Shown here: piece after piece, positions 1-64,000 of the stretch | Layout: each line of letters starts with the position of its first letter | Position numbering within the stretch: position 1 is the stretch's first letter | Assembly (NCBI GenBank): GCA_028819255.1 | Contig: JAPPMB010000054.1 | Location: 46,323 to 110,322, forward strand | Length of the DNA stretch: 64,000 nucleotides | Direction: 5' to 3' | Origin: Bryobacterales bacterium | Lineage (GTDB): Bacteria > Acidobacteriota > Terriglobia > Bryobacterales > UBA6623 | Position numbers and translations under genes: made by a program | The notes under the pieces: generated by a model | Told to the model about the DNA's origin: nothing | Database searches by the model: none | Seen by the model: the letters and a program-made list of their open reading frames with translations, nothing else

Positions 1-470
1 GGGGGGGGTCCTTGTCGCCCTTGTGTTTCTTTTCTTTGGGGGGGTTCTTCCCCGGGTCCCCCCGGGGGGGGCCTCTCTCAATGGCCCCCCCGGGGGGTAA
101 CTCGACTGTGGGGGTGAACGGGAAGCTCCGCGCCCGGCGCTCAGTGGCGCCGTGCGATCCGGTGGCTTCGAATCAACGCGGATCGGCCTCGTGGACAGCC
201 TAGGTCCAGAGGCAGGGGGCGGGCGCGCTGTCGCGCTCTCTGCCTGCCACTTTCGACGCTAGCACGGGTGAACCGCGAATCGAAGCAAAAATTTTCTATC
301 GCCCATATAACCGCACCGGGGCCCGATACGGCGTTCCTACACTGAAACCGTAGTCACAGGTTCGCTCCCCGCCGAGCGGACTCCATGCCCGATCCCAGCG
401 CCGATTGTGACGGTGCGCCCGCGTCGCAGCGTTGCGGCAACGGGGGGCGTGTTCTCAGGAGGTGATTTCC
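1..470. other. Contig-edge-like low-complexity DNA and nirB leader
   Basis: The first ~110 bases are dominated by runs of G and C (seven or eight in a row several times) mixed with T-rich stretches, unlike anything else in the window. They look like a low-quality contig end rather than coding DNA. From about 240 to 470 the sequence becomes ordinary and forms the leader of nirB. It holds a small perfect hairpin, CGTTG-CGG-CAACG, at 430-442. I see no gene here. Confidence 0.5.
458..467 (+). promoter_or_regulatory. Strong Shine-Dalgarno site of nirB
   Basis: AGGAGGTGAT lies three bases before the ATG at 471. It is an almost complete anti-16S match and decides this start over the longer open frame from 432. 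Confidence 0.75.
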
Positions 471-2627
471 ATGGCGGGGAGCAGAATGACAGCGGTCGTG
501 ATCGGCAACGGTCCCGTCGGGCACCGCTTTTGCGAAAAGCTGGTCGAACTCGACCGCAAGCGCCGTTTCCGGATCGTTACATTCTGCGAGGAGCCCAGAC
601 CGGCGTACGATCGAGTCCGTCTCACCTCGTATTTCGACCACCGGGATCCTGCCAAGCTGGCTGTGGCGCGCATCGAGTGGTACCGCGCAAACGGGATCCA
701 GATCCATGTGGGCGACCGGGCCACGCGGATTGACCGCACACGGCGCATCGTGGTATCCGAGGGCGGCGTCAATGTGCCGTACGACCGTGTCGTGCTCGCC
801 ACGGGCTCGCGGCCCTTCGTTCCGCCGATCGACGGAATCGGCAAGCGGGGGGTCTTTCTCTACCGGACGATCGAGGACCTCGAAGCGATCATCGAGTACT
901 CGCGGCGGGCGCACAGCTGCGCGGTGATCGGCGGCGGCCTGCTGGGGCTTGAGGCGGCCAAGGCGGTCTACGACCTGGGTCTCGAGACGCACGTCGTCGA
1001 GTTCGCCCCGCGCCTGATGCCCAGGCAGATCGATGACGCGGGCTCGGAGCTGCTGGTCAGCCAGATCGAGAACCTCGGGGTGAGCGTGCATCTGCGCAAG
1101 GCGACCCGCCAGGTTCTGGGGAATGGCCGCGTGCGTGGCATGGAATTCGCGGACGGGAGCAGCCTCGACGCGGACATGATCATCGTCTCTGCCGGAATCC
1201 GTCCGCGGGACGAGCTCGCCAGGGACTGCGGTCTCGAGGTCGGCCCGCGCGGCGGTGTCGCCGTAGACGACGAGTTGAGGACCGCCGATCGCGAGATCTA
1301 CGCCATCGGCGAGGCCGCCTCGCACCGCGGCATGGTGTACGGCCTGATCGCGCCGGGCCGGGAGATGGCGGACGTCGCCGCGAGCCGGTTCGCGGGCAGG
1401 CAGGCCCGCTTCAAGGGCGCAAGCCTCTCGGCCAAGCTCAAGCTCATGGGCGTCGATGTCGCCAGCTTCGGAGACTACGAGGCTCCCCCCGGAGCCGCAC
1501 TTCCGATCGTCGTGAACGACCCCTTGGCGGGCGTGTACAAGAAGCTGCTGGTCAGCGCCGACGGCAAGAGACTGGTCGGCGGCGTTCTCGTCGGCGACGC
1601 GTCCCAGTATTCCGAGCTGTCGGCGCTCGCCGAGTCGAGGCAGGAACTGCGGATCGAGCCGGCGAGGCTCGTCGGCATCGGCGGCGAGGGAGAGGGCGCG
1701 CCCTCCGTTTCTGAAGGCCTTGGCGACGGCGCGCAGGTCTGCTTCTGCAACAACGTCACGAAGGGGGCGATCTGTACCTCGATCCGCGAGCACGGCCTGA
1801 TGACGGTCGACGCCGTCAAGGATCGCACCGCGGCGGGCACCGGCTGCGGCGGCTGCCTCCCGATGGTGGCCGGCCTGCTCAATGCGCACCGCGGCGGGCA
1901 CCGGCTGCGGCGGCTGCCTCCCGATGGTGGCCGGCCTGCTCAATGCGGAGCTGGAAGCCGTCGGAAAGTCTGTGAGCAAGCACCTTTGCGAGCACTTTCC
2001 CTACACGCGCCAGGAACTCTTCCGGATCGTTCAGGTCATGGGAATCCGGACCTTCGAGGAGCTCATCCGGGACCATGGGAGGGGATACGGATGCGAGATC
2101 TGCAAGCCCGCGGCCACCTCCATCTTCGCCTCGCTCTGGAACGAGAGCATCACGGACCGGGCGCACCAGACGCTCCAGGACACGAACGACCGGTTCCTCG
2201 CCAACATGCAGCGCGGAGGGCTCTACAGCATCGTGCCGCGCGTCCCCGGCGGCGAGATCACTCCCGACAAGCTGATCGCCCTCGGCACGGTCGCCAGAAA
2301 GTACGGGCTCTACACGAAGATAACCGGCGCCCAGCGAGTCGACCTGTTCGGCGCGCAGGTGCATCAGCTGCCCTCCATCTGGGAGGAACTGATCGACGCA
2401 GGCTTCGAGAGCGGCCATGCCTACGGCAAGGCGCTGCGCACGATCAAGAGCTGCGTCGGGACCACCTGGTGCCGCTACGGCGTCCAGGACTCCGTCGGAT
2501 TCGCCGTGCGGATCGAGCAGCGCTACCGCGGCATCCGGGCGCCCCACAAGGTCAAGGGCGCGGTGTCGGGCTGCGTGCGCGAGTGTGCGGAGGCGCAGTC
2601 GAAGGACATCGGCCTCGTTGCGACTGA
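471..2627 (+). CDS. nirB: Nitrite reductase large subunit NirB, N-terminal part (frameshifted)
   Basis: NAD(P)H-dependent assimilatory nitrite reductase, cytoplasmic, reducing nitrite to ammonium. The true part runs from 471 to about 1947. It has an FAD-binding Rossmann motif (VVIGNGPVG) near residue 7, a second nucleotide-binding motif (AVIGGGLLGLEAA) near residue 150, and a BFD-like [2Fe-2S] cysteine motif (CFCNNVTKG, then GTGCGGC) near residues 424-460. A perfect 61-bp tandem duplication at 1826-1947 then shifts the frame. The frame stays open to 2627, but that tail is an arginine- and histidine-rich out-of-frame translation. Removing one copy joins this frame exactly to the one ending at 3549 and gives a single protein of 1005 residues. 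The break may be real or an assembly error. Confidence 0.88.
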   Translation: MAGSRMTAVVIGNGPVGHRFCEKLVELDRKRRFRIVTFCEEPRPAYDRVRLTSYFDHRDPAKLAVARIEWYRANGIQIHVGDRATRIDRTRRIVVSEGGVNVPYDRVVLATGSRPFVPPIDGIGKRGVFLYRTIEDLEAIIEYSRRAHSCAVIGGGLLGLEAAKAVYDLGLETHVVEFAPRLMPRQIDDAGSELLVSQIENLGVSVHLRKATRQVLGNGRVRGMEFADGSSLDADMIIVSAGIRPRDELARDCGLEVGPRGGVAVDDELRTADREIYAIGEAASHRGMVYGLIAPGREMADVAASRFAGRQARFKGASLSAKLKLMGVDVASFGDYEAPPGAALPIVVNDPLAGVYKKLLVSADGKRLVGGVLVGDASQYSELSALAESRQELRIEPARLVGIGGEGEGAPSVSEGLGDGAQVCFCNNVTKGAICTSIREHGLMTVDAVKDRTAAGTGCGGCLPMVAGLLNAHRGGHRLRRLPPDGGRPAQCGAGSRRKVCEQAPLRALSLHAPGTLPDRSGHGNPDLRGAHPGPWEGIRMRDLQARGHLHLRLALEREHHGPGAPDAPGHERPVPRQHAARRALQHRAARPRRRDHSRQADRPRHGRQKVRALHEDNRRPASRPVRRAGASAALHLGGTDRRRLRERPCLRQGAAHDQELRRDHLVPLRRPGLRRIRRADRAALPRHPGAPQGQGRGVGLRARVCGGAVEGHRPRCD
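1826..1947 (+). repeat. Perfect 61-bp tandem duplication inside nirB
   Basis: The 61 bases at 1826-1886 are repeated without any difference at 1887-1947. The unit encodes the second cysteine pair of the BFD-like iron-sulfur motif (TAAGTGCGGCLPMVAGLLNA). Because 61 is not a multiple of three, the second copy is read out of frame. Perfect identity means it is either very recent or an artefact. Confidence 0.95.
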
Positions 2628-3549
2628 GACGGGATACAACCTCTTCGTCTGCGGGAACGGCGGCGCCAAGCCGCGCCACGGCGACCTGCTTGCCTCCTCG
2701 CTGGACGAGAAGACGACGATCCAGTACATCGACCGATTCTTCATGTACTACATCTCGACTGCCGACAAGCTGACGCGGACATCGGTGTGGCTGGAGCAGA
2801 TGGAGGGCGGCATCGAGCACATCAGGGATGTTGTCGTCCGGGACAAGCTCGGGATCTGCGGGGAGCTGGAGAGCCGGATGCAGTTCCTGGTGGACAGCTA
2901 CCGCTGCGAGTGGAAGGAAGTGGTCAACGATCCCGAGCGCAGGAAGCTGTTCCGGCAGTTCGTCAACACGGACGAGACCGACACCGGCATCGAGATCGTG
3001 AGCGAGCGGGGCCAGGCCCGACCCGCCGACTGGCCGAGGGACGGCGTGCGGCTCGACCAGATCAAGCTCCCCGGCGGCGAAACGCTCGGGGCGTCCGCCG
3101 TGCGCGGCGCCGTGCGAACGCGCCGCACGCTCCAGTGGGTCCGTGTCGGCCGGGTTGCGGACTTCCCGCTGAACGGGGGCGCCGCAGTGAAGTACGGAAA
3201 CACGCAGATTGCGGTCTTCAACCTGGCCGACCGGGGCGAGTGGCGGGCTTGCCAGAACATGTGCCCGCACAAGAACGCCTTCGTGCTGGCCCGGGGGATC
3301 ACCGGCAGCGCCGGGCTTGTGCCCAAGGTTGCCTGCCCGCTGCACAAGAAGCCCTTTTCGCTGGAGACCGGCGAGTGCCTGTCCGACGAGCCGTATTCCC
3401 TGAAGGTGTTTCCCGTGCAAATTGCGGGAGACGGAGTCTACCTGCTGCTCCCGCCCGAGCGGCAGCTCGACGCGCTGCTGGCAACGCCGGTCCACATGAT
3501 TCAGGCCGGAGACGCGGAGACGGCGCGTGCCTGCAACGTGTGTGCATGA
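1882..3549 (+). CDS. nirB: Nitrite reductase: siroheme domain fused to NirD-type Rieske domain
   Basis: Second half of the broken gene, in the restored frame. It starts with the duplicated CGGC motif and the rest of the BFD-like domain (CEICKP). Next comes the sulfite/nitrite reductase core, with TWCRYG and the siroheme/[4Fe-4S] signature SGCVRECAEAQSKDIGL. The last ~130 residues are a Rieske [2Fe-2S] domain (CPHK, then CPLHKK), which corresponds to the separate small subunit NirD of enteric bacteria. So the ancestral product was a one-chain NirB-NirD fusion. The ATG at 1882 lies in the duplication and has no obvious ribosome site, so this part is probably not translated alone unless the frameshift is an artefact. 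Confidence 0.88.
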   Translation: MRTAAGTGCGGCLPMVAGLLNAELEAVGKSVSKHLCEHFPYTRQELFRIVQVMGIRTFEELIRDHGRGYGCEICKPAATSIFASLWNESITDRAHQTLQDTNDRFLANMQRGGLYSIVPRVPGGEITPDKLIALGTVARKYGLYTKITGAQRVDLFGAQVHQLPSIWEELIDAGFESGHAYGKALRTIKSCVGTTWCRYGVQDSVGFAVRIEQRYRGIRAPHKVKGAVSGCVRECAEAQSKDIGLVATETGYNLFVCGNGGAKPRHGDLLASSLDEKTTIQYIDRFFMYYISTADKLTRTSVWLEQMEGGIEHIRDVVVRDKLGICGELESRMQFLVDSYRCEWKEVVNDPERRKLFRQFVNTDETDTGIEIVSERGQARPADWPRDGVRLDQIKLPGGETLGASAVRGAVRTRRTLQWVRVGRVADFPLNGGAAVKYGNTQIAVFNLADRGEWRACQNMCPHKNAFVLARGITGSAGLVPKVACPLHKKPFSLETGECLSDEPYSLKVFPVQIAGDGVYLLLPPERQLDALLATPVHMIQAGDAETARACNVCA

Positions 3550-3596
3550 GCCCCTGGACTGGGCAAGTCAGCCACACAGGAAAGGAAGGACAAGGA

Positions 3597-4388
3597 GTGA
3601 GTGTCACTGCGACGAAAGGGATCGCCACAATGTATCCGACAGCCCCTGGAGAGATTCCATCCGAGCATCCTTACCGCGGGGATGCCCCCGATGACGACAC
3701 ACAGCTCGATTTTCTCCACCGCATCAGCGGCCGTCTGGCGGTCGCGGATCCCCTGCACGAGGTGCTCGCGCAGATCGTCGAGTTCATGAACGACACGGTC
3801 GGTGCGGACTCGTGCTTCATCTACGTCCTCGAGGGTGAATCCCTTGTGCTGCGGGCGTCCAAGAATCCCCATCCGGAGTCACTCGGCAACCTTCGCATTC
3901 CGATCGGCGAGGGCATCACCGGCTGGGTCGCCCGGAAACGGCAGATGGTCGCGATCTCGAGCGGAGCGACGAGCGACAAGCGCTTTCGCCGGTTCAGCCA
4001 GCTGCCGGAGGACCGTTTCGAGGCCTTCCTGTCGGTCCCGATCCTCGCCGGCGGCCGCCTGATCGGCGTGCTGAATCTGCAGCACCGCCAGCGCCACGAG
4101 CATTCCCAGCGCGAGACCAGGCTGGTCTCGACGATCGGCCACCTCGTCGGCGCGGAGATCGAGCGTGCGCGGCTCGACTCGGAAGTCGCCAAGCTCACTT
4201 GCCAGCTGCAGACCCGCAAGCTGATCGAGAGGGCCAAGGGGATCCTCCAGCGGGACCTCGGCCTGACCGAGGAGCAGGCGTACCTGATGCTGCAGCAGGA
4301 GAGCCGTCGCCGGCGAATGCCGATGAAGCAGGTTGCGGAGGCCGTCGTGCTCTCGGACGACCTCCGGCGGCCGCAGGCGGTTCGGTAG
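3597..4388 (+). CDS. GAF-ANTAR regulator
   Basis: Cytoplasmic two-domain regulator of 263 residues. Roughly residues 35-185 form a GAF sensor domain (IPIGEGITGWVARKR, LSVPILAGGRLIGVLNL). The last ~60 residues are an ANTAR RNA-binding domain (LIERAKGILQRDLGLTEEQAY, then RRRRMPMKQVAEAVV). ANTAR proteins prevent transcription termination by binding paired hairpins in leaders. A nitrate/nitrite-responsive protein of this kind, NasR, controls assimilation genes in Klebsiella. Its place 47 bases after the nitrite reductase suggests it controls that gene or the permease behind it (inference). I chose GTG 3597 because AAGGAAGGA lies seven bases upstream; ATG 3630 is the alternative. Confidence 0.85.
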   Translation: MSVTATKGIATMYPTAPGEIPSEHPYRGDAPDDDTQLDFLHRISGRLAVADPLHEVLAQIVEFMNDTVGADSCFIYVLEGESLVLRASKNPHPESLGNLRIPIGEGITGWVARKRQMVAISSGATSDKRFRRFSQLPEDRFEAFLSVPILAGGRLIGVLNLQHRQRHEHSQRETRLVSTIGHLVGAEIERARLDSEVAKLTCQLQTRKLIERAKGILQRDLGLTEEQAYLMLQQESRRRRMPMKQVAEAVVLSDDLRRPQAVR

Positions 4389-4399
4389 CCGATCTGCGA

Positions 4400-6178
4400 C
4401 TACGCGCCCGTCTTGGCCGCGGCTTCCGCGGACACCTGGACGGTGATGACGTCCACGGCACGGTACTGCTGGTGGCGGACCGAACTCGCGTAGTGCCGGA
4501 GGAGTCGCAGCGAGAATTCGTGTTCGACGTGCCCCTCGGCCCAGTTCTCCAGCAGGGCCAGCCGGTCTTCGAGGTTGCGGTCCAGGTCCGAGGCGATGAA
4601 CTCCAGTTCCGCGGTCTTGGCGTCGAGACGGGCCACCAGCAGGAGGTGCTTGGGTTCCCTCGGCACCCTGCCCTCGGCCGGCATCAAGCTGAGAACTGAT
4701 TCCTCCGCCGCGGCGCACAGGCGTGTCGTGGCAGACGGACTCCAGCCCCTGTTCTTGGCGGACTTCCGCAGGAACTTCTCGATCCTCTGGAGGGAGGCCG
4801 TGTCCACCCTGGCCTTCAGCCTGCGCTTTCTCGGCTTGGCCAGCTCCGTGACAAGGGTCAGCAGGATTGCGACGACTGCGCCGGCCGTCATCCCGTTTCC
4901 GAGGATGACGCCGATGCTCCCGGAAAGGTAGTCGCCGAAGATCAGTTCGTTTTCGAAGCCGAGGCCCAGCCAGAACGCGAGTCCCACGATGATGCTCTTG
5001 CGGTAGTCAATGCCGTCCTTCAGCACCATCCGCATGCCCAGCGCGAACAGGATCGCGATCAGCACCGTCACGTTCGCTGCGATTACCGGGTCCGGAACTG
5101 CGAGGATCACCGCGGTGGCTTTCGGGCAGAACGCGGCGAGAGCAAGCAGGACGCCCGTGCAGACGCCCACCGTTCGGGCCGCGACGCCTGTGAGCTCGGT
5201 GACCGCCACGCTCGACGAATAGGTGGTGTTCGGGACGGTGCCTGCCAAGCCGGATAGAAGGTTGCCCATCCCGTCCGCCGCAACGGCCCCCTGCACCACG
5301 CGGAAATCAGTGGCTCGGGGCCGTCTCCACGAGACCTGCTGGATCGCGATCGAGTCCCCGATCGTCTCGACTGCTCCGACTACGGTGACGAGCACGAATA
5401 CGGGCAGCAGCGACCAGAACGGGGTTCCGAAGCTGAGATCGAGGCCCGGCCATCCTCCGAAAGGCAGCCCAAGCCAGGGAGCCTCGGCGATCCGGGCCGT
5501 GTCGAACATGCCGTAGAACGACGCGACGACGCACCCGGCGGCCATCCCCATCACGGGCGCCCACAACCTCCATGCGCCTTTCGCAAGCATTGCGACCGCA
5601 GTGATGCATGCGAGCGTTGCCGCCGCGCTGACAGGGGCGCCGACCGGCTCCACTCCGGACGCTACGTTGTCCAGCATGTCGAACAGAATCGGCATGACCG
5701 AGACTGCGATCAGCATGATTACCGTCCCCGCAACCAGCGGAGTGAGCAGACTCCTCAAAAGCGAGAGGCGCGAAGAGAGCAGGAACTGAAACAAGGCCGA
5801 AGCGGTAACCAGCGTCGCCATCAGGCCGGGCCCGCCTTCGGTCAGCGCGGTGACGCAGACCGCGATGAATGCCGCTGACGTTCCCATCAGCAGGACATGT
5901 CCGGATCCCAGGACTCCAATGCGGGCCGCTTGCAGAACGGTCGTCGTGCCGCTGACGATCAGCACTGTGAAGACCGCCCAGGAAAGGTAGGCCTCGCCCG
6001 CGCCCGCTGCCCGCACGATGATCGCTGGCGTCAGCACGATTCCGGCGATGTTCAACAGGACGAACTGAGTTCCGAGGCCCAGCGACAGGGCGAGCGGCGG
6101 CCTCTCGTCCGGCTGAAAGCGGATTTCTCTCGCAGATGAAAGCGACGGTCCCGGCATGTCCACCCTGATCGGCAACAT
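4400..6178 (-). CDS. NCS2 (xanthine/uracil) permease with degenerate HATPase-like C-terminus
   Basis: Inner-membrane nucleobase:cation symporter of the NCS2 family, 592 residues. About the first 440 residues hold many hydrophobic segments. NCS2-like motifs include GDSIAIQQVSWRRPRATDF and the LSGLAGTVPNTTYSSSVAVTELTGV region. NCS2 proteins usually end near 450 residues. Here ~140 soluble residues follow (LQRIEKFLRKSAKNRGW, ATTRLCAAAEESVLSLM, LRLLRHYASSVRHQQYRAVD). They resemble an anti-sigma/histidine-kinase ATPase fold whose N-box asparagine is lost. The gene converges on the ANTAR regulator with 11 bases between the ends. Start ATG 6178 is favoured; ATG 6157 is possible. Confidence 0.82.
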   Translation of the reverse strand: MLPIRVDMPGPSLSSAREIRFQPDERPPLALSLGLGTQFVLLNIAGIVLTPAIIVRAAGAGEAYLSWAVFTVLIVSGTTTVLQAARIGVLGSGHVLLMGTSAAFIAVCVTALTEGGPGLMATLVTASALFQFLLSSRLSLLRSLLTPLVAGTVIMLIAVSVMPILFDMLDNVASGVEPVGAPVSAAATLACITAVAMLAKGAWRLWAPVMGMAAGCVVASFYGMFDTARIAEAPWLGLPFGGWPGLDLSFGTPFWSLLPVFVLVTVVGAVETIGDSIAIQQVSWRRPRATDFRVVQGAVAADGMGNLLSGLAGTVPNTTYSSSVAVTELTGVAARTVGVCTGVLLALAAFCPKATAVILAVPDPVIAANVTVLIAILFALGMRMVLKDGIDYRKSIIVGLAFWLGLGFENELIFGDYLSGSIGVILGNGMTAGAVVAILLTLVTELAKPRKRRLKARVDTASLQRIEKFLRKSAKNRGWSPSATTRLCAAAEESVLSLMPAEGRVPREPKHLLLVARLDAKTAELEFIASDLDRNLEDRLALLENWAEGHVEHEFSLRLLRHYASSVRHQQYRAVDVITVQVSAEAAAKTGA

Positions 6179-6340
6179 TGTGGCATACGGGGGGCCCTCG
6201 CTCCAGCCCTGTGCGCCAGGCCCCTCGGGATTCGTGCTGCTGGGGAGACCACGCGCCGGCCCCCTCCTGAGGCAAGGATCGTGCAGAAAGCAATCATGAG
6301 ACGAACATATGAAGAAACGATTCCCATGCCCGGCTGAGTA

Positions 6341-6346
6341 TATAAT
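6341..6346 (+). promoter_or_regulatory. TATAAT -10 element
   Basis: A perfect TATAAT 60 bases before the phosphorylase-family start at 6406. No good -35 element is visible (TTCCCA at 6321-6326 is too close), so it is only a candidate. Confidence 0.35.
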
Positions 6347-6405
6347 TCTCATGAAGGTCCGGGAGCGCCCCGACGTTCCGACCGGACGAGTCCCTTCCCG
6401 CTCGC

Positions 6406-7095
6406 ATGCTCCTGATCATTGCGGCTGCATCCCACGAGCTTGCAGGTCTTCCCGGACTCGTTCGGCATCGCTCCCCGGATGTCCGTTGGATTGCGTCCGC
6501 AACCATCCGCGGGCAGGAAGCGACGCTTGTCGCGAACGGCGCGGGGCGCCGGGCCGTCTCCCGGGGTGCTCGGGCGCTGCTTGCACGGCGGCGGTTCCGC
6601 GGGATCGTGTCCGCGGGGTTCGCGGGCGCCCTGGATCCCGGGCTGGATGTAGGCGAGGTTCTTGTGGCAGACCGGATCCTGCACGGCGGCCACGCCTATC
6701 CGGCGCGGATTCCGTCGGCATGCCCGCCTGGAGTTCGATCCGGCGCCCTGCTGACGGCCGACGAGGTGATTGGCACTGCGCGGGCGAAACGGGATCTTGC
6801 CCGTGGCGGAGCCCGGGCTGTCGACATGGAGGCCGCCGCCGTCGCCAGGTTGGCGGCGGAGCAGAAGCTGCCATTCTATTGTGTGCGTTCGATCAGCGAC
6901 GGCGCCGACGAGGACCTGCCGGTGGACTTCAACCGGGCGCTCCGCGCGGATGGCAGTTTTTCCATGTGGCGCGTGATCAGGCAGGCCGGCTGCCGGCCCG
7001 GGGCCTGGCGGCGCCTGCTGGGCCTGGCGCGGAACGCCGGGACTGCGTCGCGGTCGCTTGCGGAATGCCTGACCGGCTGTGAGTTTGGAGCGTAG
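6406..7095 (+). CDS. Nucleoside phosphorylase-family protein (hopanoid-associated type)
   Basis: Cytoplasmic protein of 229 residues in the MTA/SAH nucleosidase-phosphorylase superfamily. The signature VDMEAAAVARLAAE and the later SISDGADEDLPVDFNRAL match the family called hopanoid-associated phosphorylase (HpnG-like). That family removes adenine from adenosylhopane to give ribosylhopane. No hopanoid genes are next to it in this window, so the substrate is uncertain; another purine nucleoside is possible. It is followed with a few bases of separation or overlap by two zinc alcohol dehydrogenases, which suggests one transcript. Confidence 0.75.
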   Translation: MLLIIAAASHELAGLPGLVRHRSPDVRWIASATIRGQEATLVANGAGRRAVSRGARALLARRRFRGIVSAGFAGALDPGLDVGEVLVADRILHGGHAYPARIPSACPPGVRSGALLTADEVIGTARAKRDLARGGARAVDMEAAAVARLAAEQKLPFYCVRSISDGADEDLPVDFNRALRADGSFSMWRVIRQAGCRPGAWRRLLGLARNAGTASRSLAECLTGCEFGA

Positions 7096-7099
7096 CGTC

Positions 7100-8173
7100 G
7101 TGGGACTCGGGCTCCCGGGCGGAATGCGGGCTGCGGTCTATCGCGGCAATCGCACCGTTGCCACTGAGACCGTCCCGGTGCCGCGCATCGGTCCGGGGGA
7201 GCTGCTCGTGCGGGTCGATTGCTGTGGGATCTGCCACACGGATCTCAAGAAGATCGAACACGACCTGCTCCCGGCCCCCCGGATCTTTGGGCACGAGACG
7301 GCCGGCACGGTCGCGGAAGTCGGCGCCGGAGCCGCGGGCTTCGCGGTCGGTGACAGAATCTGCGTCTTCCATCACATTCCGTGCTTTGGCTGCTACTACT
7401 GCCGCCACCGCGACTATGCGCAGTGCGCGACCTACAAGAAGGTTGGGGTCACCGCGGGCTTCGAGCCCGCAGGAGGCGGTTTCGCCCAGTATGTCCGCGT
7501 GATGGACTGGATCGTCCGGCGGGGCGTGGAGCGCGTGCCCGACGGCGTTAGCTTCGAGCGCGCGACGTTCGTCGAACCCGTCAACACCTGCCTCAAGGGC
7601 CTGGCGAAGTGCGCGGTCCGGCATGACGAGAGCGTCCTGGTCATCGGCCAGGGGCCGATAGGGCTGCTGTTCACCGCGTTGCTGCGGCGCCGCGGCGTGG
7701 ACCGGCTCTACGCGACCGACCGGATGACGGACCGGCTTGAATTGTCGAGGAAGGTGGGGGCCGCCGCCGCCTGGCAGGCGGGCGGGGAAGCCGAGCAGGG
7801 GCTGCTGGCCGCAACCGGGGGCCGTGGCGCCGATGTCGTCATCGTTGCCGCCTCGGCGCCGGGAATCGTGGAACTTGGCGTGTCGCTGTCCCGCCCGGGA
7901 GGGCGCGTGATGCTGTTTGCCCAGACCTCCGCCGAGGAGCGGTTTACGCTGGACGGCAAGAACGTGTGTGCGGAGGACAGGACCGTGTTCGGCTCCTACA
8001 GCGCCTGCGCGGACCTCCAGGGCGAGTCCGCCGAGACCGTCTGGGACCCTGCGTTTCCCGCAGAGACCCTCGTGTCGCACCGCTTCGGGCTGGACAGGTT
8101 CGCAGAGGGCATGGAGGTGGCGAAGCGGCCGCGCGCCGGCGCCCTTAAGATCCTCGTTCGCCCGCAAGGATGA
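7100..8173 (+). CDS. Zinc-dependent alcohol dehydrogenase (MDR family), first copy
   Basis: Medium-chain NAD(P)-dependent dehydrogenase of about 357 residues, cytoplasmic. The catalytic zinc region reads CGICHTDLKK and GHETAG. The structural zinc loop has the four cysteines C-x2-C-x2-C-x7-C (CFGCYYCRHRDYAQC). The cofactor site is VLVIGQGPIGLLF. The substrate cannot be told from sequence; sorbitol/threonine-type dehydrogenases are closest in style. The start is uncertain: GTG 7100 has GGAG nine bases upstream, while ATG 7124 begins the usual family N-terminus. It sits in a row with the phosphorylase-family gene and a second, diverged dehydrogenase. Confidence 0.85.
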   Translation: MGLGLPGGMRAAVYRGNRTVATETVPVPRIGPGELLVRVDCCGICHTDLKKIEHDLLPAPRIFGHETAGTVAEVGAGAAGFAVGDRICVFHHIPCFGCYYCRHRDYAQCATYKKVGVTAGFEPAGGGFAQYVRVMDWIVRRGVERVPDGVSFERATFVEPVNTCLKGLAKCAVRHDESVLVIGQGPIGLLFTALLRRRGVDRLYATDRMTDRLELSRKVGAAAAWQAGGEAEQGLLAATGGRGADVVIVAASAPGIVELGVSLSRPGGRVMLFAQTSAEERFTLDGKNVCAEDRTVFGSYSACADLQGESAETVWDPAFPAETLVSHRFGLDRFAEGMEVAKRPRAGALKILVRPQG

Positions 8174-8192
8174 GTCGCAGTTGAGCGGCAAG

Positions 8193-9230
8193 ATGATCGC
8201 CGGAGTCCTTCACGGGAAGGAGGACTTGCGTCTGGAGCGGACCCCGGTTCCGTCGATCGGTCCGGCCGACATCTTGGTCCGGGTTCGCGCCGCCCTGACT
8301 TGCGGCACGGATCTGAAGGTCTATCTCCGGGGCCACCACGCCAAGATGATCACGCTGCCGTCTCCCCTTGGCCATGAACTGGCCGGCGACATCGTGGAGG
8401 CCGGCGCAGCCGTCCGCAGGTTCGAGGTCGGCGACCGGATCGTCGCTGCGAACTCGGCGCCCTGCCACAAGTGCTTCCACTGCCGGCGTGATGAGAAGAA
8501 CCTTTGCGAGAACCTGCTCTTCGTCAACGGGGCGTTCGCCGAGTTCATCAGAATTCCCGGCCGGGTCGTGGAATCCAACACCCACCGGCTGCCGAACCAT
8601 GTCGACTACCGCGAAGCTGCTCTCTCGGAACCGCTGGCGTGCGTGCTCAACGGCATTGACGAAACGGGTGTGCGGCCGGGCGACACCGTCACAGTGATCG
8701 GGCTGGGCCCCATCGGCCTGATGTTCGTGCGCGTCGCGAAGATCGCGGGGGCACGGGTGATCGCCGTAGGTCGCAGACAGGAGCAGCTCGACCGCGCCGA
8801 GCACCTCGGCGCGGAGGGGTTGATCGAGTCGCGGCGCGGATACGACCCGAGCGACGAGGTCCGGCGCTGCACCGAGGGGGGACGTGGGTCCGACGCGGTC
8901 ATCGAGGCGGTGGGTTCGCCTCACGCGTGGCGCCAAGCGGTCTCGATGTGCCGTCCCGGCGGGAAGGTGAACTTCTTCGGAGGCTGTCCCAGAGATACGG
9001 TCGTTTGCCTGGACACGGGGCGCCTCCACTATGCCTCGCTCGAATTGCGCGCGACATTCCATCACACCCCGCGCCACATCCTGGAGTCCCTGGAGCTGAT
9101 TGCCCGCGGCGACATCATGCCGACGGACTTCATCGGGGCCGAAGCGCCGCTTTCCGACATCGCGTCCATCTTTCGGCGGCTGGCCGTGCGGTCGGGCCGC
9201 CTCAAGACCGCCGTCCTGCCCGGGGAGTAG
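8193..9230 (+). CDS. Zinc-dependent alcohol dehydrogenase (MDR family), second copy
   Basis: Second medium-chain dehydrogenase, 345 residues, 19 bases after the first. It keeps the catalytic zinc motifs (TCGTDLKVY, GHELAG), the structural zinc cysteines (CHKCFHCRRDEKNLC) and the cofactor loop (VIGLGPIGLMFV). The two proteins are clearly diverged, so they probably act on different substrates or form an unlike pair, not a recent duplication. TTG 8181, in frame and 12 bases upstream with AAGGA before it, is an alternative start. The segment VRRCTEGGRGSDAVIEAVG is typical of sorbitol-type members. Confidence 0.85.
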   Translation: MIAGVLHGKEDLRLERTPVPSIGPADILVRVRAALTCGTDLKVYLRGHHAKMITLPSPLGHELAGDIVEAGAAVRRFEVGDRIVAANSAPCHKCFHCRRDEKNLCENLLFVNGAFAEFIRIPGRVVESNTHRLPNHVDYREAALSEPLACVLNGIDETGVRPGDTVTVIGLGPIGLMFVRVAKIAGARVIAVGRRQEQLDRAEHLGAEGLIESRRGYDPSDEVRRCTEGGRGSDAVIEAVGSPHAWRQAVSMCRPGGKVNFFGGCPRDTVVCLDTGRLHYASLELRATFHHTPRHILESLELIARGDIMPTDFIGAEAPLSDIASIFRRLAVRSGRLKTAVLPGE

Positions 9231-9501
9231 ATTCGGGGACCGTGGGTTTCGACGTTGTTCGTCCCTCGATCGCGGCTCATCCCGCTACTTCGCCGGCGAG
9301 GACGGCGAACCGAGTGCCTCTCTCGCCAGATGCTAGCATTTATGTAGGCTGGGCGGTCCCAGTGAGACCATGGTGGCTGTCCCGCCGGAGCCGGGTGGAA
9401 TCGCAAACACGCCGCGTTTCGGAGGGCGGTCAAGCCGCGCGGCGGCCTAGCCCGCCTGGCGGCTGTCAAGTGCGAGAGGTGCCTTCGCGAAGGAGGTGGG
9501 A
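9231..9501 (+). other. Leader of the signalling operon, with a hairpin
   Basis: Intergenic 270 bases without a gene. GGCT-GG-GCGG at 9347-9356 can pair with CCGCCGGAGCC at 9382-9392 to close a ~25-base loop that itself contains the palindrome ACCATGGT. AGGAGG at 9491-9496, five bases before GTG 9502, is the ribosome site of the next gene. I could not match the folded region to a known riboswitch. Confidence 0.35.
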
Positions 9502-10689
9502 GTGAGCCGAGCGGACAAGGTGAGATTCACGCGCCCGCACAGGATCCTGGTGGTTGACGACGAGCCGGACCTGGAGCGGCTCATGCGGCAGAGAATGCGC
9601 CGGGATGTCCGCAAGGGGCGCTTTCACCTGACATTTGCCCAGAACGGGGTTGAGGCACTTGACTGCCTTAGGTCGGACGGTCCGTTCGACATGGTGCTTT
9701 CCGACATCAACATGCCCCAGATGGATGGCCTCACGCTGCTACAGCAGATCCCGAGCGTGGACCCGGACGTGCGGGCGGTGATCGTGTCCGCCTACGGGGA
9801 CATGCGCAACATCCGCACAGCGATGAATCGCGGTGCCTTCGACTTCGTCACAAAGCCGATCGACTTCCGTGATCTGCGCGTGACCATTGACCGTTCCCTG
9901 AAGAACCTGGCCCAGTGGCGCGAGGCTCTTGCTTCGCGCGACCGCCTGGTGGCGCTTGAGAACGAGCTCTCGGTTGCGCGCAGAATGCAACGGTCGATCC
10001 TGCCGACGATGTTTCCAAAGAAGAGGAACTGCGAGGTCTTCGCAAGCATGCAGGCTGCGCGCGCCGTCGGCGGGGACTTCTACGACGTCGTGTCTCTCGA
10101 GGATGAGTTCGTTGGGCTGGCAATCGCCGACGTGTCGGGCAAGGGAGTCCCTGCCGCGCTCTTCATGATGTCTAGCCGGACGCTGCTCAAGGGGGCCGCC
10201 ATCGGCACGCTGGACCCGGCTGCGGTCCTGACCGAGACGAACAACATCCTGAGCGATGACAACGCGTCGATGATGTTCGTCACCGTGCTCTACGCGATCT
10301 ACAACGCCGAGACAGGAAGGTTTCTCTATGCCAGCGGAGGGCACGACACTCCGTTGGTCGTGCATCCCGACGGCAGCTCAACACTCCTGTCGAGAACCAA
10401 TGGCGTAGCGCTGGGTGTCATTCCCGAATTCGAGTACGTGGCCGAATCAGTTCTCCTCAACCCTGGCGACACGGTGCTGCTGTACACGGATGGCGTCACC
10501 GAGGCCCAGAACGCTGAGGGTGAGCAGTTCGGGCTCGGGCGGCTTTCGCGTCTGTTCGACGGGGCTCCTCCCCGGGGCGCCCAGGAAGCCACGGAACGCG
10601 TGTTCAACGCCGTCAAGGCCTTCGCCGGCGATGCGGAGCAATTCGATGACATCACCTGCCTGGCGATGCAGAGGACCGGGAAACCGTGA
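9502..10689 (+). CDS. Response regulator with PP2C (RsbU/SpoIIE-type) phosphatase output
   Basis: Cytoplasmic serine phosphatase switched by phosphorylation, 395 residues. Residues ~14-130 are a receiver domain with the acidic pair VVDDE, the phospho-acceptor Asp68 (VLSDINMPQMDG) and the conserved lysine (VTKPID). A helical linker (ARRMQRSILP) leads to the PP2C domain with GGDFYDV and ADVSGKGVPAALF, the metal-binding signatures of SpoIIE/RsbU. Such proteins dephosphorylate STAS anti-sigma antagonists. The next gene is an RsbW-like kinase overlapping by one base, and a STAS protein lies 4.6 kb downstream, so a partner-switching module is likely. The start GTG 9502 has AGGAGG at ideal spacing. 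Confidence 0.9.
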   Translation: MSRADKVRFTRPHRILVVDDEPDLERLMRQRMRRDVRKGRFHLTFAQNGVEALDCLRSDGPFDMVLSDINMPQMDGLTLLQQIPSVDPDVRAVIVSAYGDMRNIRTAMNRGAFDFVTKPIDFRDLRVTIDRSLKNLAQWREALASRDRLVALENELSVARRMQRSILPTMFPKKRNCEVFASMQAARAVGGDFYDVVSLEDEFVGLAIADVSGKGVPAALFMMSSRTLLKGAAIGTLDPAAVLTETNNILSDDNASMMFVTVLYAIYNAETGRFLYASGGHDTPLVVHPDGSSTLLSRTNGVALGVIPEFEYVAESVLLNPGDTVLLYTDGVTEAQNAEGEQFGLGRLSRLFDGAPPRGAQEATERVFNAVKAFAGDAEQFDDITCLAMQRTGKP

Positions 10690-11105
10690 TGACCGCTGAA
10701 CTCAGGCTCACGCTGCAGAGCAGGCTCTCCTCTCTGAAGGATCTTCAGGAATCCCTTGACCGGTTCGGCGATGAACAGGACTGGCCGGCGAATCTGCGGT
10801 TCCAGCTGCGTCTGGCGCTCGAGGAACTTGCGACCAATGTCATCAATCACGGTTTCGGGGAGGAAGGGCACGAGTTCGAAATCGAGATCTCGTCCTCGCC
10901 GGACAAGGTGATCGTCAACGTCATTGACGGGGCTCGTCCCTTCAATCCCTTGGAAGCGCCGCCCGCTCCGAACGTGGAGGCGCCTTTGGATGAGCGCCCG
11001 ATCGGAGGCCTCGGAGTGTTTCTCGTGCGCAAGATCTCGGACGAGATGTTCTATAGGCGAACTCAAGGAAAGAACCACCTGACAATTGTCAAGCTAAGGA
11101 ACTGA
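10689..11105 (+). CDS. RsbW-like serine kinase / anti-sigma factor
   Basis: Small cytoplasmic GHKL ATPase of 138 residues. The N-box is LALEELATNVINHGF, followed by VIDGARPFNPLE and GGLGVFLVRKISDEM, the usual order of the HATPase_c_2 anti-sigma family. These proteins phosphorylate STAS antagonists and bind sigma factors or other targets. The start overlaps the stop of the phosphatase gene by one base (TGATG), and its own stop overlaps the next start in the same way, so translation is coupled. The target is unknown; no sigma factor gene is present in the window. Confidence 0.88.
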   Translation: MTAELRLTLQSRLSSLKDLQESLDRFGDEQDWPANLRFQLRLALEELATNVINHGFGEEGHEFEIEISSSPDKVIVNVIDGARPFNPLEAPPAPNVEAPLDERPIGGLGVFLVRKISDEMFYRRTQGKNHLTIVKLRN

Positions 11106-12277
11106 TGCGTCGTAGATTTCGGACCGCCGCCCCTTCGCTGGTGTTCCTGCTGGCCCTTGCGGGTTCCTCCCATGCGCAGGACGACGGAGTTTCCGAGGAT
11201 CGAGTCCTGTTCGGACAGTCGGCCGTATTTAGCGGACCGAACGGGCAGCTCGGCATGGATTTTCGGATAGGGGTCCTCGCAGCCTTCGGCGAGGCGAACG
11301 CAGGCGGGGGTGTTCACGGCCGAAGACTCGAGCTGCTCTCGATCGACGACTTCTACGATCCGGCGGTTGCGGTGGCCAACACTCGCCGGCTGGTCGAGCA
11401 GGACCGCGTTTTCGCCCTGATTGGCTCCGTCGGCGCGCCAAGCGCGCGCGCCGCCGTTCCGATAGCTGCGGAATCCTCAGTTCCGTACATTTCGCCGTAC
11501 ACGGGTTCGGACTTGCTGCGCGAGAGGAAATGGAGCCATGTGATCAACCTGCGCGCCTCGTATTCGCAAGAGACGGCGGAAATCGTGGAACGGATCATCA
11601 GCGACCTGAACATCCGGCGGATCGCGGTAGTCCATCAGGATGACTCCTACGGTCTTGCCGGTCTCGCGGGTGTCCAGCGAGCACTCAACGAGCGTGATCT
11701 GTCGATCGCGACGCTTGCCAACTACGCCCGGAACACCACGGCGGTCAAAACGGCCGTTCTTGAGCTAAGGGGCGTCCAGCCAGGGGCGGTGGTGCTGGTC
11801 GGCGCCCACAATGCGGTTGCCGAGACCGTGATGTGGGCCCGGCACATCGGGCTGAACCCCGTCTTCGTGACCCTCTCATTCTCTGGCGGGAATGCCTTGG
11901 CGTCGGCGCTGAACGATCGGGGTCTGGGAGACGTCTATGCAACACAGGTGGTGCCGTTCCCCGCATCGCAGACGGCCATCGCCCGCTCGTACCGGCGCGC
12001 GATGGCGAGACACGCTAGAAACGCAGCGACCGGGTACATCTCATTTGAGGGATACCTTGCGGGCCGGCTGACCATCGAGGGCTTGGAGCGAGCCGGTGCG
12101 GATCTTGACAGGGTCCGATTCCTGAGCGGCTTGCTGCGTGGGGCGACGGTCAATCTGGATGGACTGGTTCTGCGCTTCGGTGAAGGCGACAACCAGGGCT
12201 CCAACCGGGTGTATCTCACCCGCATAGACGACGATGGCCGCTACACGCCGATTTCCAGATTGGGGGACGACTTATAG
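11105..12277 (+). CDS. Periplasmic branched-chain-amino-acid-type binding protein, sensory partner candidate
   Basis: Exported binding protein of 390 residues in the Leu/Ile/Val-binding (Peripla_BP_6) family. It has a clear signal peptide with cleavage expected after SSHA near residue 24. The mature part has the usual opening (VLFGQSAVFSGPNGQLGMDF) and IAVVHQDDSYG in the middle. No permease or ATP-binding transporter gene is nearby. It starts inside the stop codon of the RsbW-like gene and is followed 30 bases later by a large membrane histidine kinase. This resembles TorT-TorS pairs, where a periplasmic binding protein hands its signal to a kinase. A sensory rather than transport role is therefore my inference. 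Confidence 0.85.
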   Translation: MRRRFRTAAPSLVFLLALAGSSHAQDDGVSEDRVLFGQSAVFSGPNGQLGMDFRIGVLAAFGEANAGGGVHGRRLELLSIDDFYDPAVAVANTRRLVEQDRVFALIGSVGAPSARAAVPIAAESSVPYISPYTGSDLLRERKWSHVINLRASYSQETAEIVERIISDLNIRRIAVVHQDDSYGLAGLAGVQRALNERDLSIATLANYARNTTAVKTAVLELRGVQPGAVVLVGAHNAVAETVMWARHIGLNPVFVTLSFSGGNALASALNDRGLGDVYATQVVPFPASQTAIARSYRRAMARHARNAATGYISFEGYLAGRLTIEGLERAGADLDRVRFLSGLLRGATVNLDGLVLRFGEGDNQGSNRVYLTRIDDDGRYTPISRLGDDL

Positions 12278-12307
12278 CCAGCCCGCCCGGGCGGAGGTGT
12301 CGAGTTC

Positions 12308-14521
12308 ATGATCAGTCCGCAACGGCTTCTTAAGACGTATGGACCCGCTAGGATCCTAGGCCTGCTGCGGGGCGGCGGTGCGCAGCGTGAGCTGACCAAG
12401 GCCCGCAGGAGCGTCGCCGTGCAACTTTACCTCGGCCTGGGTGCTGCGGTTGCCCTGACTCTCGCGGCGAGTGCAGTCGGCTGGGTCACGTTCAACCAGG
12501 TCGGTGACGAGCAGAGCCGTGTCAATGACCTGAACGTGCCGGACATGGCCTCGGCCTTCGCCGTGGCCCAGCGCATCGGGGCTCTGGTGGACACTGCGCC
12601 CCGGCTCACGGTGGCGCAGTCCGTCGAGGAGTTCGAGCTGGTGCGCCAGGAGATCGCCCGGGAACGTGAGGCGTTCGAGGACCGCCTGGAGGACTTCGCC
12701 GAGCGTCGAGGCCAGAGCGAGGGGGTCCGGCGAGTGCGCGTCTGGGGGCGGGAAATGGCCGGGAACATCGAGGCGATCGAGGAGGCCGAGGCCGAACTGC
12801 TAGAACTCGTCGAGGTCCGCAGGGCGTTACAGGACGCCCTGCGTGCGGTGGACACCGAGCTCTCCTACCTCCTGATCACGGCGATCGACGATCAATTCTT
12901 CTACGCGATGACCGGTCACCTGCAGATTGGAGCGGCGCCTGCGGAACGGTCGTTGCCGTTCCTCGACACGGAGTTCGATCGCTTTCGCCAGCTGGCGGCA
13001 CTCAAGGAGGGTGCCGCCATTGGCAGCCAGGTCCTCGCCAACGCCTTCAGTGTCCCGAACCCCGACCTGCTGGTTCCATTGCGGGAGCAGTACGACGCAG
13101 CCTCGAGCCTGATCGGCCGGAACCTTCCGGCGGTAGGGTGGGGACGTCTGGGTCCGGAGATCGTCAGCCGATTCGAACGGCTCTTCGAGCTGAGTGTGGG
13201 CGAGGACGGCGCCTTCGACATTCGCCGTCGCGAACTCGAGATCCTGTCCAGGCAGTCGAATCTTCTGGTGGAGAACCGCGAGATCGCCACGGACTTGATT
13301 TCGGAGATTGAGAGTCTCGTGTCGGGACTCAGCTCCAGCACGCTCGTCGCAACCCGCTCGACCTCCGATGCCGTCCGGACGGGTCGCACTCTGCTTCTCG
13401 TTATGAACGTGATCAGCGTCCTGGGAGCCGTCCTGATCGGCTGGCTGTTTATCGGGCGCCACCTGGTGCGGCGGCTTGAGAGACTCTCACAGCGCATGCA
13501 GCGGATGGCCGCCGGGGACCTCGAATCCAAGGTGGAGATCGAGGGCAACGACGAGGTCTCGGACATGGCCGCTGCCCTGGAGGTGTTCCGCAAGCATGCG
13601 CTGGAGGTCCAGCGCCTGAACCTTGTCGAGAAGCTGGCCGAGGATCTGAGTGCCAAGAACGACGAGCTGGAGTCCGTGCTCGCCGACCTCCGCAAGGCTC
13701 AGAGCCAGATCGTGATGCGGGAGAAGCTGGCCGCCCTTGGCGAGCTCACCGCCGGCGTGGCCCACGAGATCAAGAATCCCCTCAATTTCGTCAAGAACTT
13801 TTCGGAAGTCTCCGAGGAACTCCTCGAGGATCTGAAGGAAATCCTGCCAAAGCCAAATGAAGCCTTCGATCCAGACGACCAGGAGGAGGTGGAAGAAATC
13901 TGTGACGACCTCACGGGAAACCTGGAGCGAATTCGCGAGCACGGCAATCGTGCCGACCGCATTGTCCGTGACATGCTCATGATGGGAAGAGGGTCGAGCG
14001 AGCGGCGGCCAGTCGACCTCAACAGTCTTGTCAGGGAACACGTGAAGCTCGCCTTCCACAGCGCCCGTGCAGCTGACCCGGACTTCCAGCTGCACATGGT
14101 GAGCAATCTCGATGAGCAGCTCGACGCCCGCGAAGTTGAAGTCGTCCCGCAGGATCTCGGTCGGGTCGTGCTCAACATGGTCAGCAACGCCTGCGACGCG
14201 ACAGACGAGAAGCGGCGGTCCGGCGTGAGGCCGTACATGCCCACGCTCGAGACTACGACCCGGATCAATGGCGACAAGGTCGAGATCATCGTCCGCGACA
14301 ATGGGCTGGGCATTCCCGACGAGATCGCCGCGAAGATCTTCAATCCCTTCTTCACCACAAAGGCCACGGACAAGGGCACCGGCTTGGGCCTGGCGCTCTC
14401 GAATGACATCGTGCGTGAGCACGGCGGCCAGATCCGGGTGGACTCACAGCCTGGCGAGTTCACCGAGATGACCGTGGAGCTCCCGCTCTCGCAGGTCCCG
14501 ACCGAGGCGTACGCGGCCTGA
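12308..14521 (+). CDS. TorS-like membrane sensor histidine kinase
   Basis: Inner-membrane histidine kinase of 737 residues. Transmembrane helix 1 is near residues 38-62. A long helical periplasmic region (~63-355, rich in Glu, Leu and Arg) resembles the TorS sensor helical bundle. Helix 2 is near 361-385, then HAMP (RLERLSQRMQRMAAGDLESK), a coiled coil, and the phospho-acceptor His486 (GVAHEIKNPLNF). The ATPase part has N-box LNMVSNACDA, DNGLGIP and GTGLGLA. There is no receiver domain of its own, so the REC-PP2C protein in the same operon is the natural partner. That would turn a periplasmic ligand signal into dephosphorylation of a STAS protein (inference). Confidence 0.88.
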   Translation: MISPQRLLKTYGPARILGLLRGGGAQRELTKARRSVAVQLYLGLGAAVALTLAASAVGWVTFNQVGDEQSRVNDLNVPDMASAFAVAQRIGALVDTAPRLTVAQSVEEFELVRQEIAREREAFEDRLEDFAERRGQSEGVRRVRVWGREMAGNIEAIEEAEAELLELVEVRRALQDALRAVDTELSYLLITAIDDQFFYAMTGHLQIGAAPAERSLPFLDTEFDRFRQLAALKEGAAIGSQVLANAFSVPNPDLLVPLREQYDAASSLIGRNLPAVGWGRLGPEIVSRFERLFELSVGEDGAFDIRRRELEILSRQSNLLVENREIATDLISEIESLVSGLSSSTLVATRSTSDAVRTGRTLLLVMNVISVLGAVLIGWLFIGRHLVRRLERLSQRMQRMAAGDLESKVEIEGNDEVSDMAAALEVFRKHALEVQRLNLVEKLAEDLSAKNDELESVLADLRKAQSQIVMREKLAALGELTAGVAHEIKNPLNFVKNFSEVSEELLEDLKEILPKPNEAFDPDDQEEVEEICDDLTGNLERIREHGNRADRIVRDMLMMGRGSSERRPVDLNSLVREHVKLAFHSARAADPDFQLHMVSNLDEQLDAREVEVVPQDLGRVVLNMVSNACDATDEKRRSGVRPYMPTLETTTRINGDKVEIIVRDNGLGIPDEIAAKIFNPFFTTKATDKGTGLGLALSNDIVREHGGQIRVDSQPGEFTEMTVELPLSQVPTEAYAA

Positions 14522-15265
14522 ACTCCGTTTCGGGGACTGGGATCTGTCGCCGCGGTCCCGATGACGGGTCCAGTGGATTCCGCCTTTCAATCCCTCTCGC
14601 AACCGGGCTCTTGCGGGACACCTCCGCCCGGGATCGAGGCCCGTCCGCCGGTCCGGCCATCCAACTGGTCGACCGGCGCCGACACGCAGTTCACCTACGG
14701 GCGCGACGCATGGCGCCTATCCGTCCGCTCCGGTGGCGGGCATGGGGTTCGGCGCTTCCGGTCTTCATCAGCGATTGTCGCCGGCCCGTAGTGCGATCGA
14801 AACCCGAGTCTTCGAGGCAAGGCGGCATGGCGGACAGCACTCGAATGCGAGGGGACTTCGGGAGGACAGCATTCTTGGAAAGACACGGTCCTGAGGGTCC
14901 GTTCCTGAAGACGCTCACAGGCGGCCGCAGCCTGGAGGCTCACGTCTGCGAAAAGGCTGCTGCGCCCAGGCCGGGCTCCGGCATGACGCCGCTGCGGGCC
15001 TTGCCGAAGCGCGCCTGCGGCGATTCGAAGTGGAGGATCGGCGGCCCGTTCCCGCGACGTTCGGAGGCGGCCCCCGCAGTCAGTGTTCCCGGCCGGATTC
15101 GCGCATGATGTTGCGAGCGGCCGGCTGGGTAACCTTCACAGACCCTCGCGCGCAGTGAGGCGCCGGACCAACGTCGGCGGAACGCCGCCGCCAGAAGCAC
15201 ATCCCGCGCCTGTGACGGAAATGTTGCCGCGGTTGGATGCGCGGCCTGTGCCGCCGGCCTCTTGG
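14522..15265. other. Intergenic region, no convincing gene
   Basis: About 740 bases between the histidine kinase and the STAS gene. The longest plausible frame, from ATG 14827 to 15108 on the plus strand (93 residues with AAGGCGG upstream), resembles no family I know and has an arginine- and glycine-rich composition like out-of-frame translation. I see no RNA gene, repeat or terminator here. Confidence 0.4.
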
Positions 15266-15604
15266 TCAGCCGCCGATCGCGGCCAGAGCATCCGCTCTGG
15301 AGTTGTAGATCGCGATGATCTTGTCGAAACCGCTGATCTCGAAGACCTCGCGAATCGGTTCGGCGAGGAAGCAGATTGCGAAGTCCATCTTTCTTCGTTT
15401 CAGTGTCTTGGCAATCAGCAGGATCGCCCGGAGTCCCGCACTGCTGATGTACGAGAGATGTTCACAGTCGATGATCATGCCTTGGTGGCTCTCGTCGATC
15501 GCCTCTTTCAGTGTGTTCTCGAAATCGCGGGCGTTGGTGCCGTCGACCCGAAACCAGGCTTCGGCAACCAAGATGCCATTCACTCGATCGGTGACCAATT
15601 CCAT
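15266..15604 (-). CDS. STAS-domain anti-sigma factor antagonist
   Basis: Cytoplasmic single STAS domain of 112 residues. The core reads IDCEHLSYISSAGLRAILLIAK, where the Ser-Ser of the SSAG motif holds the serine normally phosphorylated by an RsbW-type kinase. It faces the operon that encodes a PP2C response regulator and a kinase, separated by 740 bases. This placement fits the third member of one partner switch. The start ATG 15604 has GGAG ten bases upstream on the minus strand. A TATACT element about 100 bases upstream (15704-15709, minus) may be its -10. Confidence 0.88.
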   Translation of the reverse strand: MELVTDRVNGILVAEAWFRVDGTNARDFENTLKEAIDESHQGMIIDCEHLSYISSAGLRAILLIAKTLKRRKMDFAICFLAEPIREVFEISGFDKIIAIYNSRADALAAIGG

Positions 15605-15703
15605 TGCCGAATACTCCGTCCTCTGTGCGGGTGCCGGAAGCCCCTGCTCACATTCCTAACCGCCCCCACCTCAGCTTCCATACGAGGTGCAGGATTCATC
15701 GCA

Positions 15704-15709
15704 AGTATA
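15704..15709 (-). promoter_or_regulatory. Possible -10 element of the STAS gene
   Basis: TATACT on the minus strand, about 100 bases before the STAS start. The matching -35 (TCGGAA region) is poor. Confidence 0.3.
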
Positions 15710-15802
15710 GCAGCACCGACCCGCGGCTTCCGAGGTCGCGGCCGCGTTATGAATGGGAACGTCACGTGAGCAGCGGCACGGATGCGGCGGATTGCCGGAG
15801 CC

Positions 15803-15891
15803 TGGTGCTGGAGGAGGGGGTCGAACCCTCATGCCCGGTAATGGGCGCTGGATTTTGAGTCCAGTGCGTCTGCCAATTCCGCCACTCCAGC
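15803..15891 (-). tRNA. tRNA-Leu (anticodon CAA)
   Basis: On the minus strand the acceptor arms GCTGGAG and CTCCAGC pair perfectly and are followed by ACCA, so CCA is encoded. The anticodon loop reads ACTCAAAAT, giving anticodon CAA. The long variable arm (GCGCCCATTACCGGGCA region) and the T arm (GAGGGTTCGACCCCCTC) are those of a class II leucine tRNA. All 89 bases fit the standard fold. Confidence 0.95.
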
Positions 15892-15913
15892 GTGCCGCGG
15901 GCCCGGAAACCGT

Positions 15914-15929
15914 AAGGGCGGCCGCCCTT
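15914..15929. repeat. Perfect 16-bp palindrome in the tRNA leader
   Basis: AAGGGCGGCCGCCCTT lies 23 bases upstream of the tRNA 5' end on the minus strand. TACAAT at 15937-15942 (minus) just beyond it could be the -10, in which case the palindrome would be transcribed as a leader hairpin. No -35 element is evident. Confidence 0.4.
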
Positions 15930-16247
15930 GGACCTCATTGTATCGGTTGCGGCCGGCGGCGCAGCGGCGACCGGCGAGGGAGCCCCATTGAAGCCGACCT
16001 GCCTGCGTGGCGAGTGAGTCGGGGCCCCGGTTCACCCCTCTGGTGTCGCCGGCGCCGGGCTCCCCGGCCGCGAAGCCGTCGCGCGGTTCGGATCCATGCC
16101 TCTACGAGCCGGGCGACCAGGCGATGCGAAAGGGCGAGCGGCGCGCCGGCCAGCACGGCGGGATTCCTACGGGACCGGCGCGTCCGGCCCGGATCGGCTA
16201 CCCTAGACAGACCGTGGCCGCCAAGGGCGGTCACGACGGGGGTGCGG

Positions 16248-17138
16248 ATGGAAACAATCGGCGTCATCGGCCTGGGGAACATGGGAATCGGAATGGCCCG
16301 GAATCTCGTGGCCGCCGGCTTTCCCGTAGTGGGGTTCGACCTGCGGCCCGAGCGCCTGGCGCTTCTGGCCGAATCCGGCGGGATTCCAGCCGCCGACTGC
16401 GCCGAGGTGGGTGCAAGGTCCGACGCCGTGTTCGTGATGGTGATGAACGGCCAGCAGGCTCGCGAGGCGCTGCTGGGTGCGGACGGCGCCGTGCGTGCGA
16501 TGTCCAAAGGCGACACCGTACTCATGACGGCGACCATCCTGCCGGCGGAGGTTCGTGCGCTGGAAGGGCCCTTGGCGGCGGCGGGTGTCGGCCTGGTCGA
16601 CACGCCGGTGAGCGGCGGAAAGCCCGGAGCCGACGGCGGCACGCTGACCCTGATGGCCGCCGCCAGGACCGACGTGCTAGAGGCGAACCGGGGCGCACTT
16701 GAGGCGATTTCCGCGAACCTGTTTCACGTCGGCGAGGAAATCGGCCAGGGCCAGACCGTGAAGGCCGCGCTGCAGGCCTTGATCGGCTGCACGTTTGCGG
16801 CGACGTTCGAGGCCCTCGTGATGGGTGTCGGGTCCGGCGTCAGCGGCTCAACGCTGTTCGAGGTGTTTCGGTCCAGCGCGGTCGGGAGTCCGCTCTTCGA
16901 GGGCTGTGCCCGCCAGGTGCTGGACCGGAGATTCAAGGGAACCGGAAGCCACATCGGCACGATGTACAAAGACCTGGGGATATCCATGGCTGTTGCCCGC
17001 GAGGCCGGGGCGGTGATGCTCACGACGAGTTCCGCGTATGAAATGTTCCAGGCTGGCATCTCCCGCTATCCGGACGAGGACAACTGGGCGGTGGCGAAGT
17101 GGCTGGAAGAGTTCGCGGGCACTGAGGTGGGGTGGTAG
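16248..17138 (+). CDS. 3-hydroxyisobutyrate/threonate dehydrogenase-family oxidoreductase
   Basis: Cytoplasmic NAD(P)-dependent beta-hydroxyacid dehydrogenase of 296 residues. The N-terminal nucleotide-binding motif is GVIGLGNMGIGMARNL. The substrate motif is VDTPVSGGKPGADGGTLTLM, and the catalytic lysine lies in GQGQTVKAALQAL, where the family normally has GxGxxxKxxNN. The change of the usual Asn-Asn to Leu-Gln is typical of the threonate/oxo-acid branch. It is followed 13 bases later by a sugar-phosphate-isomerase-type TIM barrel. That pairing is known from four-carbon sugar-acid breakdown (LtnD with OtnI), so a similar role is likely but not certain. Confidence 0.85.
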   Translation: METIGVIGLGNMGIGMARNLVAAGFPVVGFDLRPERLALLAESGGIPAADCAEVGARSDAVFVMVMNGQQAREALLGADGAVRAMSKGDTVLMTATILPAEVRALEGPLAAAGVGLVDTPVSGGKPGADGGTLTLMAAARTDVLEANRGALEAISANLFHVGEEIGQGQTVKAALQALIGCTFAATFEALVMGVGSGVSGSTLFEVFRSSAVGSPLFEGCARQVLDRRFKGTGSHIGTMYKDLGISMAVAREAGAVMLTTSSAYEMFQAGISRYPDEDNWAVAKWLEEFAGTEVGW

Positions 17139-17151
17139 GAGGGCCGGCGAA

Positions 17152-18015
17152 TTGGCGACGCTCGGGGTCATTACGGACGGGATCAGCCGCGAGTTCGAGC
17201 ACGCGCTCGAGGTCATGAGGGAGCATGGCGTGAGACAGGCGGAACTCCAGTATGTCTGGGACTGGGAGGTCGGCGATCTGGACGATGCCGTCCTGGGGCG
17301 CGTCGAGGATCTTGTCGGCCAGTACGGCGTCCGGGTCAGCTGTGTCTCCCGTCACAACTTCGCGGGTCTGTCGGTTGGGCAGGTAGAGGTCGGCGACGCC
17401 ATGCATTCGGCCCACATGGACGCGCTCGGGCGCTGCATCGCTGAAGCTAGGGCCCTGCACTGCGGCCTGGTGCGGATCATGAGCTTCGACAAGGAGATGA
17501 TCCTCTTCGGTTCGGGAGGGGCCGAGGAGTGGAATGTCGCGACCGGCGCGTGGGACAGGCTCAAGATGCTTCTGCACCCGGCCGTCCAGCGTGCGGAGGA
17601 CGAAGGCGTGACTCTCGTCGTCGAGACCGGCAACAACGCCATGGTCACGTCCGGCCACCTCGGCCGGAGACTCGTCGACGAGATGGGGTCCGACCGGCTG
17701 CGGGTGCTCTGGGATCCGGGGAACAGCCTGTACTGCAACGAGCCGGCCTACCCTGACGGGTACGAGGCGCTCGGCGCGAGCCTCGCGCACGTGCACATCA
17801 AGGATCTCCGCGTCGACATTCCCAAGGCGACTGTCGAGCAATGTCGGTTCGGCGACGGGCAGATGGCCCCCTACTTCGGCGGCATCGCGTCGGCGCTTGT
17901 GCGGGACCGGTTTCGCGGCGTCGTGTCGTTCGAGAGCGTGCACCGGCCCCGCGGCGGATCGTTCGAGGATGGTTTCCGTGCGTCCTTCCCGGCCTTCAGG
18001 CGGACGTTCGGATAG
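17152..18015 (+). CDS. Sugar phosphate isomerase/epimerase-family TIM barrel
   Basis: Cytoplasmic xylose-isomerase-like TIM barrel of 287 residues. Visible family features are LGVITDGISREFEHALEVM at the start, LVVETGNNAMV for a metal-binding Glu strand, VLWDPGNSLY for the Asp-Pro-Gly strand, and LAHVHIKDLRV with the His-x-Lys-Asp metal ligand. The start is TTG 17152, supported by AGGAGGG eight bases upstream. The gene follows the hydroxyacid dehydrogenase closely, so the two are probably one operon for a sugar-acid pathway (inference). It converges on recA. Confidence 0.85.
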   Translation: MATLGVITDGISREFEHALEVMREHGVRQAELQYVWDWEVGDLDDAVLGRVEDLVGQYGVRVSCVSRHNFAGLSVGQVEVGDAMHSAHMDALGRCIAEARALHCGLVRIMSFDKEMILFGSGGAEEWNVATGAWDRLKMLLHPAVQRAEDEGVTLVVETGNNAMVTSGHLGRRLVDEMGSDRLRVLWDPGNSLYCNEPAYPDGYEALGASLAHVHIKDLRVDIPKATVEQCRFGDGQMAPYFGGIASALVRDRFRGVVSFESVHRPRGGSFEDGFRASFPAFRRTFG

Positions 18016-18031
18016 GAGGCGGGCGGAAGGG

Positions 18032-19078
18032 TCAGGCGGCCGCCGCTGCGGCGGACCCGTCCACCTCTTGCGCAGTGGGCTCGGCCACGGGAAGCCCCAT
18101 CGCCTGCCGGACCGCGCGCTCGAGCTTCTCGCGGACCCCCGAATGTTCCCGGAGGAACCTCTTCGCCCTCTCCCGGCCCTGACCGAGCCGGTCGCTGTCG
18201 TACGAGTACCAGGCCCCGCTCTTACGGACGATGCGGTTGGCCACTCCCAAGTCCAGCAGGTCGCCCTCGAGTGAGATTCCCTCGCCGTACATGATGTCGA
18301 ACTCGGCCAGCTTGAACGGCGGAGCCATCTTGTTCTTGACGACCTTGACCTTGGTGCGGTTGCCGATCACCGCGTCGCCGTCCTTGATCGCGCTGATCCT
18401 GCGGATGTCGACCCGGACGGAGGAGTAGAACTTGAGCGCCCGACCGCCGGTCGTCGTCTCCGGACTGCCGAACATCACACCGATCTTCTCGCGAATCTGG
18501 TTGATGAAGATGACGCAGCAGTTGGACTTTGCCATCTGGCCGGTCAGCTTGCGCAGTGCCTGCGACATGAGCCGGGCGTGCAGTCCCACATGACTGTCGC
18601 CCATTTCCCCCTGCAGCTCCGCATGGGGCACAAGGGCCGCCACTGAGTCGATCACCACGATGTCGACCGCGCCGGAGCGGACCAGAACGTCCACGATCTG
18701 CAGCGCCTGCTCGCCGTAGTCCGGCTGCGAGACCAGCAGGTTGTCGACGTCGACCCCCAGCCTTCCCGCGTAGACCGGGTCCATGGCGTGCTCGGCATCG
18801 ATGAATGCCGCCATGCCGCCTGCCTTCTGGGCCTCGGCGACCGCTTGCAGGGCCAGGGTCGTCTTGCCGGACGACTCCGGTCCGTAGATCTCGACCACCC
18901 TGCCCCTCGGAAACCCGCCGATTCCGAGGGCCGCGTCGACCGACACCGATCCCGACGAGATCACGTCTGCGCCGATCCCGGCGTCGCGCTCGCCCATGCG
19001 CAGAATCGATCCCTTGCCGTGCTCCTTCTCAATCTGGCGGATTGCATCGTCCAGGCTCCGCTTCCGTGTCTTTTTCAT
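18032..19078 (-). CDS. recA: Recombinase A
   Basis: DNA strand-exchange protein and coprotease of the SOS response, 348 residues, which is the usual length. Motifs include Walker A GPESSGKT (66-73), [20 protein letters not shown] (Walker B), the L2 loop [19 protein letters not shown], and a short alanine-rich tail. On the minus strand AAGGAGAT precedes ATG 19078, and a good promoter lies about 45 bases further upstream. I could not find a CTGT-N8-ACAG or GAAC-N4-GTTC type SOS box in the 130 bases upstream. Confidence 0.98.
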
Positions 19079-19121
19079 CGGGGATCTCCTTTCGTGGGTG
19101 CTGATGCCCTTTGTTTGTGTC

Positions 19122-19149
19122 AGTATAGCGAAAACATGGCGAAATTCAA
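19122..19149 (-). promoter_or_regulatory. recA promoter
   Basis: On the minus strand TTGAAT (19144-19149) and TATACT (19122-19127) are 16 bases apart, close to the sigma-70 consensus. The predicted leader to the recA ATG is about 35 bases. Confidence 0.7.
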
Positions 19150-19216
19150 GCAGGAAAAGCCATTTTTCTGGCTCAAGGCATGAAAAGTAGATTCTCCCGA
19201 CAAGAAACTGGTCGGT

Positions 19217-20176
19217 TCAGTTCACAGCGTCCGGCTCGGGAGCGTAGTAGCCGCTCCGCACCCTGACGGTCGCGTTGCGGTGCCGTGTGCGCACCTCGAC
19301 GGTGTGAAACGCCCCGTCGTTGACGAACTGGCTGGGGGAATACAGGATGAAGTACTGGTGGCGCAGTTCGTTGGCGATGTTCGCGAAGGACTGCTGAAGG
19401 TCGCGCGCCTGGAACGGATGGAACGCGACCCCTCCCGTCTCGCGGGCGAAGCGGCGGAGCGTCTTGTCCCCGCCCTGGGCGGCGCCGCTGCGGTTCGTCG
19501 AAATCGTGTAGACCACCGACTCCGCCTTGTGGGCCATCTCGAGGGCGTCCTCCCTTGTGACGGTGCTGCGGTTGTCCTCGCCGTCGCCGATGACCACCAG
19601 CGCCCTCCGGAACTGCTCCTTGGGCTGGTCCTCGGGAAGCTTGTCACGGCAGGCGTAGTAGATGGCGTCGTACAGGGCGGTGCCCCCGCCGGCACGCAGC
19701 CTTCGCACGCCGTCGGCGAGCTCCTCGATGTCGCTCGTGTAGTCGACGATCAGCTCCGCCCTCGTGTCGAAGCTGACCAGGAACGCGCGGTCGTGCTCCT
19801 CCGCGAGCACTCCCTGCAGGAACTCGATTGCCGCCTCCTGCTCGAACTTGAAGCGGGCGCGGATCGAATTGCTGGTGTCCAGGATGACCCCGATCCGCAG
19901 GGGCAGATCGCTCTCGCGATCGAACTCGCGGATCTCCTGCTGCCAGCCGTCGTCGTAGACCTCGAAGTCCTCGCGCCCCAGATCGGTGATGAAGCGGTTC
20001 TTCCGGTCCGTGACCGTGAACAGGAGGGGGACGCGGGCCACGTCGACCTTGATGACGTCCGATTCGGCGCCCGTGTAGACAGGCTCGTATCTTTCCTCGC
20101 CGCTCTCCTGCGCTTGCGCCCACACCGCCGCGAGCAGTGCGGTGGCCGCCGTCAGCGCGGCGAAACGCTTGAACAT
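19217..20176 (-). CDS. Secreted VWFA-related domain protein
   Basis: Exported protein of 319 residues with a signal peptide (MFKRFAALTAATALLAAVWA). The rest is a von Willebrand A domain of the VWFA-related type frequent in Acidobacteriota. The N-terminal part has VPLLFTVTDRKNRFITDL. The metal-binding motif DTSNS (D-x-S-x-S) follows IGVILDTSNS. Later come GGGTALYDAIYYACRD and VVIGDGEDNRS. The end LRHQYFILYSPS and VRSGYYAPE is typical of the family. Its function is unknown; VWA domains bind proteins through a divalent metal. The start is only seven bases after the upstream rluA-type gene stop, and a TATAAT straddles that junction. Confidence 0.88.
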   Translation of the reverse strand: MFKRFAALTAATALLAAVWAQAQESGEERYEPVYTGAESDVIKVDVARVPLLFTVTDRKNRFITDLGREDFEVYDDGWQQEIREFDRESDLPLRIGVILDTSNSIRARFKFEQEAAIEFLQGVLAEEHDRAFLVSFDTRAELIVDYTSDIEELADGVRRLRAGGGTALYDAIYYACRDKLPEDQPKEQFRRALVVIGDGEDNRSTVTREDALEMAHKAESVVYTISTNRSGAAQGGDKTLRRFARETGGVAFHPFQARDLQQSFANIANELRHQYFILYSPSQFVNDGAFHTVEVRTRHRNATVRVRSGYYAPEPDAVN

Positions 20177-20183
20177 GTCCTGA

Positions 20184-21161
20184 TTATAGGCCCAAGGCAA
20201 GGAGTGCGGCCCGGAAATCACGGGGCGGGGGCGCTTCGAACCGCACCGCCTCTCCGGTCTCCGGGTGAACGAAGCCCAGCGACCGGGCGTGCAGCAGATA
20301 CCGTCCCGGCGCCGGCGCACCGGCGCGATTCCGCCGCGCGCCGTACAGGCTGTCCCCGACGACCGGGTGGCCCGCACTGGAAAGGTGGACCCGGACCTGA
20401 TGGGTGCGGCCGGTGTGGATTCGCACCTCGACCAGGGCGCTCTGTCCGCCGGACCGGAGAGCCCGGACATCGCTGACGGCCTCCCTCCCGCCGAGCGCCG
20501 CTGCCATCTTGACCCGGTTGCGCTTGTCGCGGCGGATCGGCATTTCGAGGCGCAGCCACCACTTGCCGTTCCGCATCACCGCACGTCCGTGGCGCAGGAG
20601 TCTGGCGTCGTCATGGGGGTCGGACGGCAAGCGGCCCTCCACGGCCGCCCAGTAGAGCTTGGACACCTCCCGACGCTGGAACTGTTTCTGGAGCCGGCCG
20701 TGGGCACGGTCGTGCTTGGCGACAACCATCACGCCCGTCGTGAAGCGGTCGAGCCGGTGCACGATGCCCGGACGCAACGCGCCCGAAACGCCGGACAGGC
20801 GCGCGAAGCGGTGCAGCAGCGCGTTGACGAGCGTTCCGGACGCGGTGCCGGCTCCCGCATGCACGCTCATGCCGGCCTCCTTGTCGATGACTGCCAGATG
20901 ATCGTCCTCGTAGACGACGGAGAGATCGATGGCCTCGGGCCGGGCCGCTAGGGGAGGAGGGTCGGCCGGCTCCACGTCCACCGCCTCCGCGGGCCGCAGC
21001 CTGCGGGACGCCTTGCGCACCTGGGTGCCGTCGATCCGCACCCGCCCTTCCCGGATCCACGCCCCGACCCGAGAGCGGCTCACGTCCTCGAGCCTGTCGG
21101 CGAGGAACCGGTCCAGACGCTTTCGATGATCTCCCCTGCCCGCCGTGAGCCGCATGGCCAT
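20184..21161 (-). CDS. RluA-family 23S rRNA pseudouridine synthase
   Basis: Cytoplasmic RNA-modifying enzyme of 325 residues. Residues ~10-75 form an S4-type RNA-binding domain (KRLDRFLADRLEDVSRSRVG). The catalytic domain has VVYEDDHLAVIDKEAGMSVH and the active-site motif GIVHRLDRFTTGVMVVAK, with the catalytic Asp in HRLD. IHTGRTHQVRVHL and HPVVGDSLYG are the remaining RluA signatures. RluD is the best-known member, but RluC/RluD assignment needs comparison, so no symbol is given. It is probably cotranscribed with the VWA gene. Confidence 0.93.
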   Translation of the reverse strand: MAMRLTAGRGDHRKRLDRFLADRLEDVSRSRVGAWIREGRVRIDGTQVRKASRRLRPAEAVDVEPADPPPLAARPEAIDLSVVYEDDHLAVIDKEAGMSVHAGAGTASGTLVNALLHRFARLSGVSGALRPGIVHRLDRFTTGVMVVAKHDRAHGRLQKQFQRREVSKLYWAAVEGRLPSDPHDDARLLRHGRAVMRNGKWWLRLEMPIRRDKRNRVKMAAALGGREAVSDVRALRSGGQSALVEVRIHTGRTHQVRVHLSSAGHPVVGDSLYGARRNRAGAPAPGRYLLHARSLGFVHPETGEAVRFEAPPPRDFRAALLALGL

Positions 21162-21240
21162 CAGGGTGGCACACGGGACCGCGCCAGCGGGGCGCGACCT
21201 TGTTTGACCCTCGGGCGGAAGTGTGTAATCATGCAAGAGT

Positions 21241-21252
21241 ATGAATATTCAT
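21241..21252. promoter_or_regulatory. 12-bp palindrome over the argF start codon, possible ArgR site
   Basis: ATGAATATTCAT is a perfect palindrome that includes the argF start codon. It contains both ArgR-like half-sites TGAAT and ATTCA, but with no spacer, whereas the known ARG box has four bases between them. The operon encodes ArgR, so an operator is expected here. It is a candidate only. Confidence 0.4.
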
Positions 21253-22203
21253 GCGCCACCCTTTGGTGCTTACCGAGCTGTCAAGGCCCATCACTTCCTC
21301 CGCGACAGCGATCTCTCGGCCGATGAGTTGCGGAGCCTGCTCGACCTCGCGCGGCGAGTGAAGATTCAGCCCGAGCTCTACCGCGACGCCCTCAGGCACC
21401 GGGCGGTCGCCCTGCTCTTCGAGAAGCCGTCCCTTCGGACGCGCATGACGATCGAGCTGGCCGCGCTGCAGCTGGGCGGGTTCGGCGTCTTCCAGGATCA
21501 CCGCGACGGGCGCATCGGCGAGAGGGAGCCGGCGCGCGACATCGCCCGGAACCTGGACCGCTGGTTCGACGCGATCGTGGCGCGGACCTACTCCCACAAG
21601 ACGCTGGAGTCGCTGGCCGCCTGGTCGAAGGTGCCGGTCATCAACGCCCTCAGCGAGTCGTACCATCCGTGCCAGGCCTTGGCGGACTTCCTCACCGTGC
21701 TGGAAGTCTACGGATCCTTCGAGGGCCTCAAGATGGCCTACGTCGGCGACGGGAACAACGTGGCCCACTCGCTCATGCACAGCGCCGCCCAGCTGGGTGT
21801 CTCGATCTCCATATGCTCGCCTGCGGGCTATGGGCCGCGGCCGGATGATCTGGCGCTCGCGCGCGCGGCGGCGGCGCGAAGCGGCAGTGCCGTGGAGGTG
21901 GTCTCGGACATCTGGGAGGCCGTCGACGGCGCCGCGGCCGTGTACACCGACGTGTGGACCAGCATGGGCTGGGAGGATGAGACCCAGCAGCGGCGGATCG
22001 CATTCTCGGACTATCAGGTGACGGACGAGGTGATGGCGGCCGCCCGGGACGGGGCGGTCTTCATGCACTGCCTCCCGGCGCTTCGCGGCCAAGAGGTGAG
22101 CGATTCCGTCATCGAGTCGGCCCAGTCCGTCGTGTTCGACCAGGCTGAGAACCGACTGCACGCGCACAAGGCGCTGCTGCTGATGATGCTGGGAGGAAGC
22201 TAG
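21241..22203 (+). CDS. argF: Ornithine carbamoyltransferase
   Basis: Cytoplasmic arginine-biosynthesis enzyme that makes citrulline from ornithine and carbamoyl phosphate, 320 residues. The carbamoyl phosphate motif is EKPSLRTR (61-68). HPCQALADFLT and the ornithine motif MHCLPALRG (near 275-281) are also present. First gene of the argF-argG-argH-argR operon. The ATG lies in a 12-bp palindrome and there is hardly any leader or ribosome site, so initiation may be unusual. TTGACC at 21204-21209 and TAATCA at 21226-21231 could serve as a promoter. Confidence 0.95.
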   Translation: MNIHAPPFGAYRAVKAHHFLRDSDLSADELRSLLDLARRVKIQPELYRDALRHRAVALLFEKPSLRTRMTIELAALQLGGFGVFQDHRDGRIGEREPARDIARNLDRWFDAIVARTYSHKTLESLAAWSKVPVINALSESYHPCQALADFLTVLEVYGSFEGLKMAYVGDGNNVAHSLMHSAAQLGVSISICSPAGYGPRPDDLALARAAAARSGSAVEVVSDIWEAVDGAAAVYTDVWTSMGWEDETQQRRIAFSDYQVTDEVMAAARDGAVFMHCLPALRGQEVSDSVIESAQSVVFDQAENRLHAHKALLLMMLGGS

Positions 22204-22204
22204 G

Positions 22205-23442
22205 GTGCCCATGGCCATGAAACCAAAGAAAGTGGCTCTGGCCTACTCGGGGGGCCTGGACACGTCGATCATCATTCCGTGGCTCCGGGAGAACTATGGA
22301 TCGGAGGTGGTCGCCGTGTGCGGCGACGTCGGTCAGGGTTCCGGTGAGTTGGAAGGTCTGGAACAGAAGGCCCTCGCAAGCGGCGCGCGGGAGGTGTATG
22401 TCGAAGACGTTCGCGAGGAGTTCGTTCGCGACTACGTTTGGCCGATGGTGCGGTCCGGCGCAGTCTACGAGCACAAGTACCTTCTGGGCACCTCCATCGC
22501 ACGGCCGCTGCTGGCGAAGGTGCAGGTCGAGGCCGCCCTCCGCACCGGTTGCGACGCCCTCGCTCACGGAGCGACGGGCAAGGGCAACGACCAGGTCCGA
22601 TTCGAACTTGCATACAAGGCGTTGGCGCCCCACCTTCCCGTGATCGCCCCATGGCGCGAATGGGACATCAGCTCCCGGGAGGACGCCATTGACTACGCCC
22701 GCCGCCACCGCATCCCGATTCAGCAGACCAAGGAGAAGATCTACAGCCGGGACGCCAACCTGTGGCACATCTCCCACGAGGGCGCCGAGCTCGAGGACCC
22801 GGCCAACGCCCCGTCGGACAAGGTCTGGACGCTTTCGGTCGATCCGGCGGCCGCACCGGCAGCGGGCACGGTCGTGGAGATCGCTTTCGAGCAGGGCACG
22901 CCGGTGGCGGTTGGGGACGAGCGGATGCCGCCCGCGGCCGTCGTCGAGACGCTCAACCGGGCTGGGTGCGACCACGGAATCGGCAGGATCGACCTGGTCG
23001 AGAACCGCTTCGTAGGCATGAAGTCGCGGGGCTGCTACGAGACGCCGGGAGGGACGATCCTGACGGCGGCCCACCGCGAGCTGGAGGCCCTGACGCTTGA
23101 TCGCGCCACTCTGCACTACAAGCAGAAGGTGGCGCTCGACTACGCCGAGCTCGTCTACGACGGCAAGTGGTTCACCTCCCTGCGCGAGGCTCTGGACGGC
23201 TTCGTCGAGAAGACGCAGCGCCATGTGACGGGATCGGTGACGCTCCGGCTGTGCCAGGGTCGCATCGATGTGCTCTGCCGGACCTCGCCCTACTCGCTCT
23301 ACGCCCCGGAGATCGCCAGCTTCACGATGGGGGACGAGTTCGAACAGCGGGACGCCGAGGGATTCATCAACCTGACGAGTCTGCCGATCCGGGTCCGCGC
23401 TTCCGTGCAGGGAGATCTGGTCGGCGGGAAGGGCGCCGGAAA

Positions 23443-23446
<4 letters not shown>
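22205..23446 (+). CDS. argG: Argininosuccinate synthase
   Basis: Cytoplasmic enzyme that joins citrulline and aspartate with ATP, 413 residues. The ATP-binding motif is VALAYSGGLDTSI. GHGATGKGNDQVRFE in the family appears here as AHGATGKGNDQVRFE, and KSRGCYETPGGTIL closes the citrulline/aspartate site. GTG 22205 is chosen because GGAGGAA ends six bases before it; ATG 22211 is the alternative. The gene begins one base after the argF stop and overlaps argH by four bases. Confidence 0.96.
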
Positions 23447-24848
<1,402 letters not shown>

Positions 24849-24852
<4 letters not shown>

Positions 24853-25283
24853 AGACGCGTCGGCAGCGTGAGATTCTAGGCCTGATCCGGTCGTCCCGGC
24901 TCCGCACGCAGGAAGAGCTTTCCTCCGCGCTCTCGAAGCGGAAGATCGAGGTCAGCCAGGGAACGCTGTCCAGAGACCTGCGGGAGCTCGGCATCGTGAA
25001 GACCGCCGACGGGTACGCGCTGCCGAACCTGGTCGACGCCGCCGCCGCGACGCGGAACAACCTGTCCGCGGTCGCCGCCCAGTTCCTGACCGGCATGCGC
25101 ACGGCCCACAATCTGGTCGTCCTGCGCACTGCTCCGGGCGGAGCGAACGCCCTCGCCCAGCATCTGGATGCGGCGGACTGGCCCGACGTGGTGGGAACCA
25201 TCGCGGGCGACGACACGATCTTCGCGGCCACGGAGGACCCGGAGACGGCGCTCAGGGTGCTCCGGAGGCTGGAGGCTCTCTAG
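24849..25283 (+). CDS. argR: Arginine repressor
   Basis: Arginine-sensing DNA-binding hexamer protein of 144 residues. The winged helix at the N-terminus has the recognition helix VSQGTLSRDLRELGIVK. The C-terminal oligomerisation and arginine-binding part has APGGANALAQHLD and GTIAGDDTIF. The GTG start overlaps the argH stop. Lying last in the operon that begins with argF, it probably represses its own transcription. No argC, argJ, argB or argD is near, so those steps must be encoded elsewhere. Confidence 0.95.
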
Positions 25284-25370
25284 CTCCTGCAGGCCGTCGT
25301 CCGGGCGGATCCCGGGCTGGTATCCTAGCGGTTCCGGGGGCTCGGCGCCCGACCGGAAGAACGGACTAGG

Positions 25371-26129
25371 ATGAGCAGCATATCGCTGGACGGGCGAATC
25401 GCCGTCGTCACGGGCGCGAGCAAGGGCCTCGGCAGGGAGATGGCGGAGGCGCTGGCTGCGGCCGGCGCGCAGGTGGCCCTGGTGGCTCGCAGCGAAGCGC
25501 TCTTGAGCGAGGTGGTCGGCGGGATCCAGGACCGCGGCGGGTCGGCGGACTATGTCCTTGCGGACGTGACCGACGAGATGGCGGCGTCCGAGGTCGAACA
25601 GGCGGTCAGCGAGACGTTCGGCGTGTGCGACATCCTGATCAACAATGCCGGAATCAACAACCGGAAGCCGATCGAGGACATGTCCCTTGAAGAGTGGCAC
25701 GAGATCATCGAAGTGAACCTGACCGGGCCGTTCACGATGTCCCAGGCGTTCGTGCCCGGCATGAAGCGGAAGAACTGGGGGCGGATCATCAACATGACCT
25801 CGATCATGTCCCACGTGTCCCTCCCCAACCGGGTCGGCTACTCAACGACCAAGGCCGGCCTGCTGGGGTTTACGCGGGCCCTCGCGCTGGAGCTCGCGCC
25901 TCACAACATCACCGTCAACGGCATCAGCCCGGGTCCGTTCGCGACGGAGATGAACAGGCCCCTCATCGAGGACCCGGAAAAGAACCGGCAGTTCCTCGCG
26001 CGGCTGCCGGTCGGCCGCTGGGGAAGAGTGGAGGAGATCGGCGAACTCGCCGTATACCTCTGCTCGGATGGAGCGGGCTACATGACCGGGACCGATCTGG
26101 TCATTGACGGCGGCTGGACCGCCCAGTAG
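25371..26129 (+). CDS. Short-chain dehydrogenase/reductase
   Basis: Cytoplasmic classical SDR of 252 residues. The cofactor motif is VVTGASKGLG, then NNAGINNRKP, and the catalytic tetrad uses the Ser in MTSIMSH and the YSTTK motif. The end (GTDLVIDGGWTAQ) is typical. The style is that of gluconate 5-dehydrogenase and related sugar-acid reductases, but 3-oxoacyl reductase activity cannot be excluded. The last 29 bases overlap the end of the convergent deacetylase gene. Confidence 0.88.
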   Translation: MSSISLDGRIAVVTGASKGLGREMAEALAAAGAQVALVARSEALLSEVVGGIQDRGGSADYVLADVTDEMAASEVEQAVSETFGVCDILINNAGINNRKPIEDMSLEEWHEIIEVNLTGPFTMSQAFVPGMKRKNWGRIINMTSIMSHVSLPNRVGYSTTKAGLLGFTRALALELAPHNITVNGISPGPFATEMNRPLIEDPEKNRQFLARLPVGRWGRVEEIGELAVYLCSDGAGYMTGTDLVIDGGWTAQ

Positions 26130-26952
26130 GGCGGCCCGGGTCTTCGGCCAGCGGATTTCGTTCGCCGCCGCGAACAGCGCTGAGCGGCCTGAACCGGAAG
26201 CCGCGGTCCTTGAGCCTCGGTACGATCTCCCGCACGGCTTCTAGCGTCTGGGACCGGTCGCAGCGGGCGTCCGTTCCGCAGCCGTCGTGCAGGCAGATGA
26301 TGGCGCCTTTTCGTACGCGCCGGAGAACGCGGCTCGCAATCTCGGCTGCGTCCCGCTTCCAGTCGTTGCCGATCACGGTCCAGTGGACGCAGACGAGTCC
26401 CAGTTCAGGCAGCAGGCCTCGAAGTGCCGGGGAGCGCAGCCCGTAGGGCGGCCGAAACAGCGTGGGCCGAACGCCAGTCGCCTCCGAGATGGCGTGCTGC
26501 GTGCGCACCAGCTCCCGTCGGACCCGCAGGGGGGAGCAGATCGGGAGCTTCGGGTGCGAGTAGGTGTGGTTGCCGATCGCGTGGCCCGCCTCGACAATCG
26601 CGCGGGCAATGTCGGGGCTGCGCACGACGTTCCGGCCACAGACGAAGAAGGTGCCGCGCACATCCAGAGCGTCAAGAGCGTCAAGGAAGTCCGGAGTCCC
26701 GGAGGCGGGGCCGTCGTCGAATGTCAGCGCGATATCGTTGGTGCCGCCGGGCAGCCGGTGAAAGCCCGGGCCCCAAAGCCGGGAAGAGGGCCACGCCGCG
26801 GCGTATGCCACGCCCCCCAAGGCCGCCGCGGAGAGGGCTGCCGGCACCCACACAGCAAGGATTCTAGCGGCTGCCGCCCGGGGGCTGCGGTGAAGCTCGC
26901 CCCGCCTGCGCCGGTTCCGGCGGCCATATGGGACGGATGTCCGCAAAACCAC
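26101..26952 (-). CDS. Membrane-anchored polysaccharide deacetylase (NodB domain)
   Basis: About 283 residues. The N-terminus is basic and followed by a hydrophobic helix (ILAVWVPAALSAAALGGV), so the catalytic part probably lies outside the inner membrane. The carbohydrate esterase family 4 motifs are present in order: ALTFDDGPA (motif 1, two Asp), GNHTYSHP (motif 2, two His), RPPYGLRSP (motif 3) and CLHDGCG late in the domain. It would remove acetyl groups from a glycan such as peptidoglycan or chitin. The start is uncertain: GTG 26952 lies 26 bases from the divergent gene, and GTG 26853 is a later option. Confidence 0.82.
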   Translation of the reverse strand: MVLRTSVPYGRRNRRRRGELHRSPRAAAARILAVWVPAALSAAALGGVAYAAAWPSSRLWGPGFHRLPGGTNDIALTFDDGPASGTPDFLDALDALDVRGTFFVCGRNVVRSPDIARAIVEAGHAIGNHTYSHPKLPICSPLRVRRELVRTQHAISEATGVRPTLFRPPYGLRSPALRGLLPELGLVCVHWTVIGNDWKRDAAEIASRVLRRVRKGAIICLHDGCGTDARCDRSQTLEAVREIVPRLKDRGFRFRPLSAVRGGERNPLAEDPGRPTGRSSRRQ

Positions 26953-26978
26953 ATCGGAATGTTCCCGGTTATGGGAAG

Positions 26979-28667
26979 ATGAGAACCGTAGGGGGCAGAT
27001 TGGCGCACTTCCGTGGATGGGGCCTGGGCGCCTTGGCATGCGCCCTTGGGTGCGGTGCGGCCATGGCGCAGCAGGGGTCCGCACTGGACTGCTCGGCGGT
27101 CGCCGCGCCGCGGCCGGCGTATGCCGGCGGCATCGCGGAACCCCTACCGGACATCCTGCTCACCTGCGAGCCGGACGCACCCGCAGCCGGCGTGCCGACG
27201 GGGGAGTTCCGGCTGTCGGTGTCGGTCTCGCTGAACACGAGCGTGACCAATGCCCTCGTGCCGGACAGCGACGTCACGGATGCGGTTCTGGAGATCCTGC
27301 CAGGCGACTGCGACAGCCTGGAGCCCGCTGGCGAGGCATCCGGACCCTGCGATTCCTCGTCCCGCGGCGTCGAGGGTCCACAGACCGGGCGGCTGGCATC
27401 GGTCCGCACGATCGAGTGGCCCGACGTGAGGATTCCGGGTCCCGGAGCCGGCGTCCCCGCCGCTTCGGGCGAGGCGGTCGCCAGACTCCGGATTCGGGGC
27501 ATTCGTGCCAACGCGGCGCAGCTGCGGCTTGCGGGCGGCTCCGTCCAGACGAGCCTTCCCGTGATCGCGACAGTGGCGGTTCGCACCGACTCCGCGGTCA
27601 CCGTCCGCAACGGCACGATTCCCATCGCCTACCCCAAACCGGCCCTCGGACTGTCCGTGGTGGGGGAGGAGTCGTCCTCCGCCTGCTCCGGAGACGGACG
27701 CGGGCTGGCGTCGATTCATCTTCGGGAGGGATTCGCCAGTGCCTTCCGGGCCGGTTTCGGCGGCGAGAGCGAGTCCCCCGCCACGCGGGTGATGCTGGAG
27801 TTCGAGGGAGTGCCCGAAGGCACCGCTGTCAGCCTCCCCGCGGCCGCGGCGTGCCACCAGCCCGCATTCGACGGCAGCGATCCCCAGTCCGCCGACGCGC
27901 TCGTGCTGGGCCTGGTCAGCGGCCACGACGCCATGGGTCGCGGCGGGAGCGCGAGCCTTGGCCCGCTCTCATCCGCACCCAGCGTTCCCCTGGATCTCGT
28001 GGCGGGTCGCGGCCGGGCGGTCTACGAGGTGCAGTCGGAGGACGCTTCCCGGCTGGAGGACTGCCATCTGCCGGTCGGTCTTGACGCGGGTCCGGAGAGC
28101 GCAGCCCAGGCGCGCGCCACGGTGTCGGCGAGCCTGGCGCCCCGGAGCGACGTCTTCGTGGCGAGCAGCGATCTGGCCGGCTCTAGGTTCGCAGGTCCGT
28201 CCCGCAATGCCAGGACGGTGATCGATCTGGCCCCCTGCGGCACCACTCTCCTGTTTCCGTTCGTGACGAACCAGGCGGGGTTCACGACAGGCATGGTGAT
28301 CACGCACGGCTCCCGCCAGGCCCTCGCCGGCTCGATTGACGGCCAGGCCGGATCGTGCGACCTGCACTACTACGGCGCCGACTCCGAGGGCAGCGGGATC
28401 CTTCTCGTGCAGCACTCCACGGTGATCGAGGCCGGGGAGCAGCTGACGTTCACGCTGTCCGAAGGGGACCCGGTCCGGAACATTCTCGGAGTCGAGCAGT
28501 TCCAAGGCTATGTGATGGCCACTTGCGGCTATCCGAACGCCCGCGGATACGCCTTCATCGCAGACGGATTCGGCGGACTCGCGGATCTGGCGATGGGTTA
28601 CCTCGCACCGGAGGTGCAGCTGGGCTCCGACGGGAAGCGCAAGGTGCCGGCGGGGAACGGGCCGTGA
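26979..28667 (+). CDS. Secreted protein, twin paralogue A, with LFPFVT-type C-terminal domain
   Basis: Exported protein of 562 residues of unknown function. A signal peptide with a hydrophobic stretch (GLGALACALGCGAAMAQ) is followed by alternating beta-type sequence with few charged patches and several paired cysteines. The last ~150 residues start at CGTTLLFPFVTNQAGF and contain FQGYVMATCGYP and a Gly-Phe-Ala-type end. I know this domain from secreted proteins of Acidobacteriota, though its role is not established. The next gene, 37 bases downstream, is a full-length diverged paralogue. Both stand before a MoxR operon. Confidence 0.75.
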   Translation: MRTVGGRLAHFRGWGLGALACALGCGAAMAQQGSALDCSAVAAPRPAYAGGIAEPLPDILLTCEPDAPAAGVPTGEFRLSVSVSLNTSVTNALVPDSDVTDAVLEILPGDCDSLEPAGEASGPCDSSSRGVEGPQTGRLASVRTIEWPDVRIPGPGAGVPAASGEAVARLRIRGIRANAAQLRLAGGSVQTSLPVIATVAVRTDSAVTVRNGTIPIAYPKPALGLSVVGEESSSACSGDGRGLASIHLREGFASAFRAGFGGESESPATRVMLEFEGVPEGTAVSLPAAAACHQPAFDGSDPQSADALVLGLVSGHDAMGRGGSASLGPLSSAPSVPLDLVAGRGRAVYEVQSEDASRLEDCHLPVGLDAGPESAAQARATVSASLAPRSDVFVASSDLAGSRFAGPSRNARTVIDLAPCGTTLLFPFVTNQAGFTTGMVITHGSRQALAGSIDGQAGSCDLHYYGADSEGSGILLVQHSTVIEAGEQLTFTLSEGDPVRNILGVEQFQGYVMATCGYPNARGYAFIADGFGGLADLAMGYLAPEVQLGSDGKRKVPAGNGP

Positions 28668-28704
28668 TCGGCGGGCGGCCTGGACGAACTGCGGAAGCGA
28701 TCCG

Positions 28705-30498
28705 ATGAAACGAAGGTTCAGCCGCCGGCGCGGTCGGGCAAGCCCCTGGGCCCTCATTGCCTTGGTGTGGTCCGGCGCGCCGTTCGGCCAGATCGCCACG
28801 TCGAGGGCCGGGTCCGACGCGGTCGAGATCCGCTGTTCCGCAACCTCCTCGGCGCCCATCGTGCGCATCGAGGGCACCCGGGAACTCGTCGGGGACGTGG
28901 TCGTGACGTGCCATTCCGCGAGAGCGGCTTCCGCGTTTGGGCAGCGCGAGTTCCTTGATGTCGACGTGGTTCTCTCGCTGAACGTGGATTGGGGCAACAG
29001 CACGCACTTCGGGCTGGGAGCGGACACCGTCGACGCGGTCCTCGTCGTGAACGACGACAACTGCATGGACGGGGATTCGCCGGACGTGTCCGGCCCCTGC
29101 GCTCACCGGAACGGCAGCGGGCAGGGGCCGGCCCTCGCCCGCCTGGACGCCTCACGCCGCACCCTTCGCTGGACAGGAATCAGGTTCCCCGTGCCTGGGG
29201 CCGCGGTCGGCGGGCCAAACTCGATTTCCAACTGCACGGTGCAGTTCGGCGTGGCCGGCGACTGCCACCCCGAAACGACGACGGTCCGGCTGACGAATCT
29301 GCGCGCAAACGCCTCGCAGCTCGGCGCAAGCGGGCAGGCGACCGGATCTGCCGTCGGAATCGAGGCCTCACTCTCCCTGCGATCTGCGGACGCCGCCTTG
29401 CGGACGGAGGACACCTCCCTGCGCGTGGCCGAGGCGGCGACGGGCCTGGCGGCGGACGCCGCCTCTCCCGAACAGGACCGGATCTGTTCGCACGGCCAGT
29501 CCGTCGCCGAGGTCACTGTCTCGGAAGGGTTCGCTTCCGCGTTCAAGACCGCCGGCGAGCCTTCGTTCCGGCCGGGCGACCCGGGATGGAGAGAGGGATT
29601 CTATCCCCATTCCGGGGACGCAGCCGGCCAGGACCCGGCGCTGCGCGGCACCAGGCTGCGGATTGCGCTGGCGAGGATCCCCCGCGGTGTCTCCGTGATC
29701 GTGCCTTCGCTCGTCAGCTGCCCGGGTCCCGGGTCGGCGGGCGGCCTGGGGCTTGCGCTCGTGAGCAACGCGTCGTCCGGAGGTCTGGGGGGCTCGGTGG
29801 CGCGGGGCCAGTCCACCGACCGCCCGCTGCAGATGAGTTCCGACCGGGAGGTCTCCGCGCTCTACGAGGTCGCGAGGTCGAACCCGCTGGCGCGGGAGCG
29901 CTGCACCATACCGTTCCGGTTCTCTCGTTCAGCGGGAGCGGACGAGCTGTTCCGCGGCGGGACGATCAGTGTCTCCGCGAGTCTCGCGCCATTCCGCACG
30001 GCCTCGGCCAGCCAGTCGGGCGTCAGCGAACGCTTCACCGGTGTCCGGGTCAGTCCGAGGCCCGAATTCCGGCTCAGCGGGTGCGGAACGACGCTCTTCT
30101 TCCCGTTCGTCACAAGCCAGCGCAACTTCGACACGGCCGTGGTGATCGCCAACACGTCCGCCGATCCGCTGGGGACCCGCCACCAGTCCGGCGCGTGCCA
30201 GCTGCGGTACCACGGGTCCGGGCTTGATGAATCTGCGGACTCTGCAATCCAGCAGTCCTCGGAGATCCAGGCTGGCGGCCAGCTCGCATTCACCCTTTCC
30301 GGCGGCAGCCAGACCCACGGCCTGGCGCCGCTCACCGGCTTTCAGGGCTATCTGGTGGCCGAGTGCGGATTCCAGCACGGCCACGGCTTCGCGTTTGTCA
30401 CTGAACAGCTGAACGGGACCGCCGTTCTGGCCCAGGGCTATCTCGCCCAGATTGTCCGCGGGCCGGAGGAGGTGGGCGCTGCCGGCGGCCTCCCGTGA
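28705..30498 (+). CDS. Secreted protein, twin paralogue B, with LFPFVT-type C-terminal domain
   Basis: Exported protein of 597 residues, paralogous to the one before over its whole length. Shared landmarks are SGPC, an aromatic-rich (R)IEW/RWTGIRFPVPGA segment, (N)LRANAAQL/NLRANASQL, EGFASAF, and the C-terminal CGTTLFFPFVTSQRNF with FQGYLVAECGF. The N-terminus is basic, then hydrophobic (PWALIALVWSGAPFGQ), fitting export. Divergence between the two is large, so the duplication is old and both copies have been kept, pointing to different partners or a heteromeric surface structure (inference). GGAAG precedes the ATG. Confidence 0.75.
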   Translation: MKRRFSRRRGRASPWALIALVWSGAPFGQIATSRAGSDAVEIRCSATSSAPIVRIEGTRELVGDVVVTCHSARAASAFGQREFLDVDVVLSLNVDWGNSTHFGLGADTVDAVLVVNDDNCMDGDSPDVSGPCAHRNGSGQGPALARLDASRRTLRWTGIRFPVPGAAVGGPNSISNCTVQFGVAGDCHPETTTVRLTNLRANASQLGASGQATGSAVGIEASLSLRSADAALRTEDTSLRVAEAATGLAADAASPEQDRICSHGQSVAEVTVSEGFASAFKTAGEPSFRPGDPGWREGFYPHSGDAAGQDPALRGTRLRIALARIPRGVSVIVPSLVSCPGPGSAGGLGLALVSNASSGGLGGSVARGQSTDRPLQMSSDREVSALYEVARSNPLARERCTIPFRFSRSAGADELFRGGTISVSASLAPFRTASASQSGVSERFTGVRVSPRPEFRLSGCGTTLFFPFVTSQRNFDTAVVIANTSADPLGTRHQSGACQLRYHGSGLDESADSAIQQSSEIQAGGQLAFTLSGGSQTHGLAPLTGFQGYLVAECGFQHGHGFAFVTEQLNGTAVLAQGYLAQIVRGPEEVGAAGGLP

Positions 30499-30531
30499 GA
30501 GCGCGGACAAATTGCTAAATTGGTCCCTGGG

Positions 30532-31566
<1,035 letters not shown>

Positions 31567-31596
31567 CGGCACTCGCCCCATTTCCCAGGCCGACGC

Positions 31597-32505
31597 ATGC
31601 CCATGGACGTCAAGGAGTTCACACGCAGCGTAGCCAGGAAGATCCGCCTCATTGAGATCCAGACGAGCAAGGCCGTGGACGACGTGCTGGCCGGAGAGTA
31701 CAGCAGCGTCTTCAAGGGCAGCGGAATGGAGTTCGAGGAGGTCCGCGAGTACGCCCCCGGGGACGAGATCCGGAGCATCGACTGGAACGTCACGGCCCGG
31801 ATGGGCAGGCCGTTCGTCAAGCGCTACGTCGAGGAACGGGAGCTGACGGTCTGGCTGCTCGTCGACCTGTCCGCCTCCGGGGCGTTCGGTAGCCTCAGCC
31901 AGCTCAAGAACGAGGCGGCGGCCGAGTTCTGCGCGCTGCTGGCGTTTGCCGCGATCCGCAACAACGACAAGGTCGGGCTGATCGTCTTCACCGACCGGGT
32001 CGAGCTCTCAATTCCCCCCAGCAAGGGACGGACCCATGTGCTGCGGCTGATACGGGAACTGCTGCGATTCGAGCCGGAGGGGCGGGGAACCGACCTCGCC
32101 GTCGCACTTGAGTACCTGGGCCGGGTGACGCACAAGCGCGGCGTCGTGTTCCTGGTTTCGGACTTTCTTTCGCCGGGGGTGCTTGCAGAGCAGAGCGGCA
32201 AGCAGCTTCGTGTGCTGGCGAGACGGCATGATCTGATCGCGGTGACCGTGGGGGACCGGCGGGAGCGGGAACTGCCCGACATCGGTCTCATCGAGCTCGA
32301 GGATGCCGAGACTGGAGAGTGCGTGCTGATCGACACGTCCAGTGCGCGAGTGCGGCGAGACTACGCTGCTGACGCGAGGAGCCGAGGCGCGGAGCGGCAG
32401 AGCTTCTTCCGCTCCACGGGCATTGACGAAGTGGAAGTCATGACGGGGCAGGACTACGTGCGCGATCTGCGGAAGCTGTTCCGGAGACGGGAGGGGCGGC
32501 GTTGA
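31597..32505 (+). CDS. DUF58 protein
   Basis: Protein of 302 residues with the DUF58 signature FEEVREYAPGDEIRSIDWNVTAR. A VWA-like fold follows, starting at WLLVDLSASGAFG, where the D-x-S-x-S metal motif is present. Always found beside MoxR ATPases, probably as part of a complex that prepares a client protein. It overlaps the next gene by four bases. Confidence 0.92.
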   Translation: MPMDVKEFTRSVARKIRLIEIQTSKAVDDVLAGEYSSVFKGSGMEFEEVREYAPGDEIRSIDWNVTARMGRPFVKRYVEERELTVWLLVDLSASGAFGSLSQLKNEAAAEFCALLAFAAIRNNDKVGLIVFTDRVELSIPPSKGRTHVLRLIRELLRFEPEGRGTDLAVALEYLGRVTHKRGVVFLVSDFLSPGVLAEQSGKQLRVLARRHDLIAVTVGDRRERELPDIGLIELEDAETGECVLIDTSSARVRRDYAADARSRGAERQSFFRSTGIDEVEVMTGQDYVRDLRKLFRRREGRR

Positions 32506-33524
32506 CCGCCCGGACCCGGGCGCGCACCCCTCGGGCCGGGTGGCCGGTCCCGCGTCGGCTGGCCCTTGTCGCGTGCTTTGCGGTCGGCGCGTGCGCAACG
32601 AGTGACGAGGAGCCCGCGAATCCCGAACCGGCGGTCCTGCGGGTGACGGAGAGCGGCGGAGCGCGCCTGACTCTGGCCCTCGACCGGGACGCCCTCACGA
32701 CGGCCGGGACCGCGGCGCTGCGCCTCGAGATCGAGAGCGCGGAATCGGACTCTGTCGAATTCCCGGATTCCGAAGACGGATTCGGCGAATTCGCCGTGGT
32801 GCGGGACGAAGCCGCAGGGGACCGCCTGCTGGAGGACGGCCGCGTGGCGCGCGGACGCGAATACGTCCTGCAGCCGTTTCTGCCGGGCGAATACGAGCTT
32901 CCGGCGCTCAAGGTCGTGCTCAACGGATCCACGGAAGTCTTGACCGAACCCGTTGCGATCACCGTGGAGAGCGTACTGGAGGATCCCGAGGACGCGGAAC
33001 TGCGGGAGATTGGGGACCCGGTGGACATGCCCGTTCCCTGGTGGTGGTGGGCGTTGGGCGGGGCCGGACTCGCCGCCGCCATCGCCGCGACGGCCTGGTG
33101 GCTGCGCCGTCGCAAGGCGGCGCGGCGGGCATCCCGCGTGGTGACGCCCCATGCAGCGGCACTCGCCGCCCTGGACGCACTCTTGGCCGCCGGGCTGCCC
33201 GGTCCCGAACAGCTCGGGGCCTTCTTTCTGAGGCTGTCGGACATTGTCAGGCGATACGTCGAGGAGAGGTTCGGGCTGCGCGCTCCCGAGCAGACGACGG
33301 AGGAGTTTCTCGCGGCGATGGCCAAGTCGCCGTCGATCCAAGGCGATCACCAGAGGCTGCTGCGCGGCTTTCTTGAGCTGGCCGACATGGTCAAGTTCGC
33401 AAAGTTCGCGCCCCGCAGGGAGGAGATCGATGCCTCGGTGGATGCGGCGAGGCGATTCGTCCGGCAGACTATTCCGGACGACCTCGTCGCCGCAGACAAG
33501 GACCGCGGCCGGAGTGCGCGCTGA
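32502..33524 (+). CDS. BatD/DUF4381-like membrane lipoprotein
   Basis: Envelope protein of 340 residues. A basic N-terminus leads to LALVACFAVGAC, a possible lipobox, so it may be lipid-anchored. An extracytoplasmic beta-rich part (~25-175) is followed by a transmembrane helix (WWWWALGGAGLAAAIAATAWWL) and a helical cytoplasmic tail with LGAFFLRLSDIVRRYVEERFG, as in DUF4381 and BatD-like proteins of MoxR operons. The start TTG 32502 overlaps the DUF58 stop. The VWA (BatA/BatB-type) gene normally found next is missing: decayed DNA follows. Confidence 0.8.
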   Translation: MTARTRARTPRAGWPVPRRLALVACFAVGACATSDEEPANPEPAVLRVTESGGARLTLALDRDALTTAGTAALRLEIESAESDSVEFPDSEDGFGEFAVVRDEAAGDRLLEDGRVARGREYVLQPFLPGEYELPALKVVLNGSTEVLTEPVAITVESVLEDPEDAELREIGDPVDMPVPWWWWALGGAGLAAAIAATAWWLRRRKAARRASRVVTPHAAALAALDALLAAGLPGPEQLGAFFLRLSDIVRRYVEERFGLRAPEQTTEEFLAAMAKSPSIQGDHQRLLRGFLELADMVKFAKFAPRREEIDASVDAARRFVRQTIPDDLVAADKDRGRSAR

Positions 33525-34454
33525 CCAGCGCTCTCTCATGTCTCCACACAGGTTCCGGCAAGCCGACGGTCAACGGTTCTCCACGCCCAGGCTGCCATGC
33601 GCAAGGGACGAACTGCGCCTCACCGACGCGGAAACTGCGGAGATCGCACACAAGGCCTGGCTGCCGAACGCTTGGGCGCAAGGCCTCTGACGTGTCCTTG
33701 CTGACGGCGACCGCCTCCTTCGAAGTTCGATCATTTCCTGCGGCAGGCGTCACGTCTTCACAGGTCAAGCGTGTGAAGGAGTTCCTCAATGCTCATTCGG
33801 TGGTGTCGAGCGACGCTCTTCAGAATGCTTGAAAGCTCTTCGCCTTGATCGGACGGTCAAGCGGCATCACTTCATGGTGCTCGCCATGCACATTTCCGTC
33901 CCCTGAGCAACGCTCAATGGTTCTCTCCTCCTGCCTGAGGCTTCGCGCGAAATCACGCACGGCTTACAGCCCCCACCGTTCCGGGCAGGATGCGGAATCC
34001 CGAGACTCTCGGAGAGAGCGCGGTCTAGGGCCGCCGAGTAGACAAGCCGCAGACTGCGTCTGAACACCGACTGGCCCACCTCATCGCCGAGCGGCCGGGC
34101 CGCTCCGCCAGCGGCTGTGCGCTGCACAGCAGCCGCGCCGTCAGGCGCTCGTCCCCCAATTGCTCACCTCCCATTCCGTTCTGCGCCCAGCTGGCGCTAT
34201 CCAGCCCCTCCGCCGGCCCCTAAGCTCCCACACAACATTCGAGTTACTCCCGTGGTGGACCCGGCGTTGGGCCTCGCGGGCGTGGATCGAGAAGCAACGG
34301 GCATCTCGTCGGCCAGCAGGCAGGTCCGACAAGCCGACGTGCCCGTCAAGTACTCCTTGGCTGATTCGAACTCCAAACCGAACCGCAGCCGCTGTACCAT
34401 GGATCCGGCATAGGATCAGCCCAAGCCAAGCCACCAAATGGGTACCGTGAAACC
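33525..34454. other. Gene-poor decayed region
   Basis: About 930 bases in which no frame looks like a complete gene. A short plus-strand frame (GTG 33692 to 33832, 46 codons, with VTSSQVKRVKEFLNAHSVV) has a sensible composition but no relative I recognise. The segment 33897-34031 is a direct repeat of 38931-39047, which is the leader of the DUF433 gene. Here the minus-strand ribosome site is kept but the start codon is altered. The region sits where the VWA genes of the MoxR operon would be expected. Confidence 0.5.
33897..34031 (-). repeat. Direct repeat, copy 1 (decayed DUF433 leader)
   Basis: Starts GTCCCCTGAGCAACGCTCA, and later contains CCGAGACTCTCGGAGAGAG. It matches 38931-39047 in the same orientation, with scattered differences and a short length change in the middle. 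Read on the minus strand it keeps GAGGAGAGAACC, the ribosome site of the antitoxin-like gene at the other copy. Confidence 0.75.
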
Positions 34455-35783
34455 GTGAAATACAGAATCGACCGAAGAGCGTTCGTGGGCGTCGCTGCCG
34501 CTCTTGCCGCCGCTGAGACGCGAGCCGCCGAGGCGCCCGTCCGTGTGGGGATCATCGGCGCGGGTGTGCGCGGGACATCCCTGTTGCGCCCGTTGCTCGA
34601 TCTTCCCGGAGTTGAAGTCGCGGCGATATGCGATCTCGACGACAACGCGGCGGCGAGAGCTCGCAAGCTCTGCCGGGAAGCAGGGATCCCGCCGCCTTCG
34701 ATCTACGCGCGGGGCTCCGAGGACTACCGTCGCCTTCTCGACCTCGAAGACCTGGACGGCGTGATTGTCGCGACGCCTTGGGAGTGGCACGCGACCATGG
34801 GGGTCGCCGCCCTCGAAGCAGGAACACCCGCAGCCATCGAAGTCCCGGCGGCCATCACGATCGACGAGTGCTGGCAGCTCGTCGAAGCGGCCGAGCGGAC
34901 GGGCGTGTCTGCAACGATGCTCGAGAACTGGGTGTACCGCCGCGAGCCGCTGGCGGTGCTGAACATCATGCGCGCCGGCCTGCTGGGAGAGATCGTGTAT
35001 TGCGAATCCGGGTACGGCCACGACGTGCGGGGGGTCATGTTTGACTCGCGGTTCGCCGACAAGGGCGACCTGAGGTGGCGCGGAGAGCACTCGGTGACCC
35101 GCAACGGGAACCTGTATCCGACTCACCAGTTCGCCCCTGTCGCGATGTTGATGGACATCAACCACGGGACGCGCATTGAGTCGTTGGTCGCGATGGGCGG
35201 CGTCTCACGGGGGATGAACCAGTACGCCGCAGACCGGTGGGGGCCCGATCACCCGAACGCGAAGCGCGTCTACTCCAACTCCGATCGCACGAGCGTGTTG
35301 CTGCAGCTGGAAGACGGCCGCACGGCGATGAACTTCCATGACATCCAAAGCTGGCATCCGCGCGACGACGCACACAAGTATCAAGGCACCAAGGGCATGG
35401 TCCGCTGGCCGTTTCCCGGCGAAGGCTCGATCTGGGTGCAGGAGCGGCATTGGGACGGCAAGGCGGTCGACGCCCGCCGCTGGAATTCGCTGAATCCGTT
35501 TCTAGACGAGTTCGACCATCCCATATGGAAGATGTACAGCGAGCGGGCGCTGCGGTTCGGACACAGCGGAGCGGATTGGATGGAGCTCCGCGGGTGGACT
35601 GAGAGCCTGCGGCAAGGGACTCCGCCCCCGGTGTCGATCGTCGACGCTGTGACTTGGAGTGCAATCGGACCTTTGAGCGAGCAGTCGATCGCCGGCAAGT
35701 CGAAGTCGCTGGAGATGCCGGACTTCTCCAAGGGCAAGTGGAAGACGAATCCGAAGTTCGAGTTGCGCTGGCAGTGGGGGTAG
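34455..35783 (+). CDS. Gfo/Idh/MocA oxidoreductase, GH109-like, TAT-exported
   Basis: NAD-dependent oxidoreductase-fold protein of 442 residues. The N-terminus MKYRIDRRAFVGVAAALA is a twin-arginine signal. The Rossmann motif is VRVGIIGAGVRGTSLL. The middle part has ENWVYRREPLAVLNIMRAGLLG and the GYGHDVRG segment, which resemble glycoside hydrolase family 109 (alpha-N-acetylgalactosaminidase that uses NAD without net consumption). Together with the sulfatase 12 bases downstream it suggests breakdown of a sulfated amino-sugar glycan (inference). The start is GTG 34455. Confidence 0.85.
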   Translation: MKYRIDRRAFVGVAAALAAAETRAAEAPVRVGIIGAGVRGTSLLRPLLDLPGVEVAAICDLDDNAAARARKLCREAGIPPPSIYARGSEDYRRLLDLEDLDGVIVATPWEWHATMGVAALEAGTPAAIEVPAAITIDECWQLVEAAERTGVSATMLENWVYRREPLAVLNIMRAGLLGEIVYCESGYGHDVRGVMFDSRFADKGDLRWRGEHSVTRNGNLYPTHQFAPVAMLMDINHGTRIESLVAMGGVSRGMNQYAADRWGPDHPNAKRVYSNSDRTSVLLQLEDGRTAMNFHDIQSWHPRDDAHKYQGTKGMVRWPFPGEGSIWVQERHWDGKAVDARRWNSLNPFLDEFDHPIWKMYSERALRFGHSGADWMELRGWTESLRQGTPPPVSIVDAVTWSAIGPLSEQSIAGKSKSLEMPDFSKGKWKTNPKFELRWQWG

Positions 35784-35795
35784 CGGGAGAAAGTC

Positions 35796-37190
35796 ATGCC
35801 CCAGGCATTCAAGCGACGCTCGGTTCTTGGTGCGTTGGGGAGCCTGGGAGCACTCGGGGGCACATCAGCGGCCCAGCGGGCCCTGGCGCAGGCCGGAACG
35901 GGCGCCGAAGCGGTTAGCGGCCAAGGCCCTCCCAACTTCCTGTTCATCCTTCTTGACAAGTGCCGCCGAGACGCGATCGGCGCATATGGCCGCTCGGATG
36001 TCCACACGCCGAACATCGATCAACTGGCCGCAGGCGGCGTCCGTTTCGACAACTGCTACGCTCCGCAGCCATTGTGCGCGCCCTGTCGCGCCTCGATTCT
36101 CACGGGCAAGCATCCGCACGAGCACGGGATGCGCAAGAACCCGTATCCCTTCGTGCCGAACGGGTCGAACAACGTCTATCAGGAACCGATTCCCGATCCG
36201 TTCGCCGACCCGCGGTTCGACCTGTGGGCCAACTTCCCACACTTCCTCAACAACGCCGGCTACCGCACGGCGCACATTGGCAAGTGGCATCTGGGAGAGG
36301 GGAACCCGGGGTTCTTCGATGTCTGGAAGAGCTTCAACTCGTTGCTCCACCATTGGCTCGGCGAACCCTTCAAGTCGCCCTACAGGCCCACCATTCAGAC
36401 CGACACCGCCGTCGAGTTCATCGAGGAGAACGCCGACCGGCCCTTTTTCCTGTACCAGTCCTACTATTCGCCGCACGAGCCGAACAACCCCCCGAAGAGG
36501 TTCCACGAACCCTACGAGGGCAAGGACGTCGAGCATGAGGAGTACTACGCTTCCGTCACGGCGCTTGATGAAGAGATCGGGCGAATGGTTGATGCTTTGC
36601 GTCGCAGCAGTGTCCTCGAGAACACGTTCATCATCCTCACTACCGAGCACGGAAGGACATGGATCGATCGGCCCGGAACAGTGGCCGGGATGAGCATTGC
36701 GTATGACGAAGCCGCCCGCCTGCCGCTGATCATGCACTACCCCAGCGTCCTCCCCGCAGGGCTCGTCTGGCAGTCCGGCGTCAGTTCCGTGGACCTCATG
36801 CCGACGATCATGCATGCCGCTGGTCTTTACGGCAGGCTTGACGAGGAATACACGGACCGCAGCCTGATCCCCAATCTGCTGAGCGGACGAGACGAATGGA
36901 AGCGGGAGATCGTCATCCAGAACATCTCGCAAAGAGGCATCGACGGGATCCTGTTCGAGGAGCGAGCCCTGCGCACCGAGCGCTGGAAGCTGATCCTGCG
37001 CGACTTTGCAGCGAGACCTCAGAAGCGTGCTGACGAGCTGTACGACATGAGGGACGATCCCGGCGAGTCGAGGAACATGTTCCCTGACCGGCCGGACGTT
37101 GTGAAGGAACTTGCGGGGAGGCTCGCCAAGTGGGGCGACGAGCACGGCGATGCTTTGGCTGTGAAGCTGGGTCGGCGATACATCGGCTAA
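35796..37190 (+). CDS. Type I sulfatase, TAT-exported, with atypical metal ligands
   Basis: Alkaline-phosphatase-superfamily sulfatase of 464 residues. The signal has KRRSVLGALGSLGALGG. The formylglycine site is Cys94 in CAPCRASILTGKHPHEHG: C-x-P-x-R is kept, but the usual serine is a cysteine. IGKWHLG is also typical. The first metal site reads ILLDKCRRD, where the family commonly has Asp-Asp, so the second acid is Lys55. The later site reads TTEHG instead of the usual Asp-Asn or Asp-His. Either the metal site is altered or the substrate group differs. The ribosome site GGGAGAAAG precedes ATG. It forms an operon with the GH109-like gene. Confidence 0.88.
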   Translation: MPQAFKRRSVLGALGSLGALGGTSAAQRALAQAGTGAEAVSGQGPPNFLFILLDKCRRDAIGAYGRSDVHTPNIDQLAAGGVRFDNCYAPQPLCAPCRASILTGKHPHEHGMRKNPYPFVPNGSNNVYQEPIPDPFADPRFDLWANFPHFLNNAGYRTAHIGKWHLGEGNPGFFDVWKSFNSLLHHWLGEPFKSPYRPTIQTDTAVEFIEENADRPFFLYQSYYSPHEPNNPPKRFHEPYEGKDVEHEEYYASVTALDEEIGRMVDALRRSSVLENTFIILTTEHGRTWIDRPGTVAGMSIAYDEAARLPLIMHYPSVLPAGLVWQSGVSSVDLMPTIMHAAGLYGRLDEEYTDRSLIPNLLSGRDEWKREIVIQNISQRGIDGILFEERALRTERWKLILRDFAARPQKRADELYDMRDDPGESRNMFPDRPDVVKELAGRLAKWGDEHGDALAVKLGRRYIG

Positions 37191-37348
37191 CGAGACTCCG
37201 CGTCAAACCCACGAGCGGAACGGCGGAGGTGAGTTGGCTTTGCGAGAGCAAGCACGGGCTCCGGCCAAGTTCGTCATTTGGCGACTTGGAGTTCTTGCAA
37301 GCTATTGACCAGAAAAGGTTTGCGAGGCTGAGCCCTGCCCACTTGGCA

Positions 37349-37997
37349 CTACGTTCTGTACATTTTGTGCGTGATTCGAGTGGATCCGGCACTGATGCAG
37401 GCGAGACGCCACCACGGTGGCCCGCGGGAGATCTCGAAGGCGGCTGCGTCCGGACGCACGTGCTGCCGGATGCAGATCTGGGATCCGCCCACCTTCTGCG
37501 GCGGCGTCGGGATGCCCACACAGTTCGCCCGCCGGATGCGGATCGCCGTCCAGCTCAGACGCACCCCTCGCACCCTGAGGCGCGTTCGGACCAGATGCAC
37601 TGCATGGTATGCCAGCACGGTGATCAACAGGTGCCCCGAGTTCCGCCGGTCCGGCCGACGCCGGATGGGCCGCAGGCCCCACGTTGATTGCAGTTCCCGG
37701 AAGGTGCTGTCCACTTCGGTCAGTGTCCAATAGGTGCGCAGCACCCGCTCCACATCCCAGTCGGCATGGCTGGTGCGCAGCACGTAGGCATGCGCCGCCG
37801 CTTCCGAGGCGGCGTGCTGTGGCTTGTGGCGGAATGTGACCGCCTCGGCCTTGCCCTTCTCACACGGGCTCACCCGCATCTCGCACTGGCTCGCGATCCG
37901 CTCTTGCTTTTCGATCAGCCGCCCCACGTTGCGCTGCACCTTCTCGAAATGCTCCAGGTAGCCCGGCTTGGAGACGCCCGCGTGCAGGCGATGGCAT
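37349..37997 (-). pseudogene. Transposase remnant, IS1634-like C-terminal part
   Basis: A minus-strand frame opens from about 37997 and reads through KPGYLEHFEKVQRNVGRLIE, then AYVLRTSHADWDVERVLRTY and TLTEVDSTFRELQSTWGLRP. This is the C-terminal half of an IS1634/IS4-group DDE transposase, with the Glu of the catalytic triad expected in the EVDSTF segment. The upstream catalytic part is missing: a stop lies just upstream at ~38000. No terminal inverted repeats could be recognised, so the element is dead. Confidence 0.75.
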
Positions 37998-38001
37998 TAG
38001 C

Positions 38002-38270
38002 TTACGCGGACAGGGCGGGATGGAGGCACGTTAGCCAGATCTTGCGGATTTCAGGCGGTGGCAGCGATTGCCTTGCGTCTCCTCCATTTGTTGGTCGGTT
38101 TGCGTGAGCGGCTTGGCCATCCGCCTCGCCGCGGTCGGCGAACATTCGGGCCACGGCGATCAGCGTGCGGTTGGCGTACAGTGCCTGCTTGACCGGGCGC
38201 TCGCTGCGTCCCTGGATCTGCTCTAGGCAGAGGTCTTTCCTGGCCATCTTGCACGGTCACTATCCGCTCC
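38002..38270 (-). other. Small open frame next to the transposase remnant, unrecognised
   Basis: A minus-strand frame to 38247 reads MARKDLCLEQIQGRSERPVK and ALYANRTLIAVARMFADRG before losing likeness to coding sequence. It may be a displaced piece of the same insertion sequence or of its neighbour. I know no family for it. The plus strand holds nothing. Confidence 0.3.
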
Positions 38271-38327
38271 TGGTCTCAAAGGAATAATCGCAGAACGTTT
38301 CCGGGATTGCCAGTGGCAACACTGTGC

Positions 38328-38675
38328 TCAGCGGCTGAAATCCGATCCACGTTCCGGCTGTCGGACGACGTAGTATCGCGGCTCGAGCGGGCCTGCGAGC
38401 ACCCTTGCGATCCGTGGGATGCACTCCCGCAGGTTCCGCAGAGCCGTGCTCCTGCCCTCCAGCACCAAGACCGGCATGGAAGGTTGCGACTGCTGGTATT
38501 CCATGCTCCTGTCCGCCCTAACCAGGACATCGAAGCCGTCTGCTCGGGCAGCACGTAGCAGATCGCCGTTGGACATCCCCGACCACCCCATCCATTGCGT
38601 CGAGTACACATCGAACCCGGTGGGAAACGTCCGTGCCAGCCTGTAGTCTAGGTCCTCGTCGAACAGCACCCTCAT
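38328..38675 (-). CDS. DUF5615 PIN-like protein, probable toxin
   Basis: Protein of 115 residues of the DUF5615 (Mut7-C/PIN-like) family, usually the toxin partner of DUF433 antitoxins. The opening MRVLFDEDLDYRLAR corresponds to the family motif with Asp-Glu-Asn-Leu, here with Asp in place of Asn. The second motif reads VLVRADRSMEYQQ, where Thr-Ala-Asp-Arg is usual, so one Thr is Arg. Nuclease activity is likely but unproved for the family. Its ATG overlaps the stop of the DUF433 gene by four bases. Confidence 0.82.
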   Translation of the reverse strand: MRVLFDEDLDYRLARTFPTGFDVYSTQWMGWSGMSNGDLLRAARADGFDVLVRADRSMEYQQSQPSMPVLVLEGRSTALRNLRECIPRIARVLAGPLEPRYYVVRQPERGSDFSR

Positions 38676-38950
38676 CCCCGCTCTCCCGACAGGACGCGGC
38701 TAGCGAGGCGCAGCGCGGCGATGGGTTGCTCGCGCCGGACTGCCGGAATTGCATCCAAGAACTCCGCCAAGGACTGCCCGTCCGCAAGATAGTCGAACAG
38801 CGTGGCGACTGGCACGCGCGTCCCCTCGAACTGCACGCGCCCCCAGCGCGTGTCCGCGGTCTGCACCAGGGGCGCAGCGAACACGCCTTTCTTCGGCAGA
38901 TCCTGCCATTCATCCCGAAATCCGCTTCCCGGTCCCCTAGCAGCGCTCAT
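38672..38950 (-). CDS. DUF433 antitoxin-like protein
   Basis: Protein of 92 residues with the small helix-turn-helix DUF433 fold, usually the antitoxin and autorepressor of DUF5615. The core reads GRVQFEGTRVPVATLFDYL and GQSLAEFLDAIPAVRREQ, matching the family pattern of a short beta pair followed by Phe-Asp-Tyr-Leu and Leu-Xaa-Glu-Phe-Leu. ATG 38950 is chosen because GAGGAG lies seven bases upstream on the minus strand; longer frames begin inside the leader. The leader belongs to a repeat also found at 33897-34031. Confidence 0.82.
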   Translation of the reverse strand: MSAARGPGSGFRDEWQDLPKKGVFAAPLVQTADTRWGRVQFEGTRVPVATLFDYLADGQSLAEFLDAIPAVRREQPIAALRLASRVLSGERG

Positions 38951-39047
38951 TGGTTCTCTCCTCGTGCCACTAGGCACAGCTTACAGCCACCACCGTTTCG
39001 GGCATGATGCGGAAAACCGAGACTCTCGCTGGGAGCGCGGTCCAAGG
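38931..39047 (-). repeat. Direct repeat, copy 2 (active DUF433 leader)
   Basis: GTCCCCTAGCAGCGCTCATTG through ACCGAGACTCTCGCTGGGAG repeats 33897-34031 with differences. It holds the start codon and ribosome site of the DUF433 gene on the minus strand. Confidence 0.75.
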
Positions 39048-39522
39048 TCCCTCCTGCGTTAGAGAGGTGCCGGAGAGTGGGTTGGCCTACAGAAGCTCGG
39101 ATCCTCTCAATTCAGTGCCGCAGGTAGCGAAATCCATCGCTGCGGCAGGTAACAAGTCCCAGCAGAGAACGTCTGCGGCAGCGGGCGAGCGTTCGGTGCG
39201 CGGTGGCATTCGTGGCCAACAGCGCCCGCGAATCAGAGCTAGCCGAATGAACGCTACTGGCCCACGGCCGATTGAATCTAACGCCTTGCCTGTGGCGGAT
39301 GCGATCCTTTCTGGTGAGTACCGCGCTCGTCGTTCCCGACAACCGCGAGAACGAGCCACAGGGATTCAGGGGCGACCGGATTGCGCACAGGCCGAGTCTC
39401 AAGCGATTGGCCACGGCGGGGAAGGCATCCGCCGGTGGGCCCGCCGCGGTCTCGCTGCCATCCGGCAACGGTCAGGTCCAGGCCTCTCCTTGAGCCGCCG
39501 GACATGCGGAGCCGGACCGTGG
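39048..39522. other. Intergenic region, no gene seen
   Basis: About 475 bases between the DUF433 leader and the acyl-CoA ligase. Several short frames exist in both directions but none has a ribosome site together with a recognisable or balanced protein. No RNA gene or terminator found. Confidence 0.4.
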
Positions 39523-41091
39523 TCAGTATCTCGATGGGCGCTCACCTGCGTGCAGAATTCGCCGCAGGATCTTGCCGGCCGGCGACCGTGGAATAGAATC
39601 AACGAACTCCACTTCGCGGACCTGCTTGTACCCGGCCACCTGGGATCTGACGTACTCCTGCACAGCCTTGGCTTCGAGCGCCCGGTTGGGGTGCAGGGTC
39701 ACGTAGGCCTTCGGGCTCTCGGCGCCGTGCGTGTCGCGCACCCCGATGACGGCCACATCCTGCACTTCTGGCAGCTCGAGGATCACCGACTCCAGTTCCG
39801 CTGGCAGCACCTGGAATCCCCGGTACTTGATCATCTCCCTCTTGCGGTCGACGATGTGGACGCGGCCGAGGCTGTCGATGTGACCGATGTCCCCGGTGTA
39901 GAACCATCCGTTGCGCAATGCTCTTGCGTTCTCCTCCGGCGCATTGTGGTAGCCCAGCATGATGTTGGGTCCCCGCAGGGCCAGCTCCCCCGTTCCCCCA
40001 GCCGGCAACCTCCGGTCGCCCGAATCCGGATCGAACACCGCCACATCCAGGCCGCGGACGGGAAGTCCGGCCGTCTCGGCGACGTCCCATGGAGCGTCGG
40101 CGGGGTTGGTGGTTGCGATTCCGGACGTTTCGGTCATGCCGTAGCCCTGCCGCACCGTGACTCCCGTGATGTCCACGAAGCGGTGAACGGCCGGCACCGG
40201 CACCGGAGCAGCCCCGATGCTGACCCATTGCATGGACGAGAAGTCCCGCTTTGGCAGGTCTTCCCGCGAGAGCATGCCGAGCAGGACCGGCGGCACGAGC
40301 GGCAGGCTGGTGATTCTCTCGCGCTCGATGGTGTCGAGACAGTCGTCCATGTCGAAGCGCGCCCGCAGGTGAATCGTGCTGCCTGCAGCCAGCAGCAGAT
40401 TCATGACCACGTTGAATCCGTAGATGTGGTAGAGCGGCAGAAAGACGTAGCAGCGGCCCTCGCTCTCGAGCAGCGAGTGTCTGGAGAACAGCAGCTGGCG
40501 GATCGCTGCCAACAGGTTCGCCTGCGTCAGCTCGATTCCCTTCGAGAATCCCGTCGTGCCGCTCGAGTACGGCAGGAAGACGATGTCGCGCTCCCGGTCG
40601 AAGTCCACGCCGGGATCGGAGTCCGGCGCGGATTCCCAGACGCCCGGCTGCAGTTCGATCAGCCGGCAGTTCTGGATCCTTCCCCGGCACGCGAGCAGGC
40701 GGGGCATCAGGCTGCGCTCCGCAAAGACCACCGAGGCGCCGGAATTCAAGATCTGGTGAACCAGTTCCCGCTCCTTGTAGCTGGAGTTGAAGGGCGTGAA
40801 GACGGCCCCGCTCGCCAGGGTTCCGTACGCGGCGGTCACGAAGTCGAACGAATTGGGGCTGAAGACCCCGACGACGGATCCCCTGCCGATGCCGTTGTCC
40901 AGCAGGGCGTTGGCGAACTGGCGGGCACGTCGGCAGTTCTCAGCGAACGTGAGGGTGCGGCCGCTGCCGTCAACGATGAACGGCTTGGTTCCGTAGGCCT
41001 CTGCGGCGCTGCCGACGACCGAGGGAACCGTCGCGTCTTCCGGCGCGATCCGCTCCAAAGCGGGTGGTGCGGGTTCAGTGTGAGTGCGCAA
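39523..41091 (-). CDS. AMP-dependent acyl-CoA synthetase/ligase
   Basis: Cytoplasmic adenylate-forming enzyme of about 522 residues, of the 4-coumarate-CoA ligase style. Motifs are LPYSSGTTGFSKGIELTQ (phosphate loop), QGYGMTETSG, GWFYTGDIGHID (Asp binding ATP ribose) and the catalytic lysine in RSPAGKILRR near the end. It activates a carboxylic acid of unknown identity. The start is uncertain: TTG 41091 just follows the stop of the upstream DHDPS-family gene (41105), while ATG 41175 would overlap that gene by 71 bases. Confidence 0.88.
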   Translation of the reverse strand: MRTHTEPAPPALERIAPEDATVPSVVGSAAEAYGTKPFIVDGSGRTLTFAENCRRARQFANALLDNGIGRGSVVGVFSPNSFDFVTAAYGTLASGAVFTPFNSSYKERELVHQILNSGASVVFAERSLMPRLLACRGRIQNCRLIELQPGVWESAPDSDPGVDFDRERDIVFLPYSSGTTGFSKGIELTQANLLAAIRQLLFSRHSLLESEGRCYVFLPLYHIYGFNVVMNLLLAAGSTIHLRARFDMDDCLDTIERERITSLPLVPPVLLGMLSREDLPKRDFSSMQWVSIGAAPVPVPAVHRFVDITGVTVRQGYGMTETSGIATTNPADAPWDVAETAGLPVRGLDVAVFDPDSGDRRLPAGGTGELALRGPNIMLGYHNAPEENARALRNGWFYTGDIGHIDSLGRVHIVDRKREMIKYRGFQVLPAELESVILELPEVQDVAVIGVRDTHGAESPKAYVTLHPNRALEAKAVQEYVRSQVAGYKQVREVEFVDSIPRSPAGKILRRILHAGERPSRY

Positions 41092-41104
41092 TGCCGGTCC
41101 CAGC

Positions 41105-42022
41105 TCAGGCCCCGCGTCGCTCGGGCTGCTTCCGCCAACGCTGAAGGCGGTCCAGCCATGCATCGAACCACGCACGGAACTCCCTCTTTGCCTGTTCCCG
41201 CTCCGGGCTCAGTCGGAAGGGCAGCGACGGGCGGCAGATTCCTCTCCAGCCGGCGATCCACTTCAGCGCCCACGGATAGGGGAAGTGCGCGAACTGCTGC
41301 AGGAACTCGTCGTTGAACCGGGCCGCCTGCGCAAACGCGGCATCGTCCCCAAACGTCTCGAACATCGCGGCGCTCATCTCGGGCACGACGCATGCGGGGC
41401 CGGAGACCGCACAGTCCAGCAGTCCTTCGCGGAACGATTCGGGAAGCCGTGCGTCGTGTCCCTGGATTCGGACGCAGTCGATGCCGTCGCTCGTCAGCCG
41501 GCGGAGAATGTCGAGCGTGCCGCTCGAGTCCTTGATCCCTACGATGTGCGGCTCGGACCGCACCAACTCGACCGCCGCGCCGGCTCCGATCGGGCTGAGG
41601 AACCCCGCAAGGTTGTACAGCAGGACCGGACCGCCGATGGCCCGGGCGGCTTCCCGAAAGAAGTGCATGAGGTCAGTCTCGCTGTAGCGATAGAAATAGG
41701 GACTTGGCAGGAGGACGGCGGCTGCGCCTGATTCCAGGGCGTGCCGCCCAAGCTGGATCGACTCTGAGATCCTCGCCGCGCCGACCCCCACGACGAGTTC
41801 GCAGCGGCCTCGGGCGAAGCCGGCAAGCCTCTCCGCCATCTCCTGTCTCCGCTCCATGGGGATGTCGAAGTACTCGCCAGTTCCACCACAGGGGACGATG
41901 CCCTGCGCACCGCGCGACACCGCAAAGTCGGCGCTGCGCTCCAGCGTCTCCAGGTCGACCTCGCCATCATGCGACCGCGGAGTCAGCAGGGCCGCCATCA
42001 GGCCTTGGATCGGGGACGGCAT
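41105..42022 (-). CDS. Dihydrodipicolinate synthase-family aldolase
   Basis: Class I aldolase-type TIM barrel of 305 residues. GGTGEY (47-51) binds the pyruvate carboxylate, Tyr136 lies in LLYNLAGF, and the Schiff-base lysine is Lys164 in IVGIKDSSGT. These are intact, so it should be active on a pyruvate-type substrate. Its place beside an acyl-CoA ligase and a D-threonine-aldolase-like gene argues for breakdown rather than lysine synthesis. The next gene downstream on the minus strand, the ligase, probably shares its transcript. Confidence 0.9.
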   Translation of the reverse strand: MPSPIQGLMAALLTPRSHDGEVDLETLERSADFAVSRGAQGIVPCGGTGEYFDIPMERRQEMAERLAGFARGRCELVVGVGAARISESIQLGRHALESGAAAVLLPSPYFYRYSETDLMHFFREAARAIGGPVLLYNLAGFLSPIGAGAAVELVRSEPHIVGIKDSSGTLDILRRLTSDGIDCVRIQGHDARLPESFREGLLDCAVSGPACVVPEMSAAMFETFGDDAAFAQAARFNDEFLQQFAHFPYPWALKWIAGWRGICRPSLPFRLSPEREQAKREFRAWFDAWLDRLQRWRKQPERRGA

Positions 42023-42075
42023 GCAGAGAGATTCTACCCAATAACGTAGAATCAGAATTCAGAAGCCGCTCCGAG

Positions 42076-43311
42076 ATGAGACCGAGCCGCCGAGATTGGC
42101 TCCGCGCCGGCTTGCACGCCGCGGTGGCCCCGACCATCATGACTACGCAAGCCCGCGCGTACGACATCGACGACATTGAATCGAGGCTGGCGGCCGGGGC
42201 CGGCATCGAGGGCGTCACGAAGCGGGACCTGCCCACGCCGTCCCTCCTACTTGACCTCGACGCCTTCGAGGCGAATGTCAAGCGCATGGCGGAGCACGCC
42301 GGCGGGGCCGGTCTGGGCCTCCGACCCCATGCCAAGACCCACAAGTGTTCCGAGATCGCCAGGAGGCAGGTCGGCGCCGGTGCGCTCGGGGTCTGTGTGG
42401 CGACCATACGCGAGGCCGAGGCGATGGCCGCCGCGGGTGTCGGAGGACTGCTGGTGACGTCCGAGTCGGTGGGGCCCAACAAGATCCATCGGCTGATGCG
42501 GTTGTGTGGGCGCAGGCCGGACACCATGCAGGTCGTGGACCATCCCGAGAATGCCCGCCAGCTGGATGAAGCCGCCGCCGCCGGCGGGGTCCGGCTCCAC
42601 GTGCTCGTGGATGTCGACCCGCTCGGGCGCAGGACCGGGATTCCACCCGGTCCCGAGGCCGTTTCCCTCGCCGAGACGATCGACCGGCTCCCGAACCTCC
42701 GCCTGCGCGGGGTCCACGGCTATTGCGGGGCCTCGTCCCACGTGAAGGGCTTCCAGCAGCGCAAGGCACACTCCGAACAGTACATGGGGCCGGTTCTGGA
42801 GACCTATTTCGCGATGCGCAGGAAGGGCCTGCCCGCCGAGATCATGTCCGGCGCGAGCACGGGTACCTACAACATCGACTCGGCACTGAAGGGGATGACA
42901 GAGCTGCAGGTGGGCTCGTACGCCCTGATGGATGTCGACTACCGCATCATCGGGGGGCGGAGCGGCGAGGTCTACGACGACTTCGGCAATGCACTGCACG
43001 TCCTTGCCACTGTGATCAGCAAGAACCACAACGACATCGCCACGGTCGACGCGGGGCTCAAGGCGTTCGCCACGGATCGCGAGTTCGGCCCGGATGTCGC
43101 ACGCCCGGCAGGCCTCGCATACGCGTTCCGGGGTGACGAGCATGGAGCCCTGACGCTTGCCGATGCCAAGCAGGAGGTTCGGCTGGGCGACAAGATCGAG
43201 CTCGTTGTGCCGCATTGCGACCCGAACGTGAACCTCTACGACCGCATGTACTGCGTGCGTGGCGACCATGTCCGGCAGGTCTGGAAGATCGACGCGCGGG
43301 GGCACGTCTGA
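42076..43311 (+). CDS. D-threonine aldolase/alanine racemase-type PLP protein, TAT-exported
   Basis: Fold-type III PLP enzyme of 411 residues, divergent from the DHDPS gene by 53 bases. A twin-arginine motif (RPSRRDWLRAGLHAAVA) suggests export with bound cofactor. The PLP lysine is Lys87 in RPHAKTHK. The metal-dependent branch is shown by VVPHCDPNVNLYD near the C-terminus (His and Asp ligands). D-threonine aldolase or D-serine dehydratase activity are the main possibilities. Followed directly by bshC, six bases later, probably without functional link. Confidence 0.87.
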   Translation: MRPSRRDWLRAGLHAAVAPTIMTTQARAYDIDDIESRLAAGAGIEGVTKRDLPTPSLLLDLDAFEANVKRMAEHAGGAGLGLRPHAKTHKCSEIARRQVGAGALGVCVATIREAEAMAAAGVGGLLVTSESVGPNKIHRLMRLCGRRPDTMQVVDHPENARQLDEAAAAGGVRLHVLVDVDPLGRRTGIPPGPEAVSLAETIDRLPNLRLRGVHGYCGASSHVKGFQQRKAHSEQYMGPVLETYFAMRRKGLPAEIMSGASTGTYNIDSALKGMTELQVGSYALMDVDYRIIGGRSGEVYDDFGNALHVLATVISKNHNDIATVDAGLKAFATDREFGPDVARPAGLAYAFRGDEHGALTLADAKQEVRLGDKIELVVPHCDPNVNLYDRMYCVRGDHVRQVWKIDARGHV

Positions 43312-43317
43312 GCCGCA

Positions 43318-44919
43318 ATGGGCGTCCAGTCGCTCCGCCAGACCGAGCTGCCCGGGACTCGGCCCCTGTATGCGGACCTCCTCTGCAACTTTCCGGGCGT
43401 CAGCCAGTTCTATGCGCGCCCTCCCTCGATGCGCGCGGCGCAGGAGGCGGCGTCCGACATCCGGCTGGATGCCACGCACCGGCAGCGGCTGGTGGACGAG
43501 CTCCGCCGCCAGAATGCGGACGGTGACGCGGCAATGGAAGCGAGCCTCGACCTGCTTTCGCGTCCCGGCACCGTGGTCGTCGCCACAGGCCAGCAGGTGG
43601 GAGTGCTGGGAGGCCCCGCCTTCACACTGTACAAGGCACTCACAGCGGTTCAGTGTGCCCGCGAGCTGATGAGGCGCGGAACTCCCGCGGTGCCAGTCTT
43701 CTGGCTCGCGACGGAGGACCACGACCTCGAGGAAGTCAGTCACGCGTGGATCCTGGGACCCTCAAGCCCGCCCCGCCGCCTCGATGCGGCGACGGACGGG
43801 GATGAGGATGCCGCGGTCGGCGAGGTCCGCGTCAGGGACGCCAAGCTCGATGACCTCGCCGAGACTCTCCGCGGCCTGCCCCATGCCGACGAAGCGGTCA
43901 GGCTCGCGCGCGATGCGTACGCATGCTCTCCGACGTTCGGTGAGGCGTTCCGCTCGTTCTATCGACCTCTCTTCTCCGGCACCGGGCTCCTCTTCCTCTC
44001 TCCCATGAGCGAGGGCATCCGCACGCTGGCCGCCCCGCTCGTGAGGCAGGCCATCCGGCGCGCTCCGGAACTGTCCGATGCACTCCTGCGCCGCGGCGGA
44101 GGTCTGCAGGCCGCCGGATACCACCAGCAGGTGCGCTTCCGCGGATCGACTTCCCTCGTTCTGCTGTTCGAGAGGGCGGCGCGCGTCGCCCTGAAGCGAA
44201 GAAACGGAGCCTACTGGTCCAGGTCGCGCGCCTACAGCCGAGAGGACCTGCTGGCGATGCTTGAGCACTCGCCGCTCGCCATCTCTCCGAACGCGCTTCT
44301 GCGTCCGGTCATGCAGGACTACCTGCTGCCGACGGCGGCGCTGGTGGCCGGGCCCTCGGAAGCTGCCTATCTGGCCCAGTCGTCCGTGTTGTACGGCGAG
44401 CTCTTGGGAAGAATGCCTGCCGTACTTCCGCGAGCGAGCTTCACCGTCCTCGACGGCGCGTCGCGCAAGCTGCTCGGCAAGTACGGCATGTCGCTGGCCG
44501 ACTGCCTCGTGCCGCGCTCCGAGATCGAGGCGAGAATCGCGTCCGCCATTGTGCCGCCGCCCCTGAAGGACAGCCTGGCGGCTCGCCGGGGCGAAATCCG
44601 CCGTTTGCTGGGAGAGATGGAGACTGCCCTCGGAGAGTTCGATCCAACGCTGGCCGACAGCTTTACTGTCTCCCGCAGCAAGATCGAGTACCAGCTGGAC
44701 AAAATCGAGTCGAAGGTGTCACGCGAGGCGTACCGCAGGGCCGGGACAGCCCGACGCCATGCGTCCACGCTGGCCGATTTCGTCTACCCTGCGGGACACC
44801 TGCAGGAACGCTTCTATTCGGTGCCTCTCATGCTGGCCAAGTTCGGTTTTGACTTCGTGGGCCGGGTCAGCGGGGCGATCGAGCCGGGCTCGCCGGATCA
44901 CAAGGTGCTTTGCGGGTAG
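43318..44919 (+). CDS. bshC: Bacillithiol biosynthesis cysteine-adding enzyme BshC
   Basis: Cytoplasmic enzyme that adds cysteine to glucosaminyl-malate, the last step of bacillithiol synthesis; 533 residues, the usual length. Signatures are VVATGQQVGVLGGPAFTLYK, PVFWLATEDHDLEEV, a long coiled coil toward the C-terminus (LADSFTVSRSKIEYQLDKIE) and the end LQERFYSVPLMLAKFG. bshA and bshB are not in the window. Its presence implies a bacillithiol-using organism such as Acidobacteriota, Bacillota, Bacteroidota or Deinococcota. Confidence 0.93.
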   Translation: MGVQSLRQTELPGTRPLYADLLCNFPGVSQFYARPPSMRAAQEAASDIRLDATHRQRLVDELRRQNADGDAAMEASLDLLSRPGTVVVATGQQVGVLGGPAFTLYKALTAVQCARELMRRGTPAVPVFWLATEDHDLEEVSHAWILGPSSPPRRLDAATDGDEDAAVGEVRVRDAKLDDLAETLRGLPHADEAVRLARDAYACSPTFGEAFRSFYRPLFSGTGLLFLSPMSEGIRTLAAPLVRQAIRRAPELSDALLRRGGGLQAAGYHQQVRFRGSTSLVLLFERAARVALKRRNGAYWSRSRAYSREDLLAMLEHSPLAISPNALLRPVMQDYLLPTAALVAGPSEAAYLAQSSVLYGELLGRMPAVLPRASFTVLDGASRKLLGKYGMSLADCLVPRSEIEARIASAIVPPPLKDSLAARRGEIRRLLGEMETALGEFDPTLADSFTVSRSKIEYQLDKIESKVSREAYRRAGTARRHASTLADFVYPAGHLQERFYSVPLMLAKFGFDFVGRVSGAIEPGSPDHKVLCG

Positions 44920-44950
44920 CCGTCTTCCGGCCGCTGTGGTCCCGGCGCGC

Positions 44951-45826
44951 CTAGCTCGGGAGTTCGTAGAGCGAGCGGGAGACCGCCTCCCTCGTTTCGG
45001 CCGCCGCCCGGAAGAGGGGCAGCCGCGCCAGTCCGCCGTAGAAGCTGCGCCGGTCCAGCGCATCCTTGAAGGCGGGGACGCCGTGGGAACGGAGCAGGCG
45101 GTCCAAATCTAGCGCCCTGCGTGTCAGGTCCGAGGCCGCTGCCTGCTCGCGGGTCCGCACCGCCTCTTCGATCGAGAGCACATGGAAAGGAACGATGGCC
45201 GCGATCGCGGGCGCCGCCGCCGCGGCCCCTCCGGCAAGCCCGGCCGCCATCGTCGGCAAGTCCGAGGTGACGATCGAGAAGCCCCGGCCGCACAGTCGCG
45301 ATGCCTCTGCCACAGCCTCCTCGGCGTGGCCCTCGACGACAGCGCCGACGATTGTCGGGTGGGTCGCCAGAGACGCCATCTGCTCCGGAGTTTCTCCCGT
45401 GCGGCCACCTACCCGAATCCCCAGCAGCAGCGGAAGGTCGGAGGAATCTGCCACGGACCGATGGAACGTCTCGGTGCAACGCACACCGGGGGCGAGCGCC
45501 GCGAGGTCCGGGGCCTCCAAGACCGCGGCGGAGCATCCTGCCGCGGCAGCCGCAGCCACGAGGTCCCGTGCTTGGGAGACGCCACAGCCCGACACCGTCG
45601 CGATTACGCGGGCCTTGTCGCCAACCTGCCCGCATGCGCGCTTCCAGAGGCGGATCTTCTCTTCGGATGAGAGCAGCGGTGCCTCGCCCCACCTATCCGC
45701 GACGAGGAAGCCGGAAAGCCTAGTCCGGAGCAGCTGCGAGATGTTGTAGTCGAATTTCGACCAATAGATGTTCCCGAGGTGGTCGAACGGAGTCGCCAGC
45801 GGTGCGTAGATTCCGCGGAAGCGCAT
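44951..45826 (-). CDS. Dihydrodipicolinate synthase-family protein without catalytic lysine
   Basis: TIM-barrel protein of 291 residues. The family opening (GIYAPLATPFDHLGNI) and the RWGEAPLLSSEEK segment are recognisable. The Schiff-base lysine expected after IVG is Val163 (TIVGAVVEGHAEE), and the tyrosine position reads LLLGIRVGG, so the two key residues are lost. It is probably not an aldolase; a binding or regulatory role, or a different reaction, must be considered. It is separate from the intact family member at 41105-42022. The ends of bshC and this gene converge. Confidence 0.8.
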   Translation of the reverse strand: MRFRGIYAPLATPFDHLGNIYWSKFDYNISQLLRTRLSGFLVADRWGEAPLLSSEEKIRLWKRACGQVGDKARVIATVSGCGVSQARDLVAAAAAAGCSAAVLEAPDLAALAPGVRCTETFHRSVADSSDLPLLLGIRVGGRTGETPEQMASLATHPTIVGAVVEGHAEEAVAEASRLCGRGFSIVTSDLPTMAAGLAGGAAAAAPAIAAIVPFHVLSIEEAVRTREQAAASDLTRRALDLDRLLRSHGVPAFKDALDRRSFYGGLARLPLFRAAAETREAVSRSLYELPS

Positions 45827-46043
45827 GGGCGTCGACCGCCCATTCTACCGCCCGCCCGCCAATCCCAGGTGATCGACCCGCTCGTATTCAGCCCCGGTCG
45901 GGCGTCCGGCCGTGCTGATTCGCACTGCGGCCTTGTCGATGACTCCAAGTGCGGGATTCGGGCGCCCAACCGGGTTGCAGAGCAGGGTTCGTGTGATAGT
46001 CTGCTTGCAGCATTGTCTACGCGGCAAAAGGGGGTTCGGTCTT
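45827..46043. other. Divergent intergenic region
   Basis: About 215 bases between the DHDPS-family gene and the TPR gene. No gene is seen. AAAAGGGGG upstream of ATG 46044 serves as ribosome site. Confidence 0.45.
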
Positions 46044-47333
46044 ATGCGCAAGTCTAGGCTGGTGATTTTCGCGGCATGCTTCACGCTGGGAGCCGTCACG
46101 CTTTGGGGCCAGGGCCAGGGTCAGAGTGGCGGCAACTCGTCCGGCGGGACCTCTGGCCGGGACACCGGCGGCAACACGGGCCGCCAGGGCGGCACTCAGC
46201 AGCAAGAGCAGGGAAACTACGGAAACACCCGCCGCCAGAACGATCCTTTCGGCAACCAGCAGGATCCTTTCGGCAACCAGATGAGGCCGCTCTACCTGCA
46301 CGGCCAGGTGGTCACGGACGACGGTCTTCCTCCTTCCGAACCCGTGGTCGTGAAGCGGGTGTGCCAGGGGAACGCGTTCCCGGAGGACTACACGGACTCG
46401 AAGGGCCGGTTCAGCTTCCAGGTTGGCGGCGACCTTTCCATGCTCACCACGGACGCGAGCGTTTCCGGAGCCCGCATGGGCCCGGGGGCCGGGTTCGGTG
46501 GGGCAGGGTACAGCAACGACTGTGTCCGCCAGGTCGGCATGGGTCGCTACGACCTGAGTTCCTCGGTCCTCCGGGCAGAGCTACCGGGCTATCGCTCCGA
46601 CGATGTCCAGCTCGGCATGTACAGCTCGATGGGCAACAACGACGTTGGCGTCATCGTCCTGCACCGGCTGGAAGGCGTGGTGGGGGATGTCGTGAGCGCG
46701 CTGACTCTCGGAGCACCCAAGCCGGCCCAGAAGGCCTACCAGAGCGGGCTGCGCGAAATGCAAAAGAAGAAGCCGAACTACAAGAAGGGCGTCGCGCAGT
46801 TCGAGAAGGCGGTCAGGACGTACCCGAAGTTTGCCGCTGCCTGGGCGGCGATGGGCGAGGCGAAGAGGGCCATGAACGACACCGAGGGCGCGAAAGCCGC
46901 CTTCGGAAAGGCCGTGGAGCACGACCCCAAGTACCTCAAGCCGTACGAGCCGCTCATCGAGTTGGCGGTGGCGCAGAGCGACTGGGACAGTCTGGAGTCA
47001 CTGGGCAGCGCCTACCTCGAGCTCAATCCCAATGCCGGCAGCGTGCGCTTCTACACGGCCGTGGCCGCTCTGAACACAGGCAAGACCGACAAGGCCGAGG
47101 AGATGGTGCTCGCGATGCGCGCCGGGGAGAATGCGGACCACTTCCCGCAGAGCTTCCAGATCATGGGCCTGGTTCACGAGAAGAGGGCGGAGTTCGAGGA
47201 GGCCGCCGACCAGTACCGGTCATTCGTCCGGGTGATGGGTGAGAGCGCCGCCCCGAATGTCCAGCAGGTCAAGCGCAAGCTGCACGAGTGGGAGATGCTC
47301 GGAGTCATCCAGAAGGCGGAGCCTGCCCCCTAG
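46044..47333 (+). CDS. Secreted TPR protein with carboxypeptidase-regulatory domain
   Basis: Exported protein of 429 residues. A signal peptide (LVIFAACFTLGAVTLWGQ) leads to a Gly/Gln/Asn-rich linker with two copies of DPFGNQ. Residues ~85-225 have a carboxypeptidase-regulatory-like beta domain (LYLHGQVVTDDGLPPSEPVV, SKGRFSFQVGGD). The C-terminal half holds tetratricopeptide repeats (KKGVAQFEKAVRTYPKFAAA, AKAAFGKAVEHDPKYLKPY). This layout is common in Acidobacteriota; the partner is not known. Confidence 0.85.
   Translation: MRKSRLVIFAACFTLGAVTLWGQGQGQSGGNSSGGTSGRDTGGNTGRQGGTQQQEQGNYGNTRRQNDPFGNQQDPFGNQMRPLYLHGQVVTDDGLPPSEPVVVKRVCQGNAFPEDYTDSKGRFSFQVGGDLSMLTTDASVSGARMGPGAGFGGAGYSNDCVRQVGMGRYDLSSSVLRAELPGYRSDDVQLGMYSSMGNNDVGVIVLHRLEGVVGDVVSALTLGAPKPAQKAYQSGLREMQKKKPNYKKGVAQFEKAVRTYPKFAAAWAAMGEAKRAMNDTEGAKAAFGKAVEHDPKYLKPYEPLIELAVAQSDWDSLESLGSAYLELNPNAGSVRFYTAVAALNTGKTDKAEEMVLAMRAGENADHFPQSFQIMGLVHEKRAEFEEAADQYRSFVRVMGESAAPNVQQVKRKLHEWEMLGVIQKAEPAP
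46242..46280 (+). repeat. Two 18-bp repeats in the TPR protein linker
   Basis: GATCCTTTCGGCAACCAG occurs at 46242-46259 and 46263-46280, separated by CAG. It encodes DPFGNQ twice, a recent duplication in the disordered linker. Confidence 0.9.
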
Positions 47334-47359
47334 CGGCGCAAACGCATCTCCCCGACCGC

Positions 47360-48901
47360 TCAGGCGTCGGCACGGACCCAGCCGTGGGCGGCGTTGTCGC
47401 GCGCTAGGCCGCGGTCCTGGTAGGACGCCTTGATCCGGGCGATGCCGTCGCCCGGGATGGATTCCTGCGCCCTCGCCGGATCGACTCCGTAGATTTCGGC
47501 CGCATTGAGGCCGAAGATGCGCGACCTGTCGGTCTCGGTGATCTTCTCGTATCCGAACTTCTCGCAGAGTTCGTCAGTGATCTGGAATCGCTTGAAGGCG
47601 TCGATGCACCATTGCGGCGAACCCCACCACACGCAGTCGGTGCCCCAGAGCACTCTGTCGGCCCCGTAGTGCCGGATGTTCTTGCCCATCAGGTGCATGC
47701 ACATCTCGGGATGCGCAATCGCGAGGGTCCCGAACGCACTGCCGATCTCGCAGTAGACGTTGTCGATTCCCGGGTTCCGCCGTTTGATGTCCATGAGGAT
47801 CTCGTGCCAGGCGAAGTCTCCGGTGGACGGATCGAAGAAGCCGGGCTCGTCGAATGCCGGCTCGGTCGGGCCGTGTTTCAGGGCCGAGTGGTAGACGATG
47901 AACCTGAAGTCCGGATTCGCGATGGCGGCCGCCTCGACGTCCCTGGGGTTCGCGAGGTGACCGAAGCGGCGGGACTGGGACGAGTACCCCTTGTGCACGC
48001 TGACGGTTGTCTGGCCGAGTTCCCGGGCCACCTCGTAGAAATAGGCCGTGGCGTCGTCGTCAAGCTGGAATCCCCTGCCGGTGCGCGCGGGGTCGAAGTG
48101 GCAGTACAGCTTCCACGATGCGGTTCCGTACTCCTGCACCTCGCGCGTCATCTGCTCCCTGAGGAGCCCCCGGTCCTGGCGGTCGGCCCGGAGGTCCCAG
48201 TAGTGGTTCGGCGCACAGTTGCTCTGCGAGAAGGCCCGACGGGATCCCGCGAGCGCGTTGATGTCGTCGCGCCGGGAGGCCATGAGCCAGCTGGGCAGGA
48301 TGCCGCCTCCCCGGACTTCGAACGGATCCGGCGCCTCTCCGCCAGCCGCCCTCTCGGCAATCGCGGCCGTTTCCTCGGTGGGGCTCCTCTCTCTTCCGGG
48401 CACGCCGGAGATGACCAGCATGTCGGTCTCCGAATCCAGGTACATCTCCTTGAAGAACGTCCCGAAGCTGTAGCTCGCGGCGTCGTTTCGGAGACCCGCG
48501 CCCAGGTTGCGCATGAACTCCGAGGCGCGGAAGTTCAGCGGGTAGCCGTTCGTGAAGTGGGCCTGCACGTCGAAGATGAAGTGCTTGCCGGGCGGCCACT
48601 TCTCGCTGTACGCGACCGGTTCGAACATCTCCTCCCGATCGACATCCCAGTAGCGCCGGCCATACACCTCGTTCGAGGCCCAGAAGGCCGTGGCCAGACC
48701 CATGCTCGTGCGCATGAATGCGCGCCGGTCGAGACCGACCCGCCTGGCGTTGGCCGCCGCCAGTTCGCCGATCCGGTGCTCCCACTTGGCCTGGAGCCGG
48801 TTCTGCGGGCGCGGCCAGATCTCCTCGTTCGAGACGACCTGGGTGGGGATGGGGGAGTCAATCCCCCGCGCCCGGTCACGCTGCCACTTGGGAACCCACA
48901 T
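47360..48901 (-). CDS. Amidohydrolase-family protein, TAT-type motif
   Basis: About 513 residues of the Amidohydro_2 family. A twin-arginine-like motif (LDRRAFMRTSMGLATAFWAS) lies about 60 residues in, later than usual. Possible metal positions are FDVQAHF near the start, SVHKGYSS and VYHSALKHG in the middle, and LWGTDCVWWGSP late (the Asp strand). The substrate is not known; decarboxylase-like members of this family act on aromatic acids. ATG 48901 is preferred over an in-frame ATG at 48940. Confidence 0.82.
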   Translation of the reverse strand: MWVPKWQRDRARGIDSPIPTQVVSNEEIWPRPQNRLQAKWEHRIGELAAANARRVGLDRRAFMRTSMGLATAFWASNEVYGRRYWDVDREEMFEPVAYSEKWPPGKHFIFDVQAHFTNGYPLNFRASEFMRNLGAGLRNDAASYSFGTFFKEMYLDSETDMLVISGVPGRERSPTEETAAIAERAAGGEAPDPFEVRGGGILPSWLMASRRDDINALAGSRRAFSQSNCAPNHYWDLRADRQDRGLLREQMTREVQEYGTASWKLYCHFDPARTGRGFQLDDDATAYFYEVARELGQTTVSVHKGYSSQSRRFGHLANPRDVEAAAIANPDFRFIVYHSALKHGPTEPAFDEPGFFDPSTGDFAWHEILMDIKRRNPGIDNVYCEIGSAFGTLAIAHPEMCMHLMGKNIRHYGADRVLWGTDCVWWGSPQWCIDAFKRFQITDELCEKFGYEKITETDRSRIFGLNAAEIYGVDPARAQESIPGDGIARIKASYQDRGLARDNAAHGWVRADA

Positions 48902-49027
48902 CCGAGCCGCCCCGCCGTGCCGGGCCGCGGACCCGGCCACTTCCGGAACTTCGGGAACCGACGCCCTGCGCGACTATCATAGTAGTTTCGCCAAGCCCGC
49001 GGCCTGTCCGCGACTGGAGCATCCAAT

Positions 49028-50029
49028 TTGAATCCCCGCCATCTCCGCGCCAAGATCTCGGGCGTCGGCTGCTACGTTCCACCGGACACTCTCACCAACG
49101 AGGATCTCGAGCAGATCGTCAGCACGAGCCGCGATTGGATCGTGTCCCGGACGGGAATCGAGAAGCGCCACATCGCCTCCAATGGCGTTGCCACCTCCGA
49201 CCTTGCCACCGAGGCCGCCCGGGATCTTCTGGAGAACTGCAACGTCGATGCCGAGGACATCGAGGCCATTGTCGTGTGCACCGTCACGCCCGACATGCTG
49301 TTCCCGGCGACGGCCTGCCTGGTCCAGGACCGGCTCGGGGCCAAGCGGGCGTGGGGCTTCGACCTGGTGGCCGCCTGCTCCGGACTGCTGTATGGGCTGA
49401 CCACGGCGTCGCAGCTGGTGGTCTCCGGAAGCCACCGGCGCGTGCTTGTGATTGGGGCGGACACGATGTCCCGCATCGTCGACTATGAGGACCGGGCCAC
49501 CTGCATCCTCTTCGGTGACGGGGCGGGCGCGTTCCTGGTCGAGCCGGCGACCGACGGGGAGGGCGGGCTGATCGACTTCCTCAACGAGGTGGACGGCTCG
49601 GGGGGCAAGCATCTCTCCATGCCGGCCGGCGGAAGCGCGATGCCCGCAACCCGCAAGACGGTGGATGAGCGCCTGCATTACGTCCATCAGGACGGGAGGC
49701 AGGTCTACCGCTATGCCGTCAACAAGATGTACGAGCTCTGCAAGACCGTGCTGGAGCGGAACGGCTACACGGCCGACGACGTCGATCTGCTGATTCCCCA
49801 CCAGGCGAACCGGCGGATCATCACTGCCGCCGCCCATCGCCTTGGCCTGCCCCTGGAGAAGGCCATCATCAACATCGATCAGTACGGGAATACGACCGGA
49901 GGCACGATTCCGCTTGCGACGCGGGACGCGATCCGCGCAGGGCGGCTCAAGAAGGGCGACCTGGTGGTGATGGCGACTGTCGGAGCGGGGTTCACCGCGG
50001 GAGCGGCTCTCTGGCGCTGGAGTTTCTAG
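49028..50029 (+). CDS. fabH: 3-oxoacyl-ACP synthase III
   Basis: Cytoplasmic condensing enzyme that starts fatty acid synthesis from acetyl-CoA and malonyl-ACP, 333 residues. The catalytic triad is visible: Cys117 (VAACSGLLYG), His258 (IPHQANRRI) and the Asn in NIDQYGNTTGGTIP. The opening KISGVGCYVPPDTLTNEDLE is typical. The start codon is TTG 49028. No other fab genes are adjacent, so it may instead make a specialised product. Confidence 0.94.
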   Translation: MNPRHLRAKISGVGCYVPPDTLTNEDLEQIVSTSRDWIVSRTGIEKRHIASNGVATSDLATEAARDLLENCNVDAEDIEAIVVCTVTPDMLFPATACLVQDRLGAKRAWGFDLVAACSGLLYGLTTASQLVVSGSHRRVLVIGADTMSRIVDYEDRATCILFGDGAGAFLVEPATDGEGGLIDFLNEVDGSGGKHLSMPAGGSAMPATRKTVDERLHYVHQDGRQVYRYAVNKMYELCKTVLERNGYTADDVDLLIPHQANRRIITAAAHRLGLPLEKAIINIDQYGNTTGGTIPLATRDAIRAGRLKKGDLVVMATVGAGFTAGAALWRWSF

Positions 50030-50083
50030 GGCCGCCCATCGCCGGCCGCGCCCGCAGCGGCGATGTGAGATGCTGAGAGAGCA

Positions 50084-50251
50084 GTGTTCGACCTGATCGT
50101 TCTGGTCGGGATGTTCGTCCTGATTCTCGCGAGCGGCGTGGTGGCCACCAACGTCTACTGCCGCCTTTCCTACAACTGCTGCCAGTCCTGCGGGAGCATG
50201 AACGCCAAGCGCCGGGACCAGTGCCGGAAATGCGGTGCGGCGATCCCCTGA
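50084..50251 (+). CDS. Small membrane zinc-ribbon protein
   Basis: An open frame of 55 codons from GTG 50084 to the TGA at 50249-50251. The first ~20 residues (VFDLIVLVGMFVLILASGVV) form a transmembrane helix. Then follow NCCQSCGSMNAKRRDQCRKC and GAAIP, a treble-clef or zinc-ribbon arrangement with two CxxC pairs. GAGAG precedes the start. Single-helix zinc-ribbon proteins of this size are seen in many bacteria, but I know no function for this one. It lies between fabH and the Rrf2 regulator. Confidence 0.7.
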   Translation: MFDLIVLVGMFVLILASGVVATNVYCRLSYNCCQSCGSMNAKRRDQCRKCGAAIP

Positions 50252-50275
50252 GGCTCTCGATGAGGCAGTCCCCGG

Positions 50276-50300
50276 AATCTCTAGTAGAGTGGTAGAGATT
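50276..50300. promoter_or_regulatory. 25-bp inverted repeat before the Rrf2 gene, probable operator
   Basis: AATCTCTA (50276-50283) and TAGAGATT (50293-50300) are perfect inverted arms with a nine-base spacer, ending four bases before ATG 50305. The 25-base size fits sites bound by Rrf2/IscR-type dimers. Autoregulation is the likely role (inference). Confidence 0.6.
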
Positions 50301-50304
50301 GACG

Positions 50305-50736
50305 ATGGACGTTTCTGTCAAAGGGGAATACGCCCTCCGGGCGGTCTTTGAACTGTCCTGCCAGGGAACGCCGGATCCGGTCAAGATCGCCCGCATCGCC
50401 GAGAGCCAGAGGATTCCCCAGAAGTTCCTGGAGCTCATCCTGGCCCAGCTCAAGCAGGGGGGCTACCTGGGGTCGCGGCGAGGCGCCGACGGTGGCTACT
50501 TTCTGGCTAGGCCGGCCGACCAGATCACCGTCGGTGACATTCTGCGCCAGATCGAGGGTACGATGCAGCCCTCGCGGCGGCCGTTCGCCAAGGAGCCTGC
50601 CGACTCGCCGTTCCCGGAGCTGTGGGACAGGGTGGAGCGGGCCCTGTCCTGCGTGGTAGATCGCACCACGTTCGCAGACCTTGTGGAGCGCTGGAGGCAG
50701 AAGCGCTCGCAGGGCGTCCTGAACTGGCAGATCTAG
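50305..50736 (+). CDS. Rrf2-family transcriptional regulator (CymR/IscR-like)
   Basis: Winged-helix regulator of 143 residues. The N-terminal domain reads [17 protein letters not shown] and [20 protein letters not shown], then [14 protein letters not shown], the classical Rrf2 pattern. IscR-type members carry three cysteines for an iron-sulfur cluster in the region after residue 90. Here only Cys19 and one late Cys (LSCVV) exist, so no cluster is expected. The cysteine synthase gene follows two bases later, as in CymR, the cysteine regulator of Firmicutes, which works with CysK. Confidence 0.92.
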
Positions 50737-50738
50737 GC

Positions 50739-51695
50739 ATGGCGCGAATCTTCGACGACAACTCACTCGCCATCGGCGGCACCCCCCTGATCCGGCTGAG
50801 CCGCATCAGCGACGGCGCCGGCGCCGCGGTCCTGGGAAAGGTGGAGGCGCGGAATCCCGCCTACTCGGTGAAATGCCGCATCGGCGCCTCCATGATCTGG
50901 GACGCCGAGCGGCGGGGACTGCTCAAGCCCGGCATGGAGCTCGTCGAGCCGACCAGCGGCAACACGGGCATCGCCCTGGCATTCGTCGCGGCCGCGCGCG
51001 GATACAGGCTCAAGATCGCTATGCCGTCCAACTACAGTCTCGAGCGCAGGAGTGTGCTCAAGCTCCTGGGAGCGGATCTGGAGCTCACTCCGGAGGAAGA
51101 GGGCATGTACGGCGCCGTCGAGAGGGCGGAGGAGCTGGTCCGCGAAGATCCGGGCCGGTACCTGATGCTGCAGCAGTTCCGGAATCCGGCCAACCCGCGC
51201 ATTCACTATGAGACGACAGGTCCCGAAATCTGGAACGACACCGACGGTGATGTCGACGTGCTCGTCTCGGGGATCGGCACGGGCGGCACCATCAGCGGCG
51301 TTTCCGGGTATTTCAAGCGCGGGCGGGGCAGGCAGCTACTGAGTGTCGCCGTGGAGCCCGAATGCAGTCCAGTAATACGCCAGCACCTCGCCGGCGAGAC
51401 GCTGCAGCCCGGAATCACGGCGATCCAGGGGATCGGTGCCGGATTCATACCGGACACGCTGGACTTGGACCTGGTGGACCGAGTCGAGAGCGTTACCGAC
51501 GAGGAGGCGGTGGAGTACGCCCAGCGGCTGGCGCGCGAGGAGGGCCTCCTGAGTGGCATCTCCTGCGGTGCGGCGGCTGCCGTCGCCTGCCGGCTGGCCC
51601 GCGAGCCGGGACTCGAGGGGAAGACGATCGTCGCGATCCTCCCGGACGCCGGCGAGCGGTACCTGAGCAGCCCGCTGTTCGGCGGCATCGGCTGA
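50739..51695 (+). CDS. cysK: Cysteine synthase A
   Basis: PLP enzyme that makes cysteine from O-acetylserine and sulfide, 318 residues. The Schiff-base lysine is Lys45 (YSVKCRIGA), with [15 protein letters not shown] as the substrate loop and [11 protein letters not shown] as the phosphate-binding loop. It starts two bases after the Rrf2 gene ends, so the two are one operon. The neighbour suggests that cysteine or its precursor controls it. Confidence 0.96.
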
Positions 51696-51725
51696 CGGTG
51701 CCGCCAGTCTGATGTGAGTCCGCCG

Positions 51726-52625
51726 ATGGACCTCGTGCAGATCGAGCCGACGCGGGGGCGCCCTGCGAGGCTGCCTGAATGGCTCCGCAAGCCGCAGACG
51801 AATTTCCGTGCCTTGCACGATCTCAAGGTCGAGCTGCGAATCCGCGGACTTCACACGGTTTGCGAGTCCGCCCGCTGCCCGAACATCCACGAGTGCTTTT
51901 CCCGCAAAGCGGCGACGTTCATGATTCTGGGCAACATCTGCACCCGCACGTGCGGCTTCTGCGCCGTGCCCCAGGGCACGCCCGGGGATCTGTCGTCGGC
52001 CGAGCCGGAGCTCGTGGCCGAGATGGCGCAGCGAATGGCGCTCCGCCACGTGGTGATCACCAGCGTCAACCGTGACGATCTTCCGGACGGCGGGTCGGCG
52101 CACTTTGCGGCGACGGTCCGCGCCGTCAAGCGGGCGCTCCCCTCGGCTCGCGTGGAGGCGCTGGTCCCGGATTTCCTGGGCGACTGCGACGCGGTGGCCC
52201 GGGTGCTGGATGCCGGCTGCGACGTCTTCAATCACAACATGGAGACCGTCCGCAGGCTCTATGCGCGAGTCCGCCCGCAAGCGGTGTACCGCCGGTCGCT
52301 GGCCGTTCTGGCGTTCGCGCGCGATCGGTCTCCCGGCACGTTGACCAAGTCCGGCCTCATGGTTGGCCTCGGAGAGACGGTCGCCGAGGTGCGTCATTTG
52401 TTGCGGGACATTCGCGAAGCAGGCACCGACGTGGCCACGATCGGCCAGTACCTCCGGCCGCGGATCCGGCGCCTGCCGGTTGAGGAATACGTGCATCCCG
52501 AAATCTTCGATCTCTACCGTCGATTCGGCGAGTCGATCGGGTTCCGGGCGGTCTTCAGCGGTCCGCTGGTGCGGAGTTCGTACATGGCCGAGTCCGTTGA
52601 CGCACAGGCGCTGTGTGCGGGATGA
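51726..52625 (+). CDS. lipA: Lipoyl synthase
   Basis: Radical SAM enzyme that inserts sulfur into octanoyl groups, 299 residues. Both iron-sulfur sites are complete: CESARCPNIHEC (auxiliary cluster) and CTRTCGFC (radical SAM cluster, C-x3-C-x2-C). The C-terminal RSSYMAE supplies the serine ligand to the auxiliary cluster. GTG 51714 is an alternative start. The stop overlaps the lnt start by four bases. Confidence 0.97.
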   Translation: MDLVQIEPTRGRPARLPEWLRKPQTNFRALHDLKVELRIRGLHTVCESARCPNIHECFSRKAATFMILGNICTRTCGFCAVPQGTPGDLSSAEPELVAEMAQRMALRHVVITSVNRDDLPDGGSAHFAATVRAVKRALPSARVEALVPDFLGDCDAVARVLDAGCDVFNHNMETVRRLYARVRPQAVYRRSLAVLAFARDRSPGTLTKSGLMVGLGETVAEVRHLLRDIREAGTDVATIGQYLRPRIRRLPVEEYVHPEIFDLYRRFGESIGFRAVFSGPLVRSSYMAESVDAQALCAG

Positions 52626-54163
52626 GCCCGCGCCTGCATTCCTGGGAACGGCCAGCCCTTACCGTCGCGGCCGCCGTCACCTGCGGTTTGGCACAGGTGG
52701 TCGTCTTTCCCCGCTTTTCCTGGGACCTGCTCGCTCCGGTCTGTCTGGTGCCATTGCTGCTCGTGCTGTCCGGCCTGGGTCCGTGGCGCCGATTCCTGCT
52801 CGGCTGGGTGTCCGGCGGCGTATTCTGGGCGGGGACGTGTTACTGGATCTACCCGGTGATGCGGGACTACGCATCGATCACACCACCCGTTGCCGGAGCG
52901 CTGTTCGTCACGTTCTTCACGGTCAAGTCCGTCCAGATGGGGGCGTTCGCATTTGTCGCCGGCCCCCTGCTGCGGAAACCGTGGGCCGTACCGGCCGTGG
53001 CGGTGCTGTGGGTGGGGCTTGAGGGGAGCCACCAATACATCTTCTTCACGTGGACGCAGCTCGGCAACGCCTCGCTGGACTTCGCCGTGCCGCATGTCTT
53101 GCGCCTCGCGCCATGGACGGGCATCTACGGCCCTTCGCTGGTGTTTGCCTTGGTTAACGTCGCGGTCGCTGTCGCAATACGACGGAGGTCGGCAACGCCG
53201 TTCGTCGCCCTGCTTCCCGTGCTTGGCGTGTTCCTGCTGCCGGCGCTGCCGCCGGAGGGTGGCGGGTCCCGGACCGCAAGGCTCGTCCAGCCCAACGTGC
53301 ATCCGGACCTGCTCAAGACCGACTGGCTCGCCAACAACGGCACGAGCCACCTTGCCCGGATGCTGGAACTGTCCAGTGCCCCCGCCGACCTCGAGAAGCC
53401 TTCCCTGGTCGTGTGGCCAGAGTACCCCGTGCCTGCCTTCTACTTCGACGATCCCCGGTCTCGAGCCTTTCATGAACGCGTGGCTCGTGAGTCCGGCGCC
53501 GCGTTCATCTTCAACACCATTTCGTTTGAGGACGGTGACCGCCAGCGACCACGGAATTCGTCGGTGACTCTGGACAGGACGGGCAAGCGGCTGTCCGAAT
53601 ACTCGAAGATCATCCTCGTGCCGTTCGGGGAGTTCGTGCCGTGGCCGTTCCACTACTTTGTGGAGAAGGTGACGCTTCAGGCCGGCATGTTCCGGCCGGG
53701 AAAACAGATCGCGGTTGCAACGGTCGAGGGAAAGGGTATCGGCACGTTCATATGCTACGAGTCCGTGTTCGCGCGCCTCATCCGCAAGTTCACCGCGGGA
53801 GGGGCTCAACTGCTGGTCAACATCTCGAATGACAGCTGGTACGGCCGGAGTGCGGCACGCGACCAGCACCTCCTCGTCGTGCGCATGAGAGCCGTGGAGA
53901 ACGCGCGCTGGATCCTGCGCGCGACGAACGACGGCGTGACGACGGCCATCGGTCCGTCAGGCCGAATCGAGGCGCAGCTGCCGTCCTATGAACAGGCTGC
54001 CTTGGACGTCCGGTTCGAATACCGTACCGAAAAGACGGGATTCGTGCGGTTCGGTGAATGGCTGTGGTGGTTGTGCCTTGCCGCTGCCGCACCGGTGACG
54101 CTCCGGGCGCGTCCCTGGAAGCGGCACGCCGGTAGCGTGGATGCGGGAGGGCGCGGACGGTGA
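52622..54163 (+). CDS. lnt: Apolipoprotein N-acyltransferase
   Basis: Inner-membrane enzyme that adds the third acyl chain to lipoproteins, 513 residues. About the first 210 residues hold five or six membrane helices. The nitrilase-like periplasmic domain has the catalytic triad Glu (VVWPEYPVP), Lys (KIILVPFGEFVP) and Cys (GTFICYESVFA), in the right order. It implies a diderm cell envelope. The start overlaps the lipA stop (ATGA). Confidence 0.95.
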   Translation: MSPRLHSWERPALTVAAAVTCGLAQVVVFPRFSWDLLAPVCLVPLLLVLSGLGPWRRFLLGWVSGGVFWAGTCYWIYPVMRDYASITPPVAGALFVTFFTVKSVQMGAFAFVAGPLLRKPWAVPAVAVLWVGLEGSHQYIFFTWTQLGNASLDFAVPHVLRLAPWTGIYGPSLVFALVNVAVAVAIRRRSATPFVALLPVLGVFLLPALPPEGGGSRTARLVQPNVHPDLLKTDWLANNGTSHLARMLELSSAPADLEKPSLVVWPEYPVPAFYFDDPRSRAFHERVARESGAAFIFNTISFEDGDRQRPRNSSVTLDRTGKRLSEYSKIILVPFGEFVPWPFHYFVEKVTLQAGMFRPGKQIAVATVEGKGIGTFICYESVFARLIRKFTAGGAQLLVNISNDSWYGRSAARDQHLLVVRMRAVENARWILRATNDGVTTAIGPSGRIEAQLPSYEQAALDVRFEYRTEKTGFVRFGEWLWWLCLAAAAPVTLRARPWKRHAGSVDAGGRGR

Positions 54164-54290
54164 CCGGATGTCGTAGGCGGTCACGCTTGAGGCGAGGCCT
54201 CATGGAATGCACGACACTGTGGGCCTGGAATGCTTCGGAAACGGCGTGAACGGCGATCTCTGCCATAATGTATACAGATTGAATTGAACG

Positions 54291-55410
54291 ATGATCCTGG
54301 ATGAACTGAAGCGAGACTTCGAGGCAGTGCGCGGTCGCGCCTTGGTGATTCGGGGGTATCTTTGACGCCCAGAGCGGCAGGCGTCGACTTGCGGCGCTGG
54401 AAAAGCGGATTGCGGAACCGACATTCTGGAACGATTCCACACCGAGCCAGTCGATTCTGCGGGAACGCAAAACGCTGGTCCGCATCGTAGACACGGACGA
54501 ACAAATCGAACGCGCCCTCTCGGATCTGGAGGCCTATTTGGAGCTTGGGGCTGAGGGTGAGCCGGTCGAGGACGAGTGCAGGCAGGAGCTCAAGGCCCTA
54601 GCTGACCGGCTCGACCAGGTGGAGACCGAATCGTTGCTCGGTGGGGAGCATGACCGCGCGAATGCCATTGTGACGCTAAATGCCGGTGCCGGCGGCACAG
54701 AGGCCCAGGACTGGGCGCAGATGCTCCAGCGCATGTACCTTCGGTGGGCGGAGCGGCGGGGCTTCAAGCGCGAGGTCTCCGACGTGCAGCACGGAGAGGA
54801 AGCCGGGATCAAGTCGGCGTCGCTGATCCTGAAGGGCGACAGCGCCTTCGGATTGATGCGCTCCGAGATCGGAGTGCATCGTCTCGTCAGGATCTCGCCG
54901 TTCGATTCCAACGCAAGAAGGCACACCTCGTTCGCGTCGGTGTTCGTCTATCCGGAAATCGAGGACGAGATCGAGATCGACATCCGACCGGACGATCTGC
55001 GCATTGACACCTACCGCGCAAGTGGTGCTGGCGGACAGCACGTCAACATGACGGATTCCGCAGTGCGCATCACCCACCTCCCGACCAACATCGTCGTGCA
55101 GTGCCAGAACGAGCGCTCACAGCACAAGAACAAGGCCACGGCGATGCGGATGCTCCGGGCTCGCCTGTACGACTTCGAGCTCCGCAAGAAGCGCTCCGAA
55201 GCAGAGAAGGTCGAGGCAGCCAAGCTGGGCATCGATTTTGGCAGCCAGATCCGGAACTATGTTCTTGCGCCCTACCGACTGGTCAAGGATCTGCGCACGC
55301 AGCTGGAATTCGGCGACGTGGACCGTGTGCTGGACGGCGACCTGGACCGCTTTATGCATGCCTTTCTGGTCTTTGAGAAGACAGGAAGGAAAACCCCGAA
55401 GGCAGCCTGA
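54291..55410 (+). CDS. prfB: Peptide chain release factor 2, with programmed +1 frameshift
   Basis: Translation terminator for UGA and UAA, 372 residues after frameshift. ATG 54291 opens a 24-codon frame that ends with CTT TGA (54360-54365). An upstream GGGGGT and the CTT TGA C site match the E. coli prfB shift signal; moving +1 joins the main frame to 55410. Motifs are VRISPFDSNARRHTSFASV (with SPF) and the catalytic GGQ in SGAGGQHVNMTDSAVR. The long frame starting at 54538 misses the N-terminus. Confidence 0.96.
54345..54366 (+). promoter_or_regulatory. prfB programmed frameshift site
   Basis: CGGGGGTATCTTTGAC: the internal Shine-Dalgarno-like GGGGG stands three bases before CTT, and CTT TGA C is the slip site. 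The spacing is the same as in E. coli prfB, so RF2 shortage should favour the shift. Confidence 0.92.
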
Positions 55411-55533
55411 CGCCGGGTCCGGCGGCGCCGTCGGAAGCCGCGCGCGGAGCAAGTCTGTGCCTGCGGGTGAACCGGGAAGCGGCCCGGGATCGGCGAACAT
55501 CGACATCGTACAGTTCGGGTCCGCGAAACGACG
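55411..55533. other. Spacer after prfB
   Basis: No gene, promoter or clear terminator is seen in these 120 bases. Confidence 0.4.
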
Positions 55534-55881
55534 ATGAACTGTGCCACGTCTTGTGTCGCGACCGCCTTTCCATCGAGCCTATTCCCAATTGCGTTTCTGT
55601 TGTTGCCAGGTCCGAGTGCGGCGTTTGGCAACGGATCCGATGATCAGGAGGAAGACCCCGATGGCCGCATGGAGATCCGTTCCCGTCATCGAATCTCGGC
55701 TCGGGCGATGTGGCCGTTCGGACGGGGGGCAGGGGATTCCCTGACTGGCGTGCAGCCGAGTCCTGGTTGGAGTGCTGCCTGGACACTGTTCAGCTCACCG
55801 GTCCGAGTCCGCTCGGGCCTGCCGATCCGCCGTCGCGAATCGATTTCGCAGTCCCCCGCAGGTCTGCCCGCGTTCGGATGA
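55534..55881 (+). pseudogene. N-terminal fragment of the four-Cache secreted protein
   Basis: The start of this frame matches the N-terminus of the gene at 58352: a hydrophobic signal, then SAAFGNGS, DRMEIRSRHRISARA (against DRMKICSDHRVSARA). Likeness is lost after about 60 residues, and the rest of the 115-residue frame resembles nothing. So it is a truncated third copy, broken at the first Cache module. It may still be translated as a short exported peptide. Confidence 0.7.
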
Positions 55882-55932
55882 ACCGCGCGGGTCGAACGCC
55901 CTCTCGATCTCTCGCCGCCGTGACCGTTCGAA

Positions 55933-56916
55933 TCAGCCGGCGTTTCGTTCCCCGAGGTAGCCTGCGACCGCGTCCTTGCAGGACTTGGATGCCCAGTACG
56001 CGTCTTCCGTCCCCCAGCTGTCCATCTGGAACCATCCCCGGAATTCTCCCTCGTCGAGGATCGAGCAGAGCTTGGCGATGTCGTAGACGCCTTCACCGCA
56101 GGGCAGGTGCCGGGACGTGCCCGACCCTCCGCCGGGGAATGGCCGCAAGGTCGAATCGCCGTCGCAGAACTGGACATAACCGATCCTGTCCACTCCCAGA
56201 TCGAGAAGCAGGTCCTCGGGGCGGCCGCGCGCGCCGTTGAGAAGGTCGAAGTGCGACGGGTCGAAGATCGCCTTGAGCTCGTCCATGCCGGCCGCCGCAA
56301 ACAGCTTGTGGTAGCGCAGCGCCGAGTTCACGAGAAGAGGCGGCTCTCCTTCGATGGCGAGCAGGATCCCGCTGTCGACCGCATAGCGGACGGCCGGGCG
56401 CAACACGCCTGCGAACCGTTCGATCAACTGGTCTTCCCCGACCTGGTCCGGAGCTCGGCCCGCTGACCAGAGGCCCATCGCGTCGCAGCCGAACTTCGCG
56501 GCCAAGTCCACTTGTCGCTGAAGGCCGCGAGAGTATTCGGCTCGCTCCGACGCATCGTCCGAGACGGGATTCACGCCCCGAACGCCACCTTGGATCGAGA
56601 ACACCTGCAGTCCGAACGACTCGATCTTCTCTCGCGAAGCTTGAATCGCCCGGTCGTCGTCCGGATCGGGATAGCCCTCGCGCCAGCCGCGCCAAAGCTC
56701 AATCCCGTCGAACCCCTCTTCGCGGGCGAATTCCAGGATCGCGTCATAGTCGTAGCGCTTTCCGTGGTGTGTCTCGGAGGACCCGAAACCGTTGAGACCG
56801 ATTGCGAGGTGCCACGGTGAGGTCGCTGCGGTGTGCTTGTTCTCCCGTTCCCCAACACCTGCGCATCCCAAGCAGGTGAGCTGTGCAAGAAGCGTTCGGC
56901 GGCTGAGCGTGGGCAT
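55933..56916 (-). CDS. Sugar phosphate isomerase/epimerase-family protein, exported
   Basis: TIM-barrel protein of 327 residues. The N-terminus (PTLSRRTLLAQLTCLGCAG) has twin arginines and a lipobox-like LGC, so it is probably a TAT-exported lipoprotein. The metal-binding strands read LLAIEGEPPLL, KAIFDPSHFDLL and GYVQFCDGD. The C-terminal part EFRGWFQMDSWG is usual. The substrate is not known. ATG 56916 is used because GAGG lies nine bases upstream; ATG 56925 is the other option. Confidence 0.85.
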   Translation of the reverse strand: MPTLSRRTLLAQLTCLGCAGVGERENKHTAATSPWHLAIGLNGFGSSETHHGKRYDYDAILEFAREEGFDGIELWRGWREGYPDPDDDRAIQASREKIESFGLQVFSIQGGVRGVNPVSDDASERAEYSRGLQRQVDLAAKFGCDAMGLWSAGRAPDQVGEDQLIERFAGVLRPAVRYAVDSGILLAIEGEPPLLVNSALRYHKLFAAAGMDELKAIFDPSHFDLLNGARGRPEDLLLDLGVDRIGYVQFCDGDSTLRPFPGGGSGTSRHLPCGEGVYDIAKLCSILDEGEFRGWFQMDSWGTEDAYWASKSCKDAVAGYLGERNAG

Positions 56917-57028
56917 ACCAAACATCCTCGCACTCGCGACTCGCGACTTGAAATTCTCTGCCGGCGCGGACGGCGCAGGCTGTGTGCGAATTTCTGCTCG
57001 GGACGCGAGCCAACCGGTCCGGCGCCGG

Positions 57029-57370
57029 TCACGGCTGGGCGAGAGGTTCGCACCTGCCTGATCGATAGGTCACCCGAATCGGGCTGACCCAAGCCAGCGA
57101 ACCGTCCGATTGCTCAGCCCGGGCGCAGTGGTAGCTCCCGCCTCGCTCCGCCGCGTCGTCGCGGTGCTCGAAGTCGGCTTCCTTGGTGTCTGGCGCGACT
57201 GTGTGGACGACCTTGTTGTTCCGGATCAGCACGGTGCGACCGATTGGCACGGTCCCAGTTGGCAGCGTCCAGCTTCGTTGCGGGGAGCCAGCCCTCGACG
57301 TCGAGCCGTGTCAGCCGCATCTCCCGGATCCCCCCGGTTGTCATTCTCAACGACCCTTTACGCAACACCA
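57029..57370 (-). pseudogene. C-terminal fragment of a DUF3604-like protein, frameshifted
   Basis: On the minus strand one frame gives LVLRKGSLRMTTGGIREMRL and DVEGWLPATKLDAANWDRA. A shift then leads to VLIRNNKVVHTVAPDTKEAD and QSDGSLAWVSPIRVTYR, ending at 57029. The Asp-Gly-(Ser)-Leu-Ala-Trp-(Val)-Ser-Pro-Ile end is typical of the C-terminus of DUF3604/PHP-type secreted proteins. Only this tail remains and it contains a frameshift, so it is dead. Confidence 0.55.
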
Positions 57371-57469
57371 GCGTCGTCAAGCCCCTCTGCCGGGACTCGA
57401 AAGCCGTCCTCACTCGACAGCTCCCCAGCCATTCATCACGGTCCGCTCGAACGCTTCCACTCGGAGCGG

Positions 57470-58262
57470 AGTCAGAGCGGGAGCCCCGGCGGCCGCGCCG
57501 CGTTGGCCGCAGGCGCTGCATGCCCCGGAGCCCGGTTCCGCGCCCGCGGCCCGAGCTGTTTGTCGGCATCAGCGGTTCGGGTCGTATCCCGAGCCCACCA
57601 GCAAAGGCCTTCCATTGACCAGAATGCGGTCGACAAACGAGATCTTGGCCTCAGCCTCGCCAGTGGCGGGATTGGTAAAGTTGTAGTACCAGTAGCTGTA
57701 GCGGAAGGGTTCAGAGGCCTTCAGTGCGTTCCGGCCCCCGAAGAGCACCTCCGGAATCCTTCCCGACACTGCAAAGCTGCTTGGGCTGCCGCTGAACCCG
57801 ACCGCTCCCGAGACCGGATCCACACCGAACACGTAGGTCGATCGGTCCAGCCAGCGCGGATCGCTGGAGAGGACCGGTCCAGAGAAGAACCCGCCGGATT
57901 CCACTTGGATCGCAGCGCAGTGGACGAATTCCCGGAGCCTTGCGTCGCTCGGATTCTCTTCGAGGATCGTCGCGTTCACCTCGCTCGGATGGCAGGTGCC
58001 CGGGAGATCCCCACTGTAGAGCCCGGCTCCGACGACCGCGCGGTGTCCGTTCCAGTCCATTTCCCGAGCGTACGAGGCCTTCGGCTCATGCCTGCCCGTC
58101 GCGGGGTTCCGGAAGCTGTAGTTGAACCACCCCTCATCGACAACGTCCATCATCCGATAGACCTCGGCGACAAAGTCGGTCCCGAAACGGTCTACGAGCG
58201 GACCCCAGTTCGAGCCCACAAGGGATGGGTCGGGCGGGTACACGAGAACCATCGATCCGTCT
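57470..58262 (-). repeat. Inverted repeat copy of the Cache gene 3' half
   Basis: About 790 bases on the minus strand match 59577-60365 of the plus strand closely, including the ~90 bases after the stop codon. The junction on the 5' side is near 58262. Confidence 0.75.
57569..58252 (-). pseudogene. Truncated inverted copy of the four-Cache protein (second half)
   Basis: An intact frame of 227 residues that aligns with residues ~411-640 of the protein at 58352-60274. Both read FVYPPDPSLVGSxWGPL or LVYPPDPSLVGSNWGPL, later VDEGW.YYSFRNPATG and FAVSGRIPEVLFGGRN, and end LLVGSGYDP.R. The signal peptide and the first modules are missing, so it cannot be exported as it stands. It points away from the full gene. 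Reading frame conservation suggests the copy is young or still under selection. Confidence 0.75.
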
Positions 58263-58351
58263 CCGGCTTGTCAGTCCGCACCGGCAGCGTCATGGCTGAC
58301 ACGACGGCTCAGGGCCGCGAAATGAGGCCAAACCGTGTTACGTTTCATGGC

Positions 58352-60274
58352 ATGACTGCATTCCTAAAGAGCCAATTTCCAATTGTGATTCTGACGTTTG
58401 TGGGTCTGAGTGCGGCGTTTGGCAACGGGTCGAATCTTCGAGAGGAAGGATCCGAGGATCGCATGAAGATCTGTTCGGATCATCGAGTCTCGGCTCGGGC
58501 GATTCGCAACGCCGGCGACATTCAGGCGTTTGTCCGGTGCGCACACGAATTCATGCTCAAGGCCGGGCCTGATGTCGCCCGCGCTGCTTTCCACGAAGAA
58601 GGGCTCTGGAGGCATGGTCCGTACTACGTGTTCGTCGATGAAATCGCCTCGGGCGGAGACGAGTCCAGGGCGTTCGTCTATCCGCCCGACCCATCCCGGG
58701 AAGGCAGGGTTTGGGGTCGGCTGGTCGACAGCATCGGCACCGATGTGATCGCAGAGATGTCCCGAACATTGGCAGTCGTCGACGAGGGCTGGGGGTATTA
58801 CGGTTTCCGACATCCGGCGACCGGAGAGGACGAGGCGAAGGCGTCGTACTTCATCAAGACGGAATGGAAGGGCAATCCGGCCGCGATCGGAGCCGGGATC
58901 TACGCGCGCGACATGCGCGGCACTTGCGCAACCGACGATGTCACAGCCGCTGAGCTCGACTCCGCCCCAAGCCAGGACTCGCTCCGGGCGTTTGTGGAGT
59001 GCGCCGCGGAGCTGGTGGCTGCCAAGGGCTACTTCGCGATGGACGAACTGCAGACGAGTTCGCGATGGAGCCATGGGTCCACCTACGTGTTCGTCCTGGA
59101 CATGACCGGACACCAAGTGCTGAGCAGCAGCGGAGTGCGGGTCAGCGGTCGCTCGATCCATGAGTGGGGCGGTGCCGACAATCTCGTCACGAACTTCGGC
59201 GGTCGGGACCTCCTGGAGGTTGCCAACACGTTCGGCGAGGCGTTTCTGTACTACAGCGCCTACAACCCGACGAACTTTGCGGTCCAGGGGAAGGTCTCCA
59301 TGCTCAAGCGGGTTGTTGCGCACGGCGTTCCGGTCCTGGTCGGCGCGGGATACTACCTGCCTCCCGGCGGAACCAGCGCGAGGCACAGCGTCCGGTGCGC
59401 CGACAACAACATCTCGGCAAGCGCCATCCGCAATTCCCGCGACATCGAGGCCTTCGTGAACTGCGCCTACGAACTCGTCATGAGGACAGGCCCCGACGCC
59501 GCCCGCAGGGCCTTCCACGAGGATGACCGGTGGAGCGAGGGTCCCTTCTACGTGTCTGTCAGCGGGATCGCTCCGACCGGAGATGGATCGATGTCATTCG
59601 TGTACCCGCCCGACCCATCCCTTGTGGGCTCGTATTGGGGTCCGCTGGCCGACCGCTTTGGGACGGACTTACTCGCCGAGGTATATCGGATTATGGAGCT
59701 CGTCGATGAGGGGTGGGTCTACTACAGCTTCCGCAACCCCGCGACGGGCAGGGAGGAACCGAAGTCCACGTACGCCCGGGTACTGGACTGGGAAGGGCAC
59801 CGGGCGGTCATCGGAGCTGGGATCTACAGCCGAGATCTCCCGGGCACCTGCCGTGCGAGCGAGGTGAACGCAGCGATGCTCGAGGAAGATCCGAGTGACG
59901 CAAGGCTGCGGGAATTCGTCCGCTGCGCCGCGATTCAGGCGGAATCCAGCGGGTTCTTCGCCGGGCCAGTGCTCTCCAGCGGTCCGCGCTGGCTGGACGG
60001 ATCGACGTACGTTTTCGGTGTGGATCCGGTCTCGGGAGCGGTGGAGTTCAGCGGCAGCCCAAGCAGCTTTGCAGTGTCGGGAAGGATTCCGGAGGTGCTT
60101 TTCGGGGGCCGGAATGTACTGAAGGCGGCTATGCCTTTCGGCAACTCCTACTGGTACTACAACTTTGCCGATCCCGCCACCGGCGAGGCTGAGGCCAAGA
60201 TCTCGTTCGTCGTCCGCATTCTGATCAATGGGAAGCCTTTGCTGGTGGGCTCGGGATACGACCCGCACCGCTAA
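58352..60274 (+). CDS. Secreted protein of four Cache-like modules
   Basis: Exported protein of 640 residues. The signal (SQFPIVILTFVGLSAAFG) is followed by four modules in two pairs: A1 ~41-192, B1 ~205-337, A2 ~349-501, B2 ~515-638. A1 and A2 share FHED/FHEE, VYPPDPS, VDEGWxYYxFRxPATG and AIGAGIYxRD, and three cysteines at equal places (41/63/192 and 349/371/500). B1 and B2 share LRAFVECAAE/LREFVRCAAI and (S)TYVFxxD. The aromatic and GAGxY features fit small extracytoplasmic Cache sensor domains. No transmembrane anchor or output domain is present, unlike known Cache receptors. The start ATG 58352 is favoured over ATG 58322. Confidence 0.8.
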   Translation: MTAFLKSQFPIVILTFVGLSAAFGNGSNLREEGSEDRMKICSDHRVSARAIRNAGDIQAFVRCAHEFMLKAGPDVARAAFHEEGLWRHGPYYVFVDEIASGGDESRAFVYPPDPSREGRVWGRLVDSIGTDVIAEMSRTLAVVDEGWGYYGFRHPATGEDEAKASYFIKTEWKGNPAAIGAGIYARDMRGTCATDDVTAAELDSAPSQDSLRAFVECAAELVAAKGYFAMDELQTSSRWSHGSTYVFVLDMTGHQVLSSSGVRVSGRSIHEWGGADNLVTNFGGRDLLEVANTFGEAFLYYSAYNPTNFAVQGKVSMLKRVVAHGVPVLVGAGYYLPPGGTSARHSVRCADNNISASAIRNSRDIEAFVNCAYELVMRTGPDAARRAFHEDDRWSEGPFYVSVSGIAPTGDGSMSFVYPPDPSLVGSYWGPLADRFGTDLLAEVYRIMELVDEGWVYYSFRNPATGREEPKSTYARVLDWEGHRAVIGAGIYSRDLPGTCRASEVNAAMLEEDPSDARLREFVRCAAIQAESSGFFAGPVLSSGPRWLDGSTYVFGVDPVSGAVEFSGSPSSFAVSGRIPEVLFGGRNVLKAAMPFGNSYWYYNFADPATGEAEAKISFVVRILINGKPLLVGSGYDPHR

Positions 60275-60276
60275 TG

Positions 60277-60292
60277 CCGAGAAACATCTCGG
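60277..60292 (+). terminator. Hairpin directly after the Cache gene
   Basis: CCGAGA-AACA-TCTCGG is a perfect 6-bp stem with four-base loop, two bases after the TAA stop. There is no run of T after it, so termination would have to be Rho-dependent or weak. The inverted copy has a damaged version. Confidence 0.35.
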
Positions 60293-60598
60293 GCCGCTGG
60301 TGCGGATCGGCCTCTGGGGCATGCAGCACCAATGGGGAACGGGACGCGACCGCGGGGACTCCTGCGCCGACTCCTGCGAGAGCGTGTTTGAGTCTTGATG
60401 ATCCGTGTGGCGTGCGGAGGCGGAGCCGTGGCCGGTGCCCCCGGCCTCCGGGACTCCGGCACACGGCAGGAACCATCCTCTGACGCGCGCATTCGCGGGC
60501 ACATCCGGCCCGTCCCCGCATGTTCGGCCCGGGCTTGTCGGTTGGTTTCGCGGGCCGGGGAGCTTGCCTTTCTTGCGCTGTGCGCATCTAATGTACTC

Positions 60599-62641
60599 AT
60601 GCGCCGATTGCTTGCCCTAGTCTGCTGGGCACTCCTGGTGGGTTCTCATGCATACGCCCGTGTGGTGACGGTGGAGGTCTCGAGTCGCGCGACAGTCGCT
60701 GACGGCAAGTCCTTTGGACTGGCCGGGCCCTACGAGAGGATTGCGGGCACGTTCCGCTACGCGGTCGACCCGGATCTCCCGGCGAATCGCATCATCACCG
60801 ACATCGTGCTGGCCCCACGCAACGCCGATGGCCATGTCGAGTTCTCGGCACCCTTCTTCATCCTCAAGCCAGCGGACATGGGGCGGTCCAACGGGACCGT
60901 ACTGTACGAGGTCTCCAATCGTGGTCGGAAGGGCATGCTGGGCTTCTTCAACTTTGGCGCCTCGACCCTCGATCCCAAGACCGCAGCGCATCTTGGCGAC
61001 GGGTACCTGATGGACGAGGGCTACACGCTGCTTTGGCTCGGATGGCAGTTCGATCCTCCGCTTCGGTCTGGGCTCCTGCGGCTCGACACACCGGCCGCGA
61101 CGCAGGACGGAAAGCCGATACGAGGCCTTGTCCGCAGCGACTTCGTGGTCACGGACAGAACTCCCACCCATTCGCTGGCGGACCGCAGCCATGTGCCGTA
61201 TCCGGTCGCCGACCCTCGAGCTCCGGAGAACGTTCTCACGGTCCGCGACACCGCAGACGGAAAACGGCAGCTCATTGCGCGCGAGCGCTGGAGGTTCGCC
61301 CGGATGGAAAACGGCGAGCCCGTGCCCGACTCCGGGACGGTGTGGCTGGAAGGAGGCTTCGAGGCCAACAGAATCTATGAGGTCGTGTACCTCTCGGAGA
61401 ATCCTCCGCTCGTGGGTCTCGGTCCGACCGCCGTGCGGGACGCCGTCTCGCACCTCAAGTACAGCGGCGCGGAGGCACTCGGGATCCCGGACGACGCCCT
61501 CGACCGAGGCATCGCATTCGGCATCTCCCAGAGTGGACGCTTCCTTCGGACATTCCTCTACTACGGCTTCAACGAGGACGAGCGGGGCAGGATCGCCTTC
61601 GACGGGGTGATGTCGCATGTTGCCGGCGGAGGGCGGGGAAGCTTCAACCACCGTTTCGCCCAGCCGTCGCGCGACGCACATCCCTACATGAACTTCCTGC
61701 ATCCGACGGACATCTTCCCGTTCACCGACCGGGCCCAGAGTGATCGGGAGACAGGGCGCGAAGACGGCATCCTGACCCACGCACTCAAGCGGGAGTTCTG
61801 GCCCAAGATCTTCTACACGAATTCGGCCTACGAGTACTGGGGACGGGCGGCGTCGCTGATCCACACCACGATTGACGGCAAGCGCGACATCGAGCTCTTC
61901 GACAACGTCCGCGTGTTCCTGTTTTCAGGCACGCAGCACGGACCGAGTTCGTTCCCGCCGAGGGTGTCGATCGGCCAGCAGAGGGCCAACCCGCTCGATT
62001 TCCGCTGGGCCATGCGCGCGCTGCTGCAGGCGATGAACCGCTGGGCGGCCGAGGGATCCGAGCCCCCGGCCAGCCGCTATCCGCGCATCGCCGATGCAAC
62101 CCTCCTGCATCCCGAGAAGCTGGCGTTCCCCGAGATTCCCGGCGTCAGCACGTCGACGCGCGTCCACAGGGCCTATCGTGTGGAATATGGCCCCCGGTTC
62201 GTGACCGACGGAGTGATCACGCGTGAGCCTCCCGAGGTCGGGAATCCGTTCCCCATCCTTGTGGCGTCCGTCGACAGCGACGGCAACGAGGTGCCTGGCG
62301 TCCGGATGCCCGAGATCGAGGTCCCGCTGGCGACGTATACGGGCTGGAATCTGTTCAATTCCCGGTCCGGTCCGACGGACGAGATTTCGAGCATGGTGGG
62401 TTCATACATCCCCTTTGCCAGGACCAGGGCCGAGCGCGAGGCCAAAGGGGATCCTCGCCCGTCCATCGAGGAGCGCTATCGGGGAAGGGACGAGTTTCTG
62501 GGGCGGGTCGCTGGAGCCGGACTCGACCTGGTCGAGGACGGGCTGCTCCTTGAGCGCGACCTCCCTGCGATCGTGCGCAATGCCTCGAGGCACTGGGACT
62601 ACCTGATGGAGGACTCTCCGGGACCGGACGCCAGCCGCTGA
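60599..62641 (+). CDS. Alpha/beta hydrolase domain-containing secreted protein
   Basis: Exported protein of 680 residues, of the large alpha/beta hydrolase family (Abhydrolase_10 style). A signal peptide (RRLLALVCWALLVGSHAYA) comes first. The nucleophile is in GISQSGRFLRTFLYYG (G-x-S-x-G). The C-terminal half has DFRWAMRALLQAMNRWAAEG and VPLATYTGWNL. The substrate is unknown; an esterase role is likely. ATG 60599 is chosen because it begins the signal sequence. Confidence 0.85.
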   Translation: MRRLLALVCWALLVGSHAYARVVTVEVSSRATVADGKSFGLAGPYERIAGTFRYAVDPDLPANRIITDIVLAPRNADGHVEFSAPFFILKPADMGRSNGTVLYEVSNRGRKGMLGFFNFGASTLDPKTAAHLGDGYLMDEGYTLLWLGWQFDPPLRSGLLRLDTPAATQDGKPIRGLVRSDFVVTDRTPTHSLADRSHVPYPVADPRAPENVLTVRDTADGKRQLIARERWRFARMENGEPVPDSGTVWLEGGFEANRIYEVVYLSENPPLVGLGPTAVRDAVSHLKYSGAEALGIPDDALDRGIAFGISQSGRFLRTFLYYGFNEDERGRIAFDGVMSHVAGGGRGSFNHRFAQPSRDAHPYMNFLHPTDIFPFTDRAQSDRETGREDGILTHALKREFWPKIFYTNSAYEYWGRAASLIHTTIDGKRDIELFDNVRVFLFSGTQHGPSSFPPRVSIGQQRANPLDFRWAMRALLQAMNRWAAEGSEPPASRYPRIADATLLHPEKLAFPEIPGVSTSTRVHRAYRVEYGPRFVTDGVITREPPEVGNPFPILVASVDSDGNEVPGVRMPEIEVPLATYTGWNLFNSRSGPTDEISSMVGSYIPFARTRAEREAKGDPRPSIEERYRGRDEFLGRVAGAGLDLVEDGLLLERDLPAIVRNASRHWDYLMEDSPGPDASR

Positions 62642-63225
62642 CTCCCGAAACCTCCGTGCGCCATGGTGCGCGCTTCCGTGGAGTGCAGGTCGCGTGCCAC
62701 GGTCCTGTCGTCCGCACGGCAGCGCGATGTCCGGCGAAACGGCCAGCGATCCTTGGCGGCCAGCTCAAAGGGAGGCAGCACGGCGCGCATCAGGCCGATC
62801 CGGCAGTGGTGTGTCTGCTGGCCGAGAAAGTGAGAGGCCTCGTGTGCCGCAACGCGAGCGAGCGCCCTCCCGATTGCAGATGCGTTGTTCGGCTCGCCGA
62901 TGTAGCGGACCAAGGGGCCGTGGAACACCTTGAGGATGGGCTGGACGCGGTCGCTTCTGCGGTAGGCCAGCCCTAGGACACCTTCAAGGCCGTCGGGCGC
63001 CTCGGCGCTGATGGTCAATCGCATTATTGGGACATCCGGTGCACACCCGTCGAATTCGATGCGAGCTACCTGCCGGCCCATCAGCAGCCGGATCTCCCGG
63101 ACTACGGCACCGCGCACCGGCGAGGTCAGCAGGGAGCTGCCGTCTTCCACACAAATCTGCCAAGTGTCCCCGGCAAGGCTCGGAACTGTCAGGACAACCA
63201 GCAAACCTGCGAGCGCCTTAACCAT
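62599..63225 (-). CDS. Small secreted putative metallopeptidase
   Basis: Protein of 208 residues with a signal peptide (MVKALAGLLVVLTVPSLAGD) and two Cys near its N-terminal half. The motif VAAHEASHFLGQQTHH contains HExxH with a further His after it, which fits a zinc peptidase. Family rank is unclear; archaemetzincin-like or M10-like types are possible. The C-terminal ~40 residues are arginine-rich and the end overlaps the hydrolase gene on the other strand by 43 bases. A strong promoter lies before it. Confidence 0.65.
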   Translation of the reverse strand: MVKALAGLLVVLTVPSLAGDTWQICVEDGSSLLTSPVRGAVVREIRLLMGRQVARIEFDGCAPDVPIMRLTISAEAPDGLEGVLGLAYRRSDRVQPILKVFHGPLVRYIGEPNNASAIGRALARVAAHEASHFLGQQTHHCRIGLMRAVLPPFELAAKDRWPFRRTSRCRADDRTVARDLHSTEARTMAHGGFGSQRLASGPGESSIR

Positions 63226-63240
63226 TTCTTAACCTGGCTC

Positions 63241-63269
63241 ATCATAGTGCAGCATGCGGGGAAGGTCAA
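63241..63269 (-). promoter_or_regulatory. Promoter of the putative metallopeptidase gene
   Basis: On the minus strand TTGACC (63264-63269) and TATGAT (63241-63246) are 17 bases apart. AGG stands about seven bases before the ATG at 63225. Confidence 0.7.
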
Positions 63270-63799
63270 GCAATCTCTGCGAGCCGATTAGAGCCCACTC
63301 CCGGGAATTGAGATCGGATGGGAAGATGCTGTCCGAACGGCAACGCTGAACCATCCGTCCCGAGGACGCCCGGAATGATCAGGGAATTCAGGAATACGAA
63401 GCCGGTCCGTATGCGAAGTCGCCGCAGACGATTCAGCCCGTTGTGTGCAGGCACGGCCTCGTGGCGCGTGCGGCACCCGAGTAAGAGGCCCGTGTGGGGG
63501 ACGGCTGCTCCAGTTTCGTGGTCCGGCCTGCCGTGTGCCGAAGTTCAGCGGCAACTGCCCAGGTGCCGCTGACGGGGGAGCTGGCTCCAGCCTCCGGAGT
63601 TCCCAGGCCGAGCCGTTCGACCTTGAGCAATGCGGCAATCGCCCTGCTAGAGTGCCAGTAGGCGGCCCCCCAACTGACGGCAGCGAGCGGCCCGCCTGTT
63701 GAGGTGTCGAAGGCGCTTCCGTGACCTGCTGGGCCGGGAGGCAGCCTGCCCGGTCACGCGGAGGCTGCAATATAATCAGGGTCCGGAAAGGACCGGGGG
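63270..63799. other. Intergenic region
   Basis: About 530 bases without a convincing gene. A 174-codon minus-strand frame (63288-63812) is proline- and arginine-rich throughout and has no motif. TATAAT at 63771-63776 is a good -10 for the gene starting at 63800, but no clear -35 precedes it. Confidence 0.45.
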
Positions 63800-64000
63800 T
63801 TGAATTTCGCAAAGGTCAGGCGGCGCCTGCCGATTGGCATCCAGACGTTTCGCAAGCTCCGCGAAGACAACTGCCACTACGTGGACAAGACCGCGTTCGC
63901 CTTAAAGCTCGCGGAGGAGGGCACGCACTACTTCCTCTCCCGTCCAAGACGCTTCGGCAAGAGCCTGTTCCTGGACACCTTGAAGGAGCTGTTCGAGGGA
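63800..64000 (+). CDS. AAA-ATPase/PD-(D/E)XK-nuclease-type protein, 5' part
   Basis: Only the first 67 codons are in the window. They read RLPIGIQTFRKLREDNCHYV and DKTAFALKLAEEG, then HYFLSRPRRFGKSLFLDTLK, the Walker A region of the AAA-ATPase family that often carries a PD-(D/E)XK nuclease domain at the C-terminus (DUF1703). Many copies occur in some genomes and are considered mobile. The start TTG 63800 has AAAGGA seven bases upstream. Confidence 0.85.
   Translation, partial: MNFAKVRRRLPIGIQTFRKLREDNCHYVDKTAFALKLAEEGTHYFLSRPRRFGKSLFLDTLKELFEG

Follow-up and report, generated by a model that had tools for sequence, protein, structure and literature searches.

Two large genes stand in tandem directly before a MoxR operon in the window, the 64,000-nucleotide stretch of a Bryobacterales genome that we analyzed, and this arrangement raises the question of what their products are and whether they belong functionally to the MoxR complex (Table 1). 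These twins, P1 and P2, probably represent a tandem duplication within a family of exported, disulfide-stabilized beta-sandwich proteins that spans the order, the pair now standing before the MoxR operon.

Table 1. Positions of the twin genes, their C-terminal domains and the downstream operon in the window
Feature	Position	Strand	Basis or remark
P1 open reading frame	26928-28667	+	opens at 26928; likely start ATG 26979 (read by eye)
P1, exported three-domain protein	26979..28667	+	ORF map; start by eye
P2, paralogue of P1	28705..30498	+	BLASTP; ORF map
P1 C-terminal domain plus tail	28212..28664	+	alignment of C-terminal domains
P2 C-terminal domain plus tail	30058..30495	+	predicted TM1070/ASRT-like beta-sandwich
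MoxR AAA+ ATPase	30532..31566	+	PF07726, E 4.6e-64; first ATG 30532, ORF opens at TTG 30520
DUF58 protein (VWA-like)	31597..32505	+	PF01882, E 4.4e-85
BatD/DUF4381-like membrane protein	32502..33524	+	PF14316, E 4.7e-07, above cut-off; PF13584 (BatD), E 0.0042, below cut-off

The initial annotation described the two genes as tandem secreted paralogues, and BLASTP bore this out, aligning P1 with P2 at 31% identity over 560 residues (E 2e-58) with all domains covered. The gap from the P1 stop codon to P2 is 37 nt, and a genome search returned these two as the sole family matches. Both are of exported type and have three domains in common; from its likely ATG, P1 carries a signal peptide that was read by eye, without a predictor, as MRTVGGRLAHFRGWGLGALACALGCGAAMA-QQ. 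The shared LFPFVT-type sequence was also confirmed, but it forms the opening strand of a C-terminal domain some 125 residues long and is not itself the C-terminus. P1 was rejected as a lipoprotein on inspection by eye, as the "ALGC" near the signal peptide misfits the lipobox and is absent from the two orthologues compared.

In a tree of 49 rows, from which proteins shorter than 500 or longer than 800 residues were left out, P1 (11 rows) and P2 (10 rows) each formed a clade with support of 100/100. Both clades fell inside a genus-only clade (97/95), and the split between them predates the radiation of the genus, while tandem copies in G013, G014 and G016 grouped within their own genomes. Among congeners, dN/dS was 0.17–0.34 for P1, where some frames start too early and single values are possibly raised, 0.16–0.31 for P2 and 0.04–0.09 for MoxR. 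These pairs came from six congeners (G001, G003, G005, G006, G009 and G010) plus the P1 pair G002–G007; the window's own genes and more diverged congeners were left out. Purifying selection acts on both P1 and P2 among the congeners compared. The strong divergence of the twins had been read as a sign of separate functions, and the two supported clades together with selection on both indicate separately maintained copies.

Profile searches detected the family in 222 of 250 genomes from the order Bryobacterales and in 11 of 396 genomes drawn phylum-wide (3 of these 11 in Bryobacterales); both searches scored few candidates per genome, so their absences are soft. Among 41 members scanned there was no convincing Pfam or NCBIfam match (best E 0.005), and no description of the family was recognized in the literature searched, which comprised titles and abstract openings and one paper beyond that. 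Likewise, no sequence match to solved structures in the PDB was significant (best E 0.8). The AF2 model of P2 (pLDDT 77.9) predicts two Ig-like domains followed by a C-terminal sandwich of the TM1070/ASRT type. Residues 40–460 best matched antigen I/II C-terminal domains (Z 11.0, 275 residues, 5.2 Å) at 5–8% identity, and integrin alpha-X matches reached up to 18% identity over about 130 residues; the Ig-like fold is very common, and the rmsd of such matches ranged from 3 to 18 Å. The modeled C-terminal domain (pLDDT 83.4) matched TM1070 (1nc7) with Z 12.4 over 105 of 116 residues at 2.4 Å. Cysteine pairs 44/69, 120/132, 177/187 and 339/400 are gained or lost together across the family.

Homology of this domain to ASRT proteins was also sought by profile comparison, and none was found: hhalign against four ASRT sequences from the phylum gave a probability of 0.4% with small profiles, and none of the 41 C-terminal domains had a PF07100 match with an E of 1 or less. 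DUF5719 was discarded as well, as it matched one of the 41 at a non-significant E of 0.079. Because the profile comparison with ASRT proteins found no match, it is solely from the predicted fold that we infer that the domain may bind a partner, either a glycan or a protein.

The initial annotation further proposed, from the closeness of the twins to MoxR–DUF58–BatD-like genes, that they could be clients of that complex. The closeness is real and is kept in the genus: P1, P2 and MoxR are contiguous in nine of nine congeners with enough contig. DUF58 lies 1.4–5.2 kb from MoxR in five of these congeners, where the twins are nearer to MoxR than DUF58 is. In the window, the gap from P2 to MoxR is 33 nt if MoxR starts at its first ATG, and a promoter/terminator scan, which gave no signal above chance, detected no terminator-like site between the two genes. 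Rfam found one tRNA in the window and no other match. The contiguity and the failure to detect a terminator-like site would suit true clients in this genus, recruited for maturation, folding or metal loading by the complex, and MoxR–VWA systems elsewhere in bacteria mature partner proteins, as described in PMC13036017 and PMC3893208. We nevertheless judge clientship clearly unlikely. No MoxR was detected near the family at any of 70 loci outside the genus, several of which were ended by contig ends, and the orthologous MoxR–DUF58–BatD operon lacked adjoining twins in all four sister genera examined (4/4), so the linkage is not kept beyond one genus. Moreover, the evolutionary rate of MoxR is far below that of the twins, and thus it is probably not specialized on them.

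The 70 loci comprise two samples. The first 30 were the best matches of an earlier family search; the second 40 were the best-scoring genomes among the matches listed that lay outside the bacterial family of the window, were new and had the gene at least 10 kb from the contig start. The second sample leans towards close relatives of the profile, and several of its contigs end before the gsp side. Outside the genus, the family was largely found in other surroundings and without MoxR, an outcome that the initial annotation had named as grounds against its proposal, although no orthologous twin pair was seen away from MoxR. The absence of MoxR at these loci and the twin-free sister operons argue that the pair most likely joined an already existing MoxR operon, and the most likely effect of sharing the operon is co-expression and not clientship, which stands unproven and weakened. 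A functional tie would nevertheless be compatible with the unchanged order of P1, P2 and MoxR in all nine congeners.

Neutral hitch-hiking, by which the pair landed 5′ of MoxR by chance and has no functional tie to it, is a weaker form of the duplicated-family explanation that we prefer and is compatible with it. Other genes lie between MoxR and DUF58 in congeners, which shows that the region tolerates insertions, as chance arrival would have it; we regard pure chance as somewhat unlikely, since the order was retained in all nine congeners even though their P2 orthologues are only 37–53% identical to that of the window.

Outside the genus, the family gene often lies between a gsp operon, in which T2SSG, T2SSK and GspD were identified by Pfam, and the gene for a propeller-Ig protein. 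In the first sample, at least four gsp genes were found at 11 loci and the propeller protein at 18. The second contained gspD at 25 loci, at least four gsp genes at 21, the propeller protein at 38 and MoxR at none; gspD was not seen at the remaining 15 of 40, only some of which were shortened by the contig. Gene order ties the family to type II secretion. Within the window's genus, the type II secretion system (T2SS) has apparently been lost in most sampled genomes: GspG was found in 2 of 9 and a T2SS-type GspD in 2 of 11, whereas each of the seven other genomes compared from the same bacterial family contained GspG. Four genomes of that family (G011, G014, G015 and G016) have the gsp operon on another contig or far off. 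Because the genus keeps the family though most of its genomes lack the T2SS, export by this system is not obligatory. The frequent position of the family gene 3′ of gspD in the same orientation might instead indicate a structural T2SS accessory, such as a secretin cap or surface extension, and not cargo. This appears quite improbable to us, as both twins remain under constraint in congeners in which no GspG and only distant secretins were found, and G004 and G008, which retain the T2SS, have the twins located elsewhere.

The same comparison exposed a candidate C-terminal signal. The motif E-x-L-x-[HNQ] forms the strict C-terminus of 55 of 74 members outside the genus and of 0 of 19 congeneric ones, the twins included, as counted by domain profile; 61 members outside the genus end in E-x-L-x-x both by this profile (74 proteins) and by best-match assignment (72 proteins), near-duplicates from close relatives included (e.g., L057/L058, L050/L051, L215/L220 and L222/L227). 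Among the rows counted, L064 is cut at its N-terminus, and L074 had no family match in the first 30 loci, so that its row in the best-match count, which lacks the motif, is probably not the family gene; L114 (G102), which matches in the N-terminal part only, was left out of the phylum motif count. One loss of this candidate tag was found, that in the window's genus. Over the terminal 20 positions, the motif is preceded by a variable, non-hydrophobic linker, and no tripartite C-terminal sorting signal is present.

Conservation of the motif through a constraint on DNA or RNA was rejected: in 33 genes chosen for having it, Glu is encoded by GAG in 14 and by GAA in 19, and Leu by five different codons. 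A proteome-wide tag was likewise rejected in G029, where a nucleotide pattern encoding E-x-[L/F]-x-[H/N] followed by TAA, covering TAA stops and His/Asn endings only, gave 11 matches versus 28 for the reversed control. One of the 11 was the family gene; the rest terminated reading frames that were 12 to 305 codons long. None of the non-family ORFs of at least 300 residues ended in the motif (824 ORFs from 80 loci, many of them spurious).

These observations could be joined in a single, rather unlikely scenario. The motif would be a new kind of short signal for sorting or docking, through which these exoproteins are passed to the Bryobacterales T2SS or to the propeller-Ig neighbor on the surface; the genus would have shed the tag while mostly losing the T2SS, and the duplicated, relocated twins would now travel by a different path and be matured in part by the MoxR complex.

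Under the duplicated-family explanation, each twin would consist of a signal peptide, two Ig-like domains serving as a stalk and, at the C-terminus, a sandwich with a fold of the TM1070/ASRT class, and would act extracytoplasmically, either on the cell surface or within the matrix. The gsp-linked place is presumably the older and the MoxR place the newer, and in much of the order the family may be exported or assembled by the T2SS, as gene linkage and exported type suggest. In the window's genus, the twin genes probably share a transcript with MoxR, DUF58 and the BatD-like gene, and the twin proteins would have to reach their place by a non-T2SS route or stay periplasmic. A protein family that lacks a matching Pfam or NCBIfam model despite its presence in most sampled genomes of the order thereby gains an identity that can be tested. 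It also illustrates that gene neighborhood may mislead, as the MoxR link is real, yet confined in our sample to one genus.

Among known systems, the operon 3′ of the twins has the same parts as MoxR–DUF58–BatD operons by Pfam, whereas P1 and P2 differ in matching no VWA or BatD model. The TIGR03437 Solibacter C-terminal domain ends the propeller-Ig neighbor (three scanned) but is absent from P1 and P2 themselves. Antigen I/II proteins (SpaP, SspB and BspA) and other Ig-like adhesins and pilins resemble the predicted structure of the twins in their paired Ig-like sandwiches, similarly arranged over about 275 residues; antigen I/II, however, comes from a different phylum and has isopeptide bonds (named in the PDB title), where the P1/P2 family has cysteine pairs and no wall-anchor signal was seen in the twins. 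TM1070 and the Anabaena sensory rhodopsin transducer (ASRAH superfamily, PF07100) share the modeled fold of the C-terminal domain. PMC2739507 gives a Trp at the start of strand 1 and an Asn at the end of strand 2 as ASRAH hallmarks. In one alignment row in two, the family's C-terminal domains had neither the strand-1 Trp nor the SHExxC signature, features replaced by two conserved cysteines, and the strand-2-end Asn occurred in P2 and most relatives, with His in the P1 clade. Finally, the GlyGly-CTERM/rhombosortase system, described in PMC3237569 and PMC6219818, places a conserved C-terminal signal on T2SS-linked exoproteins, as the candidate motif would; GlyGly-CTERM combines a Gly/Ser motif with a hydrophobic stretch and a basic tail, whereas the family motif comprises five residues with neither a hydrophobic nor a basic part.

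We found that P1 and P2 aligned end to end (560 residues, 31% identity, E 2e-58), confirming the proposal in the initial annotation that the tandem pair are paralogues. They were the only two family matches in the window's genome, which is listed as 98% complete. The LFPFVT motif, previously described as their common C-terminus, was present in both twins but lay on the opening strand of a C-terminal domain rather than at the terminus itself. Downstream of P2 lie genes for a MoxR AAA+ ATPase, a DUF58 protein and a BatD/DUF4381-like protein. Because the spacing is short (37 nt between P1 and P2, 33 nt between P2 and the MoxR ATG), the twins are likely co-transcribed with MoxR.

Positions of the twin genes and other features in the window
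Feature	Position	Strand	Remark
VWFA-related acidobacterial protein	19220-20317	-	TIGR03436, E 1.7e-69
Putative argF-argG-argH-argR cluster	21241-25283		Named by eye; near the TIGR03436 protein gene
P1	ORF 26928-28667	+	Start at the 26979 ATG would give a signal peptide
P2	ORF 28705-30498	+	In tandem with P1
MoxR	First ATG 30532		
Remnant resembling an IS1634-family transposase	37352-37939	-	NF033559, E 1.8e-14, below the cut-off; no Pfam match

Neither protein matched a Pfam or NCBIfam family at E up to 1, and 41 aligned members gave only scattered matches to these collections (best E 0.005, at most two members per model). A profile built from 41 rows detected the family in 222 of 250 genomes sampled from the order and in 11 of 396 sampled from the phylum, three of the 11 belonging to the order. 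Record titles of named relatives carried Bryobacterales, Bryobacteraceae, Sulfopaludibacter, Terriglobia and other Acidobacteria labels, and the nearest of them, in MAG series, presumably come from marine sponges. Among 12 recurring cysteine columns in the 41 rows, those at 44/69 were both present in 40 rows and both absent in one, and joint presence was also seen at 120/132 (32 rows, one exception), 177/187 (11 rows, one exception) and 339/400 (20 rows, no exception); Cys 261, 460, 498 and 554 occurred in every row and hence gave no pairing by covariation. The pattern, drawn from related rows that are not independent, is consistent with disulfides in an oxidising compartment.

Several variants of the family were also observed. 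A 1,571-residue protein of G013 (L049, 7866-12578) carries two family-like N-terminal segments and repeated pieces of the C-terminal domain, apparently an internal multiplication. Proteins of 896-1,471 residues at L107, L108 and L109 match the family over no more than roughly its residues 40-440, which suggests that its two halves recombine. At the start of the family genes of L055-L073 (family f3), many frames continue as HKEKEMADFRK across the putative start; its KEKE segment points to a candidate conserved GGAG-rich leader ahead of the ATG, which may be a strong ribosome site.

When we examined the neighbourhood within the genus, the linkage of the twins to MoxR held: P1, P2 and MoxR adjoined in the same orientation in nine of ten congeneric loci, and in the tenth (G002) the contig ends inside P2. 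Between MoxR and DUF58 lay 0.04-0.4 kb in two congeners; the gap was 1.4 kb in another two and 4.3-5.2 kb in a further three, and DUF58 was absent from the remaining 2-3 kb of contig in two more loci. MoxR and DUF58 are separated by a reverse-oriented, ABC-permease-like gene of 812 residues at L039 and L041 and by an ATPase/TOPRIM-like pair at L042 (names by eye); P1, P2 and MoxR stay together in all three. Orthologues of DUF58 (64-72% identity) were found in G012, G013, G014 and G016, in each case with MoxR (69-76%) before and a BatD-like gene after. Because all four operons lacked a family match upstream within the 3.5-8.9 kb available, the MoxR operon is most likely older than its link to the twins. 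The suggestion that the twins are clients of the MoxR complex is possible but unsupported.

Beyond the genus the MoxR linkage was not found, either in 30 loci from 27 genomes or in 40 further genomes picked by rule from the order-wide search (0/30 and 0/40 loci). Clustering of neighbouring ORFs instead placed a type II secretion system (T2SS) operon on one side of the family gene and a propeller protein on the other in many outside loci. Pfam confirmed the gsp side at L055 (T2SSG, T2SSK, PilN-like GspL and GspD secretin), and the propeller protein, of about 1,050-1,290 residues, combines propeller-like repeats, Big_1 domains and a TIGR03437 C-terminal domain. At least four gsp genes occurred in 11 of 30 loci in the first sample and 21 of 40 in the second (gspD in 25), and the propeller protein in 18 and 38, respectively; many loci also had an LGFP/Big_1 protein between gspD and the family gene. 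The gsp linkage is no strict rule: in G011, G014, G015 and G016, which belong to the same taxonomic family as the window, the operon was on a different contig or, for G014, at a distance of 0.7 Mb. Because of these exceptions, we can only infer that the gsp-linked place came first, on the grounds that it recurs in three families of the order (G012/G013, G018 and the f3 genomes).

GspG (PF08334) was found in all seven other genomes of the window's family and in two of nine searched genomes of the genus (G004 and G008), and not in the window's genome. The same two, out of 11 genomes, carried a T2SS-type GspD (C-terminal part matching at 48-49% identity), with the gsp operon elsewhere and not beside the twins; secretin matches in the remaining nine were no stronger than E 1e-22. 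No full-length propeller-Ig protein was found in eight genomes of the genus, whose matches were confined to its final 150-260 residues or to a small section of propeller. Such absences from draft assemblies make loss in the genus likely rather than certain.

Outside the genus, most members ended in a pentapeptide tag, E-x-L-x-[HNQ]. Among 74 members with the C-terminal domain (L044-L074 and L199-L238), related sequences and not independent events, Glu stood at -5 in 68, Leu at -3 in 62 and His, Asn or Gln at -1 in 65. The full tag was the strict C-terminal end in 55, and it occurred internally at 4 of 45,987 positions of the same proteins. Entropy was 0.62 bits at -5 and above 3 bits at -12 to -20, a variable linker before the tag. 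Of eight genomes representing other families within the phylum, seven had Glu at -5 and six had E-x-L. The tag was absent from ORFs assigned to the propeller protein (0/58) and the LGFP protein (0/25), from 19 congeneric proteins and from the ends of the window's P1 and P2; its loss in the genus is one event. P1 ends in AEDLR in G008 and in SEAGR in G004; these may be decayed tags, and they come from precisely those two congeners that have a T2SS, two cases in all.

A tree of 49 rows placed the orthologues of P1 (11 rows) and those of P2 (10 rows) in separate clades (each 100/100), both nested in a clade of the genus (97/95). The tandem copies of G013, G016 and G014 each clustered by genome, so tandem duplication probably occurred several times in the family. 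Pairwise dN/dS was 0.17-0.34 across 16 pairs of P1 and 0.16-0.31 across 15 pairs of P2, and lower, 0.04-0.09, across 15 pairs of MoxR; P1 and P2 are both constrained among the congeners compared. In the most economical account, with the order of steps left unset, an order-wide surface or extracellular protein, often T2SS-linked, would, in the ancestor of the genus, have become established upstream of the MoxR operon, duplicated and lost its terminal tag, and the two copies would have been retained, diverging, while most of the genus lost its T2SS.

An AlphaFold2 model of P2 from 41 sequences was almost all beta (mean pLDDT 77.9, pTM 0.74). Modelled on its own (pLDDT 83.4), the C-terminal domain resembled TM1070 (1nc7; Z 12.4, 105 residues, 2.4 A) and, less closely, the Anabaena sensory rhodopsin transducer (Z 8.4; next rows 5.8), whose superfamily, extracellular versions included, is predicted by the authors of PMC2739507 to bind small molecules, probably sugars. 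We did not file the domain as a member, because comparing profiles with four ASRT sequences of the phylum revealed no sequence link and neither the Trp nor the SHExxC hallmark was seen; judging from the fold, a binding role may be inferred. Residues 40-460 of the model resembled paired Ig-like domains of cell-surface proteins, and the best match was to the C-terminal domains of antigen I/II (3opu; Z 11.0, 275 residues, 5.2 A, 5% identity); domains of PrgB, integrin and pilins ranked lower.

Follow-up and report, generated by a model that had tools for sequence, protein, structure and literature searches.

The gene P0001, which lies in a window of 64,000 nucleotides (the whole stretch of DNA analysed), encodes a protein of four sCache_2 modules, and agreement between Pfam, AlphaFold and Foldseek confirms that these modules have the Cache fold. 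As judged by hydropathy the protein is exported and soluble, and it has neither anchor nor output domain. The best explanation of its function, to which we give about an even chance of being right, is that it is a soluble periplasmic or secreted polyvalent binder of small ligands working like a solute-binding protein. Two duplicated A-B pairs of modules would then form one exported polyvalent binder; every module has the Cache fold with an acid-binding Tyr/Tyr/Lys set and, probably, a disulfide. P0001 would concentrate or carry ligands for uptake, presumably with a membrane partner, rather than supply a receptor with its input. This explanation is drawn from the conserved pockets, the lack of output and anchor, the lack of chemoreceptors and the repeated fusion of the A-B pair to solute-binding proteins (SBPs). 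More tentatively, Cache sensor modules may have given rise, in an acidobacterial lineage, to a large soluble ligand-collecting family in which A-B pairs stand alone or front ABC solute-binding proteins, the genome itself lacking chemoreceptors. Cache would then be a transport-type or scavenging binding fold as well as a sensor input.

Table. Positions of P0001, its modules, the neighbouring remnants (all in window coordinates) and domain fusions in related copies (locus:position)
Feature	Position	Strand	Basis or detail
Gene P0001, exported four-Cache protein	58352-60274	+	640-aa ORF, Pfam, paralogue matches
Probable Sec signal peptide, about residues 1-23, MTAFLKSQFPIVILTFVGLSAAF, no lipobox Cys	58352-58420	+	Sequence and hydropathy
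Module A1, sCache_2-like	58466-58918	+	Cys41-Cys63; pocket equivalents Tyr92, Tyr150, Lys163
Module B1, sCache_2-like	58919-59365	+	Cys192-Cys217; pocket equivalents Tyr245, Tyr301, Lys314
Module A2	59390-59842	+	Cys349-Cys371
Module B2	59843-60271	+	Cys500-Cys525; last strand, then protein end
Inverted truncated paralogue (ORF 57569-58252): A2 end and B2, no signal peptide	57537-58266	-	87% nucleotide identity to 59577-60306
Paralogue 5'-end remnant: upstream region, signal peptide, first ~25 mature residues	55510-55709	+	73% identical to 58304-58503
Cache-SBP_bac_5 fusions	L024:3444-7040, L025:7776-11543, L067:6527-10150, L102:3427-6048, L105:3539-6418, L108:3037-5805
Two Cache modules with C-terminal SBP_bac_3-like domain	L063:4772-6802, L107:4176-6140, L116:5630-7663
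C-terminal DUF192 fusion	L071:3985-5364
Two N-terminal FN3 (fibronectin III) domains	L110:4455-6458, L111:6852-8732
N-terminal domain common to both, without assignment	L109:4036-5820, L061:3-1229

Pfam matches P0001 to sCache_2 (PF17200) in three stretches, with E=3.6e-15 and 56.7 bits against a curated cut-off of 25, and to dCache_2 (PF08269, E=7.6e-14), one match of which covers A1-B1 (residues 88-321). NCBIfam gives a single match, the MctS histidine kinase in its sensor region (1.8e-9). Searched with a profile built on the A-B pair, solved structures give the Cache domains 4K08 (4.8e-9) and 5G4Y (7e-5), both from chemoreceptors and of the carboxylate-binding type. An AlphaFold model of the A1-B1 pair, built from seven sequences, has a pLDDT of 77.7 and comprises two Cache modules, each with a long N-terminal helix of its own and a PAS-like sheet, and Foldseek matches it to the solved single Cache domains 4EXO (TMt 0.72, rmsd 2.4 Å), 5G4Y (0.68) and 4K08 (0.64), with PAS-fold proteins also among the matches. 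HMMs made from the two halves of the protein give the module order A-B-A-B. The sequence-only reading had described just such an arrangement, with regular cysteines behind a signal peptide; profile searches, pair model, half-HMMs and cysteine positions uphold it. Structure prediction, which that reading had suggested for all four modules, succeeded for the pair, but the full-length model (three sequences) was poor, with a pLDDT of 54, and was left out of the reading of the fold.

After the signal peptide the highest Kyte-Doolittle value in any 19-residue window is 1.27, so that a search for a membrane anchor by hydropathy finds no later segment, and the stop codon comes 4 residues past the last Cache strand. 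Pfam detects in P0001 neither an output domain (MCP, HK, GGDEF/EAL, cyclase or phosphatase) nor an SBP_bac domain, and the earlier statement that the protein ends without anchor or output stands. Its relatives are alike: a hydrophobic segment lies just ahead of the first module in 59 of the 63 scored, and in none of these 63 does the post-signal hydropathy mean exceed 1.73. The eight cysteines of P0001, spaced 22/25/22/25, have counterparts throughout the family: 106 of its 108 A modules show the spacing of 22, and 103 of its 112 B modules that of 25. Each module probably has one disulfide, which would link its first helix to the N-terminal segment and would fit export. That cysteine-bearing, exported modules serve instead in periplasmic redox or metal handling, as proposed for the stand-alone sCache_heme proteins, whose domains have redox-type properties (PMC12889525), is very unlikely, even with a DUF192 domain on one paralogue, as the cysteines come as one pair per module at spacings expected of disulfides. 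A search of the P0001 sequence for the heme-c motif CXXCH found none, and a heme reading was rejected on that ground.

The pocket bears on what might be bound. In PscD, propionate is contacted by Tyr90, His103, Tyr143 and Lys156 and sandwiched between Trp92 and Trp145 (PMC5062169). The PscD/McpP pocket set compared here was Tyr90, Trp92, His103, Phe126, Tyr143, Trp145 and Lys156, of which all but Phe126 were mapped; equivalents were taken from profile alignments to solved domains, and those in B modules were mapped by eye from the repeated motif. The counterparts of Tyr90, Tyr143 and Lys156 (residues in the table, in that order) are present in 106, 102 and 106 of the 108 A modules and in 103, 105 and 106 of the 112 B modules, conservation above 90% in family modules. 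A modules have Tyr or Phe at the His103 position and mostly Phe at the positions of Trp92 and Trp145. With the acid-binding set kept and the pocket walls changed, a carboxylate-like ligand is likely, and the ligands are probably small carboxylates or similar metabolites; replacement of His103 and both tryptophans may give the family pocket a different specificity. The conserved Tyr and Lys residues could be partly structural.

The source genome (6.7 Mb, 98% complete) has about ten paralogues, P0001 among them; the 14 family matches there are P0001 itself, the two remnants beside it and some nine other loci, with paralogues 48-55% identical to P0001 over ~600 aa. Each of the 10 other genomes in the genus has 9-18 matches, and 3 of 7 other genomes of the taxonomic family have 11-26; the protein family is shared with congeners and some sister genera, and related genomes are where the sequence-only reading had proposed to look for the layout. 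Elsewhere in the order a match is found in 1 of 43 other genomes, and that one is a different, generic four-sCache_2 protein. In the phylum sample, a distant genus of another class (f23/g110; G223, G249, G495 and G519) has six matches in each of four genomes (L084, L085, L100-L103 among the loci). These are two-module members with 48-54% identity, and in a tree they nest beside genus g6. Transfer between classes is the likely, though not proven, explanation; horizontal transfer or a shared niche are both possible. This genome-wide family and the local remnants go beyond what had been noticed earlier.

The unit of the family is the A-B pair, found in two-module (about 330 aa), four-module and six-module forms. 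In one genome, G014, two-module Cache genes stand in tandem at two places, about five at each: C1:295875-300828 and C1:3210737-3215833 (L062, L063). In a tree of A-B units the first and second units of four-module proteins fall largely into separate groups, though not every branch is well supported and the second units are split between two groups; the pattern is consistent with one A-B duplication that predates diversification of the genus.

The pair is also a mobile building block. In paralogues, not in P0001, it is joined to several other domains. One is SBP_bac_5 (oligopeptide-type), C-terminal to the modules in L024, L025, L102 and L105 (E 6e-59, 5e-54, 1e-60 and 1.5e-55) and, by sequence, in L067, L108 and L117. 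These fusions carry two or four Cache modules; they are found in more than one genus and also in another class of acidobacteria. The SBP_bac_3-like matches in L063, L107 and L116 have E-values between 5e-5 and 5e-7 and in two cases fall short of the Pfam curated cut-off. This SBP_bac_3-like domain has a long insertion, a profile of about 120 positions being spread over about 275 residues. An SBP domain was also sought 3' of C171 (L059), the unfused paralogue nearest to the SBP_bac_5 group; none was seen, and hemB is there instead. On no family member examined is there a kinase, MCP, GGDEF, cyclase or other signalling output. The fusions suggest that the modules collect small molecules and do not signal. 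Against uptake, no permease recurs beside family genes, so no transporter can be assigned, and the neighbouring ORFs listed for the SBP fusions include no obvious permease, leaving these orphan too; the fusions to FN3 and DUF192 would also fit an extracellular function distinct from uptake.

Since Cache domains are mostly sensors, P0001 could instead be a soluble sensor subunit that, once loaded with ligand, binds to another protein in the membrane, a receptor or channel, and relays a signal. There is a precedent in Rhodopseudomonas, where a stand-alone Cache gene lies beside a gene for a pentameric ligand-gated channel and cooperation has been proposed (PMC549065). The source genome, searched for the sCache_2 and dCache_1 subfamilies, has no dCache_1, every sCache_2 match in it belongs to the P0001 family, and the MCP signalling domain is absent; there is no chemoreceptor. 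The channel ligand-binding domain was without a match in the genus, in a search whose positive control also gave none. Around six paralogues at five loci of the source genome the neighbours are unrelated and none recurs, be it kinase, cyclase or channel; they include a PhoD phosphatase, a GntP permease, a sulfatase, an outer-membrane barrel, a xanthine/uracil-type permease, an H+-pyrophosphatase, ALAD, a PSD1/PSCyt2 protein, ketopantoate reductase and a transposase. It is SBPs and not signalling parts that paralogues have acquired. A sensor subunit is rather unlikely. The earlier suggestion of a soluble ligand collector or a decoy fares unevenly: its collector half is the best-supported explanation, given the pockets, the SBP fusions and the lack of MCP and dCache_1, whereas for a decoy the one argument is solubility.

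The surroundings of P0001 differ from those in a congener. Between prfB and an Abhydrolase_10 gene there are about 690 bp in a congener (G008, L147) as against about 5 kb in the window (55410-60581), occupied by a xylose-isomerase-like gene, two paralogue remnants and P0001. The isomerase-like gene has a second copy, 87% identical, on contig C39. Because the block is absent at the congener's site it is probably a species-level insertion; a plasmid search gave no match. The inverted remnant (730 nt) retains a Pfam sCache_2 match (2.4e-8), and the 200-nt remnant is also recovered by protein search (C77:101883-102035). The two look as if they came from a single paralogue whose middle was lost when an inversion divided it. 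The span of the inversion suggested by the remnants is about 55710-58270, with the isomerase gene inside. The picture of the family's history is one of gene birth and death. With two broken pieces adjoining it, P0001 might be thought a decaying fragment of a former receptor that has lost anchor and output. This is the least credible of the alternatives: the ORF is intact, there are about ten paralogues, the signal-like segment is widespread as noted, and unfused members share the same clean C-terminal end. Comparison of P0001 with the inverted remnant gives a dN/dS of 0.34, which implies constraint, and together with the conserved architecture this low value refutes decay. The same value and the long paralogue matches also show that P0001 is no chance reading frame.

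Such turnover is also what might be seen if P0001 belonged to a family of secreted surface or host-interaction proteins whose Cache modules serve as structural or adhesive parts and diversify by birth and death. High copy number, the tandem arrays, changes in module number and the FN3 fusions would suit it, as would the species-specific insertion at the P0001 site and strong divergence, the best congener matches of P0001 being 53-55% identical compared with 63-71% for lnt. The record name of a relative, RHO3_bin_37, may hint at a sponge, as a lead only; a literature search found no paper on Bryobacterales sponge symbionts. A purely structural module, however, needs no pocket, and both pocket residues and paired cysteines are conserved, while the SBP fusions suggest ligand handling; a surface role is accordingly unlikely. 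If the ligand-binder explanation is true, collecting ligands or taking them up is within the scope of the Cache fold, and a lineage with many soluble multi-Cache proteins and SBP joins is a natural experiment on interchange between sensor and transport binding proteins.

Among the extracytoplasmic sensor domains of bacteria, Cache is described as the largest family, more than 90% of its members reportedly being fused to signalling parts (PMC12889525), and stand-alone Cache proteins are described as atypical but real (PMC12889525, PMC549065). With the sCache_2 domains of carboxylate chemoreceptors, PscD (5G4Y/5G4Z), Adeh_3718 (4K08) and VP0183 (2QHK/4EXO), P0001 has in common fold, order of elements, the Tyr/Tyr/Lys pocket equivalents and extracytoplasmic location. 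It differs from all three in lacking flanking transmembrane helices, HAMP and MCP output, and in having four tandem modules with one conserved cysteine pair each, and from PscD in the pocket replacements described above. Like dCache_2 it has a tandem of two sCache_2-derived modules, but its pairs are repeated, each module has an N-terminal helix and no receptor part follows. The sCache_heme/Tll0287 family (PMC12889525) and the Rhodopseudomonas gene (PMC549065) are likewise exported Cache proteins without output; in contrast to these, P0001 has no CXXCH, has four modules rather than one and belongs to a large lineage-specific family with SBP fusions. SBP_bac_5 and SBP_bac_3 proteins are soluble exported ligand binders, as P0001 is predicted to be, and are fused to the A-B pair in paralogues, yet their fold is different and P0001 has neither an SBP domain nor a linked permease.

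Closest in layout are generic stand-alone proteins elsewhere in the phylum (L039, L079, L104), rare in the genomes searched, which also have a signal peptide, four sCache_2 modules and no output; L039 and L104 match the generic sCache_2 profile strongly, at E about 1e-63 to 1e-70, and are 23-25% identical to P0001. Secreted two-module proteins are found as well (L094, L095). Another acidobacterial family, f26, has secreted single sCache_2 proteins of about 160 aa without output (L088, L092, L097, L099). With secreted proteins of one, two and four sCache_2 modules elsewhere in the phylum, the four-Cache layout alone is not new, being rare rather than unique. The earlier claim that no system of this kind had been described therefore needs narrowing: stand-alone Cache proteins were already known, while the literature searched contained neither multi-Cache soluble bacterial proteins nor Cache-SBP fusions. 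What is new is the amplified, cysteine-bearing A-B family together with its fusions to binding proteins.
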